This document shows, piece by piece, positions 1 through 64,000 of a stretch of 64,000 bases of DNA (positions within the stretch are counted from its first letter, which is position 1; each line of letters starts with the position of its first letter). The notes under the pieces are model-generated. The model was not told where the DNA came from, did not search any database, and saw only the letters and a program-made list of their open reading frames with translations. The translations under genes were made by a program, and so were the position numbers. This DNA comes from Hippopus hippopus (Eukaryota; Mollusca; Bivalvia; Cardiida; Cardiidae), in NCBI GenBank assembly GCA_946811185.2, contig OX328102.1, positions 16,865,194-16,929,193 of the forward strand, given 5' to 3'.

Positions 1-2809
1 CATCAACATCATATCCAATTTTTATTGCATTACATCTTCCTCCGGACAAACCATCCCTCGGATCGATAGGGTCCCAATGTGGATATAACTTTTCAATGAG
101 TTTTTTGTACTCTTTATCCTTCATCTTAGCATCAAATTCGTGTTCCCAAATGTACACTACATTATATCCCATGTCTTCGATATCTGCTATACGTTCAAAA
201 GTACATTTGAACAATTCAGACATGGGTTTTCCATTAATAGGATTGATCTGTTTTCGATCTGTATAGCATACAGGACAACCATGATAAAAATCTCCAAGAA
301 ATTCATAAACAGTGTTTGTTTGATGGTGAAAACCATCTACACTATATTTCCCGATTTGAGCTTCACCACCATTTTTTGCATGCTGAATATTAATACCTTT
401 TTCCTGGGCAACGCTTTGAACCCATCGTATCGCTTTCATAGAAAAGCGACGTCTGGATGAGTCTTTACTTGAAATGATAGCTATTTGATTTTCTGGTAAA
501 TATTTGCTTCGCCACACCTTGTTACAGGCATCTGCGATGGTAATCGCCTCTAAAAATGGACAAATACCACCCTGTTCGATAAACAGCTTTCTGAATTCAG
601 CACATCCTCGTCTGAGGATATCAACATCTGACCTACAGTACATTTCCATCTCCTTCTGAAAATTGAATTCCTCACCATTTCGAACTTTGTCATTATACCA
701 AACTATAAATTTTGACCTAGCCTCTTCAGACATTGAATCGGGTTTGTAATAAGACATATCCAAGTAGGGTCCGATGTAACTCCAAAATTCATCTGTATTT
801 GCCCAGTGAGGAAAGTAACCTTTTTTCATTTCTTGAAGGTCAAAGGTGGATGGAAATTTTGCCAAACCAAAACTCATGAAATTGAAAGAATCGATCAGAC
901 GTACACCGTTCAGTTCTAACTTCATAATATTGTTTCCATTCATGATCACTTTTGGAAGTTTTAACCCAACTTTGACAATATAGTCAAGAATGAACTGACC
1001 GTCATAACCTTTGAAATTATGGGCAATAGCCGTAACCCCTTTATGATGTTTTGAAAAGAGCCAGTTGCAAAATTGACTCAAAGTTTCTTCACCTTGAAAA
1101 ATAACTTCCCTACCCTCTTCAAATTCACTGCATGTAGAACAATGAAAATCAAGTGATTTATCGATACATTCATCACACGCTCTGTGTGCAATACAATAAT
1201 TCGGGATGTGCACACCTGTGTCTTGTTTGCATTCAAAATCAAAGAAAATAAACTGTGTTTTTTTGACTACAGAAGAACTCGTCTCGTCATCGCTGTCATG
1301 GTTCAACTTACTTTGGTAAGGCTGAATATAGCATTGATGAGAAAAGTTAACAATTCTCTTACAGATATGACACCTTTTCTTTCCATTGCAAACATGATTT
1401 TTCTTTCTGACATGATATTGTGCACCGCATTTCGAGCAGAGTTTCACTAATTCACAAATGGATTTCTTTTCTTTACCTTGAACATTTCTGTGATTTTCAA
1501 AGCATTCAGCACTAAAAAAACGTCTACTGCAAACACTGCAAACATATTCTTTTGATTCTGATGGACATTTTCCTTTGCGGTAACAACCTTTACAGATATT
1601 TGAACAAGCATGACTTTCCCGGTTAGAGTAACCCACATCACAGAACTCACAATAATATGCACAACTAAGAAAACCTTTGATAGATTTGATGTAGTCATAA
1701 TGGTTTTGATGAAAGTACAAATGTATGATCTTACTATTGGCTTTCACTTCTGGATGTTTAAATATTTTTTCCACTTTTGAATGCTGTTGGTGAACTTTAA
1801 TGACATAGCCTTTTTCATACAAGAATGTTTGAATTTTTTTGTATTCATCAATTCCTACAGACTGTGTTGGTGAAACTCCAACTTCATGTAACAATTTCTC
1901 AGCTTCAGTCTTTTGAAGAGGACATTTTGAATGACGAATACGATCCCATTTTCTATTCCATGCCTCGGTGTTTTCACGCTCACTGTAGCAAATTCCCACA
2001 ACAACAGCTCTTGCGAAACATAGTTGGTCATGATTGTCAATTTGAATAATAGATCGCTTCTTCTGGGTAAAAAACTTTGAATCTAATTCTGACGATCTAT
2101 ATTTTGGTTTTCCGCTACCACTTGGTGGTATTGTATGTGTGATGTCAAATGTCATGAATCCATCGTTCAAGACGAAATCTGTATTCGATTGTAAAACTCG
2201 TTCAATTTCATTCAGCATAGTTTCACCTTGTAACTGACCTGCAGCTAAAAAAGGAATATGGATTCCCATTTCCAACGAAGGATGATTGATGGTAATTCTA
2301 ATCATGTCCGTCGGGTTGGCATTTAACTTTCGAATGATTTCACGGGTAACATCGTCAAATAATCCAAGGAGTCTCTGAGGTGTTAATTCTTCAAATTTCT
2401 TAAAACTCAGCATCAGCACATGTGATTCTGTTTTAAATTTTCTTGACCTCTTATTACCCTTTTCTGTTAAATCATATAGACTTTTCATGTCTAAGTTAGA
2501 GTTGGTACTTTCATCGTTGCTATCATTTTCTTCTTTCAACGGTTTAGTTTTTTTCTTTTTTGTTGGTGGAAGCACCTCATCGTCACTTTCTTCTTTCAAC
2601 GGTTTAGTTTTTTTCTTTTTTGTTGGTGGAAACACCTCATCGTCACTTTCTTCTTTCAACGGTTTAGTTTTTTTCTTTTTTATTGATGGAAATACCTCAT
2701 CGTCACTTTCTTCTTTCAAAGGTCTAGTTTTTTTCTTTTTTATTGGTGGAAACACCTCATCGTCACTTTCACTGTCTGAATAGGTTATTATTCTTTTTCT
2801 TTTACCCAT
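1..2809 (-). CDS. Protein-primed family-B DNA polymerase (DNA_pol_B_2), 3' end outside window
   Basis: Replicative DNA polymerase; the frame is open from the ATG at 2809 to the window edge (936 codons seen). Residues 1-80 are acidic/lysine-rich and include four 20-residue repeats. Residues about 370-500 hold a cluster of CxxC and C/H pairs, probably zinc-binding. The 3'-5' exonuclease follows: Exo I DFE at 524-526, Exo II NFKGYD from 598, Exo III YCRSDVD from 724. A segment with EFLGDFYHGCP and IWEHEFD (about 836-890) matches the insertion usual in Polinton and adintovirus polymerases. The last residues, RDGLSGGR, lead into the palm, whose catalytic aspartates lie outside the window. The start is set by a TATA box on the same strand (2863-2872). 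It is divergent from the 2967 gene. Family assignment is secure; virus versus transposon is not. Confidence 0.9.
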   Translation of the reverse strand, partial: MGKRKRIITYSDSESDDEVFPPIKKKKTRPLKEESDDEVFPSIKKKKTKPLKEESDDEVFPPTKKKKTKPLKEESDDEVLPPTKKKKTKPLKEENDSNDESTNSNLDMKSLYDLTEKGNKRSRKFKTESHVLMLSFKKFEELTPQRLLGLFDDVTREIIRKLNANPTDMIRITINHPSLEMGIHIPFLAAGQLQGETMLNEIERVLQSNTDFVLNDGFMTFDITHTIPPSGSGKPKYRSSELDSKFFTQKKRSIIQIDNHDQLCFARAVVVGICYSERENTEAWNRKWDRIRHSKCPLQKTEAEKLLHEVGVSPTQSVGIDEYKKIQTFLYEKGYVIKVHQQHSKVEKIFKHPEVKANSKIIHLYFHQNHYDYIKSIKGFLSCAYYCEFCDVGYSNRESHACSNICKGCYRKGKCPSESKEYVCSVCSRRFFSAECFENHRNVQGKEKKSICELVKLCSKCGAQYHVRKKNHVCNGKKRCHICKRIVNFSHQCYIQPYQSKLNHDSDDETSSSVVKKTQFIFFDFECKQDTGVHIPNYCIAHRACDECIDKSLDFHCSTCSEFEEGREVIFQGEETLSQFCNWLFSKHHKGVTAIAHNFKGYDGQFILDYIVKVGLKLPKVIMNGNNIMKLELNGVRLIDSFNFMSFGLAKFPSTFDLQEMKKGYFPHWANTDEFWSYIGPYLDMSYYKPDSMSEEARSKFIVWYNDKVRNGEEFNFQKEMEMYCRSDVDILRRGCAEFRKLFIEQGGICPFLEAITIADACNKVWRSKYLPENQIAIISSKDSSRRRFSMKAIRWVQSVAQEKGINIQHAKNGGEAQIGKYSVDGFHHQTNTVYEFLGDFYHGCPVCYTDRKQINPINGKPMSELFKCTFERIADIEDMGYNVVYIWEHEFDAKMKDKEYKKLIEKLYPHWDPIDPRDGLSGGRCNAIKIGYDVD
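2531..2770 (-). repeat. Four 60-bp tandem repeats in the polymerase N-terminus
   Basis: Four near-identical 60-bp units encode alternating acidic (EESDDEV) and basic (KKKKTKPLK) blocks of 20 residues each. The length is a multiple of three, so copy-number change would keep the frame. The basic blocks look like nuclear localisation signals. Confidence 0.9.
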
Positions 2810-2966
2810 CGTTTTAGCTCTGAGTGAAAAGACAATAATGCAGAAGTGAGAAAAAAACCGGCAATTTATATACCCTCTCCGTTGTAACAGTGTATAAATA
2901 AGCCGTTAGTTGTGAAAATCTATTCATTCTCCTACTCGATCTCAGTCAGTACAGCTGATAAAAAAT
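2810..2966. promoter_or_regulatory. Bidirectional promoter between polymerase and zinc-knuckle gene
   Basis: The 157-bp intergenic space holds two TATA boxes facing opposite ways: one for the polymerase on the minus strand (2863-2872) and TATAAATA for the plus-strand gene (2893-2900). Each lies 54-67 bp from its start codon. No CRE or CCAAT module like those of the small genes is seen here. Confidence 0.75.
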
Positions 2967-3845
2967 ATGAGTGAGTTAAAGCTGCAAAATACATCACCAC
3001 TTAAAAACAGGGTGTATCTGTATGTTAATCCATACACCCACGATTATGAGATCAGCAATATACCATCAAAGTATAATGTTAAACATATCGGAAACTATGT
3101 GGGATCATTTTTTTCCCAGCAACATTTAGAAGAAAAAGATGTTTACCGTACTACCAGGTACAGAGTTTTGGATCAAGCGACGCTCGACAAACGATATGGT
3201 GCGAATGGTGTGAGAACAAATATTTGTTTCACATGCAACGAAGTAGGACATTGGGCCAAAGAATGTCCAGAAAAAGAAAATCAGCTAGGAACATTTGTTT
3301 TTGTCTACGTGAACCCACACAGTCACGACATTGAGATTTCACCATCATTTTACAACGTTGGTGGATTCAAAGATATGAAATTCGTCGGCACACTAAATTC
3401 ATTCTGCAGTGAAAATACATGGAAAAAAAGTTCACTACAAGCTATATCCTCATCGGCTGAAACTCAGATCGTAGACATGCAGAGCGATACAGCGGCTAAC
3501 AACGATTCAGAAATCTGCAAAATAACAGAACAGACAGAGAAAAAAATATCTACAAACGATAATCTAAGAAAACAACAAACTTTGGATCTAAAAAACGAAT
3601 TTTCTGCAGAACCGGGTTGTTCGTACGGAAAGGAAAAACAGCAAAACATCGAAAAGAAGAAAAAACGAGTAACAAAGAACTATTTCTTTTACAAATCAAC
3701 AAAACATGAGGACAAAATCTGTCCAGATGTGGAATTAAAAACCAACGATCGGAAAAGAAAACGTAAAACCAAATGTGAATCTGACATCTCAAAGAAAAAG
3801 AAAAAAAACATACTGAGTGAAAAAAAGATTTCAATACAATATTGA
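2967..3845 (+). CDS. Zinc-knuckle protein with duplicated domain, basic C-terminus
   Basis: 292 residues, family not recognised. A domain of about 40 residues occurs twice (about 15-55 and 110-150), each with the pattern V-Y-V-N-P-x-(T/S)-H-D-x-E-I-S. Between the copies sits one CCHC zinc knuckle, CFTCNEVGHWAKECPE, with CX2CX4HX4C spacing. The last 130 residues are lysine-rich with nuclear-localisation-like runs. A nucleic-acid-binding role is an inference from the knuckle and the basic tail. The ATG lies 66 bp after a TATA box and opens the frame. It is transcribed divergently from the polymerase, which suggests shared, perhaps early, expression. No stem-loop follows it; an AATAAA does (3964), unlike the small genes downstream. 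Confidence 0.8.
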   Translation: MSELKLQNTSPLKNRVYLYVNPYTHDYEISNIPSKYNVKHIGNYVGSFFSQQHLEEKDVYRTTRYRVLDQATLDKRYGANGVRTNICFTCNEVGHWAKECPEKENQLGTFVFVYVNPHSHDIEISPSFYNVGGFKDMKFVGTLNSFCSENTWKKSSLQAISSSAETQIVDMQSDTAANNDSEICKITEQTEKKISTNDNLRKQQTLDLKNEFSAEPGCSYGKEKQQNIEKKKKRVTKNYFFYKSTKHEDKICPDVELKTNDRKRKRKTKCESDISKKKKKNILSEKKISIQY

Positions 3846-3963
3846 TTATAAACAAAAAAGACTGACTTGATTTTTCATTCATTTTTGTCTTTTACAGTTC
3901 ATTCATTTTTTGTCTTTACAGTTCATGATTTGATTTTTTTCATTGTACATAAGTTCTTTTTGA

Positions 3964-3969
3964 AATAAA
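3964..3969 (+). terminator. Candidate poly(A) signal AATAAA
   Basis: AATAAA lies 119 nt after the zinc-knuckle gene's stop, in a T-rich stretch. It is the only hexamer of the kind before the convergent minus-strand gene. Confidence 0.5.
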
Positions 3970-4060
3970 AAATATAAAAATAATTACTTCTTACTTTTGA
4001 CTTTTTTCTAGTTATGACTGTAAGTCTTTTTTTTTACTTTTGACAATTTGAGAAGAAAGA

Positions 4061-4095
4061 TCTTTCGTGCTAAATGGTTAGCCCTGAAAAGGGCT
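4061..4095 (-). terminator. Histone-type 3' stem-loop and downstream element (minus strand)
   Basis: Read on the minus strand, AGCCCTTTTCAGGGCT (4080-4095) is a 6-bp stem with a TTTC loop, preceded by a run of A and followed by AACCA. Ten nt after the stem comes CACGAAAGA (4061-4069). Layout and loop match the replication-dependent histone mRNA 3' end (stem-loop for SLBP, purine element for U7 snRNP; sea-urchin consensus CAAGAAAGA). It begins 32 nt after the stop codon of the gene at 4128-4334. Confidence 0.8.
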
Positions 4096-4127
4096 TTTTT
4101 TGAAGGATCTCACATTGACATTCAGCT

Positions 4128-4334
4128 CTACGATTCTTCCACCCGATCCACTGGGATGATTTCGCATCCACAGTGTTCGCAGCAAATCGCCGAAGCTTCA
4201 TCGTCATCATAAAATCCTTCATCTGTATCTGGACAGTTATGCTTCTGTCCAAGATACTCGAGTATGGAAAAACATTTCCCACACTCTATCAGACATCTGT
4301 TTGCACAGTGAGGACATACAAGAATTCGAACCAT
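4128..4334 (-). CDS. Small cysteine-rich, probably zinc-binding protein
   Basis: 68 residues beginning MVRILVCPHCANRC. It has a first metal-site-like cluster (CPHC, C, CGKC), an acidic middle (DTDEGFYDDDE) and a second cluster (CCEHCGC). No family recognised; the pattern suggests two zinc ribbons or a treble clef. An in-frame ATG exists at 4370, but it overlaps the TATA box (4375-4381, minus strand), so the ATG at 4334, 41 nt past the box, is the likely start. The mRNA would be short and end at the histone-type stem-loop 32 nt beyond the stop. A promoter module identical in layout drives the 7114 gene. Confidence 0.7.
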   Translation of the reverse strand: MVRILVCPHCANRCLIECGKCFSILEYLGQKHNCPDTDEGFYDDDEASAICCEHCGCEIIPVDRVEES

Positions 4335-4374
4335 TCTGGAACAAATATGATTTTTTATGTAAAATATCACTGGG

Positions 4375-4458
4375 CTTTATAGCTTTACAGGAGGATTGAA
4401 CTAACTGACCTATGACGTCATTTTCTCCTATATTTTTTCCCGCGTCGGCGTTTCATTA
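4375..4458 (-). promoter_or_regulatory. Promoter with TATA and TGACGTCA, minus strand
   Basis: On the minus strand, a block beginning ATGAAACGCCGACGCGGG runs through TGACGTCA (4413-4420) to a TATA box (4375-4381). The same block in the same order precedes the plus-strand gene at 7114 (6983-7070), with only scattered differences. TGACGTCA is the palindromic CRE/ATF site. Confidence 0.75.
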
Positions 4459-4535
4459 ACATTGCGCAATCAAATCGATGGTTATATCGGTGTTTTTTAC
4501 CACTCCTAATTCGGTGTCACACAGTACAATACCGG

Positions 4536-4683
4536 TGCTTTCCGCCAGGTCCGCCCTCTTTAAAAATTTCAATCCTCTGTAAACGTATAAAGCTCAGTGT
4601 TATTTTCATACATTCACCATTTCTTTGATTCACAGCTAACGATCACTTCGGAAGCAGTATCAATATTCAGAGTCAGTTACAAT
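4536..4683 (+). promoter_or_regulatory. Promoter and 5' leader of the 4684 gene
   Basis: TATAAAG at 4586-4592 lies 98 nt before the ATG. The whole stretch from 4536 to about 4670 recurs upstream of the gene at 6364 (6220-6350), with the box-to-ATG distance kept at 98 nt, so core promoter and leader were duplicated together. Confidence 0.75.
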
Positions 4684-5346
4684 ATGAAGCACAACTTAGA
4701 TGAAATCAGCTTGGACGATTTTCCATCAGTGGAAAACAATGGAGACGTTCTTTCATCAGTTATGAATTCGACAATTATCAATCCACCACCGGAGTTAAAT
4801 CCGACAACCATCATTCCAGCGATAGTGTTTGACAACATTTATGAAGAGGTAAAGCAGCTAAATTTGAAACAAGATAGCATGATGATCCGAATCATAGATC
4901 AGCTGGAGACTTTAAACAGGCATTTGGAGGAAATTAAAACTTTAACCGTAAGTACTGATCAGCTCAGTAGTAATATCGAGGTACTACGTCAACAAGATCA
5001 GCGCATTTCAACACCTCCTGTAAAGATTCCTGTGGAGTTCGAGTTTGATAAATCCAATCTTCACAACTTAGTGGACTCTATCGTAAGTGTTGTGAAGAAA
5101 AATCAACCAAAGAAAAATCAGCCAAAGGAAAAACAACCAAGAAAAACAACAAAGCGGAAATCTGAGGAAGATGGTAACCATATCCACAAGAAGCAGCGAA
5201 TTGATCAAAAACCAACTATACCAATATTGACAGGACAGGGTAAATACGGGAAAAACATTGACAATCACGTTGATTTCAAGATACCGAAAAAACCAAAGAC
5301 AGAACGAAAACAACCAAGAAAAAACAACAAAACGGTAGGAATATGA
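4684..5346 (+). CDS. Lysine-rich protein with acidic N-terminus and coiled coil, unknown
   Basis: 220 residues from MKHNLDEISL; not recognised. Residues 1-25 are acidic/hydrophobic (LDEISLDDFPSVE). Residues about 50-110 have heptad-like spacing consistent with a coiled coil. From about 135 on it is strongly basic, with repeated K-K-N-Q-P and K-R-K motifs, suggesting nuclear localisation and DNA or RNA binding. A role as a core or condensing protein is only a guess. The frame is open further upstream, but the ATG at 4684 follows a TATA box by 98 nt and its leader matches that of the 6364 gene. No histone-type stem-loop follows; AATAAA motifs occur only 540-570 nt downstream, beyond an AT-rich repeat. 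Confidence 0.7.
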   Translation: MKHNLDEISLDDFPSVENNGDVLSSVMNSTIINPPPELNPTTIIPAIVFDNIYEEVKQLNLKQDSMMIRIIDQLETLNRHLEEIKTLTVSTDQLSSNIEVLRQQDQRISTPPVKIPVEFEFDKSNLHNLVDSIVSVVKKNQPKKNQPKEKQPRKTTKRKSEEDGNHIHKKQRIDQKPTIPILTGQGKYGKNIDNHVDFKIPKKPKTERKQPRKNNKTVGI

Positions 5347-5399
5347 AAAACAAATATGAAACTCGTGGTGTTTGCGAATTTACATTATAAAAATTTGTT

Positions 5400-5890
5400 A
5401 TATACTGTTTTTGCGATTAATTCATTGTAAAATAATTCATTGCAAAAAATAATTCAGTGTGTTTTTTCATCGTGATCAAATCGTTGTGAATAATTCATTG
5501 CGAAAAAATAATTCAGTGTGTTTTTTTTCATCGTGATCAAATCGTTGTGAATAATTCATTGTGAAAAAAATATTTCAGTGCGATTTTTTCATTGTTATCA
5601 AATCGTTGTGAATAATTCATTGTGAAAAAATATTTCAGTGCGATTTTTTCATTGTTAAGAAAATGTTTTTTCATTGTCAAGAAATTTTTTATGATGCATT
5701 GCAAAAAATGATTGCTTGTGATTTTTTTTAGTTGTTAAGAAATTTTTTCATTGTCAAGAAATTTTTTTATGATGCATTGCAAAAAAATGTTTGCTTGTGA
5801 TTTTTTTCATTGTCAAGAAATTTTTTTCATTGTCAAGAAATTTTTTATGATGCATTGCAAAAAAATGTTTCAATGTTTAGTTCTGTTCAG
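5400..5890. repeat. AT-rich tandem repeat array
   Basis: About 490 bp built from degenerate units of two kinds: one with TTCATTGTGAAAAAAT and ATCGTTGTGAATAATTCA (5400-5660, about 75 bp per unit), and one with TGATGCATTGCAAAAAA and TTCATTGTCAAGAAATTTTT (5660-5890). It lies between two genes and holds no plausible coding frame. It ends at two AATAAA motifs (about 5893-5910). It could be a long 3' UTR, a recombination hot spot or an origin-like AT-rich region. Confidence 0.8.
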
Positions 5891-6014
5891 TAAATAAAAG
5901 TTCAATAAATAAAAGTTCAAAAACAATAGAGTTCTTCATTCTGTTTTCCCCAAAAGACTTGTTCTGGTTACATTTTTCCATACAACGTCTCATGACTGTT
6001 AGTTAAACTCTAGT

Positions 6015-6363
6015 TTTTCTTACCCGAAAAAAGAAAATGTAACAAACCTATGGATTGGGTAACAATAAATCCCCCCCCGAACAAGAAAATGTAACAAACC
6101 CACGGGTTGGTCAACAATAAAACAATTAGTATTAGAAAAAACAACGGTGAATCTGATTGGATAACATTAATTTGGAACCAAAACAGCATGAAACGTAGCA
6201 TGGAAAAAATGTATGTGCTTTCTGCCAGGTCCGAACTCTTTAAAAATTTCAATCCTCCTTAAACGTATAAAGTCCAGCGTTATTTTCATACATTCACCAT
6301 TTCTTTGATTCTCAGCTAACGATCACTTCGAAAGCAGTGTCAATATTAGGAAACATTATCAAT
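6015..6363 (+). promoter_or_regulatory. Composite promoter of the 6364 gene
   Basis: The upstream half (6015-6190) has two copies of AAGAAAATGTAACAAACC followed by TTGG, with inverted CCAAT boxes (ATTGG) at 6054 and 6156. It matches the upstream half of the 7114 promoter. The downstream half (6220-6350), with TATAAAG at 6266-6272, matches the promoter of the 4684 gene. It is therefore a chimera of the two other promoter types. Confidence 0.75.
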
Positions 6364-6630
6364 ATGGAGGAGGTAAATCATCAACTACGTGAGGCTCTCC
6401 GAGAGTATCTAAATGCAGGGCAGCAGTTATTGCAACTAACCACTCGTCTCGTAGGAGAGGAGGAACAAAACCAACTGCAACGTATAACACAGCCATACAA
6501 AGATCTCGGCGAAAGATTAGTTCAGCTATTATTAAAGACAACACCGGATATCATTTTGGTTGATATCGAGTTCGGGAGGAAGATTACAGCATGCCCCATT
6601 TGCCAAGCGAATTTCGGGTGTTGCCATTAG
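6364..6630 (+). CDS. Small protein with coiled-coil body and cysteine tail
   Basis: 88 residues from MEEVNHQLRE. Residues 1-70 are amphipathic with regular leucines (helical or coiled coil). The protein ends in TACPICQANFGCCH, whose CPxC...GC pattern is shared with the end of the 7114 product (CPACRKVGGCA). No known family recognised. The ATG lies 98 nt after TATAAAG; an in-frame GTG at 6337 is not needed. The stop is followed 32 nt later by a histone-type stem-loop. The shared tail, promoter parts and 3' end suggest this gene and 7114 are diverged members of one expression class. Confidence 0.7.
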   Translation: MEEVNHQLREALREYLNAGQQLLQLTTRLVGEEEQNQLQRITQPYKDLGERLVQLLLKTTPDIILVDIEFGRKITACPICQANFGCCH

Positions 6631-6662
6631 AACTGGAAAAAACACAGCCTCCAAAACAAAAC

Positions 6663-6697
6663 AGCCCTTTTCAGGGCTACCCATCTACCACGAAAGT
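6663..6697 (+). terminator. Histone-type 3' stem-loop and downstream element
   Basis: AGCCCTTTTCAGGGCT (6663-6678) is followed at once by ACCCA, the canonical histone 3' flank, and after 10 nt by CACGAAAG (6689-6696). The 5' flank is A-rich. It begins 32 nt after the stop of the 6364 gene, a spacing normal for histone mRNAs. Confidence 0.85.
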
Positions 6698-6804
6698 TCT
6701 ATCTTTCTTTAAATTGTCATTTCTTCAAATTGTCAAACTTCTTTCTTTTAGAAGAGTTACACTGCAAAGATTCACAATCAAAAAAAAAAGTCATAGATTA
6801 GCCA

Positions 6805-7113
6805 AACTCTAGTTTTTTCTAACCCGATCAAGAAAATGTAACAACCCCACGGATTGGTCAACAATAAAATCCCCGAACAAGAAAATGTAACAAACCCACG
6901 GATTGGACAACAATAAAACATTTAGTATTAGAAATAAAACGCTGATTCTGATTGGATAACATTAATTTGGAGCCAAAACAGCATGAAACGCCGACGCGGG
7001 AAAAACATAGGAGAAAATGACGTCATGGGTCAACTAGTTCAATCCGTCTGAAAACCTATAAAACCCAGTGTCATTTCCCGCACATCGTTCATTCTCTTCG
7101 ACTTGTAGACAAC
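6805..7113 (+). promoter_or_regulatory. Promoter of the 7114 gene
   Basis: Contains inverted CCAAT boxes (ATTGG) at 6853, 6902 and 6951, the shared AAGAAAATGTAACAA motifs, CGCCGACGCGGG, TGACGTCA at 7018-7025 and TATAAAA at 7057-7063, 51 nt before the ATG. The upstream half duplicates 6015-6190; the downstream half duplicates the inverted module at 4375-4458. Confidence 0.8.
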
Positions 7114-7347
7114 ATGGAGTGTGGTTTAAGAGACATGGATTTTTGGGACCTTGCCCAGCTATCATCCAGAAAAAAGATGGACGACAAGAAGAAGGAGTTC
7201 GTCGTACCCCAGACCGAGTGCTGGGATGATGACAACAAGCCAGCGTTCTCGCTAAACTTCAACCTGGATGAACGGGAGTTGAAGAGGCTAAAGAGGCGGG
7301 CAGCAAGTAGCTGTCCAGCCTGCAGAAAGGTTGGAGGTTGTGCTTAA
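7114..7347 (+). CDS. Small charged protein with CPxC...GC tail
   Basis: 77 residues: MECGLRDMDFWDLAQL at the start, a mixed-charge centre, a basic helix ERELKRLKRRAA, then SSCPACRKVGGCA at the C-terminus. Base composition is more GC-rich than its neighbours. The family is not recognised; the cysteine tail recurs in the 6364 product. The ATG sits 51 nt after TATAAAA. A degenerate stem (TCCCT-TTT-AGGGA, near 7367) and then a perfect histone-type stem-loop (7393) follow the stop. A structural or DNA-binding role is conceivable from the basic helix, but nothing proves it. Confidence 0.7.
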   Translation: MECGLRDMDFWDLAQLSSRKKMDDKKKEFVVPQTECWDDDNKPAFSLNFNLDERELKRLKRRAASSCPACRKVGGCA

Positions 7348-7392
7348 AAACACAACCTCCAAAACCAGCTCCCTTTTAGGGACACCCCAAAC

Positions 7393-7430
7393 AGCCCTTT
7401 TCAGGGCTAACCATCTACCACGGAAGATCT
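7393..7430 (+). terminator. Histone-type 3' stem-loop and downstream element
   Basis: AGCCCTTTTCAGGGCT (7393-7408), then AACCA, then CACGGAAGA (7419-7427). It begins 45 nt after the stop of the 7114 gene and has the same layout as the copies at 4080 and 6663. Confidence 0.85.
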
Positions 7431-7568
7431 ACCTTTCTTCAAATTGTCAGACGTAAGTTCTATCTTTTCTTCAAATTGTCATTTCTTCAAATTGTCAGAC
7501 GAAAGTTCTACCTTCAAGCTGTTAGACGAAAGTTCTATCTTCAAATTGTCATTTCTTCAAATTGTCAC

Positions 7569-7584
7569 AGCTCTTTTCAGAGCT
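7569..7584 (+). terminator. Histone-like stem-loop, variant stem AGCTCT/AGAGCT
   Basis: Same TTTC loop and 6-bp stem as the other copies, but base pair 4 is T-A instead of C-G on both arms: a compensatory change. It is followed by AACCC. Confidence 0.7.
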
Positions 7585-7593
7585 AACCCCAAC

Positions 7594-7627
7594 AGTCCTT
7601 TTCAGGACTAACCATCTACCACGAAAG
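7594..7627 (+). terminator. Histone-like stem-loop, variant stem AGTCCT/AGGACT, with purine element
   Basis: Compensatory change at pair 3 relative to the AGCCCT type (7594-7609), followed by AACCATCTAC and CACGAAAGA (7620-7628 region). Confidence 0.7.
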
Positions 7628-7744
7628 ATCTATCTTCAAGATGTCAGACGAAAGTTCTATCTTCAAGCTGCCAGACGAAAGTTCTATCTTCAAGCTGTCA
7701 GACGAAAGTTCTATCTTCAAATTGTCATTTCTTCAAATTGTCAC

Positions 7745-7760
7745 AGCTCTTTTCAGAGCT
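7745..7760 (+). terminator. Histone-like stem-loop (second AGCTCT copy)
   Basis: Second copy of the AGCTCT/AGAGCT stem-loop, part of the 175-bp duplication. Confidence 0.65.
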
Positions 7761-7768
7761 AACCCAAC

Positions 7769-7804
7769 AGTCCTTTTCAGGACTAACCATCTACCACGAA
7801 AGTT
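7769..7804 (+). terminator. Histone-like stem-loop (second AGTCCT copy) with purine element
   Basis: Second copy of the AGTCCT/AGGACT stem-loop (7769-7784), with AACCA and CACGAAAG following. Confidence 0.65.
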
Positions 7805-7849
7805 CTATCTTTCTTTTAGAAGAGATACACTCCAGAGAGTTATACTGCA

Positions 7850-8345
7850 AAGAGTAAGAATCATACATAGGTGTAGAAAAAAGACTAAGTCCAACTCAAT
7901 GGTCAACCTTTTTAAAAGAGAGAAAATCATTCATAGATGCAGAAAAATCAGAAAGACTAAGTCCAACCCAGTGCTCAAACATTTAGAAATCATTCATAGA
8001 GATGCAGAAAAAAGTCTAAGTCCAACTCAGTGATATAGGGACAAATTCCTTTTAGAAAGAGAAAAATCATTCATAGGGGAAAAAAGTCTAAGTCCAACTC
8101 AATGCTTAGGCAATTAAAAAGAGAATTCATAGTTGAAAAAAGACTAAGTCCAACTCAATGGTTAGACATTTAGAAATCATACATAGGGTAAAAAAAGTCT
8201 AAGTGCAACTCAGTGCTCAGACATTTAGAGAGAAGAAATCAATCATAGATAAGAAAAAGTCTAAGTCCAACTCAATGGTCAGGCAATTAGAAAGAAAAAA
8301 ATCATCCATAGGGTGAAAAAACTAAGTCCAACTCAGTGATCTGAC
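7850..8345 (+). repeat. Tandem repeat of about 60-70 bp, eight units
   Basis: Each unit has the sequence AAGTCCAACTCAATGGTCA near its end and ATCATTCATAG near its start; units begin near 7880, 7950, 8010, 8080, 8140, 8195, 8255 and 8320. No gene is seen in it. Short open frames across it are by-products of the repeat. Confidence 0.8.
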
Positions 8346-8379
8346 CATTTTTTACCCAACCTACCAGTCATAAGATCTG

Positions 8380-8636
8380 CACTTTGAATGCTAATTCCCT
8401 CTCAGGGTAGAGAGCCTGGGAAAAACTCCCCCCCTTTTCGCTTTTTTGCAAAAAATTCCGCTCAGGGACGGGAGCCTGGGGCATTTTTGTCCCCAGAGTG
8501 CCATCCACACGGCCGCCATTTTGAATGCTAAATCCCTCTCAGGGTAGAGAGTATGGGATATTTTTTTTAAAAAATCTTTCGGGGACAGCATATAGGGACA
8601 CATTTTTTGTCAGGGACGGTGATATAGGGCGCTCAG
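8380..8636 (+). repeat. G-rich direct repeats near element end
   Basis: Two imperfect copies of a block starting TTTGAATGCTAATTCCCTCT and containing CAGGGTAGAGAG and CAGGGACGG (about 8384-8490 and 8520-8636). G-rich CAGGGA motifs recur five or more times. This composition is unlike both the AT-rich arrays on the left and the host DNA on the right. Confidence 0.65.
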
Positions 8637-8689
8637 GGAGGGGAGCATGGGATCTACCCCCGGCCTGGGTAGATCCCATGCTCCCCTCC
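8637..8689. repeat. Perfect 23-bp hairpin, candidate element terminus
   Basis: Left arm 8637-8659 and right arm 8667-8689 are exact inverted repeats around a 7-nt loop. A stem this long and perfect, right after the G-rich repeats and right before host-like sequence, suggests a terminal or resolution structure of the element; this is inference. Confidence 0.6.
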
Positions 8690-8760
8690 TTTACTACTTA
8701 TGTGCATCTATCATCGTTAAACCCATACGAGGAGAAAAAATAGACTCGTCCATAAGGTAA

Positions 8761-8885
8761 AAAACGGAGACAACGATGAAAATATTTCACAATTCTGGGA
8801 CAAACTTACTATGATAATAATAAATAGAAACAGTTAAACAGATCTATTACAAAAGATGTATTCAAGTTGAAAACGGGCTTGCTCG

Positions 8886-8933
<48 letters not shown>

Positions 8934-9569
8934 GTTTTGACATTTTTAAAATCAAATTGGGAAGTATGGAAAAAATAAGGTTTGCGTAGCCTTTTCTTCC
9001 ATTAACCAGTCTACAACGATTGCTGGGATGTTCCTCTATCCTGACCATGATTCATTTTCATCAATGTACAACTATATGGATAGAAATAGCACAAGAGATA
9101 GTTGCAAATAATCTTTCAGCGATTAAAACTTATCCATTTTAGTTAAAGTTTGACGCTTCTTTCAACCTTTTTGAAAACAGTGTCTAAAATGGAGCAATTC
9201 CATGCAAGTCCCCTTTTTCTCTACATATCTTATTTTTCTGTGATAAAAAAGGTATTTCATTTCCTTTATTTGATTTGCACGTGTTTCCTTGATACTAGTT
9301 TCTGTTAATTCTAATATCATAGAGCTCTACCCAGGGGCACAGATCATTAATATGAAACACAACAAATCTAAGAAACGCGAGCAACATGAAGTATTGTATG
9401 ATTATTCTATCTTTTACGCGCAAAAGAAAATTTGTTAAAATATCAAATTTTAACTCGGGTGATTTTCAGTCTTTAAATCACTTGACCACTTTATCATAAC
9501 AATGGTCATTACACCCCATTGGTCGCTCAGTTACGGTGAGAACGCTACTTAGTTAGCACACGTGTGACG
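8761..9569. other. Spacer downstream of the cyclase gene
   Basis: No gene seen. Holds a (CT)n tract at 8886-8930. TTTATT at 9265-9270 (AATAAA on the minus strand) lies 300 nt past the cyclase stop and could be its poly(A) signal. The 3' UTR of the cyclase gene must occupy the right part. Confidence 0.5.
8886..8930. repeat. (CT)n microsatellite
   Basis: About 22 CT dinucleotides with one interruption. Confidence 0.9.
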
Positions 9570-9813
9570 TCAAAGTATGACGCAAGTTCCGCTCGTCGAT
9601 TTCTCCTTTGTATGTTGTTTGTTTTTCGGGAATGTGGGCGTGGTAATGTCGCCATTCTGACCAATCATAGGCAAGTGAAGAAACTCGTCGTCCGGCTCTT
9701 TCACGCGCTCCGATGTCGTCCCAACAAGAAAGTAGGTCGACATTTTACCTTTGCCTTTCACTTCGATTTCCCCACGCGCCCGTAGGATGTAGGTGTTGTT
9801 CTCTTGTAGACAC
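9570..9813 (-). CDS. GUCY1B2-like: Cyclase terminal exon with CaaX box
   Basis: 244 nt from acceptor TTTCTTTCGCAG to TGA at 9570-9572. Phase fits the previous exon (AT+G). Encodes [28 protein letters not shown] (end of the cyclase fold), then a polar tail of about 55 residues ending CVIL. Leu at the last position favours geranylgeranylation. Confidence 0.88.
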
Positions 9814-12800
9814 CTGCGAAAGAAACACTGAATTTAAAATTGCTGTCAGATATCGAATCTTACGTATAACAGCGCTGAAGATAGAAAGAACTCTTCACTG
9901 CCAATTGCGACCTAAAATAGCTTATGCGGACGTCGTAGACCAAGATTAGACTGCAAAGAAAGTGCAGCCTGATCTTTGATCTACATCAACGGCGATCTAA
10001 TACAAAATTATGACCAAAACCAACTCGACCTGCATTGGAAAAGCACTGGGTTTCTGGTGAGAGTTTCCTTGGCGAAGATGCTTCAGACCCCTTGCCTTAT
10101 ACTGGTGTAACCTAGGACACACATGAATATGTGAGCTGTCACTGCGATATGACTGGAATTATGTTGAATGCAGCGTAAAACACCATTAATCAATCTATCA
10201 ACCAACTGCTTTGTAACTGTACTGTACATAGACCTTACAACAGGTCGAATTCATTTATTAGCAGCGACAGAGTTGACTCATTCGTTAAGGGAGTCCGTAA
10301 TCACCAACCATTCTTAATTGCATTCTTAGTCTAATTCTAGATTACGAAAAGAGCACAAGTTCTAATTGGCTAATTCAGTCGGTTTAGCCAATAGTAAGTT
10401 GTGGTACTTTCTAGTCTTAAAATTATTGAGAATAATAACGTTACTAAGAATGTTCTTAAAAATGGTTGTTGAATACGGGTCTAGGGTCAGCTATAATATT
10501 GTAACAAAAGTTATTGTTAACTCGTCATTTTGGAAGACGAGCCGTACCGAGGAAGAGATCGTGGAATGTGCAGATGCCTTAGTTAAAGCTTGCTAACCAA
10601 GAATGTTACTTATTAGCGTTATATAACAAAGTTCGAAAAGGTCAGTAGTTCGTGTCACACAATAGTACGGTGGCACAAAAGTGACATGGAAGATATATTT
10701 TATACTACGTGCGCACGCAGTAGCTAATACGTGCGCACGTAATAAGTAATACGTGCGCACGCAGTAGTATTACGTGCGCACGTATTACCTACTGCGTGCG
10801 CACGTAGTATAAAATATATCTTCCATGTCACTTTTGTGCCACCGTACAATAGACATAAGAGAGAAGGAAAAACATTAAAGGCAATAACTGGGTCAGACGA
10901 CTCGCAATATCTTGGATAACAACTCCAGTGCCACTGAAATATTGTTATTAATAAAACTGTCTAAAGACTTGCTTGCTATCAGCGAAAGTAATATAGCCAG
11001 AGTGACCATGATTATTTGCACTTTGAAACTGCCTTGTGTGTGATCTATCGATATACTCCTCTGCGAATTCTGTCCAGCAATAAATTCTTTTAAACACCGC
11101 ATAGATCTCATAGATCTATTTAGAGACATTCGAGAAAAACTAATTTTACTGAAACCCTTTACCACACAATCCTTTTTAACGACACTGACTCTGAAGGCTT
11201 TTGAAAACACTGTTCGTAGGCTGACCTTGATCGAAACGTTTCGCTATTGTAAAATTTCTCCCACATTCTATCCATTCTACTTCATGATTCTGCCGGTTGC
11301 TCTAACTAGACAAAAGGGATTTTATGGATCCATAATTATGAGATGACTTGCTTGGTATAATGAAGCACAGAGATGCATTAAACCCCCTTTTACCAGAGCG
11401 CAGTATCGGTGGCAACAGATTCTATATAGCAGATTATATTCACATAACCACTCAGACATACCAAATAAGTCTTATTCTTTTGCCCTCTGCATTTCCGTGT
11501 TAGTACGAACCTTTTTCTTAAAACTGAATGGTGTTTAATATAGCATTTTATCGCGCAAAGGATTCTTTCCTTTCGGGTAAGTTCAAAACTATTTTCGAAA
11601 AAAGAAAGGCATCGACCCTCAAGCCTAGTCACTGCTTTTGAAATAAATGTTCACATTAACAATTAGAATGTGACTCTGAGAAAGGATAGTTTTGAAAACA
11701 TTGTGGGAAAATGAGAAATTGCTTCCACATTGGTTTCTATCCTTTTAAGAACAAATCCCATAACTATGACAGCATTTTTTGGCTGTTTTATCCTTATCCT
11801 GCTAATAAATGAAACTTTCAAGCCGACAGTAAAAACCCAAATACTGCTAATACAAAGTTTTTTTTTTTTTTTTTTTGAGAAAAAATCTCTCCCAAGGGAC
11901 AGTGTAGACCCAAGATCAGACTGCCCGTCCTGTGCAGTCTGATCTTGATCTATACTGTCCGCAAAAGGTCCTTGAGTCGCGCTTAGCAGCCTAGGAGTTA
12001 TTTTATTTTTTTTTTTTTAAATGTAATACCATACAATAAAATACTATACAATACAATATTTTATTCAATACTAATGCCACTGGCCCATTATATTTTACAA
12101 TGATAAGCGATTAAATCCCAACTTAATCTAGGCTTTGTCACTACTACAACAACAGCAAAAATATCAAAACTACCATCACATGTCTGCAAATTCATAACGG
12201 AAATACTGCGATCTAAGAAACTCACATAAAAGTTGTCGGACTCAGATGTATTCGGCCTGGTACCCCATGACTTTCCATTCTCGACGCAGTGTTGACGGTG
12301 TCCCCAAATAAACAATATCGGGGCATCTTTTTGCCCACCACACCCGCTACGACCGGGCCTGTATGAATACCAACCCTTATCTGAAACAGGAAGTGTTGTG
12401 TTATAAGTATTAAAAATAGCGAGATTACAGGATTATACCAATTTTTTACCGTCATTAAAGAGTATCATTATATCTATGCTTTGTACACTACATGTACCTT
12501 AATCGAGTTTTTATGAATAAATCCTGCATATCTACATTCTTTTTCTTCGGTATTTCATTAATCCTTTTTGCAGCATTATTTATGATTATTTATCGAACTT
12601 GTTCTTAAAGAGGCCTATTCAGTTTTAATGCTTTAAATAAACGTTTCTTGTATAACACCCATTAACACTATTAGATATTTGTTTCTTTGCTTTGGTATAA
12701 ACTGTGCAGCTACACTCAGTAAAAAGGTGCACTTTTGGAGCATTTTCATAACAGGATAGTCGCTATAAGGTAACTCTGTCTATTTTTATTCTGTCAGATG

Positions 12801-15800
12801 TGACGTCATCGTACTGATTTAAATGCGAATCCTCGCAATCGACGCGTGTTCATGTTGCGATCATGTTGCGTTCCCAAAAGTCTTTGCGAAACTCTGGCGA
12901 GAAATCTAAAATTGCCTTAAGAGGCTAGTAGCCCATTAAGGAAACACTGCTTTTTTAGTTTTGTTTTACTTTTTTTTTTTCATCTTTACTGCTGATTTGA
13001 CAGCTATGGCCTTACTTCAATCAATGTTAAGTCATGTTTGAAGTTTACTGAGATTACAAAAATATGAATAGCTCCCTATACGTGCTTATCTGTTTATTGT
13101 AGCTATGAGGTATTAAGCCTTTCGGTGTCAAATACACCGAATGGATATACATTTAGTCTCAAAGAGGATTTTTTTTTTTTGGGGGGGGGGGGGAGGGGGG
13201 AAATATCGCAAAAGAACTCGGATACCAACCTGCAAGGGTTTTCCCGTGGCAGGAGACATAACTTTTGAAGCTTCCGTGACCATGTCCATGGCAAAATTTG
13301 CTACAGGCTGGGCGTGTATTTTTGTCTTTACGGGCACCCCACTCACCACCATATAGGCGTCTCCAATCGTCTCTACCTGTAATTAGAAACTCTATTGCTT
13401 CATTCCAGGGCACCAAAGGTTTTCAATTTGCTTTTACGGACCGTCTGGTACAGACGTGCAATCTTATAGTGGATCCTCACTGTCTCGTATCTTCTGTGAT
13501 ATTATGATCAAAGAAAGACTTTTACCCTCATTCAGCTAAATAAATTATAAAAACTTTCAAGCAGATAGTAAAAACCTGAATGATGTTACATGTATTTCAG
13601 ACTTATTTTTTTATGAAATTATCTCCTTATCGGACAGTGTAGATCTTGATCTACACTGTCCGCAAAAGGTCAGCGAGTCGCGCTTAGCAGCCTAAGGGTT
13701 AAATCAGAATATACAACAAAGCTTGACCTGCACGGGGTCAACTCATGACATGCCGTGAGTAACTCTGAGTATTTTTGTGGACAAGAGAGATAGAGATCTA
13801 TAATATTGCCCAGAACATGTTACATTTTGTGACATACACAGAAAATGCAGTGGACTGACATTGTCATTTACTAGGTAGTTCCAAGGACGGTATTAACCCT
13901 TATCCTGCTAAATAAATGAAACTTTCAAGCCGATAGTAAAAACCCGAATGATGTTATTTCACACTTCTTTCTGGAGAAAAATATCTCCCTATCGGACAGT
14001 GTAGGTCTAAGATCAGACTGCATGTTCTGTGCAGTCTGATCTTGATCTACACTGTCCACAAAAGGTCAGTGAGTCGCGCTTACGGTTAATGAGAATTCCC
14101 ACGTTATCTGTACCATTCTGCTTTCTTCAGTGTCCTTCCTTTAAAGGAAGCTGTAGCAGTGTGATGTTCGGTCGCTACTATCCCTTTGTAAAAGCTTACA
14201 AAAGTCGGTAACGTTGTATTTACTCGTTCGAAAAAACAAAAAGCTTTCGCGTCTTTTTTTTTTTTTTTTTCATTTTGCTTTCTTGTATGCCCTTCTTTTA
14301 AAGAACAGAACTTGTAGATGATTCGTGTCATATTCTATCGTTTAACTGTCGTTGAAACAGCTTCCAAAAACAATGACGTAACTGCTAGCACAGTGAATAC
14401 ACCAAAAAGGACCATATTTACCGTTAGTTCCGTAATTATATTGTTGTAATTCTAAATTCAAAAGTGATGCGTTGCAACCTGTTAGATTACTAGTCTTAAT
14501 AATTTTCTAAATCCAATTTCCAAGAATATTCATCTTAGGATGGGCGCAAATTAACCGCTGTCCTACATAGAGTTCTTATTCAGAATTCCAAGACCAACCA
14601 TTTGATTGGTGGAGACTTCTGTCACGACAAATTTGATGGCTATTCTAAAAACCTAGAACTACAACTGTCTTAGCCATCACTTTGCTGGTCTTAAAATCTA
14701 GAACTACAACTAAATTTAGAACGGTTTGTGAATACGAGTACAACACAGACATGTTCCACAGACAACCAGGAGACCGTAGATGATCGATTGTCCTAGAAGT
14801 ACGTGAAACAGACATTAATCAACGTGAGATGTGTCAATCTAAGGGCGTTCATCCTGATATAGCCCCGTCAGAAATAAACAAATTCTCATGCAACTGTAAT
14901 TACTTACTGTCTAATGGCATTATTGATATGCCCTTCAGCCCTGGCACCATTTTTCTACGAAACCCAATTACGAAAAGAGATTGCGTACAGTCGACATAGT
15001 ATTTTGCTCGCCTAAATGAAGACCTAAGCCAAACTTCATATTTGCTGCTTTGAATCCACCCTGGGAACTACTATGCTGGCACCATGTATGTGAAGATTAA
15101 TGTTTTGAGCTCGTATCAGCCGATTTCAATCTATCTTTGAAACAATTATCCTTGCACCGTTTCTCTACGAAACCCAGTTTTCAAATGGTTTCCGTTCGCT
15201 AGACATGAAACTCAGTGCTTAAATGAAGACGTCAGCCAAAATTTCATATCCGCGAATTTAAATGTCGTGGGAACTACAATGGTGGCACCATTGCACTACG
15301 ATATCAAATTACGGAAATAGAATGAATGCTTTAGGCATATCCTTTTGTTCGAATGAAGACTTATGCCTAAAGTCCATGCCCACGAATTTTAAATCTATAA
15401 AGGGAACTAGATCCACCATGCTAGCAAAATTTCTTCACGAAACCCGTTTACAAAAAGAGATTTCGAAAAGAATGCTGGAAAACAGACTTCAGCCAAAAGT
15501 GGTAGTTTTGAATTTTTCTTTGGAAATACTAAACTGTCGTACATGTACCTTTCTTAGCTTTTTACCAGACGACAAAAGGTAGAATTGTCAAAATTGAAAG
15601 CATTTAAGATGTTTAGGTGTTGTTCAAAAATGATAAGGTTGCCTTACTGTAAAAACTCCATCTAAGTCTACTGTTATTCCGTGGTTCGACGAAAATAGAC
15701 TTATCTTGTCAAAAAAAAATGTTTTCTGTAAATTTTCTTCATGTCCAATGATCATTCTAACTCAGGATTCAGTTGGTTGTTAGACAAAATTAATTTTATG

Positions 15801-18800
15801 GATGCATAATTATGTCATGACTTGCTTGTATAATGCATCACGGAGACGCATTAAACTGCCTCTTACCAGAGCATGTATCATAATAATAATGGCTTACAAC
15901 ACGCGAAAAGATGCATTCGGACATTTGCGTAAAGTGTCGTCTCGGATCAGCCTGCGCATTCTGCGCAGGCTAATCCGAGACGGCGCTTTACGACTACATT
16001 AGATTTTGTGCTACAGAAGACTTGCGCAAAAGAGAAAATTATATACAAGAGGACCACGATGGTCCTATATCGCTCACCTGAGTACTAAGCAGTAAAGGTT
16101 TACAATGAAGATAAATACCAAAAATCGAGGTTCAAGGCCAAATGATAATGAAACAAGAGCAGCAAATTGTTGCAAGATATGCCCGTCCCACCGCCAGTTG
16201 TCGAGGAGGTATAATAATCGCAAAGGGCAGGTAATGCAACAAACGTGTTTCCCAAGTCTCAAGTCAATTTGACATGAGACTTCAAAGTTCCGTTCCGGAC
16301 AAGCAAGAAATACTGTAAAAATGAAGATCAAAGTGGAATTACTCAAAATCCGCTCTAGGTAGAGTTATTGTTCTTGCACACTGTACTCCGTAATATTGCA
16401 ACAAGCATGCATACCAAGTTTGAAGTCCTTCTGACTTGAGATGACAAAGTTATATTCCGGACAAGCACTAAATGCTGTAAAAATGACGATCAAAGGGAAA
16501 TAACTCAAAGACAGCACGAGGTAGAGTTACAATTCTTATGCACTGCACTTCCAAATATTGCAACAAATAAGCATACCATTTTTCAAGTCATTCCTACTTA
16601 AGATGACAAAGTTTTGCTGCGGACAAGCAAGAAATGCTATAAAAATGAAGGTCAAAGGCGGAATAACTCAAAATTGTACTAAGAAGAGTTATGGTTCTTG
16701 TGCACTGCACTCCGTAATTTTTCAACAATCATGCATACCAAATTTGTAGATGTTCAGGCTAGAGATGACAAAGTTCTATTCCAGACAAGCAGAAAATGCT
16801 GTAAAAATGACGATCAAAGGGAATTAACTCATAGACAGTACGAGGTGGAGTTATGGTTCTTTCATATTGCACTCCGTATTATTGCAACAAACACAAATGC
16901 CAATTTAAAGTCAATCGGACTGGAGATGACAAAGTTATGCTCCGGACAAACAACTATTCTAAAGAACTTTCTAATTCAAGGGCAAATAACTCCAGTTGTT
17001 CTGGTCCGATTAGACCCATAATCGAACACATCGGAGATCTTATGGTCATAAGTATTTTGACCAAGTTTGATGCTGATTGATAAAAAGTTGTAGATGCTAG
17101 AGTGTAAACAAAGTCAAATATAGCAATTTTTCTAATTCAAGGGCAAATAACTCCAGTTGTTCTAGTCTGATTAGACCCATTATCGAACTCATCCGAGATC
17201 TTATGGTTATATATATATTGACCAAGTTTGGTACTGATTGGTTAAAAATTGTAGATGCTAGAGTGTAAACAAAGTCAAATATAGCAATTTTTCTAATATA
17301 AGGGCAAATAACTCCAGTTGTTCTGGTCCGATTAGACCCATAATCGAACTCATCGGAGATCTTATAGTCACATATATTTTGACCAAGTTTGGTGCTGATT
17401 GGTTAATAATTGTAGATGCTACAGTGTAAACAAAGTCAAATATAGCAATTTTTCTAATTCAAGGGCAAATAACTCCAGTTGTTCTGGTCCGATTAGACCC
17501 ATAATCGAACTCATCCGAGATCTTATGGTCATATATATTTTGACCAAGTTTGGGGCTGATAGGTTGATATTTGTAGATGCTAGAGTGTAAACAAAGTCAA
17601 ATATAGCGATTTTCTAATTCAAGGGCAAATAACTCCAATTGTTCTGGTCGGATTAGACCCATAATCGAACTCATCCGAGATCTTATGGTCATATATATTT
17701 TGACCAAGTTTGGTGCTGATTGGTTAATATTTATAGATGCTAGAGTGTAAACAAAAATATGTGAACGGACGGCCGACGGACGGACGGACGGACAGACGGA
17801 CGGACGCCGACGGACGGTGAGTTATCACAATAGCTCATCCTGAGCACTTTGTGCTCAGGTGAGCTAAAAAACGGAAAGTGTCGTTTCAGATTAGCCTGCG
17901 CAGGCTGATCCGAGACGACACTTTACGCAAATGTCCGAATGCCATTTTTCGCGTGTTGCAGGCCATATATGTGTGTTAAAGATAATAAGGTCACTGTAAA
18001 CTGGATCGATTGTTTAGGTTCGAAAATTATAACTTAACAGTAAAAGTACAACTACTTATATCCCGTTTCCGCGAAAACATAAAAGTTATATTATAAATCT
18101 GTAAAATATACGACTAGAAATTGCTATATTTTATCGACAAGTTCTGAAGTTTAGCCTAAAAAGGTTCAGATAATTAGATTACTCAGAAATTGGTCGATTG
18201 CTGAGGTAAGGAAACTACTGTCTTCTGTAGATCTAAAACTACTCTAAGTGCCATTCTTCGCCAAGATAAAGGGTCAACGTTACAAACACGTGAATTATCA
18301 ATCTGTAAAATAAAAAAACTTGAAAATGCTGTATTCTGACTGCCATCTTTATAAAAGTACAAAAAATAAATCTTTTAGGTCATTTTGGAACCATATCGAT
18401 TATTGGTGTAAAACTTAGACTACCGTTATACACTGTTTTCGTTGGAAAAAAAGACTGCTAGATAAACATTACGAGTAAACACGTAAAGCATAAATCTGTC
18501 GAATATAATGTTTAAGAATGCTATATTTTGACATTCATTTCAATAAAAATGTAAAACAAAAGATAAGGCCACGTAGGTCATCGGGGAACCGGGTCGATTG
18601 TTTAGGCAAGAAAAATTACCGTCTTTTTGTAAAACTGTAACACTAATTCACTTCCTGTTTTTGCTAAAATATATTGCATCTTGACGCGTTTGTGTTTTCT
18701 AAGACACAGACACGTACATTATAAATCTGACGAATGCAAATCTTAGAAATGTCATATCCTTTCAATTATTTCTGTAAAAATATAAAGAGATAAAGTCATT

Positions 18801-21800
18801 CATGTCCTTTTTTGCGATCGCATCGATTGTTGAGGTAAAGCTAAGACTAGTTGTATTCCTCAGTTTTGCGGGAAAAAAATAAAGCATCAACAATATAAAC
18901 ACGTAAAATATGAATCTGTCAAACACAAGCTTTAGAAAAGCTATATTCTGCCATTCATTTCTATAAAAAAAAAGACAAGGCCATTTAGGTCATCGTGGAA
19001 CTAGGTCGATTTTTTAAGTAAGAAAATTGGAAAAAATTCTTGTCTCCAAACCAATTACAAGTTTTGCACTATTCTAAAATTAAGCCAATGGAAGTATGGA
19101 CACGAGTAATTTCTTCTTTAGCCAAAACTTTTTTTAAGCGGTCCAGCTGCATGGCGAAAAAAAAGGGCAATGCATTATGCGATTTCGGTTAACTAAGACG
19201 AATATCGCAAGGTTAGCGAAATTTTCGGCATTATGACAAAATGGCAGAATAAACAGAGGGGATTACAAGGAAAATCGAATCATAATGATGCATTTATTTC
19301 CGAGGTAACCCTAGACCCGTGAAACAAGACAGATGCAAACATTTTGTGAAGCATACAGTATTTTCCCCATGTAAATCTATATATCATTTGTTTTTCTCAT
19401 TTATCATTCAATCCTTTACTCTGTACCAAACGATCTCATATATTTACGACCCTGAGCAAGACGGTTTTTGAAAACATTTTGAGGTAAGGAGACAATGCTG
19501 GTGACCAGCATTTTTTCCTTTTCCCAAAATGTTGTCTTTCTTACAAAAGCCAACTTCTTCATTCATATTGCATTAATCTTTTGCTCTGCTTCGCTTTCGC
19601 TACAACTGTAGCCCTTTTTGCGAGCAGTGTAGGTTCTAATCAGACAGTACATAAGGTACGTTCTGATCTACAGTCTACAGCGACCGCCAGGTAGACATAT
19701 TCTGGTCACACACAGCTGTATAACTACAGTGTTTTAGTCGCTTCGTTTTGTGCATACTGGAAAATATGCATTTTATTTTGTAAGGCACCCTAGGGTTAAT
19801 AGGTTCTGATTTCTAGCGAGTTATGGCTGAAGGAACACATAAAGAAGTAGAGTGTATTACAACTCTTATTCGTTCCGCTGACGGCAACTTTGAACATTGT
19901 CAGTGTTGACGAATATCGGTGTAAACGAATATCAATGTAGATGATTAACAGTGTAAGCGAATATCAGTGTAAACAATTATCAATGTAGACGAATAACAGT
20001 GTACACCAGTAACAGTGTTAATTAATACAAGCACATACGAACATCAGTGTTTAATTCAGTTCAAACCCTTCCGTGGTTTTCGTTTAAAATTTTTCCAAGA
20101 CTGCCAACTTAAAGTCAGCTCGGAAAAGAGGTATCGAATGTTTTATTTAATCATCTTTACCTTTTACAACGACAAGCGAAACTTTGGGTGTCTTTGCAAA
20201 CAAATCAAGATCAGCAACCACAGAAAGTGCAGTCTAATCTCGTATTCACTACGTTTGATTTGTGTACATGTATTTATATGCCAACCAAAGTAGAATGAAA
20301 AAATACTTTTAGTTTTTTTTTTTCTTAAAAATACTACATATTTATAAAATACTCATTTATTTAGCGCTAGATGGTAGCCTGTACCAACCAACCATTTGTG
20401 TTTACGACCCTGAGGAAAATTTGAATCATTACTTTCTATTTTTTCTTTTCACAAAATGTTTTCTATCCTTTCAATTACAGATCTCCTTCTTAAAGCCATA
20501 TTCGGTTCCTCGTCCAAAATACCTTCAATATGGACAGGTCTAAAATTTTATCGCCTGGTAAAAAGTCAAAATAGGGTAATTGTATTTACTGTCAAGACGC
20601 TAAACTCTGATTTATGCGATTTTAATGATCTATACTTTAGACGAAATCGACGGATTTCGAGACGCCCGAAATGGTTTTTAAAATGGCTATTACCGTTTAA
20701 AGTTCCTGGAACCTTTTTCGACTATAACGATAAAATGTTTTCTTCTCATCTTTTCGTTTTTTTTTTTTTTTTTCGCCTTAATTTACATGTCTCGTATGTA
20801 GGTTATTTCAACCGACTGTTCCTTAGAATGAAAGAGGCAGTGGATGGACCCCTTTCGATGGACCTCTGGAGTAACGATTACAATCGGAGGGGTCACGCTG
20901 TTTTATTACTTCCTAAAGCAAATTTACGCAGACCCTTTTTTTTTAAATGAGGTGATAAGGGTGAATTAAGTTCTTGAAGATAAGGCAAATGTCATTCTAG
21001 GGTGATACAGAAAAGTATTTCTTGGCTAGGGCACTGCTTAAAAATATCAAGCACATGTTCCCTTTCCATGCTTGAATCAAGTGCCACCTTCTAGTCTGTT
21101 TAAATAAAATAAAATTAGCACCATCTCCATGTTTAAACAAAACACTTGGTCCATGTCAGTGCTTATATCGAATACTAGCCCCCCTTTCCATGCTTAAATC
21201 AAACAGTAGCTCCCTTTTAATACTTATATCAAGAGCAGTCTCCCTTGCTTTATAATAATTAAGCACTACTTCCTATCAACGCTCAAAACAAGCACCAACT
21301 CTATGCTTATATAAAGTACTCGCGTCCTTTCCATGCTGATATGAAACAGTAACTCCCTTTCCTTGTATATATCAAGCTCTTGCTTCCTTTCCATGCTGCA
21401 TCAAGCACATGATCCCTTTCTATGCTATTTTAGCACCAGCGTCCTTTCAATGCATTTATAAAGCACAGGCCCCCATATTCATGCTTTTATCTAACACTTG
21501 ACGCCATGCTCATACAAATCACGCACTGTATTTTCATGTTGATATCAAGCTTCATTTCAATGTTTAAATCCAAACACCTGATCCCTTTCAAATAGAAATT
21601 TCATTATTTTAGACCTGCCTATCTAGTCGTCCCTAACTGTATAGACATCAATAAATTGCTCTCTTTGCGTGCTTGTATCAAGCAATGAGTCCCTTTGCAT
21701 GCTTGCACCAAGCACTTGCTCCCTCTCCATACTTAAACCAAGCAATACTTTCCTCTCCATACTTAAACAAAGCACTACTTTCCTTTTCATGCTTAAACAA

Positions 21801-24800
21801 ATCACGAATTTCACTTCTACGCTTAAACCAAGCACTCACTTTACTATTATTATATATCAAGCACTTGCTCCCTTTTCAATGTTTTTATCAAGCACTTATT
21901 CCCTTTCCATGTATACTAAGTTTAGAGTCCCTTTCTATGCTTATCTGAGGCACTACGAGTACTCCCCTTTCCATGCTTATATCAAGCACTAGCTTCCATT
22001 CCTTGCTTATATCAAGCACTAGCCCCAAATCCATGCTTATATCAAGACCTTGCCTGCTTTTAATGTTTATATATGTATCAAGCATTTGTTCCTTTTTATG
22101 CTTATTGCGCACCTACTCCACCTTCCATGCTTAAGTTAACGACCTACTCCTTTTCCATACTTACACCAATGACTTACTCTCTTTCCATGTTCTTATGAAG
22201 CACTAGCTTGTTTTCCATGCTTAAGTACAGCACTTGATCCCTTGCCATGCTTATACATGTAACAGTACCTTTCTTCCTTTTCATACCTATTTTAAGCACT
22301 TGCTCCCTTTCAAAGACGAATTCCATTGTTTTAGATCCCCAATTTGTAGTCTGAAAATGCTCTCAATCAGAACGAGTCTAAAATTTTGCATTTTGGTGAA
22401 GAGTTACGAGTAAGACTGATTGTTGAATACAGCTCTTTGACTAGTATTTAACTGTTTCTTTAATGACACCCTATTATGCAATAACGAGTTTCTTGAAACA
22501 ACCTTAAATTATCTGTTTGGCTCTTTCAGCACCAAATGTGTATTAATTCGACCTCTTTCGACGGCTGAAATACAGTCCACTGAAAGTCAGAAAGATTTTT
22601 ATCTTAAAGGCTCGACTAAACAAGCGGACGGTATAGATCCAAGTTCAGGGTCTATGTTCACCAACCACTCTTTAGAACGTTCTCAGTCTTATTCTCCAGA
22701 ATGTTCTAAATGTGAAAGTAACACAATATCTGATTGGCTAAACCATTTGATAAAATGGTTTAGCCAATCAGATGTTGTGTTACATTCAAATTTAGGAAAA
22801 TTTGCAGAATATGACTAGGAACATTCCAAAGAATGATTGGAGAATACGGACCCTACGGCACGTTCTATGCAGTCTAATCTCGACCTTTGGCGTCAGCAAA
22901 TGCCTCTGTTTTCGCCAATAATGCTTAAAGAGTTAATAAAGAGAGCCCTTTTATTAAATTGCATATTTTCCAGTAAAACTTGTATTTGCAGACAATATCG
23001 ACTACAATTATCATTAATAAACGGGAGGAATCCTTGCAGTTTTCGGCTGCATTTTGAAGTAATTACTATCATTATCTTTTGCAGGAATCAGGAAATTCTC
23101 GATACTAAACACACGTTTCTTGTGTCTGTGTCTTTTTACGCTTGCACAGTTGCCGTTCCTGTGCTATAAAGAGAGAGAGAGAGAGAGCGGTGTCACTGTG
23201 TTGATAAATGGTCAAATTGGTTGTAGGTGTTGTTAAGAGCCAAGCGTAACTAGAAAGAAAACCAGCAACAAGCCTTTAACAATTAACAATATTTATTAAT
23301 GAATAAAGACAAAAGAGTACAATAACAGTTACGTTTGAATGAAAGTTTGACAAGTTTTAATCTTAGAACAAGAAATAGAATAAGTCCCTCAAAATTAAGA
23401 ATTATGTTTAGACTACAAAAAGTATGAAATTTCTGGTTCCTAAAACCTAAATTAACAATAGTTTTAACTTGCAGATAGATATGAGCAACCTGTTTAATAA
23501 AAAGATAGTTCCAACTTACAGATGTATATTCCAAATTAAATCCAACACTTTTCACTAATTCTGTATCCTCAAAGCTCACAAGTCTAAGTTCAAAATCCAA
23601 ATCACCAAGTAAGTCACTCCTATTTATATCAGCTTGGAAAATTCTAGATTAGTCTTTTCTAGAACGATGACAACAAGCTATTTATAGACATGGATTGATA
23701 AACAACTTGTTTACTAACAATCCTGTTTCTAAAAATAACCACAATGGAAAACCAATGAATGTTCTTTATGTTTCTAGAATATTCTGTATACAGAGTGACA
23801 ACAAAAAAAGGTCACATGTATATCCTATTACATAACACTTCCCCTCCTAAAGGAAAAAAAAGTTTTATGAAGTAAAACTTTCTTTTGTCTGAAGATAGAA
23901 AACATCATTACACATAAATGTACGTAAAAATACACTATACATAAAAACAAATGTTAACCATTTACAAGCTAACCTCTAGACAAAGCATCAGGGATAATAT
24001 AGTCCATCAGGGGTTACAAACGCAGGAATCTCTTTAACTCTTTCAGTGAGAGGAATTTGCCAAAATCCTTTTAGAAGATCAAATTTGGTTACATATTTTG
24101 CATGACAAATGTTGTCAATGCAGTCATCTACTCTTGGCACTGCAAACAAATCAGTCTTGGTCACAGTATTAACTTTTCTATAGTCAGTGCACATATGAAA
24201 AGTTCCATCTGGCTACGGTACAAGAATACAGGGAGAACTGCATTCACTTTGACTAGGTTCAAAAAAAGTCATTGTCCAATAAAAACTTGATTTCCTCTCT
24301 TAAGATGCTCCAGTTTCTTGGGATTCATTCGATATGGGTATTGTTTCACTTGTTTTGAATTTTCAATGTCCACATCATGGTATATTGTATCTGTCCGTGT
24401 TGGAATATCAGGGAACAGGTGATCATATTCAGAAATTAACTTTTTTAATTCATCTTTTTGATTATAATCTAAATGTGAAAGTTTTTCATCTAAATTTCTT
24501 AAAATGTAGAATTCTGTAATTTTGAACAAATAGGGTTAGACTTATCGAAGTTCATTTCTTCACAATTTATATGTATGTCTTCATGGTTAATGTTATTTTG
24601 ATTTTGAGGGCTTGAGGTAACTACATTTATTGGTGAAATATTTGAATTATCCCCATCAACATATTCTTTTAACATATTAATATGACATAATTGTTTTTGC
24701 TTTCGCCTGTCAGGAGTTGTTATCACATAATTTAAGTCACTGACCTTTTTCTCTACAGAATAAGGACCAAAATATCTTGCTTGTAGAGGCCTACCAGGAA

Positions 24801-27800
24801 TTGGTAGAAGAGCTAAAACTTTATCTCCAGGTTTAAAATTTCTTTCTTTAGTATTCTTGTCATATTTTTCTTTCATTTTACATTGAGTTTTCTCTAAATG
24901 ATTAAGAATTTTGTGATAGGTTTTATTGATACCTAAATGACCTGACATAGGTGTTTCATGAGCTAAGCTTAATATTTCTAATCTATAGGATTTAGGAACA
25001 ACGACTTGATGATTGACAGCCCACTCATCATCAACAGAGACTTCAGGAGGGCGCCACTTTCTCATTAATATTCCATTTTTTATATAAAAACAGACAGGTT
25101 CCTGTGAAAGATCAGTTTCACTGACAGCTTTTTGAAATAAAGGTGCAAGTTCTGGATCATTGTGTTGGTCTTCACTTAGTTTTGACCTTGACCTTGTATC
25201 ATGGCCTTCATTAACTAAGGGTGAAGATGTGTAATCCAATTCTGATGAATTATGTTTGGAATTTGTCTGACTTTCAGACAGGTTTTGTGAAAAAGATCTG
25301 TTAATTTCATTTTTAAATAAATGACCCAACAAAGAATCAGATAAGTCAATATCAGACTGATTTTCAGTCAAAATGGTTTTCTTTGCCATAGCTCTAGTAA
25401 CTGCACATGACGGGTAAAGGTCAGGAATTTCTTCCTAAATTGGATCGGGTGATTGATCCATGCAAGGTGTGTCAGTTACAAGTGGATTAACAATTACCTT
25501 ATCTGCGGCTAAATCACTGCCTAATAACAAATGAACACCTTTAAAAGGTAATTTTTTTCTAATACCAACAGTCACTGGACCATTAATTAAGTCTGAAGAC
25601 AAATAAATGTTATGAAGCGGAACATTAACAAATCCACATTCTACACCCTGAATAAGGACACTTGTCCCAGAAGAAGTCTTCTCAGAAAAAAAGCAGGACA
25701 TCTGCTAAAATAAGAGATTGAGAAGCTCCAGTATCACGTAAAATTTTAATAGGGGTAGACTGGGCAAAATCACTTTCTGGTGACACAAAACCATCTGATA
25801 AGAATGGTTCATAAATCTCCATAACAGTATCAGTCTCAGGTACTTTGGCCTGGACAAAGGTTTGGTCTTTAAAACATGACTGAGGTGTAGACTTTAATGA
25901 AGTAAGGCCTGTAGGCTTATGACCTTCTTGTTTTTCCCGTTTTCTTTTTAAAACAGGACATTCAGAAATAATATGGCCTGATTCTTTGCAATAATTACAA
26001 GTGGGTCGAGATAAGGGATTTTGACCTTTGGCTTCATAAGGAGACTTGGGTTTGGGACTATTCTGATTGGAATTGTCATTATGTTGACTAAAGTTTGGTT
26101 TAGGACCAGCAGATGAATAAAAAGGTTTTCGAGGGTTTAATTTATTCATGAAAGAGACCTTATGCGTCAAGGCAAAGTTGTCTGCTAAGCAAGCTGCTTC
26201 ATCTAAAGTTTCAACTTCTTTCTCGTCTAAGAAAGTTTTTATATCGAAATTAATGCACCTTTTAAATTCTTCAACTAACAATAATTGTCTAAGTTTTCCA
26301 TGATCAGAATTTATTTTCTTTGAATGGCACCACCTATCAAATAACTGTTCTTTAGTTCTAGAAAATTCAACATGGGTTTGATCATTTTCTTTTCTGCAGT
26401 TCCTAAATTTTTGTCTATATGCTTCAGGTACAATTCATAAGCCTGTAGAATTAATTCCTTAACATCATCATAAGAGCCTTTCCAGTTACAACGCTTTGCA
26501 AAAATAAGGTCCAGTGTTCTTTTGGCCATTTCAAATTTTCAGCAAATCTTTCAAAATGTGAAAAGTATTTATCAACTTCACGTTCTTGAAATGGCGGTAC
26601 AAGTCTGAGGTGTTTTGTTATGTCAAAGCCATTAACCACATGCAAAGATGTTTTTTCTTTATTTTCCATTTCTAATTCTTTCATTCTGATCTGAAATTGC
26701 CTATCCTTTTCTCTTTCCTCAACATGCATTTTTAATTCTTTTTAGTTCATTCTTTCTTCTTGCTCTAATTTTAATTTTATCTCCTGTAATCTCTCTTCTT
26801 TTTCCATCTGTAGTTTTAATTTTTCTAAATCAATATTAGTTTTAACGTCTGTCTGAGACACAAGAATGAGAGACAGAGCAAACGAGTCAAGTATTTCTTC
26901 ATCAACCAAAAACTGAACAATATAATTCTTAATTTCATGCTTTAATATAGTACCTTAAATGGCAGTCAGTTTATAATGAGAAGCAAGATCTAATAAATCA
27001 GACTTTTTTGCCAAATTTAACAACTCCTGAGAAGGTTCAGCAATAAATTTTTCAAGATCAAAAGACATGTTTGCTTTTTGCTGGTTCAGTAGAATAAAAA
27101 TCAATTTTTTTTTTATTATCTAATGAACTTTAATACTGTAACAAGTTTAAAATAATTTCAAAGTATATTCAAAATGACTAAATGATCAATCCCAGACGAG
27201 CCCCCAATTTCTGTTACGAGCCAAGCGTAACTAGAAAGAAAACCAGCAACAAGCCTTTAACAATTAACAATATTCATTAATGATTAAAGACAAAAGAGTA
27301 CAATAACAGTTACGTTTGAATGAAAGTTTGACAAGTTTTAATCTTAGAACAAGAAATAGAATAAGTCCCTCAAAATTAAGAATTATGTTTAGACTACAAA
27401 AAGTATGAAATTTCTGGTTCCTAAAACCTAAATTAACAATAGTTTTAACTTGCAGATAGATATGAGCAACCTGTTTAATAAAAAGATAATTCCAACTTAC
27501 AGATATATATTCCAAATTAAATCCAACACTTTTCACTAATTCTGTATCCTCAAAGCTCACAAGTCTAAGTTCAAAATCCAAATCACCAAGTAAGTCACTC
27601 CTATTTATATCAGCTTGGAAAATTCTAGCTTAGTCTTTTCTAGAACGATGACAACAAGCTATTTATAGACATGGATTGATAAACAACTTGTTTACTAACA
27701 ATCCTGTTTCTAAAAATAACCACAATGGAAAACCAATGAATGTTCTTTATGTTTCTAGAATATTCTGTATACAGAGTGACAACGAAAACAGGTCACATGT

Positions 27801-30800
27801 ATATCCTATTACATAACAATGTCAGTAAGTATGTTGACACTGACATGGTTGTACAGGCAGCGATGATGTTAGAGAGAGAGAGAGAGAGGGAGAGAGAGAG
27901 AGATGAAAAGAGAGAGAGAGACGGCAACAAACAACAAACAACAAAGAGAGAGAGAGAGTCAGTTACCTTGTAAACTCCGTGTACGGTTGAACAATGGTCA
28001 AATCTGTTGTAGAGGTCATTGAGCATGTTGACGACGGACATAGCTGGACAGGCGGCAGCGATGTTTGTGAACGTTACAATATCACTGAACAGTATGGTCA
28101 CCTGTTCGTAGCGTTCTATATGTAAACAGGAAAATGGAGGAACGTAAATCGAGTTTACAAGACACGAATTTGATTGTTCGGCTAAGCTGAATTCACTCGC
28201 TTTTGACCTACTTCTTGGTTTTGATATACACAAATTAATAAATGTAATTTGCAATTGGTCAAAAGTGTAGACATGTTTATTCGGCGGGCCCCTGCAGGTC
28301 TATTTGAGGGCATGTCTGAGACTAATATAGACCTGTATCTATAATAATAAAATTCAAAAGAATTTAAGATCTTTACATACTAGTAACCCTAGAGATTACT
28401 GGAAATATTTAAATTCTCTGAATGATCAGGATAAAGGGGAAAAACCCAGTTTGGAATCACTATATAAACATTTTAAAAATGTCAGTAATGATGAGTCACA
28501 TGACAATGAGGATCCTACCATCAACTTTGAAAACATGACATTAGATGATGACCCAATTTTGAATGCTCCCTTCACACCACAGGAAATTCAAAAGAGCATT
28601 AAAAAATTAAATAACAATAAATCACAAGGCTTAGATAATATCAAAAATGAGTACATTAAATATTCACAGGAAAATTATTACCTGTTTATGTAAACCTCTT
28701 TAACAAAATCCTAGATTTAGGGATATTTCCAACTGAATGGTCATCAGGTGTTATTATACCAATATACAAGAAAAAGGGTGAAAGAACTGACCCTGAAAAT
28801 TATCGCCCTATTACACTCTTAAGCTGTGTTAGTAAGCTTTTTAGCTATGTCTTGAATGACCGGTTACAACACTTTATATTATCCCACAATCTCTTATCAG
28901 AAAATCAAGCTGGCTTCAGAGCAGGTTATTCTATAACTGATCATCAATTTACCCTGAACTCTATTATTCAACTGTTCAAGTTTTACAATAAAAGGCTTTT
29001 TTGCTGCTACATAGACTTCTCTAAAGCATTTGATTCTGTATGGCGGGTGGGATTGTGGTCCAAATTACTTAAATATGACATAAATGGTAATTTTTTTCAT
29101 CTTATTAGGAATATGTACCAAAATATCAAATCATGTGTATCAGTAAACAGTAATGTTTCTGAATTTTTTCTATGCAACTGCGGAGTCAGGCAAGGCGAAA
29201 ATCTGTCACCAGTTCTTTTCTCACTGTTTTTGAATGACCTTGAGTGTTATCTCATCGACAACAATAATGATGGTATAACCCTACGCTGCAATGAAATTGA
29301 TATAATGCTAAAAATATTAATTCTGTTGTATGCAGATGACTCAGTTATACTTGCAGATGACCCAAAAAAGTTACAGTTATGTCTAAATAGCTTCTCAGAA
29401 TATTGTAAAACTTGGAAATTACAGGTAAATACTAATAAAACGAAGATCATGATATTTGGCAGTAGGAAGAAAAATAGATATTTCTTTAAACTTGGTAACA
29501 GCAATTTAGAGACCGTTAGTGTACACAAATATTTGGGTATTTATTTTTCTTCTACTGGGAGTTTCTTAACAAATAGGAAATATCTTGTACAACAAGCAAC
29601 AAAGGCACTCTATTATTTTTACAGAAGAGTTAACAATTTGAATTTACCTGTTGATCTTGTGTTTAAGTTATTTGACCATACTATTTTTCCAATTTTAACA
29701 TTCTCCTCGATAGTATGGGGATATGAAGATAATAAAATCCTTGAAAAATTACATTGTGCATTCCTTAGGAAAATTTTACACTTAAAACAGAGTACTCCAC
29801 ATTATATGTTATATGCAGAAACAGGGAGGTTCCCTTTGGAAATAATGATAAAAACAAGAATGATAGCTTGTTGGAGTAGATTAATTACAGGAAATCAGAG
29901 CAAAATTGCATATAAAGTATAACAAATCATGATCCATACCACTGATTTTAAGTCCAAATGGATTGAACATATAAAAAGTATACTAAATGGAATAGGACGG
30001 CCAGACATTTGGATAAATCAATCTACATATATAAATGATGATACACATAAGATGGTGAAAAAAATTCTAATTGATCAATATCAACAACAATGGCATAACA
30101 GTTTACAAAAGTCTAGTAAAGGCACTAACTATGGCTTGTTTAAGGATAGAATAGAATTTGAAAACTATCTTACTTCTTTACCAAAAAAAGACTACCTAAC
30201 TTTGGCAAAATTTAGGACATCTAACCATTACTTACCTACTGAAACAGGTAGATGGAATAATATCCATATAAGTGAAAGAAAATGTCCACTTTGTATCCAA
30301 AATGACACTGGTGATGAAATGCATTATCTATTGAAATGTCCCCTCTTTAACACAAGTCGAGCTTCACCCATAAATAAGTATTACTACACAAGGCCAAACA
30401 TTATTAAGTTCCAGCAATTAATGAATAGCAAATCAGTTAAGCAATTGAAAAACTTGTGTAAGTTAATAAACAAAATTACAAGCTATTTTAAAAACTAAGC
30501 ATTACTTCTTCATTATCAGGCATTGCAGTTTAGGATCAAACAACACTTATTATGCTTGCTAATTCAACACATTATTTACGTTGGATATACATTTATAAAC
30601 ATTACTGATTAGATCAGAAGAGCACAAATCTGTTATTGAAATCCCTCAAGTGTTTTAAACTTTTGATAGCGTAATAACTAACTTCTACAGTATTTTTTTA
30701 TGTTTTTTCATGCAGATCTAGCGCAATTATTGCACACAAATCACTCTTTATTCGCAAATCTTGGGTAAGGTATCCAAATTCACGTGTACCGGTGTCTGTG

Positions 30801-33800
30801 TTAATTATCTTAATTAATAAAGGTATAAGCGATAATTCAGCTGCTGACAATGTCAAGGCCATCTAACGTTATAGGGATTTTCTCAAGAGCATTTTGCATC
30901 TTTGGTCCATCTTACATCGTTTGGGATGCGGAGTAAAGATTTAAAATGCTCTACAAATTAAAGTGTCTCTTGGAAGAATTCTATATTGTTTGCATATTCA
31001 GACTTCCCCTACTATCGAAAAGAAACCCCTCGTTGTCACACTAAATTATTATGAATTGTTGGAAATGCTCATATATCTTGTTATCCTAAGATCTGAGCTA
31101 AATAAAGGAATTTGAATTTGAAATTGAATTTGAATTTGTAGGGGCCCGCCGAATAAATATACTTTGACCAATTGCAAATTACTAGTTATTCAAACAAGTA
31201 TTGTATTTGTAATAATATAACCTTTGTAATAATACAACTCTTTGCTGTATTGTTATGTAAGAAAAGTTGAAAGAAAAATTCGGGATCGAGTTTTGACGCT
31301 CCTGGTTCCCTTTTTTCGTCCTCAGCAGATTTTATTCGTATTATATGACATATTGCTATTATCCAATACATGCAGTAGATCTAGACATTTTCCCTTTTTA
31401 ACAATTAAAATGGAATAGTTGGGAAAAATTGTGAAAGACATATTCACATTCAACTTTCTTTTAGATAGAATATAAGTATAAAAATGTAAATTACATATAC
31501 AGCAGATTTTGGTATAGATGTAGTCTCATGTATGTTGTAAAGTTTACCTGCTTCCACAGGTCGACCATATTTAAGGTCGTTCGCCACTTTTTCTGGTAAC
31601 ATTTGGTACAGCAATGTCTCGGTTTTCTTCTTCTCGTCCTCTAAAGCTTTGGATGTCTTTCGTAATTCGATTGTAGTCTCGTCAAGGCGTTTGCTGTACA
31701 AAAGACAATTAAATTTAGCACGTTTTTGGTGTTTAATTGACGTTTAATAGTATTTAATTTTGCAAGTCTGTCTAAAGCAGTGATATTGTCTCACTTTCTT
31801 TACCATAAACTAGGCCCGATGATTATTAAATAATAAAAGCAGGGAAACCTAGATTTTCTTTTCAATACCCCATTGGTTTCTATCAAATTATGTATACAGA
31901 ACTTTTTCATTCTTATTATTGCTGTTTTTGCTTGCTTGCTTGGCTGATGTTCGATGCAATTTAAAATAGAACCATGCTCTACGAAAAGGGGGTTAAATGT
32001 ATCTGCAAAAAGTATCAATCCAGGTCAGCCTGGGAAATCTGCGTAGGCTGACCTGGACCGAAACTTTTTGTCATAGCCACTTGCACGATTCAGTCAGTTG
32101 TTAGGCAAAATGGATTTTATAGATCCATAAATATATGATGACTTTGCTTGGCATGGTACATCACGGAGATCGATTTAACTCTTTCAGAGCCAAATATATA
32201 AACTCGAACCTTGTCGACGACATAAAATAGATTCCACTGAGACTCAGAAGGATTTATAGCGGACGGTATAGATTCAAGATCAGACTGCACGTTTTGTGCA
32301 GTCTGATCTTGATCTATGATGTCCGCAAAAGTGTTTTCGCCTATGGCGCCGAAAGGTATAATAATCTTTTGCTACAGCATGTCTCAATAGTATTAAACTT
32401 ATGCAGTCATTCAGTTCATTAATCTAAGAATTACCACAACAAAAATTATCAGTTTTAAGGATGAATAATGGTGGTTAGGATTTGCGCCGACAACTTACTT
32501 ATAAATCCTATGTTTTGCTAATGCAACAACCGAGGCTCGGACAAATGATTAATTAAAATTATTAAAGGCGAACATGTTCTTGGACAAGCACATATCGATG
32601 AACTCGATTTTTAATATTCTTTTAGTTTCTAAAATTATTTCAGTATCGCTCCACACATAGGTCCTGGCTAATTGGAGTTGCATTCTCGAGTCCAGGCTGT
32701 GTCAACAAAATTCATTCCTCTCTCACCCATGAACATTTTATGGCATGATATTGATAAAATGCAATGTCAGCAAATAGCTTTGGAAAAACAGTGTTTATAT
32801 GGAGCTCCGGTGGGAAAAAATATGGAAAAACGCCAAAAAAACAGATTTACGTGCAATGGCCTCCATGACCTTTATGAAAGAAAATTCAAAACGGTTTTAC
32901 ACACCAGATTATATTAATCGAATTACACAAAGTAAGTAATTGAACCTACGCAATATCAATTTCAGCAATTCGTTGTTGATTCAGGAGAACAAGCTCTCTC
33001 GTGACGTCATAGAGCGGGATGTCCGCAAGATATACGTTCATTTCCATGAGCTCTGTAAGACTGGAAAGTCGGGGTGAGCTGATAAATATCATATGTTTGA
33101 TGTCATCTAACCACATCATTTGTCCTGAAATATACATGACGACTTACAGAGGTACATTTGATTCATCTAACCTCATCATTTGTCCTGAAATATACATGAC
33201 GACTTACAGAGGTATGTTTAGTGTCATCTAACCACATCATATGTCCTAAATATATACGCCGACATATTATTTGTTGTACGGTCAGGCGGCAGGGGACTTG
33301 GAAATTTGTTCACGACTGTGGCGAATCATATCGCTCCGAGCTTAAAGGTGGGTATTTAGATTTTTCACTTCTCACCAAATTGAAAAATATAGATATCACT
33401 GAAATTTATATTTAAAAAAAACAATACAAATCATCAATAATTAAGAATCATAAAACTACAAAAAAAATTTGTTTTGATGGTGTTCCCTTAAAAGGCTACG
33501 TAGCCTCTTAAGGTATTTTTAGATTTCGCGCCAGAAATCAAAAAAGCATTGTGGGAATGTCAAGTGACTGGCACGTGACTAATGACGCTTAAATTCCATA
33601 ACATAACAAACATGTAATTATTTTCCATAATGTCTTCTTCGAACGCTATGTTTGAAGCTTCGTCTGTGTATTTCCAGTATGTAAATGAGCGAGTTGCTCA
33701 TCTGAAAATAGACCGTGTTTCCCGTCGGTGTCGACCTGGGCCGTAGTAAATCTCTAATTTCTCTTGTTGTCGGATGGTTTTCGGCTACTAGGGTTTTATG

Positions 33801-36800
33801 AATGAAAATTAAAAGGCTTTGGGAGTATAAGATGATTTTTTTTTGTATTTTTGTAAAATTTTCGTCCCAAAATCTGAAGGGCCACCTTTAAGGCGAGGTA
33901 GTGACATGATTCGCCACAATCGTGAACAAGTTTCCAAGTTCCCTGCCATCTGACTGTACAACGAATTTATTATACTGCAAAGTTTTTCCATTCCAATGTG
34001 TATTCAGCGAAATTTTGCTGTTTTATAGTCTCACGAACTGAGTACGCTGAAGAAATCGAATTTCCCTTCTGAGTGCCCCATTTAAATGACAACTGACGTC
34101 ACTAAGAACTGACGTCACTGAAACCTTGGTAAAACGTGAAGTTTGGTGCATGAACTTGATGATGTCACTGCGATAGAAATCCGATTTTTTATTTAAACAT
34201 GGATTTAAACAACTTCAAGGTAAATAAATTTGCATTTTAATGATTTGTTGGCAACAGTAAACGACTATTAGTTGTCTCAAACGACCATTAGGTTATCTTT
34301 TTAATGTTACAATGTATAAGTTGGCAAAAGTAAACGACCATTAGTTATCTCAAACGACCATTAGGTTATCCTTTTAATGTTACAATGTATGAGTTTTGGC
34401 ACTTCACAATTTGCTTACCGACGAATGGGTAACTTGTTTTAACCCCGTGTAATTGCTTTAGAATGATAACAAACTTTAATATATGTAACTTTATTAATTC
34501 ATTTTCAAAAATAATCCATTCTTTCCGCCTGAATGACAACCATCAAGGGAAACTAGTAATAATATGGTGCAGGCTACTTTGTCTTGTGGGCGTCTTGTAT
34601 CGATCGACGCCGCCATCTTGGATGCAATGTCAAAGTGTAGTCATGTATACGGGGCTCCCGAAAGGGAATATGTTTTTTTTCTGGATTTTGTCTGTGTACA
34701 CGACTAATGTCATCTTATCGTTTTTGTCCTTAAATAAAATGACAACAAACAGAGGTAGTTTTATGTCATCTAACGATATCGATTGTCCTGAAATACAAGA
34801 TGACTACTTATAGAGGTATGATTGATGTCATCCAACAAGACAACTTGTCCTAATAAACGTAATGACGTAACAGTGAGTGTGATGATGTCCAATCACATTA
34901 CTTATGAACACCGTGAGTCATAATTATCACATGTTTGGTGTCATACAAGCACACTAACCATATCATTTTTTTTTAAAGCATGTTTTACCGAGACATTCTG
35001 GACAAAGACAACCTTGACAAGTTGCTCTGATTAGGATTTCATGTCTACAGTGAAAATTCAAGTTTGGTTTATTAGGTGCTGTAAGGGTTAAGGTTAGGAT
35101 ATTGGTACAGGTACTTCATCTAATTGAAGATTCAAAGTTTTACAAGATCAAAAGCTTACCTTTTAATATCAACGAATGTTTGGTCTCTCCATTCTTAGGT
35201 CTTCTTGAATTCACAGGGGCTTTGACCCGCATCATAAACACCGCGTTAATGAACATTTTAATATTGATCACTTTCATTTGCATCTTCGGATGGGTAAGTT
35301 CGAATATGTCCGTCATGTGTTCATTAACAACTGCCCTATTTAACAGTCTTTGTATCATCATACCACACTGTTTTATGATCAAGTCACTGTTAAAAATCAA
35401 GTGGTAAGGGAATGCATTACAGAATTGTTCAGCACTGAGATGGAATTCAGATGGGAATGAAGGTTTGAACTCGACAACAGCGTTGTTATTCTCCGTCCGT
35501 GTATTCAGTGTCACTTTAAAAGTCACGTGTTCTTGTGTTTTTCCACCATCTATTTGTTCTTGTGATTTGTCAACGACTAGGATTTCAGCATCTTGATTGT
35601 ACAGATCGCGTGCTACTGCTTTAACTAAACCTGCAAAATAACAATATTAAAAAAATAGTAAAATTCCTTTACAGTAACGATTTCGGGTGTAACGATATAA
35701 CACTTATAACGATGTTTTTTTTTTTGCCCTGACAAGTCGCTATATAAAATGATATTTCTCCGTTTATTTACGATGTTTTTCTTTTGGTAATAAGCGGAGT
35801 GCATTCGTAACCATTACTAGTGCAGTGGAAATTCATGCTCAAATAACGAGAAAAAAAAAACTTTTGTAAGAAATAAAAATACTTTTTTCGGGTTGTTCAG
35901 AAAAACATTCGGGAAAAAGGAGAATACCTTTTAAAAAGCAATAGCTAAAGGAAAAAGAAAAGTTTTGTTTACCTAGAACTATGGGATAAAGGCCCGGTCG
36001 TATAGTGTAGTAATGCAACGCTAAACTTTCATCTGGATTCGTTTCGCACCTGCAATACAACAGAAAAAAAATTAATCGAGTTTCTGTAAGTGGCCACTTG
36101 CGTAAAGCCACGTGTGTTTAGCAACCATTACTCAAGCTCCTGTATTTGAGTATCAAACCGAGTAATATCTGTGTCAAAAAAGGGGTATCTCTCGTCGTTT
36201 TACTCCAGTCACATGCAAAGACTAGAAAGGCCGAACTTGCGTTCTTAAAATTTGACAAACGCAAGGAGAATGGGATGAAATGCTGGAAAACACTGTTTCA
36301 AGTTGGTTTTTAAGATTCCAACACACTGCGCTCTTCGTCATCTTATTAAAGAGCACACACTCTACGTTCTCAGTCGTTCTTCAAGTTTTTTTTTTTCGGC
36401 GTAGCTGAATGCACTGGCTTTTGACCTACTCCTTGGTACTGATAAAGAATGAATAGATGGTAATTTGCGATTGGTCAAAAATGTACACATGTTTATTCGG
36501 CAAGCCCCTGTTGGCATATTGCTCGCATGTTTATGAAACTACTATTAACAAGCGTTGCGAACTCTAATCGATACCCCGGAGCCTTGATTCATACCATACT
36601 AATGTAGTCGAGATTGGTACTTTTCTTGTGCTATTTGGAATTTAATATTTTCCTAAGCAATACCCAATAACCCAAAAATACTTTTCAAAAAAAACGAAAA
36701 ACGAGGAAAGAGAGGCAATTGCTCGTTAGGCTACATTTCATTATTTAACTTCATATTGAACCAGGAGGAGTTTCAATTTAAACTTCGAAATTATCCTATC

Positions 36801-39800
36801 CCCATTATACACAGCCTTGGACATAACATTAATTTTCCTTATTCAGTTTGTCAACCCTTTACCAGACGATCCCGACTTTTAACGACCGGGAAGCAGCTGT
36901 TAAAAACATAGCAGGAAAAGGAGAAAATGCTGATAACCAGGTAACATTTAACTTGTCTGTAGGTACTTTCAATTTGGACAGTATAATGTTTGTTGCCTTT
37001 ATACGAAAGGATTTAACGAACAAAATTAGTTCGACAGACATGATTTAATCAGCCATCTTGGCACCCACAAACACAACAACAACAACCCTGTTGGGGGTCC
37101 TTAATTATTTGCCAAGTCTAAAGGGATCGGTTGTTGTTAAAGGATACCACATCCCTCCTTTTTACAGACAAAAATGCAAAAATTAACAATCCGTATTAGA
37201 GTAACCCTTGTCAATGACATAAGGATTGTGGAATTGAATACCATTATGGATGGTCCAAATTCCCAACTCATATGTCATTTAAACATTTAAAGCATTATCA
37301 AGTATCCCTTGACACAAAAATGTTCAAACAAAACATTTCTATGAGAAATTTAAACCCCAAATGACTTGATTTCTAACTATCTCTGGAAAATCAAGTATCA
37401 AAAGCAGAACAAGTATCTCTTGACTAAAAATGTCAGGTGTCTCTTGACACTTTTATCTCTTGACAAGATACACTCATCAACCAACATTATCTTTAGATAT
37501 TATGTTTTTGTTATGAACACTATTATGAAATACCTTCAGTATAGAATTATAAAATACCATTTCAAAAATTCTAACTCATGACATTACCTTTCAGTTTAAC
37601 TGGTACACCTTATTTACAAACTTGTCTACCTGGGTCTACATCAATCAAATCAGTGTCTAGATCAGGTTGACTAAATTGTTTGGCACGAGAGACATTTCGC
37701 TTGTAACGAACCCCATCATCTCTCCCAGCCGTAACCTGATTCCCATGTTTTTCTAAAACTGTTAATTGCTTTGGGTTAAAGTAAATTTGTCAACCTTGTC
37801 CTGCTGAAACAGTCCTTGAATTCCTAGTTTTATTTCTCTTTCTTGAACATGACGATGTACATCACTATACATCTTGGAATAATGTGGGATACAATTTTTC
37901 ACAATGACTTAAATCTGAACATTTATCTAATGTATTTACATTTATGGGATTTTCAAAACATGGTTCTGATTCTAAGACTGCCAAATCAATAGAAGTTTGT
38001 CCTTTACCTTCAATGACAACAATTTTGACATTTTTCAGAAGTTTCCCCTTATACTCAATGCAAGTCAGAAAACATCCAGCAGTTGCTAATGCCTTTTGAC
38101 TACCATAAGAGTATAATTGGCTGGTGAATTTTGAAGACTGACTGACTTTTATCTTTTTGTCTTTTAAAAGTTCCCATGTATTTCTATCAGTAACATTACA
38201 TGAAGCACCAGAGTCAATAATCATATCAATTTGGACCCCACCCAAGCTGGACTTGAACATTTTCCATCTTGTTTCTTGCTCCGTCAAGGCTTAAAGCTTA
38301 GTCTGTATCCTCTACCTGATGGCCTTGGTCCGCTTTATAATGTCGTCCTTCTCTTTTTGTTCTACTTTACTTCTCAAAATGACCCTTGTAGTGACATTTT
38401 CTACATCTCTTGTCTTTTACTGGGCAATTAAGATCTTTAGATTTATGTCCTTTTCTACCACAGCTGAAACACTGAACGCTTTTACTTTTAAAGTTCTATT
38501 TAACCTGTTTCTTATCCACTAATCTGTGAACTTCCTCATTCCCATTGTTTTCGAAACTACGAGCTTACCTGTCGGCATCTTCGAATGCTCTGGCTACTTC
38601 CTGTAATTGATTTAAAGTCAAATTCCTCCCCCTTTCTAACAATTTTCTACGGAGATGACTACTGGAGCGTTTCTGTATAACCTGGTCCCCAATTTGTTCT
38701 TCTATATTTTCTGGGGCACCAAATTCACATGATTCTGCTTTTCCTTTCAGGCGTGTTACATATTGATCAATAATTTCTGTTTTCAATTGTTCATTGCTCC
38801 TAAACATGTGACGTTCATAAGGGACATTAGCTTGAGAGGTAAAATACCTTTCAAGCGTATCTTTTTTCTTCTGATAGACATTACCCTCTCCTTCCTCTTC
38901 TGGAAGTGTGAAAAAGATGTCTTGTACTTCCATGCCAGCGGTATGAAGGTACAAAGCTTTCTTCTGTGCATGTCCGGTCACGCCTTTTCCAGCACAGTAC
39001 AATTCAAATGCTCGGATTCACCGTCTGCATCCAGCAATCCAGCAGAAATATTAGCACGATCAGCACAATTGAATTCTGGTAATGCTCTGACGTCCATCTT
39101 CGTCGCCAGTTGTGTTGCCTTGATACGAAAGGCTTTAACGAACAATCTTAGTTACAGAGATATCATTTTATTCAGCTATCTTGGCACCCTCGTCAAACAC
39201 AACAACAACAACCGTATTAGGGATCGTTCATCATTTCCAAAGTAAAAAGGGATCGGTTGTTATTAAAGTATACCACAGACAGGGCTAAAATTCTGTCGTC
39301 TGGTAAAGAGTAAATCTCTTTCTATTTCTTATAAGAATAACAGCTAGAATAATCAAGAGCATTCTGTTCGACTGTATAAGGGACAAATGTACTTAAAATA
39401 TTCTTAAACAGACACGGTCTATTTTGAAAAATTGTAATTAAAATCTTCGGATAAATTCCTTTCCTGGAGAGTTCCCCATTAGTATAAATAAGGATATGTT
39501 TGTTTACGGATTAGCAGACGACATCCTTCTAGATTGTAATTAGGTCGCCGGTGACATGTTTATTATACATTGTATTTTTCCCCGTAATTAGTGTAAAAGA
39601 TCAGGATTTCATTCGGGTTTGTATAGTACTGTAAAACAACCAAATTATGTTTCATCTCTCTGTGCCAGATAATTAGACTTCAGACTTGCCCAAATTCAGA
39701 GTATTTGCAATCGATAGATTTTGATTGATGCGATTTGCCCTGGGAAATAATTTGGGAAAAGGAAACGTTATTTTGGGAAATGGAGAAAATGCTGGTTACC

Positions 39801-42800
39801 TGCATTTCTCCTTTTACCAAATGTTTTCAAAAGCCTTCTTCCTCAGGCTTGTTAAAATACGGGTTTGTTTGGTAAAGGGTTAAGTTCTGCTTAAGACGTA
39901 GACTCAGTAATCCAAAAATTTCTTGGCTGGACGCTCACCCGAGGCACTTTTTTGTGTCCTTAGGCAATGCACCTCAAAACACGCAGCCCAAAAAAGGTGA
40001 AACTCAGAAACTAGACGAATAAAAGAGCTGTTGTAGTAATATGATTGAAATGAAAGCGCGCGCTTACGGCGTAAAACACAAGTTAGGAAATGTCTAGCAA
40101 GAAACAGGAAGGAAATCGTTCGAGTCATTTTTTTTCAGTTGAATGCAATATGAATCTGCTAAAATATTACAGAAGACTGCAGTCTACGATAAAAGTTCAC
40201 TAATTATGGTCATTCTGTTTAGAATCATCAATTTCGTTTCCCTGGAAACATTCATATGTCTTTTTTATTAAAACTCTTTACCAGACAACAGTATAAAGTT
40301 TGAGACTTGTCCAAATTGAAAGCATTTGCAGTCAACAAATGAAATCAGGTTTGAATTTGTTTCTGAAATAGCAGAAAACATTGTGGGGAAAAAAGAGAAA
40401 ATGCTTGTTAACAGCATTTTCTCTTTTTTCCCACAATGTTTTCACAAGTTGTCTCTCTCAGATGCATTAAAACTCGGGATGGATTGATAAAAGGAAGGCT
40501 TTGTTTTTTGTGGTGTGGAGCGCCAGCAGCATGGTTCATTTACCTGTTTAAGATGCATTGGGGAACATTTACTTTTTGTTTCATGGAGTTTTTACAAATT
40601 GCAAAACTTCCACGAACCCTAAATTTATTCAAAGGTTTTAGTACTTTTTGTTCTAACAGGAGCTGAACTCATAGATGGAAAAAATGCATGTTGTGATTGC
40701 GTTGAAATTATTTCTTTTAACTTTTGTCCTTCTAAATTAAGACAATCGATGGAATGCACTTTCGCACAGGACCTCCTAATTGAATTTTTGCCCTTATCCT
40801 ACTAAAAAATGAAATGAAACTTTCAAGTCGATTGTAAAAAAACTAAATGTTACTATTTCAAAGGTATTTTTGGGGATGATATCTCCTTATTGGACAGTGT
40901 CGATCGAAGTTCAGACTGCACGTGCTGTACACTATCTACAACAGGTCCTTGAATCGTGCTTAGCTTTGGTCCAGGCACCAAATATTTTTTTAACTCTTAA
41001 CCTGTTAATCAAGTTGAATGAAACTTTTTAAAAGCCGATAGTAAAAACCCGAATGTTGCTATTTTCGAAGTCATTTTTCTTTTTTTGGAGAAAAGTATCT
41101 CTGCATCGGAGAGTGTAAATAAGAAAGGGCCCTTGGGTTGTGCTTCGTAGCCTAAGGGTTAACCACTCGTTATAATAATATGGTCTCCCTATCAGTATCT
41201 TCGGCACAAATCTATAAACCCCTTTTCAGACAATAATGGGTTTAAAACCCATTATTGTCTGGAAAGCGGTTTATAGATTTGTGGGAAAAGTCTTTTTAAA
41301 ACATTGCAGAAAAAAGAGAAAATGCTGGTAACCAGCTTTTTTTTCCACAATGATTTCTTCCCTCTCAAAGACAACTGCTATCATTTGAACCACAGTTAGT
41401 TTGTCATTTGCAAAAGGTATCGATTTTGACGAGTCAAAATTTTGGTTGTGTTATAAAAGGCTAGTCTTTTTCTTTATTATTTCAATTTTGACAAAGTAAC
41501 GTCAGTAAATGTAACAGTTTCCCAAACGTCAAATATTAGGCCCCTCTAAATGAAAGCGATAATTTTTAAATGGATACAAACGAGCTTAAAATCCATGATA
41601 CGGTAAAAAACATTGTGAGAAATGCAGAAAATGCTGGTCACCTGCAATAGCTTACTCCCTCAGGATCGTTAAAAAATCAGGATTATGTGGTAAAAGGTTA
41701 CAAGGAAATAAATGATCAGACCAGAACCAGCTCAAGAATAAAAAAGATTAAGTGGTGGGGCATGAGACATGTAAACGTCAACTCTCGGGATACTTGAAGG
41801 TGTGAGTTCGATTCCCACGGCTGGCTAACAAAAAAATTGCTACTAGTCTTTCGGATGAAACGTTAAACCTAGGTCCCGTATGGCGGTACTATATATACAC
41901 CGAACAGATGAAAGAATCGAGCGCAACTTGCATTACTCCTTCTGGTGGCGTCGCCCATAAGGGCAAAGGTGGCGACGAAAAATCAGATTAAAAAACAGGC
42001 TAAGTGGGAAACAATAAACTCAATCAGTTAGATATTGATTCATTGAGTATCGTTACAACATAGAACCAACAAGTCGCATTCACGTACCGCATTAAATTCA
42101 AATCTTATTCTAAATTCAAATTCTTACAATTTCATTGGCTTAGAGAGAATCTATCAACCGATGAAACGTAAGTTTTTGATATTTACAATTTAGCATTAGA
42201 ACAAATGGATGGTGAATACGACTACTAGCTAAGTATTTAAAAAAAAAAAAAGATGGTCCAGCGGTTGTTTTCCAACGTCAGAAATTTTTCAAATCACAAC
42301 AACTTTGATTGATTCACAGTTCCAGAAAACGATTGAAAAAATCAAAACGAGGCAATTGACTCAATAATTGCACAAATTATCTGCCGTCTAAAATCAACAA
42401 ACACACAAAACGAAAGTTTGAAATAGATTTTTTGCACTACATGAAAAAGCTTTCAGGAGTAATTGAGTAACCTCGATTTTCGTCATGGTGACAGGGTGCT
42501 TTTGGAACAATTCAGACGAGCCATGCTCTGTGAAAAGGGGGCTTAATGCATCTGCGAAAAGTATCGACCCAGGTCAGCCTGCGCAGTCCGCGCAGGCTGA
42601 CCTGGGCCGAAACTTTTCGCTATCTGTCAATTTTCTGTATGCCCAAGGACCACTCTATCGCATGATAAAGATGGTTGTTAAAAAAAGTGGATATTATGGA
42701 TCCATAAGTATGTGATGGCTTGCTTGGTACCATGGATCACGGAGATGTATTAAGCTCCCTTTTGTCAGAGCATGGCGCAAATATTTTGTGAACAGACTGA

Positions 42801-45800
42801 CCTGTAATGTTCGTATTGAAACATCTGATATCGCCTTTGCAATGGGAATAGATTAAGATCAGATCGTACATTCCGTATTTCTCCTATCAATATCTACTAT
42901 ATCCGTTTCAAAACAGACAAGGTATGATTAATATTGCTTGGTTGCCTTGTTTACTTTAGTTCAGCAGAATAAAGGATTGAAGTCGGGCTACAATCAACTG
43001 GTAATTATCATGTAATAGATATTTAAAATGTACTAGTACTCTGATGCTGTGTTTTGCAATTATTAGAATGAAGAAGACAGAGTTCGAAAAGAGAATTTGT
43101 ACTTTTATTCGACGAAACACATTAGGTCGAAACTTCGCTATTGGTCATTTTTCTGCATGTTAAAGGTCCAGTTTACCTCACGATTAAGCCGGTTGTTAGA
43201 CAAAACGGATTTAATGGATCTATAATTTTGCGATGACTTCTGTGGTATCATGCATCACTGAGAATCAAACGAACCTCGTTTTCACAGAGCGGGAATAAAC
43301 CAAAAGGTTTAGCCAATCTGAAGATGTGTTACTTTCTAAATTTGAAATTAGACCAAGAATGTTCTTAAGAATGGCTGGTGAATACTAATATGGAACCTAA
43401 TGCTTTGATGGCGAGGTATCACATGATGTCATAAAAATTATATGAAAATGTTAAACGAATTGATTAGATGGACAATTCATGGTCAAAGAAACCGCTAAGT
43501 CACAATTCTTATCATTATATTACCATGGTGAAATATCGGTTGAAGCATAATTCAAGGTTTAAAATGCATGAATACTTCTGAAAACATTTAAGCAAAAGAC
43601 ATTTCTCGTCATGAACAATTTCTTGTTACTTCATTGATTTCAAAAGTGGTCTGCTGAAGGACGATAAAGCCCTCTCGCAGGTGGTAATAATTATGTTAAC
43701 CTCTTTAGGCTGCTAGGTGCGACTAAAAGACCTTTTGCGGACTGCGTAGATCAAGATCAGACTGCACAGAATGTGCAGTCTGATCTTGGATCTACACTGT
43801 CCGATATTAAGGAGATATCTTTCTTCCCCAAAATAACTTTGAAATAGCAAAAGTTGGGGTCTTACTATCGGCTTGAAAGTTTTATTTCACTCATTTAACA
43901 GGTTAAGATTTAAGTAAACGGGGCGGGGAGAGGTATTGTGTGGCTCGGTGGTGAAAGGGTAAGATTCGTAACCTGGAGGTCCCGGGTTCGATCCTCACCC
44001 AGGGCTTTGGTGTTCTTATGTGAATGTCCTTGGGCAAGATATTTCAGGGCCCCGAATCTGGTACTGGTAAAACCCAGGAAATACATGACAATGACATGAC
44101 TGTTGAAGGCGGCGGAAACAGGTTTACTGATCTAAGTGTTATACACTTATAATCACATCAAGCTGGCTAATGTTTATCACAACTCAAAAAAGAGAATTCT
44201 TTGAGAAAATGATCACACGAGAGAATAAAAGTGGGCCATGTTCTGTGAAAAGGGGACTTAATGCATTTGTTAAATAGTATCGACCCAGGTCAGCCTGCGC
44301 AGTTCGCGCAGATTGACCTGGGTCGATACTTTTCGCTATAAGTCAATTTTATGTATGTCCAAGGACCAGTGTACCTCAAGAATAAATCGGTTGTTAAAAA
44401 AAAGTGGCTGTTGTGGATCCATAATTATGTGATGGCTTTATTGGTATCAGGCATCACGGAGATGCATTAGGCCCCCTTTTGCCAGAGCACAGCTCAAGTG
44501 CTTTATACGAAGTGTTGACAAGTACTCGTCTCTGATTGGATGAAAAACTAGGTAAACCACTAACATATGTCAAGGTCGGACAGGAGTAGATTTTATTTTT
44601 AGCAGTTTGCAGCAAGTTTAAAGTCAATATGTTTGTCCGAAGTTAGCAGTTGTTCACGGTTGCAGTTTTGGCGACAGTATGTACAAATCTCAGAATGTAA
44701 TGTGAAAATAACATGAAGAAAACCAGTAGGAAAATTTTAGGCATAGCTGAGAATTCATTTGACCAATAAATCACTTCTCATGACCATAGTTCCATACTTG
44801 CTTATGCGATCAGTGAAGATCAGAATCAGACTGCGAAAAAACACTGCTCGCTAAGCTGAGACATTCTGGTAAAAAGAAAAAAGACAATTAACCTTTAGGC
44901 TGCTAAACGCGACTCAGGACTCAGGACTGTCTGCAAATGGACCTTTTGCGGAGAGTGTAGATCAAGATCAGACTGCACATTCTCAGTCTTATTCACGAGA
45001 ATTTTCTAAATTTCTCAGTAACGCAATTTCTGATTGGCAACCAAATCGTTTAGCCAATCAGAATTGTGTCATTTTCTAAATCTAGGATACGGCTAAGAAT
45101 GCAATTTAGAATGAATGGTGAGTAAGGACCGAAGCAGATAATCACATAACCGCATCCACAAGGACACTGCTTTTCAAAATTCCAAATTTACCTCATAATG
45201 TTGATTTCATTTTCTACGCCTTCATTTGGGATCGTACTAAATACCGATAGCACGGATACAAATCATATGGAGGTCCATCTGGCGGGTTTAACAACGGCCT
45301 TTACTGTGCCATTCTTAGATTTTTTTGCTGTGAATCGCAGTTTCTTGTCAAAAACTGATAAATAAAACGAAATATTTTTTCCTTGTAAGCTATTAGAAGG
45401 TAAAAAGAGTGCAGGATTAGCGGGATAATGTTTTGGAGATTCCGTCTATTTTCATGATAGAAATGTGATTGATTGAGTTTGCGTATATTTATCGTCGCCA
45501 CCGGTTGCCTATATCGGCGACGCCCCCTGTAGGCTGTTAGTTTTGTCACTGGGGATTGTGCAGATACAGGACGAAACCTATCATAACCTCGGTTTAACGT
45601 CTCTTCCGAAAGACTATTTGTAATTTTTAGATGGCCAGCCGTGGGAATCGAACCCACGCCCTCAACTGACCCGAAACTTGATGTTTATGAGTCCTGTGCT
45701 CTAACCACTTGAGATGTATGGCCTGTTCTAGATGTGGTCTGTACAAATGTGACGTCTTCGTACTTATTTAAATACGATTCCATGTGATCGACACGTTATT

Positions 45801-48800
45801 AATCATGTGACATTCCCAGAGACCTTTGAAAAGCATTAGAGCCAAATTGGAAAATACATCAAACTTAAATTTAAAGATTACGCACTCCAGTAAGGGAAAA
45901 CCATAAAAAGTTTTTTTTTTTTTCAGACTTGTTTATATTTTTTACGTATTAATAGGGTCACATGTGTTGACTTACTCTATACAGAAGTTTTTGCTCATTT
46001 TTGAAATCGATGAAAACCCTGGTATGCCCCTTTAATCCTCTAATAAACAATCCCATTTTTCAACGACTCTGAGGAAAAAAAGCCTTTGAAAACACTGTGG
46101 GAAAAGGTGAAATGCTGGTAATCAGTATTTCCCATTTTCCTATAATGTTATCTACCCTTGCAAAAGACAAACCCCTTCATTTGAGTCACACTTACTTGTC
46201 GTCTGGCCCGACCGGGTGGCTCAGTGGTGAGCGTGTCGGACTCATGACCTGGTGGTTGTGAGTTCGATACCCGGTTGAGGCGAACTTTCTTTCCGGCGTA
46301 TTTTCGCCTCTCACCTCTGCTGAAGCATGTGAGAAAAGTAGTCGGTGGCTTTGGAAAGAAAGTTGTGTTAGTACTGGTGTGAGAAAGCCAGGAAACATAT
46401 GTGCATCACCGACCGCCATGATATGACCTTAGCTGTTAAAGTGGCGTTAAACCCCAATACAACCAACCAACTACTTGTCGTCTGCAACTGGTTTGTCTGG
46501 TAAACTCTTTACCAAAGAATCCCGAGTTTCAACGACCCCGTAGAAAAAGCCTTTTGAAAACATTCTGGGAAAAGGAGAAAATGTTGCTAACCAACATTTT
46601 CTCCTTTTTCCCACAATGTATTATACCCTTCCCAAACAAGTTTCAATGTTTGAGCAACAATAAATTTATAGTCAGCAAATGCTCTGAATTTGGACCAGTT
46701 TAAATGTTGTCGTTTGGCAAAGAGTTAGCCCATAGGCTGCTAAGCGCCACTCACTGACCTTTTGCGAACAGTGTAGATCAAGATCAGACTGCACAAAACG
46801 TGCAGTCTGATCTTTGATCTACAATGTCCGATAAGGACATAATTTCCCCCAAAATTATCTTTGAAATAGCAAAATTCGGGTTTGTAACATCGGCTTAACC
46901 TTCAGGCTGCTAGGCGCGACTCACTGACCTTTTGCGGACAGTTTAGATCAAGATCAGACTGCACAGAACGTGCAGTCTGATCTTTGATCTACACTGTCCG
47001 ATAAGGATATCTTGTTCAATAAGGAGATCTTGTCCACCAAAAAGTACCTTTGAAATTGCAAATTTTGTTTTTGTTTTTTTTTACTATATTTCATATTACT
47101 TATTAAGCAGGGTAAGTTTTAAAAGTTTCATTCCAGTTATTTAGCAGGATACAGGCTAAGGGAGGACACGATCAAGAATTTGTCATGAATTCATGGTTCA
47201 GGGGTAAATAGATCGGAATCCATTTAAGCTAATCACATAACATCTACAAGGAACGTTGTTTTTCACGTTCTAAATTTACCCTCTAACGTTTATTTCATTT
47301 TCTACAGCCAATAAATTGAATTTAACGCCATCCTTCACGATGAATGGTTTGCAAATTTGTCATCCAATGAAAATTTATTATCGACAATAGACCGAAATGG
47401 ATGAAAATTGACGACCGGGAATGACAAAATGAGACGAAATGATGAAAATATCCAGGCAAGGAACGGACATTAGCCTACTCAATCATTGGCCTATATTTCT
47501 CAGTTCTCTGCATTTAATGAATGACTTGCAGTTAGAAATCGAGTTTTCCACACTATCAGTTACTTTTTTATTTAACTTTTTAAAGTTCTGCCAATGGCGA
47601 CATAAGTGGCTTTCCAGTGGATGTAGCTCAAGATTAGACTGCACAGAAATCTCTAGACTTGCTTATTTTAGAGCATTTAGCATAAAAGCAGATACAAAGT
47701 CAGTATTCACCAACCATTCTTAAGAATATTCTTTATATAAATCTGAAGAATTTTCTAGGTTTGAAAGTAACACAACTTCTGATCGGCTAAACCAAATGGT
47801 TTAGCCAATCAGAAGTTGTGTTACTTTCAAATTCAGAAAATTCTGGAGAATGCGATCAACAATGGTTGGTTGGCCCAGGGCACTTCCTCACCAACCATTC
47901 TGAGTAGCGTTCTTAGTCTAATTCTAAAATTGGAAAGTAACACAATTTCTCTTGGCTTAACCAGCGGGTTTAGCCAACCAGATATTACGTTCCAATGAAA
48001 TCTAAAAAAGTTCTATAGAGTTTGAATTAAAATTCAAGTCAGAATGGTTGTTGAATACGGCCCTGGACTGCGTTTAAAAAAAAAAAACTGCGTAGATTTA
48101 AGCAAGCTATTTGGATTGGTATATATTACTTACTTCATTTAGTCTGACCCAGGTCAATATCATTTACATAAATTAAAATTCTGTTTTTACCTTTGGCACC
48201 ACACGGGTCTGCCTTCGGTTTTGTCCCGAATGGTCACTGAAATATTCCGTACAGTATGCTCGAATCCATTTTCTTACCTGTACCTTCCCGTGTGTATATA
48301 ACTTCCCGAGTAATAGTCGGAGTTCTATTTATATACCTCCTTATATATTCTGCATAAAGGTCAGGATCAGGTTGAATGAAGTAGGCAATACACATACTAT
48401 GTATACACATACGATCCCTGCTTTACCCAAAGGTATAAACTGGCGTAAAGTTTTGCAAACATTTACTTGAATCGTAAAGTGATGCAGATTAGTGAAACTT
48501 GTTTGCAGACTTGATGCTTGCTTACCTAAACTGCGTACGCAAAATTCGTGCATAGGCTATGCAGTTCAGTGAAAGGCAGATAAGGAACGCATATAACTGA
48601 AACCATATTGATGCGACCGATTTGACACTCCTATTAAAACAGAAATAACCTTGACTCTAAACCTAATTATAAGTTTTTGCAGACGACAAGTACGATGCAT
48701 CTAAATGATGGGATTTGTCTTTGAAAGAGTAGAAAATATTGTAGAGAAAGGAGAAAATGCTGGTTTCCAGCATTTTCTCCTTTTCTAACAATGTTTACAA

Positions 48801-51800
48801 AGGCTTTTTCCTTTGACTTGTAAAAACACGAGCTTTGTTAATGAAATTTGTCTTTGTAAGGATATGAACTATTGTAGGAAAAGGAGAAAATGCTGGTTAC
48901 TAGCAAATTCTCCTTTTCCTACAATATTTTCTAAAGCCTTCTTCCTCGAGTCTTTGGCCAAGCTCGGTAGCGCAGTCAGTAGCGTTCACGTCTTGAAATT
49001 AGGGAGTCGATGGTTCGAATCTCCAGCTCGGCCAGATTCTTTGCGAGGATTGATGATAGTCATTGCCACAGGATTCATTCCTCTCTCACCGCTGACTATT
49101 ATTTCGACGAAGGTTATATGGGAAAGCAGCCAGTGGCTTGGAAAAGATACTATGCGGATTACTGGAAAAAGAAACTCCAAGAAACCAGGAACGCAATGGA
49201 TAGGTGCACTGGCCGCCGCGATATGACTGAAATAATGTTGAAAACGACGCTAAACACCATACCATACTGCACTTTAAAACCCAGGATTGTTTGGTAAAGG
49301 ATTAATCCTTTTCCTGATAAATAACTAAAATGAATTTTCAATTCGATCGTAAAAACCTTAATATTGTTATTTTAAAAGAATGTGTAGGGGAACAATATCT
49401 CCTTCTCGGACAGTGTAGATCCAAGATCAGACTGCACGTTCTGTGCAGTCTGATCTTGATCTACACTGTCCGCAAAAGGTCAGTGAGTCGCGCTTTGCAA
49501 CCTATGGGTTAAGAGATTATTGGCGCCTGGACCTATGCTAGGTTAACCCTTATCCTGCTAAGTAAGTTAAATAAAACTTTCAAGCCGACAGTAAAAACCC
49601 GAATAATGTCATTTCAAACTTATTTTTCGAAGGAAAAATATCTCCTTATCGGACAGTGTAGATCTAAGATCAGACTGCACGTTCTGTGCAGTCTGATCTT
49701 GATCTACACTGTCCGCAAAAGGTCAGTGAGTCGCCCTTAGCAGCTTAAGGGCTAAAACGAAGTACTTCTAGTCCTATTAAAGCCTGTTCACCTTCAGTAT
49801 AAGTACAGGCAGCCCGTAGCAGTACAGTTAGACAATAATTGTACAACAGAAAGGAAATGTAACATGGAATTCAGTAAAATTGGTCTTTCATAATACTAAA
49901 ATGTACTCTCCATGGAGAATCAAACTATCTGACTAATTATAGCCTGAGGCCACTTCTTGATAATCATTGTACTCTTTATCAGACGACAAAATTTTAGACT
50001 GGTCCAAATTAACTCTTATCCTGCTAAATATGTGAAATGAACATTTAAACCGATAGTGAAAAAAAAAAAACTAAATTTTGCTATTTCAAAGGGTTTTTTT
50101 TTTTTTTTGGGGGGGGGGGGGGGAGTCGCGCTTAGCAGCCAAGGGGTTACAAGGCATTTGCAGACGACAAATTTAATATAGCTCAAAACATTATCTATGG
50201 CTTGGAAAGAGTAGAAAAAAAATGTGTGTAAAGGAGATAACGCTGGTTGCCAGTGTTTTCTCCTTTTCCTACAATATTTTCGAAAGATATGTTCGTCAAC
50301 TTGTCCAACTTACAGTATCTGTTGACGCAAAATGAAATTTATATTGTCTTTGATAGCGTAAAAATCACTGACGAAAACACAGCAAATGCTGGTTACCAGT
50401 AGATCTAAACCAAATGGTTTAGCCAATCAGAAGTTGCGTTATTTTTCTTTCAATTTAGAAACAGACTGAGAATATAACGACGAGTAGAATAGTTGGTGTA
50501 TACGAGTCCAGGTGAAGCAAACGTGGTGTCATGTTAACTAAAGAAATTAATGAGTATCTTATATACACCAGTACTTGACTTATGATCTGTATCCGCATAA
50601 AAAATTGATATTTTGTCCTGAGGTTTATTTACTTATTCACAAAACTATCTGGAAATCATAATGAAACCCCATAAATCACACTAGAAACCTTAATTGTAAG
50701 AGAAAACTTTTCACACTGTCGGAAGCTGAGGTTACATGGTAAGTTAATTATTCAGGCATTCGTTCAATGTCATGTACAGGAAGATTGATATTTAGTCAGT
50801 AGCCGAGAGAGGAAAAACTTATTTGCGGAAAATGTGGATAAAGATCAGACTGCGCGGAACGGGCTGCCTGATCATTTATAGAGCCTGATCATTTATAGAG
50901 AATGATCAAATATCATATGGTATACATTTGGGCCAAAACAAGCCAACAATAGAAACGAGTGGGATTTTTTTCTCACCGACTTGAAAACATTTTCTAAAAC
51001 CGCTTTTAACATTCATTCTTAATTTAATCTGAATTTTGATGTATAGGTATAAAAATCTGATTGGCTGAGACATTCTGTATCAGCCAACTGCAAGGATTAT
51101 CTTGGAATTCATAATTGAGCCATGCTCTGTGAAAAGGGGCCTTAAGGCTTCTGCAAAAAGTACCAACCCATGTCAGCCTGCGCAGTCCGGGCAGGCTGAC
51201 ATGGGTCGAAACCTTTTGCCAATTATAAATTTTCTGCATGTCAAAGGGCCATTCTATCTCCAGATCCAGTCGATTGATAGGCTAAATGTTCTTTAATGGA
51301 TCCATGATTATGTGATGTCTTGCTTAATCATTGCATCACAGAGATGCATTAAAGCCCCTTTTACCAGAGCATGTCTCAATTAGAATTGAGCCGCGCCCTG
51401 GAAAGAGGTAGTTTAGATTCATCTTCGTGAAGCATTATACCCGAGCAAGTCTTCGCATTACATGGTCCATCTTGTCAAATAACCGACCGAACCATGCCGA
51501 TGAATGGGTTTTTTGACATGCATAAAATTTACAAAGAGGAAAAAAAAATTCGAACCATGTTGAACTGCGAAGGCTGACATGTGTCGATACATTTTAATTG
51601 TATTTCGAATTGTTGGCGATTGGAATCCTAATTTTCAAAAAAAAAAATGAAAAAAAGATACAGAACGAAAATCGCCGTCCCAGCTCGAATCTGCCGCGCT
51701 CTGACAGAAGGGTGCTTAATGTATCTCCGTGATGCATAATACCAAGCAAGTCATCACAGTATTGTAGATCCATGTAATCGGCTTTGTATCATATCTGACT

Positions 51801-54800
51801 GAATCTTGAGGTACACTAGTACTGGTCCTTTGACATGTAGAAAACGGACAAAAAGCAAAAAGTATTGACCCAGGTCAGCCTGCGCTGTCGGCGCAGGATG
51901 ACCTGAGTCGATACTTTTTGCAATTGCACTAAGCCCCCATTTCACAGAGCATAGCTCAATTATGTTCTCTTTTCTTGTTCGGAAAAAAAAGGCAAGATGG
52001 CCAACAAAAGACTAAAGTAATTAGGTAGCGCAATTAATAACATGGTATCTATCTGGAGGTTCTGTAAAATGTCATTGCAAAGATGTTACAATTGATGTTA
52101 CCATGACAACGGAAACGTTGTCTAACTTGTCTCCAGTTGACAAAAATCTTTCTTTGATATGTTAATCCTCAAGCGTCCATGTTAACCTTTTTTCTTTTAT
52201 GTTAAAGTTGGATAACATGAACACCGAAGGAACCAGACATTAGGTCGAGTTAACAAAGACAACCACCATGGTCGGTTGGGCCAGCGGCCCAAAACACTTC
52301 AAGATATATTAAAGTACTTCAGTTCAAATGTACATGTACTTATATGATCAAAGTGTCGTTTGAAAAATATCTCGTTCTAAACCTTGAACATGTGAACACC
52401 GACAGAAACAAGGCACAAGTTCAATTTATATTTTTTCTTTCAAAGTAATAAGGCCAGCTGCTGAAAGTACATTACGACCTAAAAAACTATACACTTGGCA
52501 GTATAAGGTCAGAGTTAAAGGTCACTTACCGGAAAGACGGGGCCACGATGTTCTTGTAGGTCAAAGCCAGCAATGAATGTAGAGAGTCTAGGTTTTGTAT
52601 AAACGATTTGAAGTCACCGCCTAAAGTTTTGAGCATTTTATCGTAGCCGTGACGTAAACAATACTGAAGGAAATATTCTCCAAATATCTCTAGAACCGTC
52701 GGGAGTTCGACACCTGGAAAACATCGGGAAATATTTTTCAAGGAATGTTACAAATCGATGGAAATCGAGGACTTATTACATGAAAAGGTCTTACGATACC
52801 AAAAACAAGCTGTTTCGCAGCGATTTTTTACCAAACAGGAAGTTTTCGCGAAATGCAATGTAAGAATGCATTTTTCCAGTTTTATTCAATGAATTTTTGT
52901 ACCAGTTTGCTTGTGACCGGAGATAGTTATCGGGGTGGGGGATTGTAAAATCTGATCATAACGTAGAATTTAAAATTCTTATTTTACCATTTTTTTCTGC
53001 GTAGCTTTTACAGCTGGCTTTGAATTACATCACAGTATTGATACTCTCGAACGAATAAACCGTAATTTGCGATTGGTGAATAATATGGACATGTTTATTC
53101 TGCAAGTCCCTGCAAGCCTATTTGCAAGCTCGTTTATGATACTAAGTTACAAGTGTTGCTATCGCTTATTGATACCTCTGGGCGCTTAATCACACCCTAG
53201 CAAATGAAAGTAATAGGGAACATTTCTTTTGTAGTTCTTATTGCTAATTTGCTATATTCTGAAACGTTACTCCAAAACCTATTACTATACAGTCTAGATT
53301 GTGTTCACAGCAACTACTCCTTTTCCAGCGATGATTCGGATTAACATCTAATTTTGAAAAACGTGCAGTCTAATATTGAATCTATACCCTCCATTTATTT
53401 AGTCAACCTTAGAAGACAAAAATCTGTCTAGATGTCAACTGGTTGCATTTTCAGCCTTCGAAAGAGTATATGTAAGTAGCCCTCTGGCAAAAGGGGAATG
53501 CATCTTCGAGGTCCATTATACCAGCCAAGTAATCACATAATTATGGATCCAACTTGATTCATTCTGTGTAACAACGAACTGAATTTTGAGGTAAAATAGT
53601 CTTTGGGCATGCAACAAAATTGACCAATAGCAAATGATTTCCACCCAGGTCAGCCTGCACGGACTGCGCAGGCTGAGCTGGATGTTTACGTTTTGCATAT
53701 GCATTAAACCCTTTTACCACAGAGCATGGTTCTTACATTTTACGCTGAAAAAGTTAATTAAACACATTCAGTTGACTCAGAGCGCATTGGTCCTCCATCC
53801 GGTGACGGCATTGACTCGTAACTTGAAGTATTATAGTGATATAACTGTGCTAGAAAGTTTTATTGATGAATTTGTTTTCTATAACTGTAATGGTCGATGA
53901 TAATGTTGTATTGTTGCTATTCGAGACGTGTTTTATCTCTATATCGGACTTTCCGCTGTTTTCCCGCCCACAAAAGAAATGTATCACGGGCGCGAAAAAA
54001 TACTGACGCCATCCGATGACATATTTATAAAGCTTTCATCCGTAACAACAAAAGGTCTTTCTGTCCTATAGTCTGGCTACAGGCGGAAACAAATCTTTAC
54101 ATATGTTTTACTTTCCAAGGAAAGTCCTCAGGCTATTCATGTGTTACGTCTTGGTTATTGCATATGGTAAACAGTGAGTGTATTATTGTACTAGAAGTTG
54201 AGGTCATTTGTTGTTGTTGTTGTTGTTGCTCCCTACTTACTGTTCAATTCACATTTTCGTTGCAGGCTAAAAGAACGCACTCAAAATACACTTTTTGGTA
54301 ATTTATAAGTACATATATGGCCTGCAACACGCGAATAGGGACTTTCGGACATTTGCGTAAAGTATCGTCTCGGATCAGCCTACGGAGTCTGCGCAGGCTA
54401 ATCCGAGACGACACTTTACGTTCTTGCGTTATTTTCTGTTTCGCACAAGTCTATTGTAGGACAAAATCTAATGTAGTCGTAAAGTGCCGTCTCGGATTAG
54501 CCTGCGCGGACTGCGCAGGCTGATCCGAGACAATACTTTACCCAAATGTCCGAATGCCCCTTTTCGCGTGTTGCAGGCCAATTATCATAGTAATGCTTTT
54601 CATTACCTAACACCTCACATACGGCGCCAATAAGTTTGAACGTGACCGCGTCCTCATAACGGTGGAAAACCATGAAATGGTCATGTTCATCCAAGGCTGA
54701 TTTTTCACTGAAAATAAAAGACGAAAAACAGAAATGCACAAGTTTTCTAAATTTTCTTCCAACACTTCGAAATGTTTTTGCAATAGAGTATGATTATTGC

Positions 54801-56161
54801 ACCATGATGTTGTACAGAGCGTTTGTTTGTTTCAGCTTCATTCTAGTTTTCTTTTATGCATTGACAGCTACAGTTTTCTGCCCATAGGTATTCACAAAGG
54901 GTACAATGTCCCATTACTTGAAGAAATAGGGAAGCTTTTTCAATAAGAGTGAGACAAGTGCGCTCAACATTAATTCCCAAATGAATTTGAAATAGTGGTC
55001 ACTATTATCCCATTAATTGGCAGAAATACGGGATATTTTCGAAATCATTGAGACAACTGCAGTAAAGACTAATTCTCAAGCGAACCATGCTCTGTGAAAA
55101 GGGGGCTTAATCCATCCGCAAAAAAGTATGGACCCAGGTCAGCCCGCGCAGTTCTCACAGGCTGACCTGGGCCGAAACCTTTTGCTATTGATCAATTTTC
55201 TACAAAAACCAAGGATCAGTTTACCTCACGATTCAGTCAGTCGCTAGACAAATTGGATTTAATGGGTCCTAATAGTATAATAACTTGCTTGGTATCATGC
55301 ATCACGGAGATGCATTAAGCCCCCTTTTGTCAGAGCATGGCTCAAATAAATTTGAAAAGGACAATGTCCCATCTGTGTTCATCCTAGGCTAATGGGACAT
55401 TTCTCTTGTTTAATAGGACAAATACCTTTAACCCCTGACTCTGCAGAGCACTGCAGTTAATATTGTAGATTGGTCTCAATCCTAAGAAACCAATTTGTCC
55501 TCTATGGTCTGTAAGAAATGTAACCCTATGGAGTGCTTATCACCGCTATAAATGTTTTTGCAGCCAGTGTAGATCAAGATCTAATGGACAAAACATGCAC
55601 TCTGGTGATCGTTTTTCTCCGTTTCTGTGCTGACGACGTTGACGACAAAAACAGCTGAGCACTAAAGTGATCTATGACAGAGGTATAAAACCTCGTTTAA
55701 CCATTGAACTTGCGCATGCGTGCACTTGCCTTTGACTTGAATGACTCCCTTCAGGTCACATTTGAATGCCTTGGTAAATCTAATTATCACCAAAACTATA
55801 TGAGAGCGATATCTAATACCAGACAAAGTGCTGTGCTTATTTCTAGAACTTGCACTCACGGATGCTTGCGTATGCAGCTGTATCCTATAGATACATAAGT
55901 AACTTCTGAAGACTCATACCTTATATAAATCCTGGTAGCGTCATTTTTATCATGCATGGTGTATATACGACATTCATGTCAAAGTGTCGACCTCTGCTGA
56001 AAACATTCATCCTACGTATTTAGGTGGTCATACGTCTTGAAAGAATGATTGTAATCTCCAGAAAAAAAAACCTGATGTTAAACTTACAGAATATTTTTCC
56101 ATGCTTCCTCGCCAAATTTTTCGATGGCCAGCTCTCGAACACAAACATGTATCTGTCCATA
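9570..56161 (-). CDS. GUCY1B2-like: Soluble guanylate cyclase beta subunit, GUCY1B2-like (11 exons; initiator exon not located)
   Basis: Converts GTP to cGMP in response to a diatomic gas bound at haem. Exons (minus strand, in order): 56088-56161, 54607-54707, 52530-52713, 35973-36049, 35160-35630, 32950-33124, 31548-31693, 27967-28115, 13230-13376, 12226-12380, 9570-9813. All have AG/GT borders and compatible phases, and total 1923 nt = 640 codons plus stop. The first codon seen is Tyr, residue 2 of the family, so only an exon with the ATG is missing. Counting that Met, the proximal haem ligand is His105, exactly as in beta-1. The YxSxR motif reads YYTIR (Ser to Thr). The cyclase domain has both metal aspartates (D422, D466), guanine-selecting E462 and C532, and N539/R543. 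One chain therefore carries a whole active site, as in homodimeric atypical cyclases. The C-terminus CVIL is a prenylation box, as in mammalian GUCY1B2. Confidence 0.9.
10060..10205 (+). repeat. SINE 3' fragment
   Basis: Matches the 3' part of the tRNA-derived SINEs at 46203 and 48953 (CACTGCGATATGACTGGAAT and GCGTAAAACACCATTAATCAA). The head is missing. Confidence 0.6.
10300..10480. repeat. Family-F palindromic MITE, degraded
   Basis: CACCAACCATTCTTA... and ...TAAGAATGGTTGTTGAATAC ends around an inner GATTGGCTAA-type palindrome (here TAATTGGCTAAT). Same family as 47697 and 22640. Confidence 0.6.
10665..10847. mobile_element. 183-bp near-perfect foldback MITE with AATA duplication
   Basis: The first 78 bases and the last 78 are inverted repeats with a single mismatch, ending GTACGGTGGCACAAAAGTGA / its complement. 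AATA flanks both sides (10661-10664, 10848-10851), a likely 4-bp target duplication. The inner part repeats ACGTGCGCAC, an alternating purine-pyrimidine tract. Confidence 0.85.
11285..11402 (+). repeat. Family-C repeat, right half
   Basis: Begins GATTCTGCCGGTTG and ends CCCTTTTACCAGAGC, the right half of the 260-bp family C; the hairpin half is absent. Confidence 0.65.
11650..11760 (+). repeat. Family-B repeat, degraded
   Basis: GACTCTGAGAAAGG, TTTTGAAAACATTGTGGGAAAA and a poor version of the central palindrome. Confidence 0.5.
11785..12002 (+). repeat. Family-A hairpin repeat
   Basis: Starts ATCCTTATCCTGCTAATAAAT and ends GCGCTTAGCAGCCTAGGAG. The centre is the hairpin GATCAGACTGC...GCAGTCTGATC flanked by GGACAGTGTAGA and its complement. 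Confidence 0.8.
12226..12380 (-). CDS. GUCY1B2-like: Cyclase exon: guanine-recognition Cys and transition-state residues
   Basis: 155 nt, residues 510-561. Encodes [20 protein letters not shown], then [17 protein letters not shown] with C532, N539 and R543. [13 protein letters not shown] is the sequence typical of homodimeric guanylate cyclases. Confidence 0.95.
13230..13376 (-). CDS. GUCY1B2-like: Cyclase exon: second metal site
   Basis: 147 nt (49 codons, phase 0 on both sides), residues 461-509. Starts [17 protein letters not shown], giving base-recognition E462 and metal-binding D466. Reached after a 14.6-kb intron. Confidence 0.95.
13521..13702 (+). repeat. Family-A repeat with shortened hairpin
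   Basis: Has the family-A start (TTTTACCCTCATTCAGCTAA) and end (GCTTAGCAGCCTAAGGGTTAA), but the inner AGACTGCAC arms are missing: GGACAGTGTAGATC is joined directly to GATCTACACTGTCC. Confidence 0.75.
13893..14089 (+). repeat. Family-A hairpin repeat
   Basis: TTAACCCTTATCCTGCTAAA to GAGTCGCGCTTACGGTTAA with the full hairpin at about 13994-14060. Confidence 0.85.
15762..15872 (+). repeat. Family-C repeat, right half
   Basis: AGGATTCAGTTGGTTGTTAG to CCTCTTACCAGAGCATG. Lies directly left of a family-D copy. Confidence 0.65.
16967..17760 (+). repeat. About five 160-bp tandem units
   Basis: Units start near 16967, 17129, 17290, 17453 and 17611; each contains AAGGGCAAATAACTCCAGTT and TTTTGACCAAGTTTGGTGCT. 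Sequence identity between units is high. Confidence 0.9.
17765..17820 (+). repeat. (ACGG)n microsatellite
   Basis: Runs of GGACGGACGG with small interruptions near the right end of the composite element. Confidence 0.9.
17985..19035 (+). repeat. Degenerate satellite of about 200-bp units
   Basis: A motif of the form GTCATNGNGGAACNNGGTCGATT followed by TTTAGGTAAG recurs near 17990, 18180, 18380, 18580, 18800 and 18995, and ATAAATCTGTNAAATAT recurs between. The units are old and strongly diverged. Confidence 0.7.
19425..19580 (+). repeat. Family-B repeat, degraded
   Basis: TACGACCCTGAG, TTTTTGAAAACATTTTGAGG and TGCTGGTGACCAGCATTTTT: the family-B palindrome. Confidence 0.65.
19895..20050 (+). 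repeat. Short-period tandem repeat (about 17 bp)
   Basis: Degenerate units of the form CAGTGTAAACGAATATCA about eight times. Confidence 0.75.
20300..21040. other. No gene seen
   Basis: Includes a 164-codon open frame (20456-20950), but its product is low in complexity (F-rich run over a T tract) and starts in a family-B-like fragment, so it is not called a gene. Confidence 0.6.
21040..22320 (+). repeat. Minisatellite array, about 30-45-bp degenerate units
   Basis: Some 35-40 units built on CTCCCTTTCCATGCTTATAT and CAAGCACTAG. Both strands give low-complexity open frames because the unit lacks stops in several frames; these are not genes. Confidence 0.85.
22525..22870. repeat. Family-F MITE with a flanking unclassified repeat
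   Basis: 22640-22860 has TTCACCAACCACTCTTTAGA at one end, the inner palindrome ATCTGATTGGCTAAACCA...GGTTTAGCCAATCAGAT, and the complementary far end. 22525-22640 matches 32175-32270 (AGTCCACTGAAAGTCAGAAA type), an unclassified repeat that carries half a family-A hairpin. Confidence 0.65.
23165..23230 (-). pseudogene. Left piece of a duplicated cyclase exon
   Basis: Next to a (GA)n tract. On the minus strand it reads close to [10 protein letters not shown] followed by a stop, matching [10 protein letters not shown] of the true exon at 27967-28115. The rest of the duplicate lies beyond the LTR element, at 27819-27870. Confidence 0.75.
23231..23837 (-). repeat. 3' LTR
   Basis: 607 bp, almost identical to 27212-27818. 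Confidence 0.93.
23838..23850 (-). other. Polypurine tract
   Basis: AGGAGGGGAAG on the minus strand directly before the 3' LTR. Confidence 0.8.
23969..24529 (-). pseudogene. Reverse transcriptase fragment joined to RNase H end
   Basis: Encodes the RT N-terminus ([17 protein letters not shown], then [16 protein letters not shown]) and, after a frame change, [20 protein letters not shown]...[13 protein letters not shown]. Then FVTPDGLYY is fused directly to PDALSRG and a stop, where DALSR is the usual end of RNase H. The RT catalytic YxDD region is absent. The frame changes and the internal deletion make it inactive. Confidence 0.85.
24499..25389 (-). pseudogene. Integrase with deleted catalytic core
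   Basis: Encodes the linker upstream of integrase ([33 protein letters not shown]), the start of the HHCC zinc domain ([20 protein letters not shown]) and then, without the DDE core, the C-terminal GPY/F domain ([25 protein letters not shown]). It runs into RT after one frameshift near 24510, which confirms the INT-RT order. Confidence 0.85.
25435..26281 (-). pseudogene. Retrotransposon nucleocapsid and protease
   Basis: A CCHC knuckle, [15 protein letters not shown], followed by a protease with the active-site triad in [12 protein letters not shown]. The frame shifts once inside the protease, near 25690; the second part reads on with [16 protein letters not shown] and [12 protein letters not shown]. 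Confidence 0.85.
26311..26950 (-). pseudogene. Retrotransposon gag
   Basis: Two overlapping frames together give a Ty3-type gag: a charged coiled coil ([19 protein letters not shown]), [39 protein letters not shown] and [14 protein letters not shown]. It is broken by a frameshift near 26500. Confidence 0.75.
27189..27206 (-). other. Primer-binding site, tRNA-Pro type
   Basis: TGGGGGCTCGTCTGGGAT, five nt inside the 5' LTR. It differs at one base from the tRNA-Pro primer site known from gammaretroviruses. Confidence 0.8.
27212..27818 (-). repeat. 5' LTR
   Basis: 607 bp, TGTTATGTAATAGG start and CTTGGCTCGTAACA end on the minus strand. Confidence 0.93.
27819..27875 (-). pseudogene. Right piece of a duplicated cyclase exon
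   Basis: On the minus strand encodes [11 protein letters not shown]...STYLLT, matching [17 protein letters not shown] of the exon at 27967-28115. It is followed toward the true exon by (GA)n. Confidence 0.8.
27870..27960. repeat. (GA)n tract with interruptions
   Basis: GA dinucleotides broken by GGCAACAAACAACAA; lies 6 bp from the donor site of the cyclase exon. Confidence 0.9.
27967..28115 (-). CDS. GUCY1B2-like: Cyclase exon: first half of catalytic domain
   Basis: 149 nt, residues 411-460. Encodes [19 protein letters not shown] with metal-binding D422, and [21 protein letters not shown] decayed duplicate lies just downstream (27819-27870 and 23185-23230), split by a retrotransposon. Confidence 0.95.
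28165..28330 (+). repeat. Family-E repeat
   Basis: TTTGACCTACTTCTTGGT, GCAATTGGTCAAAAG and TGTTTATTCGGCGGGCCCCT; the same family as 36395, 52990 and (inverted) 31138 and 58925. Confidence 0.7.
28330..31140 (+). mobile_element. 5'-truncated non-LTR retrotransposon (LINE)
   Basis: Lacks the endonuclease; begins in the linker before RT and ends with a (GAATTT)n tail (31108-31138) typical of LINE 3' ends. Reading frame broken by one frameshift and one in-frame stop. Inserted between two opposite family-E copies. Confidence 0.85.
28360..30498 (+). pseudogene. LINE reverse transcriptase, disrupted
   Basis: RT motifs in order: [91 protein letters not shown] and [10 protein letters not shown] cysteine motif near the C-terminus ([19 protein letters not shown]) matches the zinc segment of LINE ORF2 proteins. 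There is a frameshift near 28690 and a TAA at 29920-29922, after which the same frame resumes at 29929. Clade (CR1/I/Jockey-like) not decided. Confidence 0.85.
31138..31200 (-). repeat. Family-E repeat, inverted
   Basis: GGGGCCCGCCGAATAAATAT and TTGACCAATTGCAAATTACT, the complement of the copy at 28165. Confidence 0.7.
31548..31693 (-). CDS. GUCY1B2-like: Cyclase exon: signalling coiled coil
   Basis: 146 nt, residues 362-411. Encodes [19 protein letters not shown] and the hallmark [19 protein letters not shown] that joins coiled coil to catalytic domain. Confidence 0.93.
31972..32340 (+). repeat. Family-C copy followed by a half family-A hairpin repeat
   Basis: 31972-32185 is family C with hairpin CAGGTCAGCCTGGGAA...GGCTGACCTGG. 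32185-32340 carries the family-A hairpin core (AGATCAGACTGCACG) in a different flank, shared with 22525-22640. Confidence 0.75.
32950..33124 (-). CDS. GUCY1B2-like: Cyclase exon: HNOBA C-terminal part
   Basis: 175 nt, residues 304-362. Starts [18 protein letters not shown] and contains [17 protein letters not shown], the most conserved HNOBA stretch. Its acceptor and first bases are repeated in tandem upstream (see 33105-33265). Confidence 0.93.
33105..33265 (-). repeat. 60-bp tandem repeat over a cyclase splice acceptor
   Basis: The start of exon 32950-33124 with its acceptor is repeated with an exact 60-bp period: acceptors at 33125 and 33185 and a decayed third near 33245. Related, older copies lie at 34720-34960. 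Confidence 0.85.
33271..34720. other. Intron sequence, no gene seen
   Basis: Contains an inverted pair: CAGGCGGCAGGGGACTTGG...TTCACGACTGTGGCGAATCA (33285-33340) and its complement (33905-33960). Also a direct duplication, AAACGACCATTAGGTTATC (34275, 34355). Confidence 0.6.
34720..34960. repeat. Decayed copies of the 60-bp splice-acceptor unit
   Basis: GATTGTCCTGAAATACAAGA and ACTTATAGAGGTATGATTGA and similar pieces match the unit at 33105-33265. The last (34925-34970) resembles the exon start itself. Confidence 0.6.
35160..35630 (-). CDS. GUCY1B2-like: Cyclase exon: end of H-NOX and HNOBA domain
   Basis: 471 nt, the largest exon, residues 147-304. Encodes the end of H-NOX ([17 protein letters not shown]) and most of the PAS-like HNOBA domain ([17 protein letters not shown], then [12 protein letters not shown]). 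Confidence 0.93.
35973..36049 (-). CDS. GUCY1B2-like: Cyclase exon: H-NOX haem-propionate motif
   Basis: 77 nt after a 16.5-kb intron. Encodes residues 121-147, with [18 protein letters not shown]. This is the YxSxR motif that holds the haem propionates; Ser is replaced by Thr and Arg is kept. Confidence 0.92.
36395..36610 (+). repeat. Family-E repeat
   Basis: GGCTTTTGACCTACTCCTTG to CGATACCCCGGAGCC; with 52990-53215 it gives the fuller consensus of the family. Confidence 0.7.
36850..36981 (-). repeat. Family-B repeat, left part, interrupted
   Basis: From TTTACCAGACGATCCCGACT to TTTCAATTTGGACAG. The family-B sequence continues at 39278 after the inserted LTR element. Confidence 0.75.
36991..37151 (-). 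repeat. 3' LTR of short-LTR element
   Basis: TGTTGCCTTTATACGAAAGG to GGATACCACA; contains ACAACAACAACAACC. Confidence 0.8.
37640..37860 (-). pseudogene. Integrase C-terminal remnant
   Basis: Minus strand reads [20 protein letters not shown], typical of the last residues of Gypsy integrases, with stops nearby. Confidence 0.6.
37865..38287 (-). pseudogene. Retrotransposon aspartic protease
   Basis: Contains [20 protein letters not shown], the DSGA active site of retropepsins, and ends [13 protein letters not shown], the usual sequence just before RT. RT itself is deleted. Confidence 0.8.
38370..38480 (-). pseudogene. Double zinc knuckle of gag
   Basis: Minus strand [17 protein letters not shown] and [12 protein letters not shown]: two knuckles in tandem, as in many Gypsy nucleocapsids; then a stop. 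Confidence 0.75.
38565..39002 (-). pseudogene. Retrotransposon gag
   Basis: 145 codons with [40 protein letters not shown] and [20 protein letters not shown], the conserved pattern of Gypsy gag in invertebrates. It ends in a stop before the knuckles, so the element is inactive. Confidence 0.8.
39113..39277 (-). repeat. 5' LTR of short-LTR element
   Basis: 165 bp. The inside neighbour on the minus strand, TGGCGACGAAGATGGACG, is the candidate primer-binding site. Confidence 0.8.
39278..39310 (-). repeat. Family-B repeat, right part after insertion
   Basis: GACAGGGCTAAAATTCTGTC, then GTCTGGTAAAGAGT, completes the copy broken at 36981. Confidence 0.7.
39660..39890 (+). repeat. Family-B repeat
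   Basis: TTAGACTTCAGACTTGCCC to TGGTAAAGGGTTAA with palindrome GGAGAAAATGCTGGTTACC... Confidence 0.75.
40270..40490 (+). repeat. Family-B repeat
   Basis: CTCTTTACCAGACAACAGTA to ATGGATTGATAAAAGG; palindrome AGAAAATGCTTGTTAACAGC... Confidence 0.8.
40791..41163 (+). repeat. Two degraded family-A copies in tandem
   Basis: 40791-40965 and 40998-41161. The hairpin arms are eroded, but the start (CCCTTATCCTACTAAAAAAT) and end (CGTAGCCTAAGGGTTAA) are recognisable. Confidence 0.7.
41210..41400 (+). repeat. Family-B repeat with extra palindrome
   Basis: Two hairpins: AATGGGTTTAAAACCCATT (about 41234-41252) and the usual AGAAAATGCTGGTAACCAGC. Confidence 0.7.
41540..41705 (+). repeat. Family-B repeat, degraded
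   Basis: ACATTGTGAGAAATGCAGAAAA, TGCTGGTCACCTGC and TGTGGTAAAAGGTTA. Confidence 0.6.
41740..41985 (+). repeat. tRNA-derived SINE
   Basis: B-box-like GTGAGTTCGATTCCCACGGC at 41802-41821, then a body ending in CGCCCATAAGGGCAAAGGTG. Same family as the inverted copy at 45475-45725. Confidence 0.7.
42518..42778 (+). repeat. Family-C repeat, full copy
   Basis: GAGCCATGCTCTGTGAAAAG to CTTTTGTCAGAGCATGGC with hairpin CAGGTCAGCCTGCGCAG...CAGGCTGACCTG near 42570-42602. Confidence 0.85.
43130..43300 (+). repeat. Family-C repeat, right half
   Basis: GGTCGAAACTTCGCTATTGG to CCTCGTTTTCACAGAGC. Confidence 0.65.
43699..43915 (-). repeat. Family-A hairpin repeat, inverted
   Basis: TTAACCTCTTTAGGCTGCTA start; hairpin AAGATCAGACTGCACAG...; ends TTTCACTCATTTAACAGG. 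Confidence 0.8.
43935..44155 (+). repeat. tRNA-derived SINE
   Basis: A box TGGCTCGGTGGTGAAAGGG and B box GGGTTCGATCCTCACCC (43984-44000); the body is TTGGGCAAGATATTTCAGG and CCCAGGAAATACATGACA. The head does not fold as an intact tRNA. Confidence 0.75.
44232..44495 (+). repeat. Family-C repeat, full copy
   Basis: GGGCCATGTTCTGTGAAAAG to CCCTTTTGCCAGAGCACAGC, hairpin at about 44287-44330. Confidence 0.8.
44890..45130. repeat. Family-A fragment running into a family-F MITE
   Basis: 44890-44985 is one arm of an inverted family A ending at ACTGCACATT; from there family F (TTCTCAGTCTTATTCACGAG, GATTGGCAACCAAATCG...) takes over, suggesting insertion of F in the A hairpin. Confidence 0.6.
45475..45725 (-). 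repeat. tRNA-derived SINE, minus strand
   Basis: The minus-strand head GGCCATACATCTCAAGTGG, GGTTAGAGCACAGGACTCAT and GGGTTCGATTCCCACGGC resembles a tRNA with a CAT anticodon but with an enlarged variable part. The body matches 41740-41985. Confidence 0.75.
46035..46200 (+). repeat. Family-B repeat, interrupted by SINE
   Basis: CAACGACTCTGAGG, CACTGTGGGAAAAGG and TCATTTGAGTCACACTTACTTGTCGTCTG. The last bases, ACTTGTCGTCTG, recur after the SINE (46472), so the SINE lies between two copies of about 10-12 bp. Confidence 0.75.
46203..46475 (+). repeat. tRNA-derived SINE with target duplication
   Basis: Head CCGACCGGGTGGCTCAGTGG, B box GAGTTCGATACCCGG, tail CCGACCGCCATGATATGACC and GGCGTTAAACCCCAATACAA. 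Flanked by ACTTGTCGTCTG (46193-46204) and its repeat (46472-46483). Confidence 0.85.
46490..46740 (+). repeat. Family-B repeat
   Basis: CTCTTTACCAAAGAATCCCG, palindrome AGAAAATGTTGCTAACCAAC, end TTGGCAAAGAGTTA. Confidence 0.8.
46726..47163 (-). repeat. Two family-A hairpin repeats in tandem, inverted
   Basis: 46726-46898 and 46898-47163. Both have the hairpin AAGATCAGACTGCACA...TGTGCAGTCTGATCTT type. The second has a duplicated CCGATAAGGATATCTT segment. Confidence 0.85.
47697..47870. repeat. Family-F palindromic MITE
   Basis: TATTCACCAACCATTCTTAA at one end, inner CTAAACCAAATGGTTTAGCC, far end complementary to the first. No coding capacity. Confidence 0.8.
47885..48060. repeat. Family-F palindromic MITE, second copy
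   Basis: CTCACCAACCATTCTGAGTA, inner TTAACCAGCGGGTTTAGCC, end TCAGAATGGTTGTTGAATAC. Confidence 0.75.
48690..48955 (+). repeat. Two family-B repeats in tandem
   Basis: 48690-48840 and 48845-48955, each with the GAGAAAATGCTGGTT palindrome and a TTCCTNNGACTTGT-type border. Confidence 0.8.
48953..49270 (+). repeat. tRNA-derived SINE, long form
   Basis: Head GGCCAAGCTCGGTAGCGCAG, B box TGGTTCGAATCTCCAGC, tail GGCCGCCGCGATATGACTGA and ACGACGCTAAACACCATACC. The tail is shared with the SINE at 46203 although the heads differ. Confidence 0.8.
49303..49512 (+). repeat. Family-A hairpin repeat
   Basis: TAATCCTTTTCCTGATAAAT to CGCGCTTTGCAACCTATGGG, complete hairpin at about 49410-49480. Confidence 0.88.
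49543..49757 (+). repeat. Family-A hairpin repeat
   Basis: TTAACCCTTATCCTGCTAAG to TTAGCAGCTTAAGGGCTAA, complete hairpin at about 49648-49720. Confidence 0.9.
50009..50310 (+). repeat. Family-A copy without hairpin, then family-B copy
   Basis: 50009-50148: AACTCTTATCCTGCTAAATA, a poly-T/poly-G run in place of the hairpin, then AGTCGCGCTTAGCAGCC. 50150-50310: a family-B copy. Confidence 0.7.
51117..51378 (+). repeat. Family-C repeat, full copy
   Basis: GAGCCATGCTCTGTGAAAAG to CCCTTTTACCAGAGCATG, hairpin CATGTCAGCCTGCGCAG...CAGGCTGACATG with a compensatory A/T pair. Confidence 0.85.
51690..51960 (-). repeat. Family-C repeat, inverted
   Basis: CCGCGCTCTGACAGAAGGGT to TTTCACAGAGCATAGCTC; hairpin at about 51868-51908. 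Confidence 0.8.
52530..52713 (-). CDS. GUCY1B2-like: Cyclase exon: H-NOX haem-ligand exon
   Basis: 184 nt. Encodes residues 60-121, including [24 protein letters not shown] with the predicted proximal haem histidine (His105), and IVAPSFR. Acceptor CTTTTCCAG-type (TTTTCCAG), donor GTAAGTGACC. Confidence 0.93.
52990..53215 (+). repeat. Family-E repeat
   Basis: TTTTTTCTGCGTAGCTTTTA, CAGTATTGATACTCTCGAAC, GTTTATTCTGCAAGTCCC to TACCTCTGGGCGCTTAATCA. Confidence 0.7.
53475..53735 (-). repeat. Family-C repeat, inverted
   Basis: AGCCCTCTGGCAAAAGGGGA to TTTTACCACAGAGCATGG, hairpin at about 53645-53690. Confidence 0.8.
54317..54582 (+). mobile_element. Family-D double-hairpin MITE
   Basis: Terminal inverted repeats GGCCTGCAACACGCGAA / its complement (54317-54582). 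Two hairpins of the type TCTCGGATCAGCCTGCG... joined by a 75-bp spacer with TGTAGGACAAAATCTAATGT. Confidence 0.88.
54607..54707 (-). CDS. GUCY1B2-like: Cyclase exon: H-NOX, residues 26-60
   Basis: 101 nt between TTTTCAG and GTAATG. Encodes [19 protein letters not shown] and then [13 protein letters not shown], the second and third helices of H-NOX. A family-D repeat ends only 25 bp from its donor. Confidence 0.9.
55083..55342 (+). repeat. Family-C repeat, full copy
   Basis: GAACCATGCTCTGTGAAAAG to CCCTTTTGTCAGAGCATGGC. Confidence 0.85.
55343..56087. other. Intron sequence, no gene seen
   Basis: Only a decayed family-A-like GTGTAGATCAAGATCTAATG stretch (55568-55590) is noticed. Confidence 0.6.
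56088..56161 (-). CDS. GUCY1B2-like: Cyclase exon: H-NOX N-terminus
   Basis: 74 nt, acceptor CTATTTCAG, donor GTAAGT. Encodes residues 2-26, beginning [11 protein letters not shown] and including KFGEEAW, which match the start of H-NOX domains. Phase 0 in, 2 out. The initiator Met must come from an upstream exon above 56161. Confidence 0.9.
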
Positions 56162-56429
56162 CTGAAATAGATAAAATTTAATTACAATTTAAAATCGAGA
56201 TTTTATGGAATTTTTCTTTGGATAATTTTGAGCACAGTGTATATCAGTGCTTTCAAATGTATTTGTTTGACCGACCATTATGATATTCAATGGGATGTCT
56301 AGCAATTTTCCCTTTAACCATAATATTTTAACATATATTCAGAAAATTATACCCTGGCCTTCATACCCCTATACATAAGAAAATTGGTAGCCTCAAGCTG
56401 GCTTTGATTCAAATGCACCCTTTCCCAGG

Positions 56430-56965
56430 CAACAAATTTTAGGCTCTTCCATTTTCAAAGCAATAGCAGACAATAGATTGAAGTAGACTCAAATTATGTG
56501 ATTTGTCTGTGAAGGGTATACATGTAGAACATAGTGGAAACAGGAGAAAATGCTGGCTAGCAGCATTTTCTCCTTTTTCCCACTATGTTTTCATAGGCCT
56601 TCTCCATCAGGGCCCTTAACACCCGGCATTGTGTGGTACAGGTTTCAGTAGTCTATTTCTAGCTTGATATCTATGGACAATTTTTAGTTTACTCTTCAAG
56701 TTAAGGTACAGGCATATTCCCGGTACATTTACGGTACTTTTGGACAAGACGACAATATATGTATGTTAGATTTTTCCAACAATAAATAAATGTGGCTCAA
56801 GTAATGACATTTGTATTAAAAAGAGTAGGAAACATAGGGGGGGGGGGGGGGGGGGGGGAAAGGAGAAAATGCTGGTAGCCAGCATTTTCTCCTTTTTCCA
56901 ACAATGTTTTCAGAAGCCTCCTTGCACAAGTAAAAACACGAGGTTCTTTATTAAAGTTTAAGCAT
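56430..56965 (+). repeat. Two family-B repeats separated by unique sequence
   Basis: 56430-56655 and 56755-56965, each with the GGAGAAAATGCTGG palindrome; the second has a poly-G run of about 20. Confidence 0.8.
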
Positions 56966-57987
56966 TAAGGAAATAGAACAACAACACTGGCCTTTCATGA
57001 CAAGGACAATTGCAATCATTGTTTAAACTTTGGAAGTAAGAATGGCGACTGCTTTTAGCGGTTGTCTGATTAAAGGCACACTTACTGTCAAAAGTAAACG
57101 ATTCGGGAGTCAGAATGCAGGCAAAGTTAAATCATACCATTGAAAAGTATGGATATTATTATGAATCTGATAATATGTTACTTTGTAATCTATCAAAATT
57201 CTGGTCGCTGGCAGAAAAACATATCATAAAAGTAGAACAGAAATTGCCAACTTTGACAGATTACTCTTTAACATAATACCGGGCTCATAATGATATTCTT
57301 TCCCCGAATGTGTGAAAAAAAGTGAAATCCAAATTATCTCCCTTGTTACATAAAAACCAGTGTTAACAAATTGCAATTAGGTCCTTTTATTTGATTTCTT
57401 TTGTTTTAATCCTTGCTTTACTAAGAGATGTTGCGATTATTGTAATTTGACTTGTGATGTTAATTTAAGATCTTTATAATATTTTCAAATCGAATTCCAC
57501 ACACTATTACCATCGAAATGCGTCTGTAGTAGATCACATTTGTGGTTTGATAAATTTTGAAGGAGATATTTAAACTTGAACATTCCTAAATAGTGTAGCG
57601 GATATCAAGGATAAAAAACACGTAATACCTTTTCCAGGACCTATGAAGTAGTTAAGAGCTATCAAGGGAAGTAACTGTCTTTTGTCTCCAATTGCTTACA
57701 TTTGGCAGCTAGTGGGCATTTTATACAAGTGTAAGCAGATACATGTTTGATAGCATGTATTTCAAATGTAAATACTTTCAAATATGTCGGGACATTTTTT
57801 TTTTTGTTCTGTATTATATTTTCTCTAGGCATAACAATACAGTTTTGTATTAGAGAGAAAGAGGCGTGAAGCAAGGCCAAGTAATCAGTTGTCTAGATCT
57901 AATACAATATTGTGCCAGTCTGCTGCTGTACAGATTGTACGTATTATATTGTATGATTGACAAGCATGAAAACTATCGTTTACAACT
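56966..57987. other. No gene seen
   Basis: Upstream of the located cyclase exons; the initiator exon or promoter could lie here or farther right, but no convincing ATG exon was picked out. Confidence 0.5.
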
Positions 57988-58236
57988 GAACCACGCTCTG
58001 GCAAAAGGGGGCTTAATGCTTCTCCGAGATGATAGTCATCATATAATCAAGGATCTATAAAATCCATTTTTTCCGACAACCGACTGGAATCAGAGGTAGT
58101 ATGGTCCTTAGACATGCAGAAAATTCAACAAAAATCAAAAAGTTTAGATTCATGTCAGCCTGCGCGGACTGTGCAGGCTGACATGGTCGATACTTTTTAC
58201 AAATGCATTAAGCCCCTTTTTCACAGAGCATGGCTC
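57988..58236 (-). repeat. Family-C repeat, inverted
   Basis: ACCACGCTCTGGCAAAAGGG to CTTTTTCACAGAGCATGGC, hairpin CATGTCAGCCTGCGCGG...GCAGGCTGACATG. Confidence 0.82.
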
Positions 58237-58924
58237 AAATATTATTGGTACAAATTTCGGATCAGTTTTCTTTTATTTGGAAGTCATAACCCTAAAACTA
58301 AGAGATCCCGTATATTACCGACCCTGACAAAGAATGCTTTTGAAGACTTTGTTGAGAAAAAAATCTAGTATGACCCATGCTCTCGTAAAAAGAGGTTTAA
58401 TGCGTCTTCGTGGTGCAATATACCGAGCAAGTCATCATGAACAAAAGCCTGCAGTCTGCCCTTTAGTCTACGCTATCTACTTTACGGGTACATTCTGGAC
58501 AAAGAACACATCGAAATTTCAATATTTTGTGTCTTACTTCTGGTTTGAAAATGTCCGCTGGATTTATTCGGCGCTCTACGTGTTTAAACCTTTTAGAGCC
58601 ATTAGCGAAAACATGGGATTTTGCGGACGGCAAAAGATAAAGATTAGACTACAAAGAATATGCATCTTACCTGTTATCTATACCGTCAGCTTGTTTAATC
58701 AAGCCTATCACACACAAATCTTTCTGAGTTTCAATGGATTGTATTTTCAGTCGCCGAAATATGTCTAGTTTATAGCTCGAAAAGTTAACAAGAAATATCT
58801 TTCAAAAAAGACAGACGGCGTAACAGGTACCGGGATATAAATATTGAAACTATTTTGTGGTCTGATGGGGTGGGGGGGGGGGGGGGGGGGGGGGAAAGGA
58901 TATTGGTGTCATAAATGGGCCTGC

Positions 58925-59050
58925 AAATATGTCTGCAGGGGCCCGCCGAATAAACAGGTCCACAATTTTGACCAATCGCAAATTACTGTTTATTCATTCG
59001 AGAGTATCAATACCAAGAAGTAGGTCAAAAAACTAACGTATTTAGCTACC
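58925..59050 (-). repeat. Family-E repeat, inverted
   Basis: CAGGGGCCCGCCGAATAAAC, GACCAATCGCAAATTACTGT and GAGAGTATCAATACCAAGAA. Confidence 0.75.
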
Positions 59051-59079
59051 TCAAAAAAATCAAATATCTGCATGGGTTT

Positions 59080-59306
59080 AACACATATTCTACTGAATAA
59101 CTAACTTGAAACTTTCCAATCGACAGTAAAGTCCCAAATGTTGCTATTTCAGAATTTTTTTTTTTTTTTTTTGGGGGGGGGGGGGTAAATATCTCCATAT
59201 CGGACAGTGTAGATCCAAGATCAGACTGCACGTTCTGTGCAGTCTGATCTTGATCTACAATGTCCGCAAAAGGTAAGAGAGTCGCGCTAAGCAGCCTAAT
59301 GTTTAA
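59080..59306 (+). repeat. Family-A hairpin repeat with poly-T/poly-G run
   Basis: CATATTCTACTGAATAACTA to GTCGCGCTAAGCAGCCTAAT; full hairpin at about 59203-59265. Confidence 0.85.
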
Positions 59307-59699
59307 TCATGAATTGAACGCTTCACTGCAAAACGGAACTTGATCACAGTATGTCCTATTTATATAAGCCCGGTTTATACAATACATCACCCGGGCAAAC
59401 CAATCAAGGATTCTTAGGAAATTATCAATACGCACCCCAGGGTGCGTCCTGCCAAATGGGTTTACCCATTACCGAACAATCTTCTGTTCCAACGACCCTG
59501 TGAAGTGTCCTTCCATGGATCATTTAAGAGGGGACAATTGTCCCACAAGCATCTGATTTAGGGGATTAATTTCTAAATTAGTGAGATAAAAGTACTCTCG
59601 TCTAATTCTTAACTAAATTTAGAAGGGGCCAATTTCATAGCCTACCTATGTGCATTATGGTTGGGCATTTTTTTAGTACAATGGCACGTGACTAATGTC

Positions 59700-60145
59700 T
59701 CGGAATCCCTACCTTGGTAGAACAAAGCCGAGGGAAGAGCACTTTTGAAAACATTGCGGGAAAAAGGAGAAAATGCTGGTAACCAGCATTTTCTCCTTTT
59801 TCAACAATGTTTTCTATCATTTAGAGAAAAGCCTATTAAAAGTGTCATATGCAATCTGTTGTCTGTTTATGCTCACAGTTTGGGTCAGTCCAAAGTTATC
59901 TTCTGATGAAAAGAATTAACTCTTTACCAAATGACAAAATTTTGAAGTCAACCAAATTGAAAAGAAAAACTGCAAACGAAAAAAATTAAAAGTAGCTCAA
60001 ATGATATCTTCAGTCTTTAGAGTAGAAAGCATTGTAGGAAAAGGAGAAAATGCTGGTTACCAGCATTTTCTCCTTTTCCCTCAATGTTTTCAAAATTTCT
60101 TCTTCAATGTCATTAAAAATTGAGATTGTGTGGTAAAGGGTTAAC
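59700..60145 (+). repeat. Two family-B repeats
   Basis: 59700-59850 and 59925-60145; in both, the central palindrome GGAGAAAATGCTGGTNACCA... is perfect. Confidence 0.85.
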
Positions 60146-60228
60146 CATTCATGTTACACGAGCAGCTATAGATCGTGATTGATTGGTACGACTGGAAGAG
60201 CCTAAAATAAACTCTTTTGTAATCGTTT

Positions 60229-60440
60229 GGCCCTTATCCTGCTGAATAACTGAAAATGAACTTTCAAACCGATAGTAAAACCCGAAATGTTGCTATTTCA
60301 AATATATATTTTAGGGAAAAATATTTGTGTATTGGACATTGTAGATCCAAAATCACACTCCACGTTCTGTGCAGTCTGATCTTGATCTACACTGTGCGCA
60401 AAAAGGTCAGTGAGTAGCGCTTAGTAGCCTAAGGGTTAAT
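60229..60440 (+). repeat. Family-A hairpin repeat
   Basis: GCCCTTATCCTGCTGAATAA to GCTTAGTAGCCTAAGGGTTAA. Confidence 0.88.
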
Positions 60441-61060
60441 ATCGGAAATAGAAAATACAAACAAAAAACACAACAGGCCTGCAAATTTCTGACCGTGACA
60501 CTTTCCGGGCAACACCTGAGACGTTCAAAACTTAAACTTTTAATAGAGCCCTTTAAAAATAAACGCACCGGTTTTTTTTTTCAAATAGCTCGGAAGTGCA
60601 GTCTGATCTTGAGACCTGTATTTCGGCACTGTCCAGTCTTCCATGACACATGTATAATCGCGAAACAAGAAAACCAGGCTTAATGATACATCCTTACAGC
60701 TAGAGAGAGAGGGGGAAAAAAAACGCTTTGAAAACTTGAAAGTGTGTAGAATGGCTCAGCTGTGTAAACATAGATAAACTATCAACATATATGGTGTAAG
60801 GGATAGAAAAACTTAAGGGATTTTTCCTCATTTAAAACCGGAAACGAAAACAGCGGTTGCTTTGAAGGCGACCAAAACATGAAATATATTTTCTATCTTT
60901 CGTTATCTGTGTAACCTTGCAGTCAAGGACAACATTTGGCATAAAGATCCAAGAATGATTATAGTTTCACGAAATAAGGATGAAATGGGCTAAAAACTAG
61001 CTGAAAAAGAGTCACGTGACAGATGTATCTTTTAATGGAAGCGTCGCCAGGCTGACGAAT
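60441..61060. other. No gene seen
   Basis: A family-A half-arm (AGTGCAGTCTGATCTTGAGA) near 60595 is the only recognisable piece. Confidence 0.55.
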
Positions 61061-61179
61061 TCCCCCAACCACCCCACAGGCGTGACCTAAACCGAAACCT
61101 TTTGCTCGTTTAACCTATTGGTAATTTTTCCGTATGTCCAAGGACCAATCTACCTCATGGTCCAGTCAATTGTTTTCGT

Positions 61180-61290
61180 TTAAACATTTTTTTTTTGCCG
61201 AGTTATTGTATTTAAAAAAAAAGTGTTTACAATACAGATCAATACAATCAAATGACTAGGCAAAAGGGTCTGATCACAAGTTCTCTCAAC
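61180..61290 (+). repeat. Family-G repeat
   Basis: GTTTAAACATTTTTTTTTTG to ACTAGGCAAAAGGGTCTGAT; second copy at 63005-63112. Confidence 0.7.
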
Positions 61291-61559
61291 TTAGATTCGG
61301 TCATTCCCTTTATGAAATTATAATTTAGAGTCGCCCATTTTTACTTTTGGCTTTCTAACACTGCACTAATTTTCTTCTTTTTTAATGGACGACAATTTTT
61401 TCCAGTTACTCATTGGCATGGTAGATCTAGGCCTAATTGCCATTAACAAGTCAAATTATAGTAGTGAAAAAAGAATTCATACGTTTCTTGAAATAAAACA
61501 AAAAAAAAAAGGAAAAGAAAAACCTCAGATTTTATGATTATAACTGAATGATTGCGAGT

Positions 61560-61970
61560 AAATTGCGAGTCAGTTGGGTCCCAAATCTAGTCAGTTAGTT
61601 GTGAAGTCAAAGCAGATTTTATAGTTCCATAATCATATGACTTGCTTGGTATATGGCCTGCAACACGCGAAAGGGGGCATTCGGACATTTGCGTAAAGTG
61701 TCGTCTCGGATCAGCCTGCGCAGTCCGCGCAGGCTAATCCAAAACGACACTTTCCGTTTTTATGTTATTTTCTGTTTTGCGCAAGTCTACTGTAGCACAA
61801 AATCTAATGTAATCGTAAAGTGCTGTCTCGGATTAGCCTGCGCGGACTGCGCAGGCTGATCTGATACGACACTTTACGCAAATGTCCGAATGCCCCTTTT
61901 CGCGTGTTGCATGCGATATAATGCATCACGAAGATACACTTGAAACCGCATTTTGCCAGACCATTGCTCA
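61560..61970. mobile_element. Family-D MITE nested in a family-C repeat
   Basis: 61653-61916 is a full family-D copy with both hairpins. On its left (61560-61652) family C reads up to ACTTGCTTGGTATA and on its right (61917-61970) resumes TATAATGCATCACGAAG, so D entered C with TATA as likely duplication. Confidence 0.82.
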
Positions 61971-62758
61971 TTTCTGTGATGTTACAACGGGTTGAGGGAG
62001 CGGAATGTCCAAGACCCAAAGCGCAGAACTTTAGACAATAAGCAAGAGGCTAAATTTAGATCACTCTATACATCTATTTATTTCATATTTCTGTGCTCGC
62101 TTGTTTATTCAAAACTCTACGTGTAATGTAGATGCCAATCTACCCTCAGCAGGCCCAATCTGCGTTTGTCTCATGGTTTGGGGTTAAAAAAAAAAAACTG
62201 ACCAGAACCGTGCAAATACAAGATCAGCCTGCAAAGCAGCATGTTCCTTGGGGTCTGATTTTAATCTAAGCCTTCTGCAAAAGCTTCTTAAGCAGCTCAT
62301 GCCGGCCAGATATCTAAGTCGAAAGAATTTTGTTTCGATCTGAGCGCCTGCGTTGTAAATATTATCGAACTACGCACGGTAAAGATCAAAGTATTTTGCA
62401 AACGTCATAATTCGGCCATTTCCGTAACTATATGTTGACCGACGGATCTAATTCGATAAGCCTCGGGTTATTCGTTAAGTTCAGCTACGGAATAGACCGA
62501 GTTATAATTGGTGAAAATGATTCCTCGGGAGTTGCCGCATGTGGTATTTTCATCCCCGGTGACTATACATCTATGTATCTTATATATCTTAATGTATTTG
62601 TTCATTATGAACCAAAGACCATCTGTTTTATGTAAAACTGACGTTTGTTCCACAACATAAAATAAATCATTAGGCTGTTTAGGAAGTTCTATTTATAGAT
62701 TTGCCGCATAACATATACTTAATGGATAAATATTTTATTGAAAACCTTGTCTTTCAGC
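61971..62758. other. No gene seen
   Basis: Overlapping open frames of 61-67 codons on both strands (62432-62653) show no recognisable domain or splice context. Confidence 0.55.
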
Positions 62759-62759
62759 T

Positions 62760-62831
62760 GCCTCCATAGCTCAGTGGTTAGAGCACTGGTCTTGTAAACC
62801 AGGGGTCGTGAGTTCGATCCTCACTGGGGGC
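62760..62831 (+). tRNA. tRNA-Thr (anticodon TGT)
   Basis: 72 nt. Acceptor stem GCCTCCA/TGGGGGC (one G-T pair), D arm GCTC-AGTGGTTA-GAGC, anticodon arm CTGGT-CTTGTAA-ACCAG with TGT, T arm GTGAG-TTCGATC-CTCAC. All invariant bases are present, a T run follows 12 nt downstream as RNA polymerase III terminator, and no SINE body is attached, so it is probably a real gene. Confidence 0.9.
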
Positions 62832-63004
62832 TTTCTGGAGTTTTTTTTTTTCTTACATCTGTATAAATACTTTTCTTCATTAATTATCTCATTTATTCCC
62901 TCTTACTTTTTTTACCTACGTTTCAGGAAAAAGACCTACATTAATTCACTTGCGCATTCATTCGATATATATATTTTTTTTTTCATTTTTTTGTTTTCAT
63001 GTAT

Positions 63005-63112
63005 GTAATGTTTTTTAGTTTAAACATATTTTATTGCCAAGTTAGGTTACAAGAATAAAATTTACAGTACAGAACAATATACATAATCAAACGACTAGGC
63101 AAAAGGGTCTGA
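63005..63112 (+). repeat. Family-G repeat
   Basis: GTTTAAACATATTTTATTGC to CGACTAGGCAAAAGGGTCTG, matching 61180-61290. Confidence 0.7.
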
Positions 63113-63327
63113 GAATGTATGTAATGTATCTTAACGATCCATGCAAGTCTGTATTTTCTCCCAGTTTTTTTCTCGTATTTTCCCATAGGGTCTTACTTAT
63201 CTGTGTTACTTATTGGATACAAAATTACTGCATTAAGTCTTGACGGATCAAGTTAGCTGTGGATGTTTTATCAAGGGACAAAAACCCATTGCATCTCTGA
63301 TAGAAACTAGAGGTGCTTTAGCGGAAG

Positions 63328-63385
63328 GCGTAGATCAAGATCAGACTGCACAAAACGTGTAGTCTGATCTTTGATCTACACTGAC
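63328..63385. repeat. Isolated family-A hairpin
   Basis: GCGTAGATCAAGATCAGACT...GTCTGATCTTTGATCTACAC without the family-A flanks. Confidence 0.75.
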
Positions 63386-63639
63386 TGCTTCCTTCTCCAT
63401 CTTTGGACTTAAGTATTTTACTTAGTCATTCTTAACGTTAAGAAAATTAACTATTTTCTTCTGGATAGTATTCTAAGCCCTTGAAAAAAGAGTAATTCTC
63501 ATACTGCGCTCATAGAGTTTTAAACTTAACCAAGTATGAATAGCATATGAAATTCTTGAGTTAACCTATATCTGGCTGAATGTAAAAGAAAAGCATGGCT
63601 AAGAGCGCAGATTCCACGTGCTGACCTAATATGGGTATT

Positions 63640-63860
63640 TTACCGTTTGCCACATAATCCCGAGTTTTTATGACCCTGACGAAGAATGCTTTTGAAAACA
63701 TTGTGGGGAAAAGGAGAAAATGCTGGGAACCAGCATTTACTCCTTTTTCCCACTATGTTTTCTTGCCTTCAACAGACAAACCCCTACAAGAAAATCCACA
63801 TCTATTTTGTCGTCTGCAAGTGCTTTCAATGCATACCACTCTGTATACCAAAATTGCGTC
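63640..63860 (+). repeat. Family-B repeat
   Basis: TTTACCGTTTGCCACATAAT, palindrome GGAGAAAATGCTGGGAACCA, end AATTGCGTCGTCAGGTAAGG. Confidence 0.8.
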
Positions 63861-64000
63861 GTCAGGTAAGGGTGTTGAGAAAAGAAAAAAAAAAACTAAA
63901 CAATGGACGTATTATCAAAAAGAGAAGCTTAAGATCAGACTGCACGACCCTGGAATGTGATCTTGAGGTAATTTGATACACAGGGTTTCTGCTTAACTCA

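Follow-up and report, generated by a model that had tools for sequence, protein, structure and literature searches.

Histone-type 3′ ends are usually regarded as a peculiarity of replication-dependent histone genes, and the locus described here raises the question of whether the small genes of a virus-like mobile element end in the same way. The window (the whole stretch of DNA analysed, 64,000 nucleotides) opens inside such an element, which measures 14,044 bp in all and whose remainder lies left of the window, starting at C7:16859848. The element is repeated very many times in a genome that is probably that of a clam. Its extent and genes are as follows:

1..8698 (no strand): right 8.7 kb of the Polinton/adintovirus-like element, with terminal inverted repeats (TIRs) and the 6-bp target-site duplication TATGTG at both ends
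5338..8698 (no strand): right TIR, 3.36 kb, 99.6% identical to L034:4649-8008 reversed
8699..8704 (+): target-site duplication TATGTG, also found immediately next to the element's left end
2..2808 (−): DNA polymerase B, N-terminal part, without a Pfam match itself; 186 homologues
L034:8694-9989: DNA polymerase B, C-terminal part (PF03175, E 2.9e-25)
2967..3845 (+): 292-aa CCHC zinc-knuckle protein, without a stem-loop; AATAAA 118 nt past the stop
4128..4334 (−): 68-aa Cys-rich protein gene, histone-type stem-loop downstream
4684..5346 (+): 220-aa protein gene, without a stem-loop here; AATAAA at +546
5893..5913 (+): AATAAA cluster (5893, 5904, 5908), putative poly(A) signal of the 220-aa gene
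6364..6630 (+): 88-aa protein gene, histone-type stem-loop downstream
7114..7347 (+): 77-aa protein gene, histone-type stem-loop downstream

TIRs that start with AG and 6-bp target duplications are hallmarks of Polintons/Mavericks and adintoviruses. The window element has both, along with a family B polymerase of the viral/organellar type, and by its termini and polymerase it is a Polinton/adintovirus-like double-stranded DNA element. It further resembles Polintons and the Adintoviridae in that a relative (L066/L067) has an adenovirus-type protease (PF00770, 24.7 bits against a cut-off of 21.3) and capsid-like ORFs, the latter named by eye and without a Pfam match. It differs from them in that no retrovirus-type integrase was recognised by eye among the ORFs of the window element or of L066/L067, or by a Pfam match among those scanned; in that polymerase and capsid-type genes lie on different elements (one of each kind read), neither capsid genes nor an adenovirus-type protease being seen in the window element; and in the histone-type 3′ ends of its genes. 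Relatives of the polymerase in Mercenaria are 45-52% identical. The small proteins fall into no convincing Pfam family, and a 104-aa protein had no homologues in the protein collection searched. The 77-aa gene contains an internal stop in none of 150 scored genome matches.

The stem-loops and the boxes downstream of them, an HDE-like element and a third element containing TGTCA, are arranged in this way:

4080..4095 (−): stem-loop AGCCCT TTTC AGGGCT, 32 nt past the stop of the 68-aa gene
4062..4069 (−): HDE-like CACGAAAG, downstream of the 4080-4095 stem-loop
4041..4049 (−): third element AAATTGTCA
6663..6678 (+): stem-loop AGCCCT TTTC AGGGCT, flanks AAAAC / ACCCA, 32 nt past the stop of the 6364 gene
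6689..6697 (+): HDE-like CACGAAAGT
6711..6719 (+): third element AAATTGTCA, with a second copy at 6727-6735
7393..7408 (+): stem-loop AGCCCT TTTC AGGGCT, 45 nt past the stop of the 77-aa gene
7419..7427 (+): HDE-like CACGGAAGA
7441..7449 (+): third element AAATTGTCA
7569..7584 (+): stem-loop AGCTCT TTTC AGAGCT, in an array; next stem-loop after 9 nt; without an HDE of its own
7594..7609 (+): stem-loop AGTCCT TTTC AGGACT, in the array; HDE-like CACGAAAGA at 7620
7745..7760 (+): stem-loop AGCTCT TTTC AGAGCT, array copy of 7569; without an HDE of its own
7769..7784 (+): stem-loop AGTCCT TTTC AGGACT, array copy of 7594; HDE-like element at 7795; without a TGTCA box

All seven hairpins named in the first-pass annotation are present, and the distances of 32, 32 and 45 nt from stop codon to stem-loop hold for the 6364, 4128 and 7114 genes. 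The downstream element that it described is found as CACGAAAG at 6689, 7620 and 7795 on the plus strand and at 4069 on the minus strand, and as the variant CACGGAAG after the 7393 stem-loop. All six plus-strand stem-loops lie inside the TIR and occur in two copies in the element. The element's share of the window contains 10 copies of the TGTCA box AAATTGTCA, every one of them in sense and downstream of stem-loop genes; the remaining 55.3 kb contains none. Each of the seven stem-loops has a 6-bp stem, a 4-nt U-rich loop, G-C as the second pair and U-A as the top pair; the first pair is A-U in all seven. The suggested check against the Rfam Histone3 model gave a divided answer: five of the seven were detected, at 28.5 (the 6663 stem-loop), 25.7, 22.9, 22.9 and 22.1 bits (E 1e-4 to 0.024), but every viral stem-loop falls below the gathering score of 34 bits, and a gathering-level Rfam scan of the window returned one tRNA alone and no Histone3.

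Comparison with the host's own histone genes bears out the proposed histone-type layout. In five host genes (H4, H2B, H2A, H1 and H2A.X; H3 is not among them) the stem-loop is followed by an HDE-like (GAAA-like) element at +12/13 and by TGTCA at +31 to +35, and the viral stem-loop genes have the same three-part order at nearly the same spacing, with the HDE-like element at +14 and TGTCA at +35 to +37 in three of three. Host H2A is weak at the HDE place, with GAAT only, and among the viral stem-loops it is those at 7569 and 7745 in the array that have no purine-rich element of their own at the host-like distance. The viral genes therefore match host histone ends in their elements, their spacing and their placement after the stop codon. 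More generally, they share with the metazoan replication-dependent histone mRNA 3′ end (RF00032, SLBP, U7 snRNP) the 6-bp stem and UUUC loop, the invariant second G-C and top U-A pairs, the A-rich 5′ flank, the ACCCA/AACCA 3′ flank and a purine element ~14 nt downstream. Unlike that end, the viral stem-loops belong to mobile-element genes that do not encode histones, score below the Rfam gathering level, follow one another consecutively in places, and have an A-U first pair where the five host histones have G-C. As to the machinery, host SLBP is present (RNA-binding domain PF15247, 60.7 and 33.1 bits on C11; cut-off 27). U7 snRNA was not found in the host genome, the best Rfam match (25.9 bits; cut-off 34) lying in a repeat-like stretch, and a search by Sm-site pattern gave 131 genome matches against 112 for the control, no excess above background.

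The reading that we prefer, with a probability of about 0.78, is that the small accessory genes give rise to SLBP/U7-processed, S-phase-linked, poly(A)-minus mRNAs through a copied host histone 3′ signal. Their arrangement suggests that SLBP and U7 are used, that the ends lack poly(A) and that expression is timed to S phase. Host SLBP would bind the viral stem-loop, U7 snRNP would pair with the GAAAG element ~14 nt downstream, and CPSF73 would cleave between the two, so that the mRNA would end there without poly(A); histone-type cleavage falls ~5 nt past the stem. Messages of this kind would be stable and would be translated chiefly during S phase, which would also be when the viral polymerase needs nucleotides, and would then decay. 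The CCHC gene would use its AATAAA and, with less assurance, the other larger genes would do likewise.

Chance or base composition can hardly account for these structures. Counting both strands, the whole window has 9 perfect 6-bp/TTTC hairpins, where 200 dinucleotide shuffles average 0.44 and never exceed 3; its first 8.7 kb has 8 (shuffle mean 0.09, maximum 1), seven of the eight being of histone type and the eighth, at 322-337 on the minus strand, of another type. Across the genome a 34-base pattern of the module matches 6,669 times and its reversed control never. The hairpins are thus far beyond chance, and the sub-gathering Rfam scores, the sole point in favour of an artefact, do not outweigh counts that already refute it. 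A less improbable, though still unlikely, account is that a host histone tail was captured and has since been copied passively, no longer serving as a 3′ signal, with polyadenylation further downstream used instead. Copies do multiply by amplification of the element, and an AATAAA lies 232 nt past the stop of the stem-loop-bearing 6364 gene. Conservation around the module also fits such copying: among 7 copies the stretches from stop to stem-loop (2.5%) and after the module (3.1%) are well conserved too, and within the 3′ module it is the HDE that varies most (9.5%). In favour of the preferred reading, all 45 fetched copies of the 3′ end of the 7114 gene have an identical stem-loop, while the ORF differs by a mean of 16.5% among 7 copies. 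The comparison of 46 sequences is less favourable to selective conservation of the module than that of 7, the module being more variable (0.7% from stem-loop to TGTCA) than the stretch after it (0.17%). Because the HDE varies and the surroundings are conserved too, homogenisation explains part of the constancy of the stem-loop, and conservation alone is not taken as proof. What tells against passive copying is that no fewer than five gene types have a stem-loop in sense, 24-51 nt past the stop; that their A-U first pair is unlike that of the five host histones read; that a diverged family (L032) has the same layout, with one C·A stem mismatch; and that half-way stems are U·G in 250 cases and mismatched C·A in 10, from which it follows that the sense RNA has maintained its base pairing.

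This strong bias towards stems that pair supports the earlier argument from compensatory stem variants. As to the count of seven, 7569/7594 and 7745/7769 belong to a single tandem array as copies of each other, and the seven stem-loops are therefore not independent. Among 18 chosen modules, 98.1% of cells are paired and the covariation score is 0.324 against 0.166 when shuffled, neither value being reached in any of 500 shuffles, whereas two of the five covariation measures were unexceptional; two pairs changed on both sides were reached in 373 of 500 shuffles and three further pair types in 500 of 500. The arrays themselves invite a reading to which we give still less credence than to passive copying, namely that the main role of the stem-loop/HDE units is not to end mRNAs, and that they serve, for example, as replication, packaging or recombination repeats of the TIR or as processing sites of a non-coding RNA. 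Stem-loop and CGAAAG units are indeed present in the TIRs between 7393 and 7800, and their number differs between elements. Single stem-loops nevertheless follow the 68-aa gene outside the TIR, both in the window (4080) and in L066 (2786), and histone order and spacing are matched. In the relative with capsid-like ORFs, stem-loops stand after the 68-, 101-, 104- and 192-aa genes and the 7114-type gene, and one after a capsid-type ORF in L067 has no HDE. Among 96 stem-loop contexts, 50 have both downstream boxes, 10 the HDE only, 4 TGTCA only and 32 neither.

The processed, poly(A)-minus class favoured here was originally set against a polyadenylated class of larger genes. AATAAA is present downstream of the larger genes, but the contrast is less sharp than claimed because the same signal lies near the stem-loop-bearing 6364 gene and only at +546 for the 220-aa gene. 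The division into two mRNA classes accordingly fits in part, the 192-aa homologue of the 220-aa gene in L066 having three stem-loops. Upstream of the stem-loop genes are found:

4436..4443 (+): E2F-like TTTCCCGC, 109 nt upstream of the 68-aa gene
6996..7003 (−): E2F-like TTTCCCGC, upstream of the 77-aa gene
7074-7081 (+): second E2F-like box upstream of the 77-aa gene

Such E2F-like boxes occur 40-149 nt ahead of the 68-, 77- and 104-aa stem-loop genes and ahead of none of eight listed ORFs without a stem-loop. A wider proposal, which we hold tentatively and at somewhat less than even odds, is that an extensive family of DNA virus-like elements in animals keeps polymerase and capsid genes on separate elements (a split based on one element of each kind) and has small regulatory genes whose mRNAs, driven by E2F-like promoters, are histone-type, poly(A)-minus and locked to S phase. 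Such elements would mimic the host histone expression programme as far as the 3′ end, TGTCA box included.

Relatives were also sought elsewhere. In IMG/VR, two stem-loop patterns had no match, and a third matched two contigs, both taken as chance: one match lies inside a long phage-type ORF (L120), and the other has no downstream boxes in the 320 bases around it (L121). No relatives were confirmed there with the 68-aa protein, the PolB part or a 13-member PolB alignment. A phage collection gave no match to module DNA and one 70-residue polymerase match, in a Vibrio phage. Among the matches listed in the literature searched, where subscription papers mostly fell outside the search, there was no virus or mobile element with histone-type mRNA ends, and a term search of the adintovirus survey PMC11071296 returned 'stem-loop' 0 times.

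If the preferred reading is correct, the 3′ end gives a DNA virus-like element a means of coupling its mRNAs to S phase, and thousands of viral gene copies would form a natural set of SLBP/U7 substrates. They would also have drawn attention to one more conserved box in the histone genes of the host: the downstream TGTCA box, common to these and the viral modules, is a new observation and is possibly a third, hitherto undescribed component of histone 3′ ends in this host. On visual inspection, the host end closest to the viral ones is that of an H2A.X-like gene (C15:26492280, L035), a cellular gene that differs in its G-C first pair and shares with the viral modules the TTTC loop, GAAAG at +13 and the AAATTGTCA box.

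The virus-like element whose right-hand 8.7 kb fills the first 8,698 nt of the window is bounded as follows, and carries these genes and stem-loop (SL) clusters (C denotes a chromosome; SL genes in window coordinates):

C7:16859848 to 16873891, whole element, 14,044 bp, beginning AGTAGTAAAGG and ending CCTTTACTACT, TATGTG on both flanks
4128–4334, minus strand, 68-aa gene with SL
6364–6630, plus strand, 88-aa gene with SL
7114–7347, plus strand, 77-aa gene with SL
7569, 7594, 7745 and 7769, plus strand, tandem SL array within the terminal inverted repeat

When L034, the 10 kb on the left, was compared with the window by BLAST, window 5338–8698 was recovered in reverse at 99.6% identity. The polymerase has a C-terminal PF03175 match (2.9e-25); its N-terminal part has no Pfam match and 186 homologues at E ≤ 0.001, the best being 77% identical and Mercenaria-named proteins 45–52% among the matches listed (120 of 186). 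Together with the repeats, these relatives point to a host that is probably a bivalve. A CCHC protein, a 220-aa protein and a frame (up to 250 aa) that matches no Pfam family are also present; no capsid or integrase ORF was recognised among the element's ORFs. The 88- and 77-aa proteins end alike in CPxCxxxxGC motifs (window 6592–6627 and 7312–7344) and the 68-aa protein is Cys-rich; a zinc-binding tail may be common to the three. Immediately within the right end, at 8637–8689, is a perfect 23-bp palindrome (7-nt spacer), and the same stretch occurs at the left end.

Nine perfect 6-bp/TTTC hairpins occur on the two strands of the window, eight of them in the first 8.7 kb; 200 dinucleotide shuffles averaged 0.44 and 0.09, with maxima of 3 and 1, respectively. 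Seven of the eight have AGYYCT-type stems, in agreement with the seven copies reported by the first-pass annotation. The Histone3 covariance search it proposed matched five of the seven SLs at 22.1–28.5 bits, all below the gathering score of 34, and a gathering-level Rfam scan is therefore silent on them. The AGCTCT copies at 7569 and 7745 gave no match to this Rfam model; after each the next SL starts 8–9 nt on, and neither has its own downstream element. A degenerate SL-like stretch (CTCCCTTTTAGGGAC, 7369–7383) lies 21 nt past the 77-aa gene stop, ahead of the good SL at 7393.

Genome-wide, 58 of the 75 Histone3 candidates scored (from 305,864 at first look; the window's own copies are absent among the matches listed) exceeded the cut-off; every one lies on C15, 57 within the histone cluster (40.6–41.5 Mb) and the other next to an H2A.X-like gene. 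A host-type SL at C8:42665067 (L031:4073; 31.4 bits) lies near an ORF that appears transposase-like by eye, with no adjoining histone ORF seen. The viral 3′ ends were compared with those of five host histone genes, H4, H2B, H2A, H1 and H2A.X. With the letters accepted for the downstream purine-rich, U7-type element (HDE) fixed only after inspecting the sequences, the host genes have GAAA, GAAAG, GAAT (H2A) or GAGAG (H1) at +12/13 after the SL, and the three viral genes GAAAG/GGAAG at +14. All five host genes have TGTCA at +31 to +35, and the viral genes at +35 to +37. The proposed layout of SL plus U7-type element holds in the three viral genes, near host spacing, and fails in the AGCTCT array copies. 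The TGTCA box, absent from the first-pass annotation, ties the viral ends to the host's own histone ends beyond the textbook consensus, and is possibly a third element of host histone 3′ ends. Its longer form, AAATTGTCA, occurs nine times on the plus strand and once on the minus within the window's first 8.7 kb, always sense-downstream of SL genes, and 0 times in the remaining 55.3 kb; the shorter ATTGTCA is also found at seven element sites unrelated to SLs. As this motif was picked after inspection, its chance estimate (2e-9, five of five) is only indicative. Within the array the 7594 copy has GATGTCA and the 7769 copy lacks TGTCA. Among 96 distinct SL contexts at the loci examined, 50 have both boxes in range, 10 the HDE only, 4 TGTCA only and 32 neither.

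Selection for pairing, claimed from compensatory stems, was examined by covariation. Over 18 chosen modules (SL plus downstream boxes; viral, host and the other SL loci L031 and L032), 98.1% of cells are paired, and at two pairs both sides are altered: eight sequences have G-C in place of A-U, and five have U-A in place of C-G. Covariation scores 0.324 versus 0.166 when shuffled, a value reached in 0/500 shuffles counted against 0.324; two further measures are unexceptional, being equalled in 373/500 and 500/500 shuffles. The two half-way stems are each one transition from the two common stems. U·G outnumbers C·A 14 to 3 among the 96 contexts, and across the genome 250 sites match AGTCCT/AGGGCT (U·G) versus 10 for AGCCCT/AGGACT (C·A). 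Copies, as opposed to independent events, are counted here: of the 100 U·G sites listed, many form opposite-strand pairs roughly 5–14 kb apart. Selection on the transcript would be expected to yield this U·G surplus, U·G stems being paired in the sense RNA alone.

Conservation among copies bears on the same question. A 34-base module pattern has 6,669 genome matches (reversed pattern, 0), and the 77-aa protein 1,795 candidates, of which the 150 scored and listed show 83–100% identity and no internal stops. Stems not conserved in homologous elements had been named as evidence against the proposal; the SL is identical in 45/45 copies, sampled from the 150 across identities and chromosomes (two are opposite ends of one element), with TGTCA following at a zero-based distance of 36 or 37 bases. 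In seven copies the ORF diverges pairwise by 16.5% (third codon positions 27.6%, second 6.9%), with differences in 0/336 comparisons in the SL, 0/189 in AAATTGTCA, 9.5% in the HDE stretch, 2.5% from stop to SL and 3.1% after the module. Over 46 sequences the values are 0/16,560 for the SL, 0.7% from SL to TGTCA and 0.17% after the module. The HDE varies, whereas the SL and TGTCA box do not; given these divergence figures, repeat homogenisation must account for part of the constancy.

Histone-type mRNAs are cut between SL and HDE, lack poly(A) and are S-phase-linked, according to PMC7026596 and PMC5011920. The viral small-gene mRNAs are most likely processed in a histone-like manner, as we infer from their sequence: SLBP and the U7 snRNP would act on them as on histone mRNAs. 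C11 carries the host SLBP RNA-binding domain as two segments scoring 60.7 and 33.1 bits (cut-off 27; 0/14 control genomes, all prokaryotes), and a search of the host genome with the Rfam model and an Sm-site pattern did not find U7 snRNA. The literature search listings included no account of histone-type 3′ ends on a virus or mobile element; in the portion of PMC11071296 covered by a term search, "stem-loop" occurs 0 times and "histone" twice, for histone-like proteins.

A relative at C1:12481500–12499000 (L066/L067) encodes an adenovirus-type protease (PF00770, 24.7 bits, cut-off 21.3), homologues of the 68-, 88-, 77- and 220-aa genes and an additional 104-aa gene. Further ORFs, which we take by eye to be packaging ATPase, penton and capsid protein, had no Pfam match over cut-off. 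Its SLs follow the genes at these distances:

68-aa gene, 32 nt
101-aa gene, 51 nt
104-aa gene, 31 nt
77-aa-type gene, 42 nt
192-aa gene, 24, 48 and 72 nt

A perfect AGTCCT/TTTC/AGGACT SL (L067:3293) lies 26 nt past the capsid-type ORF, without HDE or TGTCA box; none follows the 197-, 164-, 289-, 298-, 212- or 169-aa ORFs. Another in the array follows a 73-aa frame regarded as spurious. AATAAA occurs 67–429 nt after the larger ORFs, often within the next ORF, and is thus little informative. No polymerase ORF was seen in this relative, and no integrase was recognised in either element. Polymerase and capsid-type genes lie on separate elements (one of each kind read) that have small genes and 3′ modules in common; a split pair or a helper/satellite pair may be present in the genome. 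A third family, L032, came to notice because of its Rfam score (25.8 bits); it has two copies of a protein resembling the 104-aa one by eye, and downstream of each copy come an SL whose stem contains a single C·A mismatch, a GAAAG element and AATTGTCA. Shorter stretches on C1 (L068–L071), in which oppositely oriented SL arrays are separated by about 5 kb, are probably internally deleted relatives retaining 3′ modules.

Boxes of the TTTCCCGC type, which we assume to be E2F-like from the consensus, lie upstream of some SL genes:

window element, 68-aa gene, 109 nt
window element, 77-aa gene, 40 and 118 nt
relative, 68-aa homologue, 149 nt
relative, 104-aa gene, 105 nt

For the 77-aa homologue there is a box at L067:6392; the distance count, started at an upstream ATG, gave none. 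Such boxes are absent before the 88/101-aa, 192-aa and capsid-type SL genes; they lie within 200 nt of 0/8 larger non-SL ORFs listed and number 0 in L068, L070 and L071. The first 8.7 kb of the window contains three, versus six in the other 55.3 kb. Outside the element, an 83-nt inverted repeat (10662–10850; 98% complementary, 23-nt loop) is probably a small foldback repeat.
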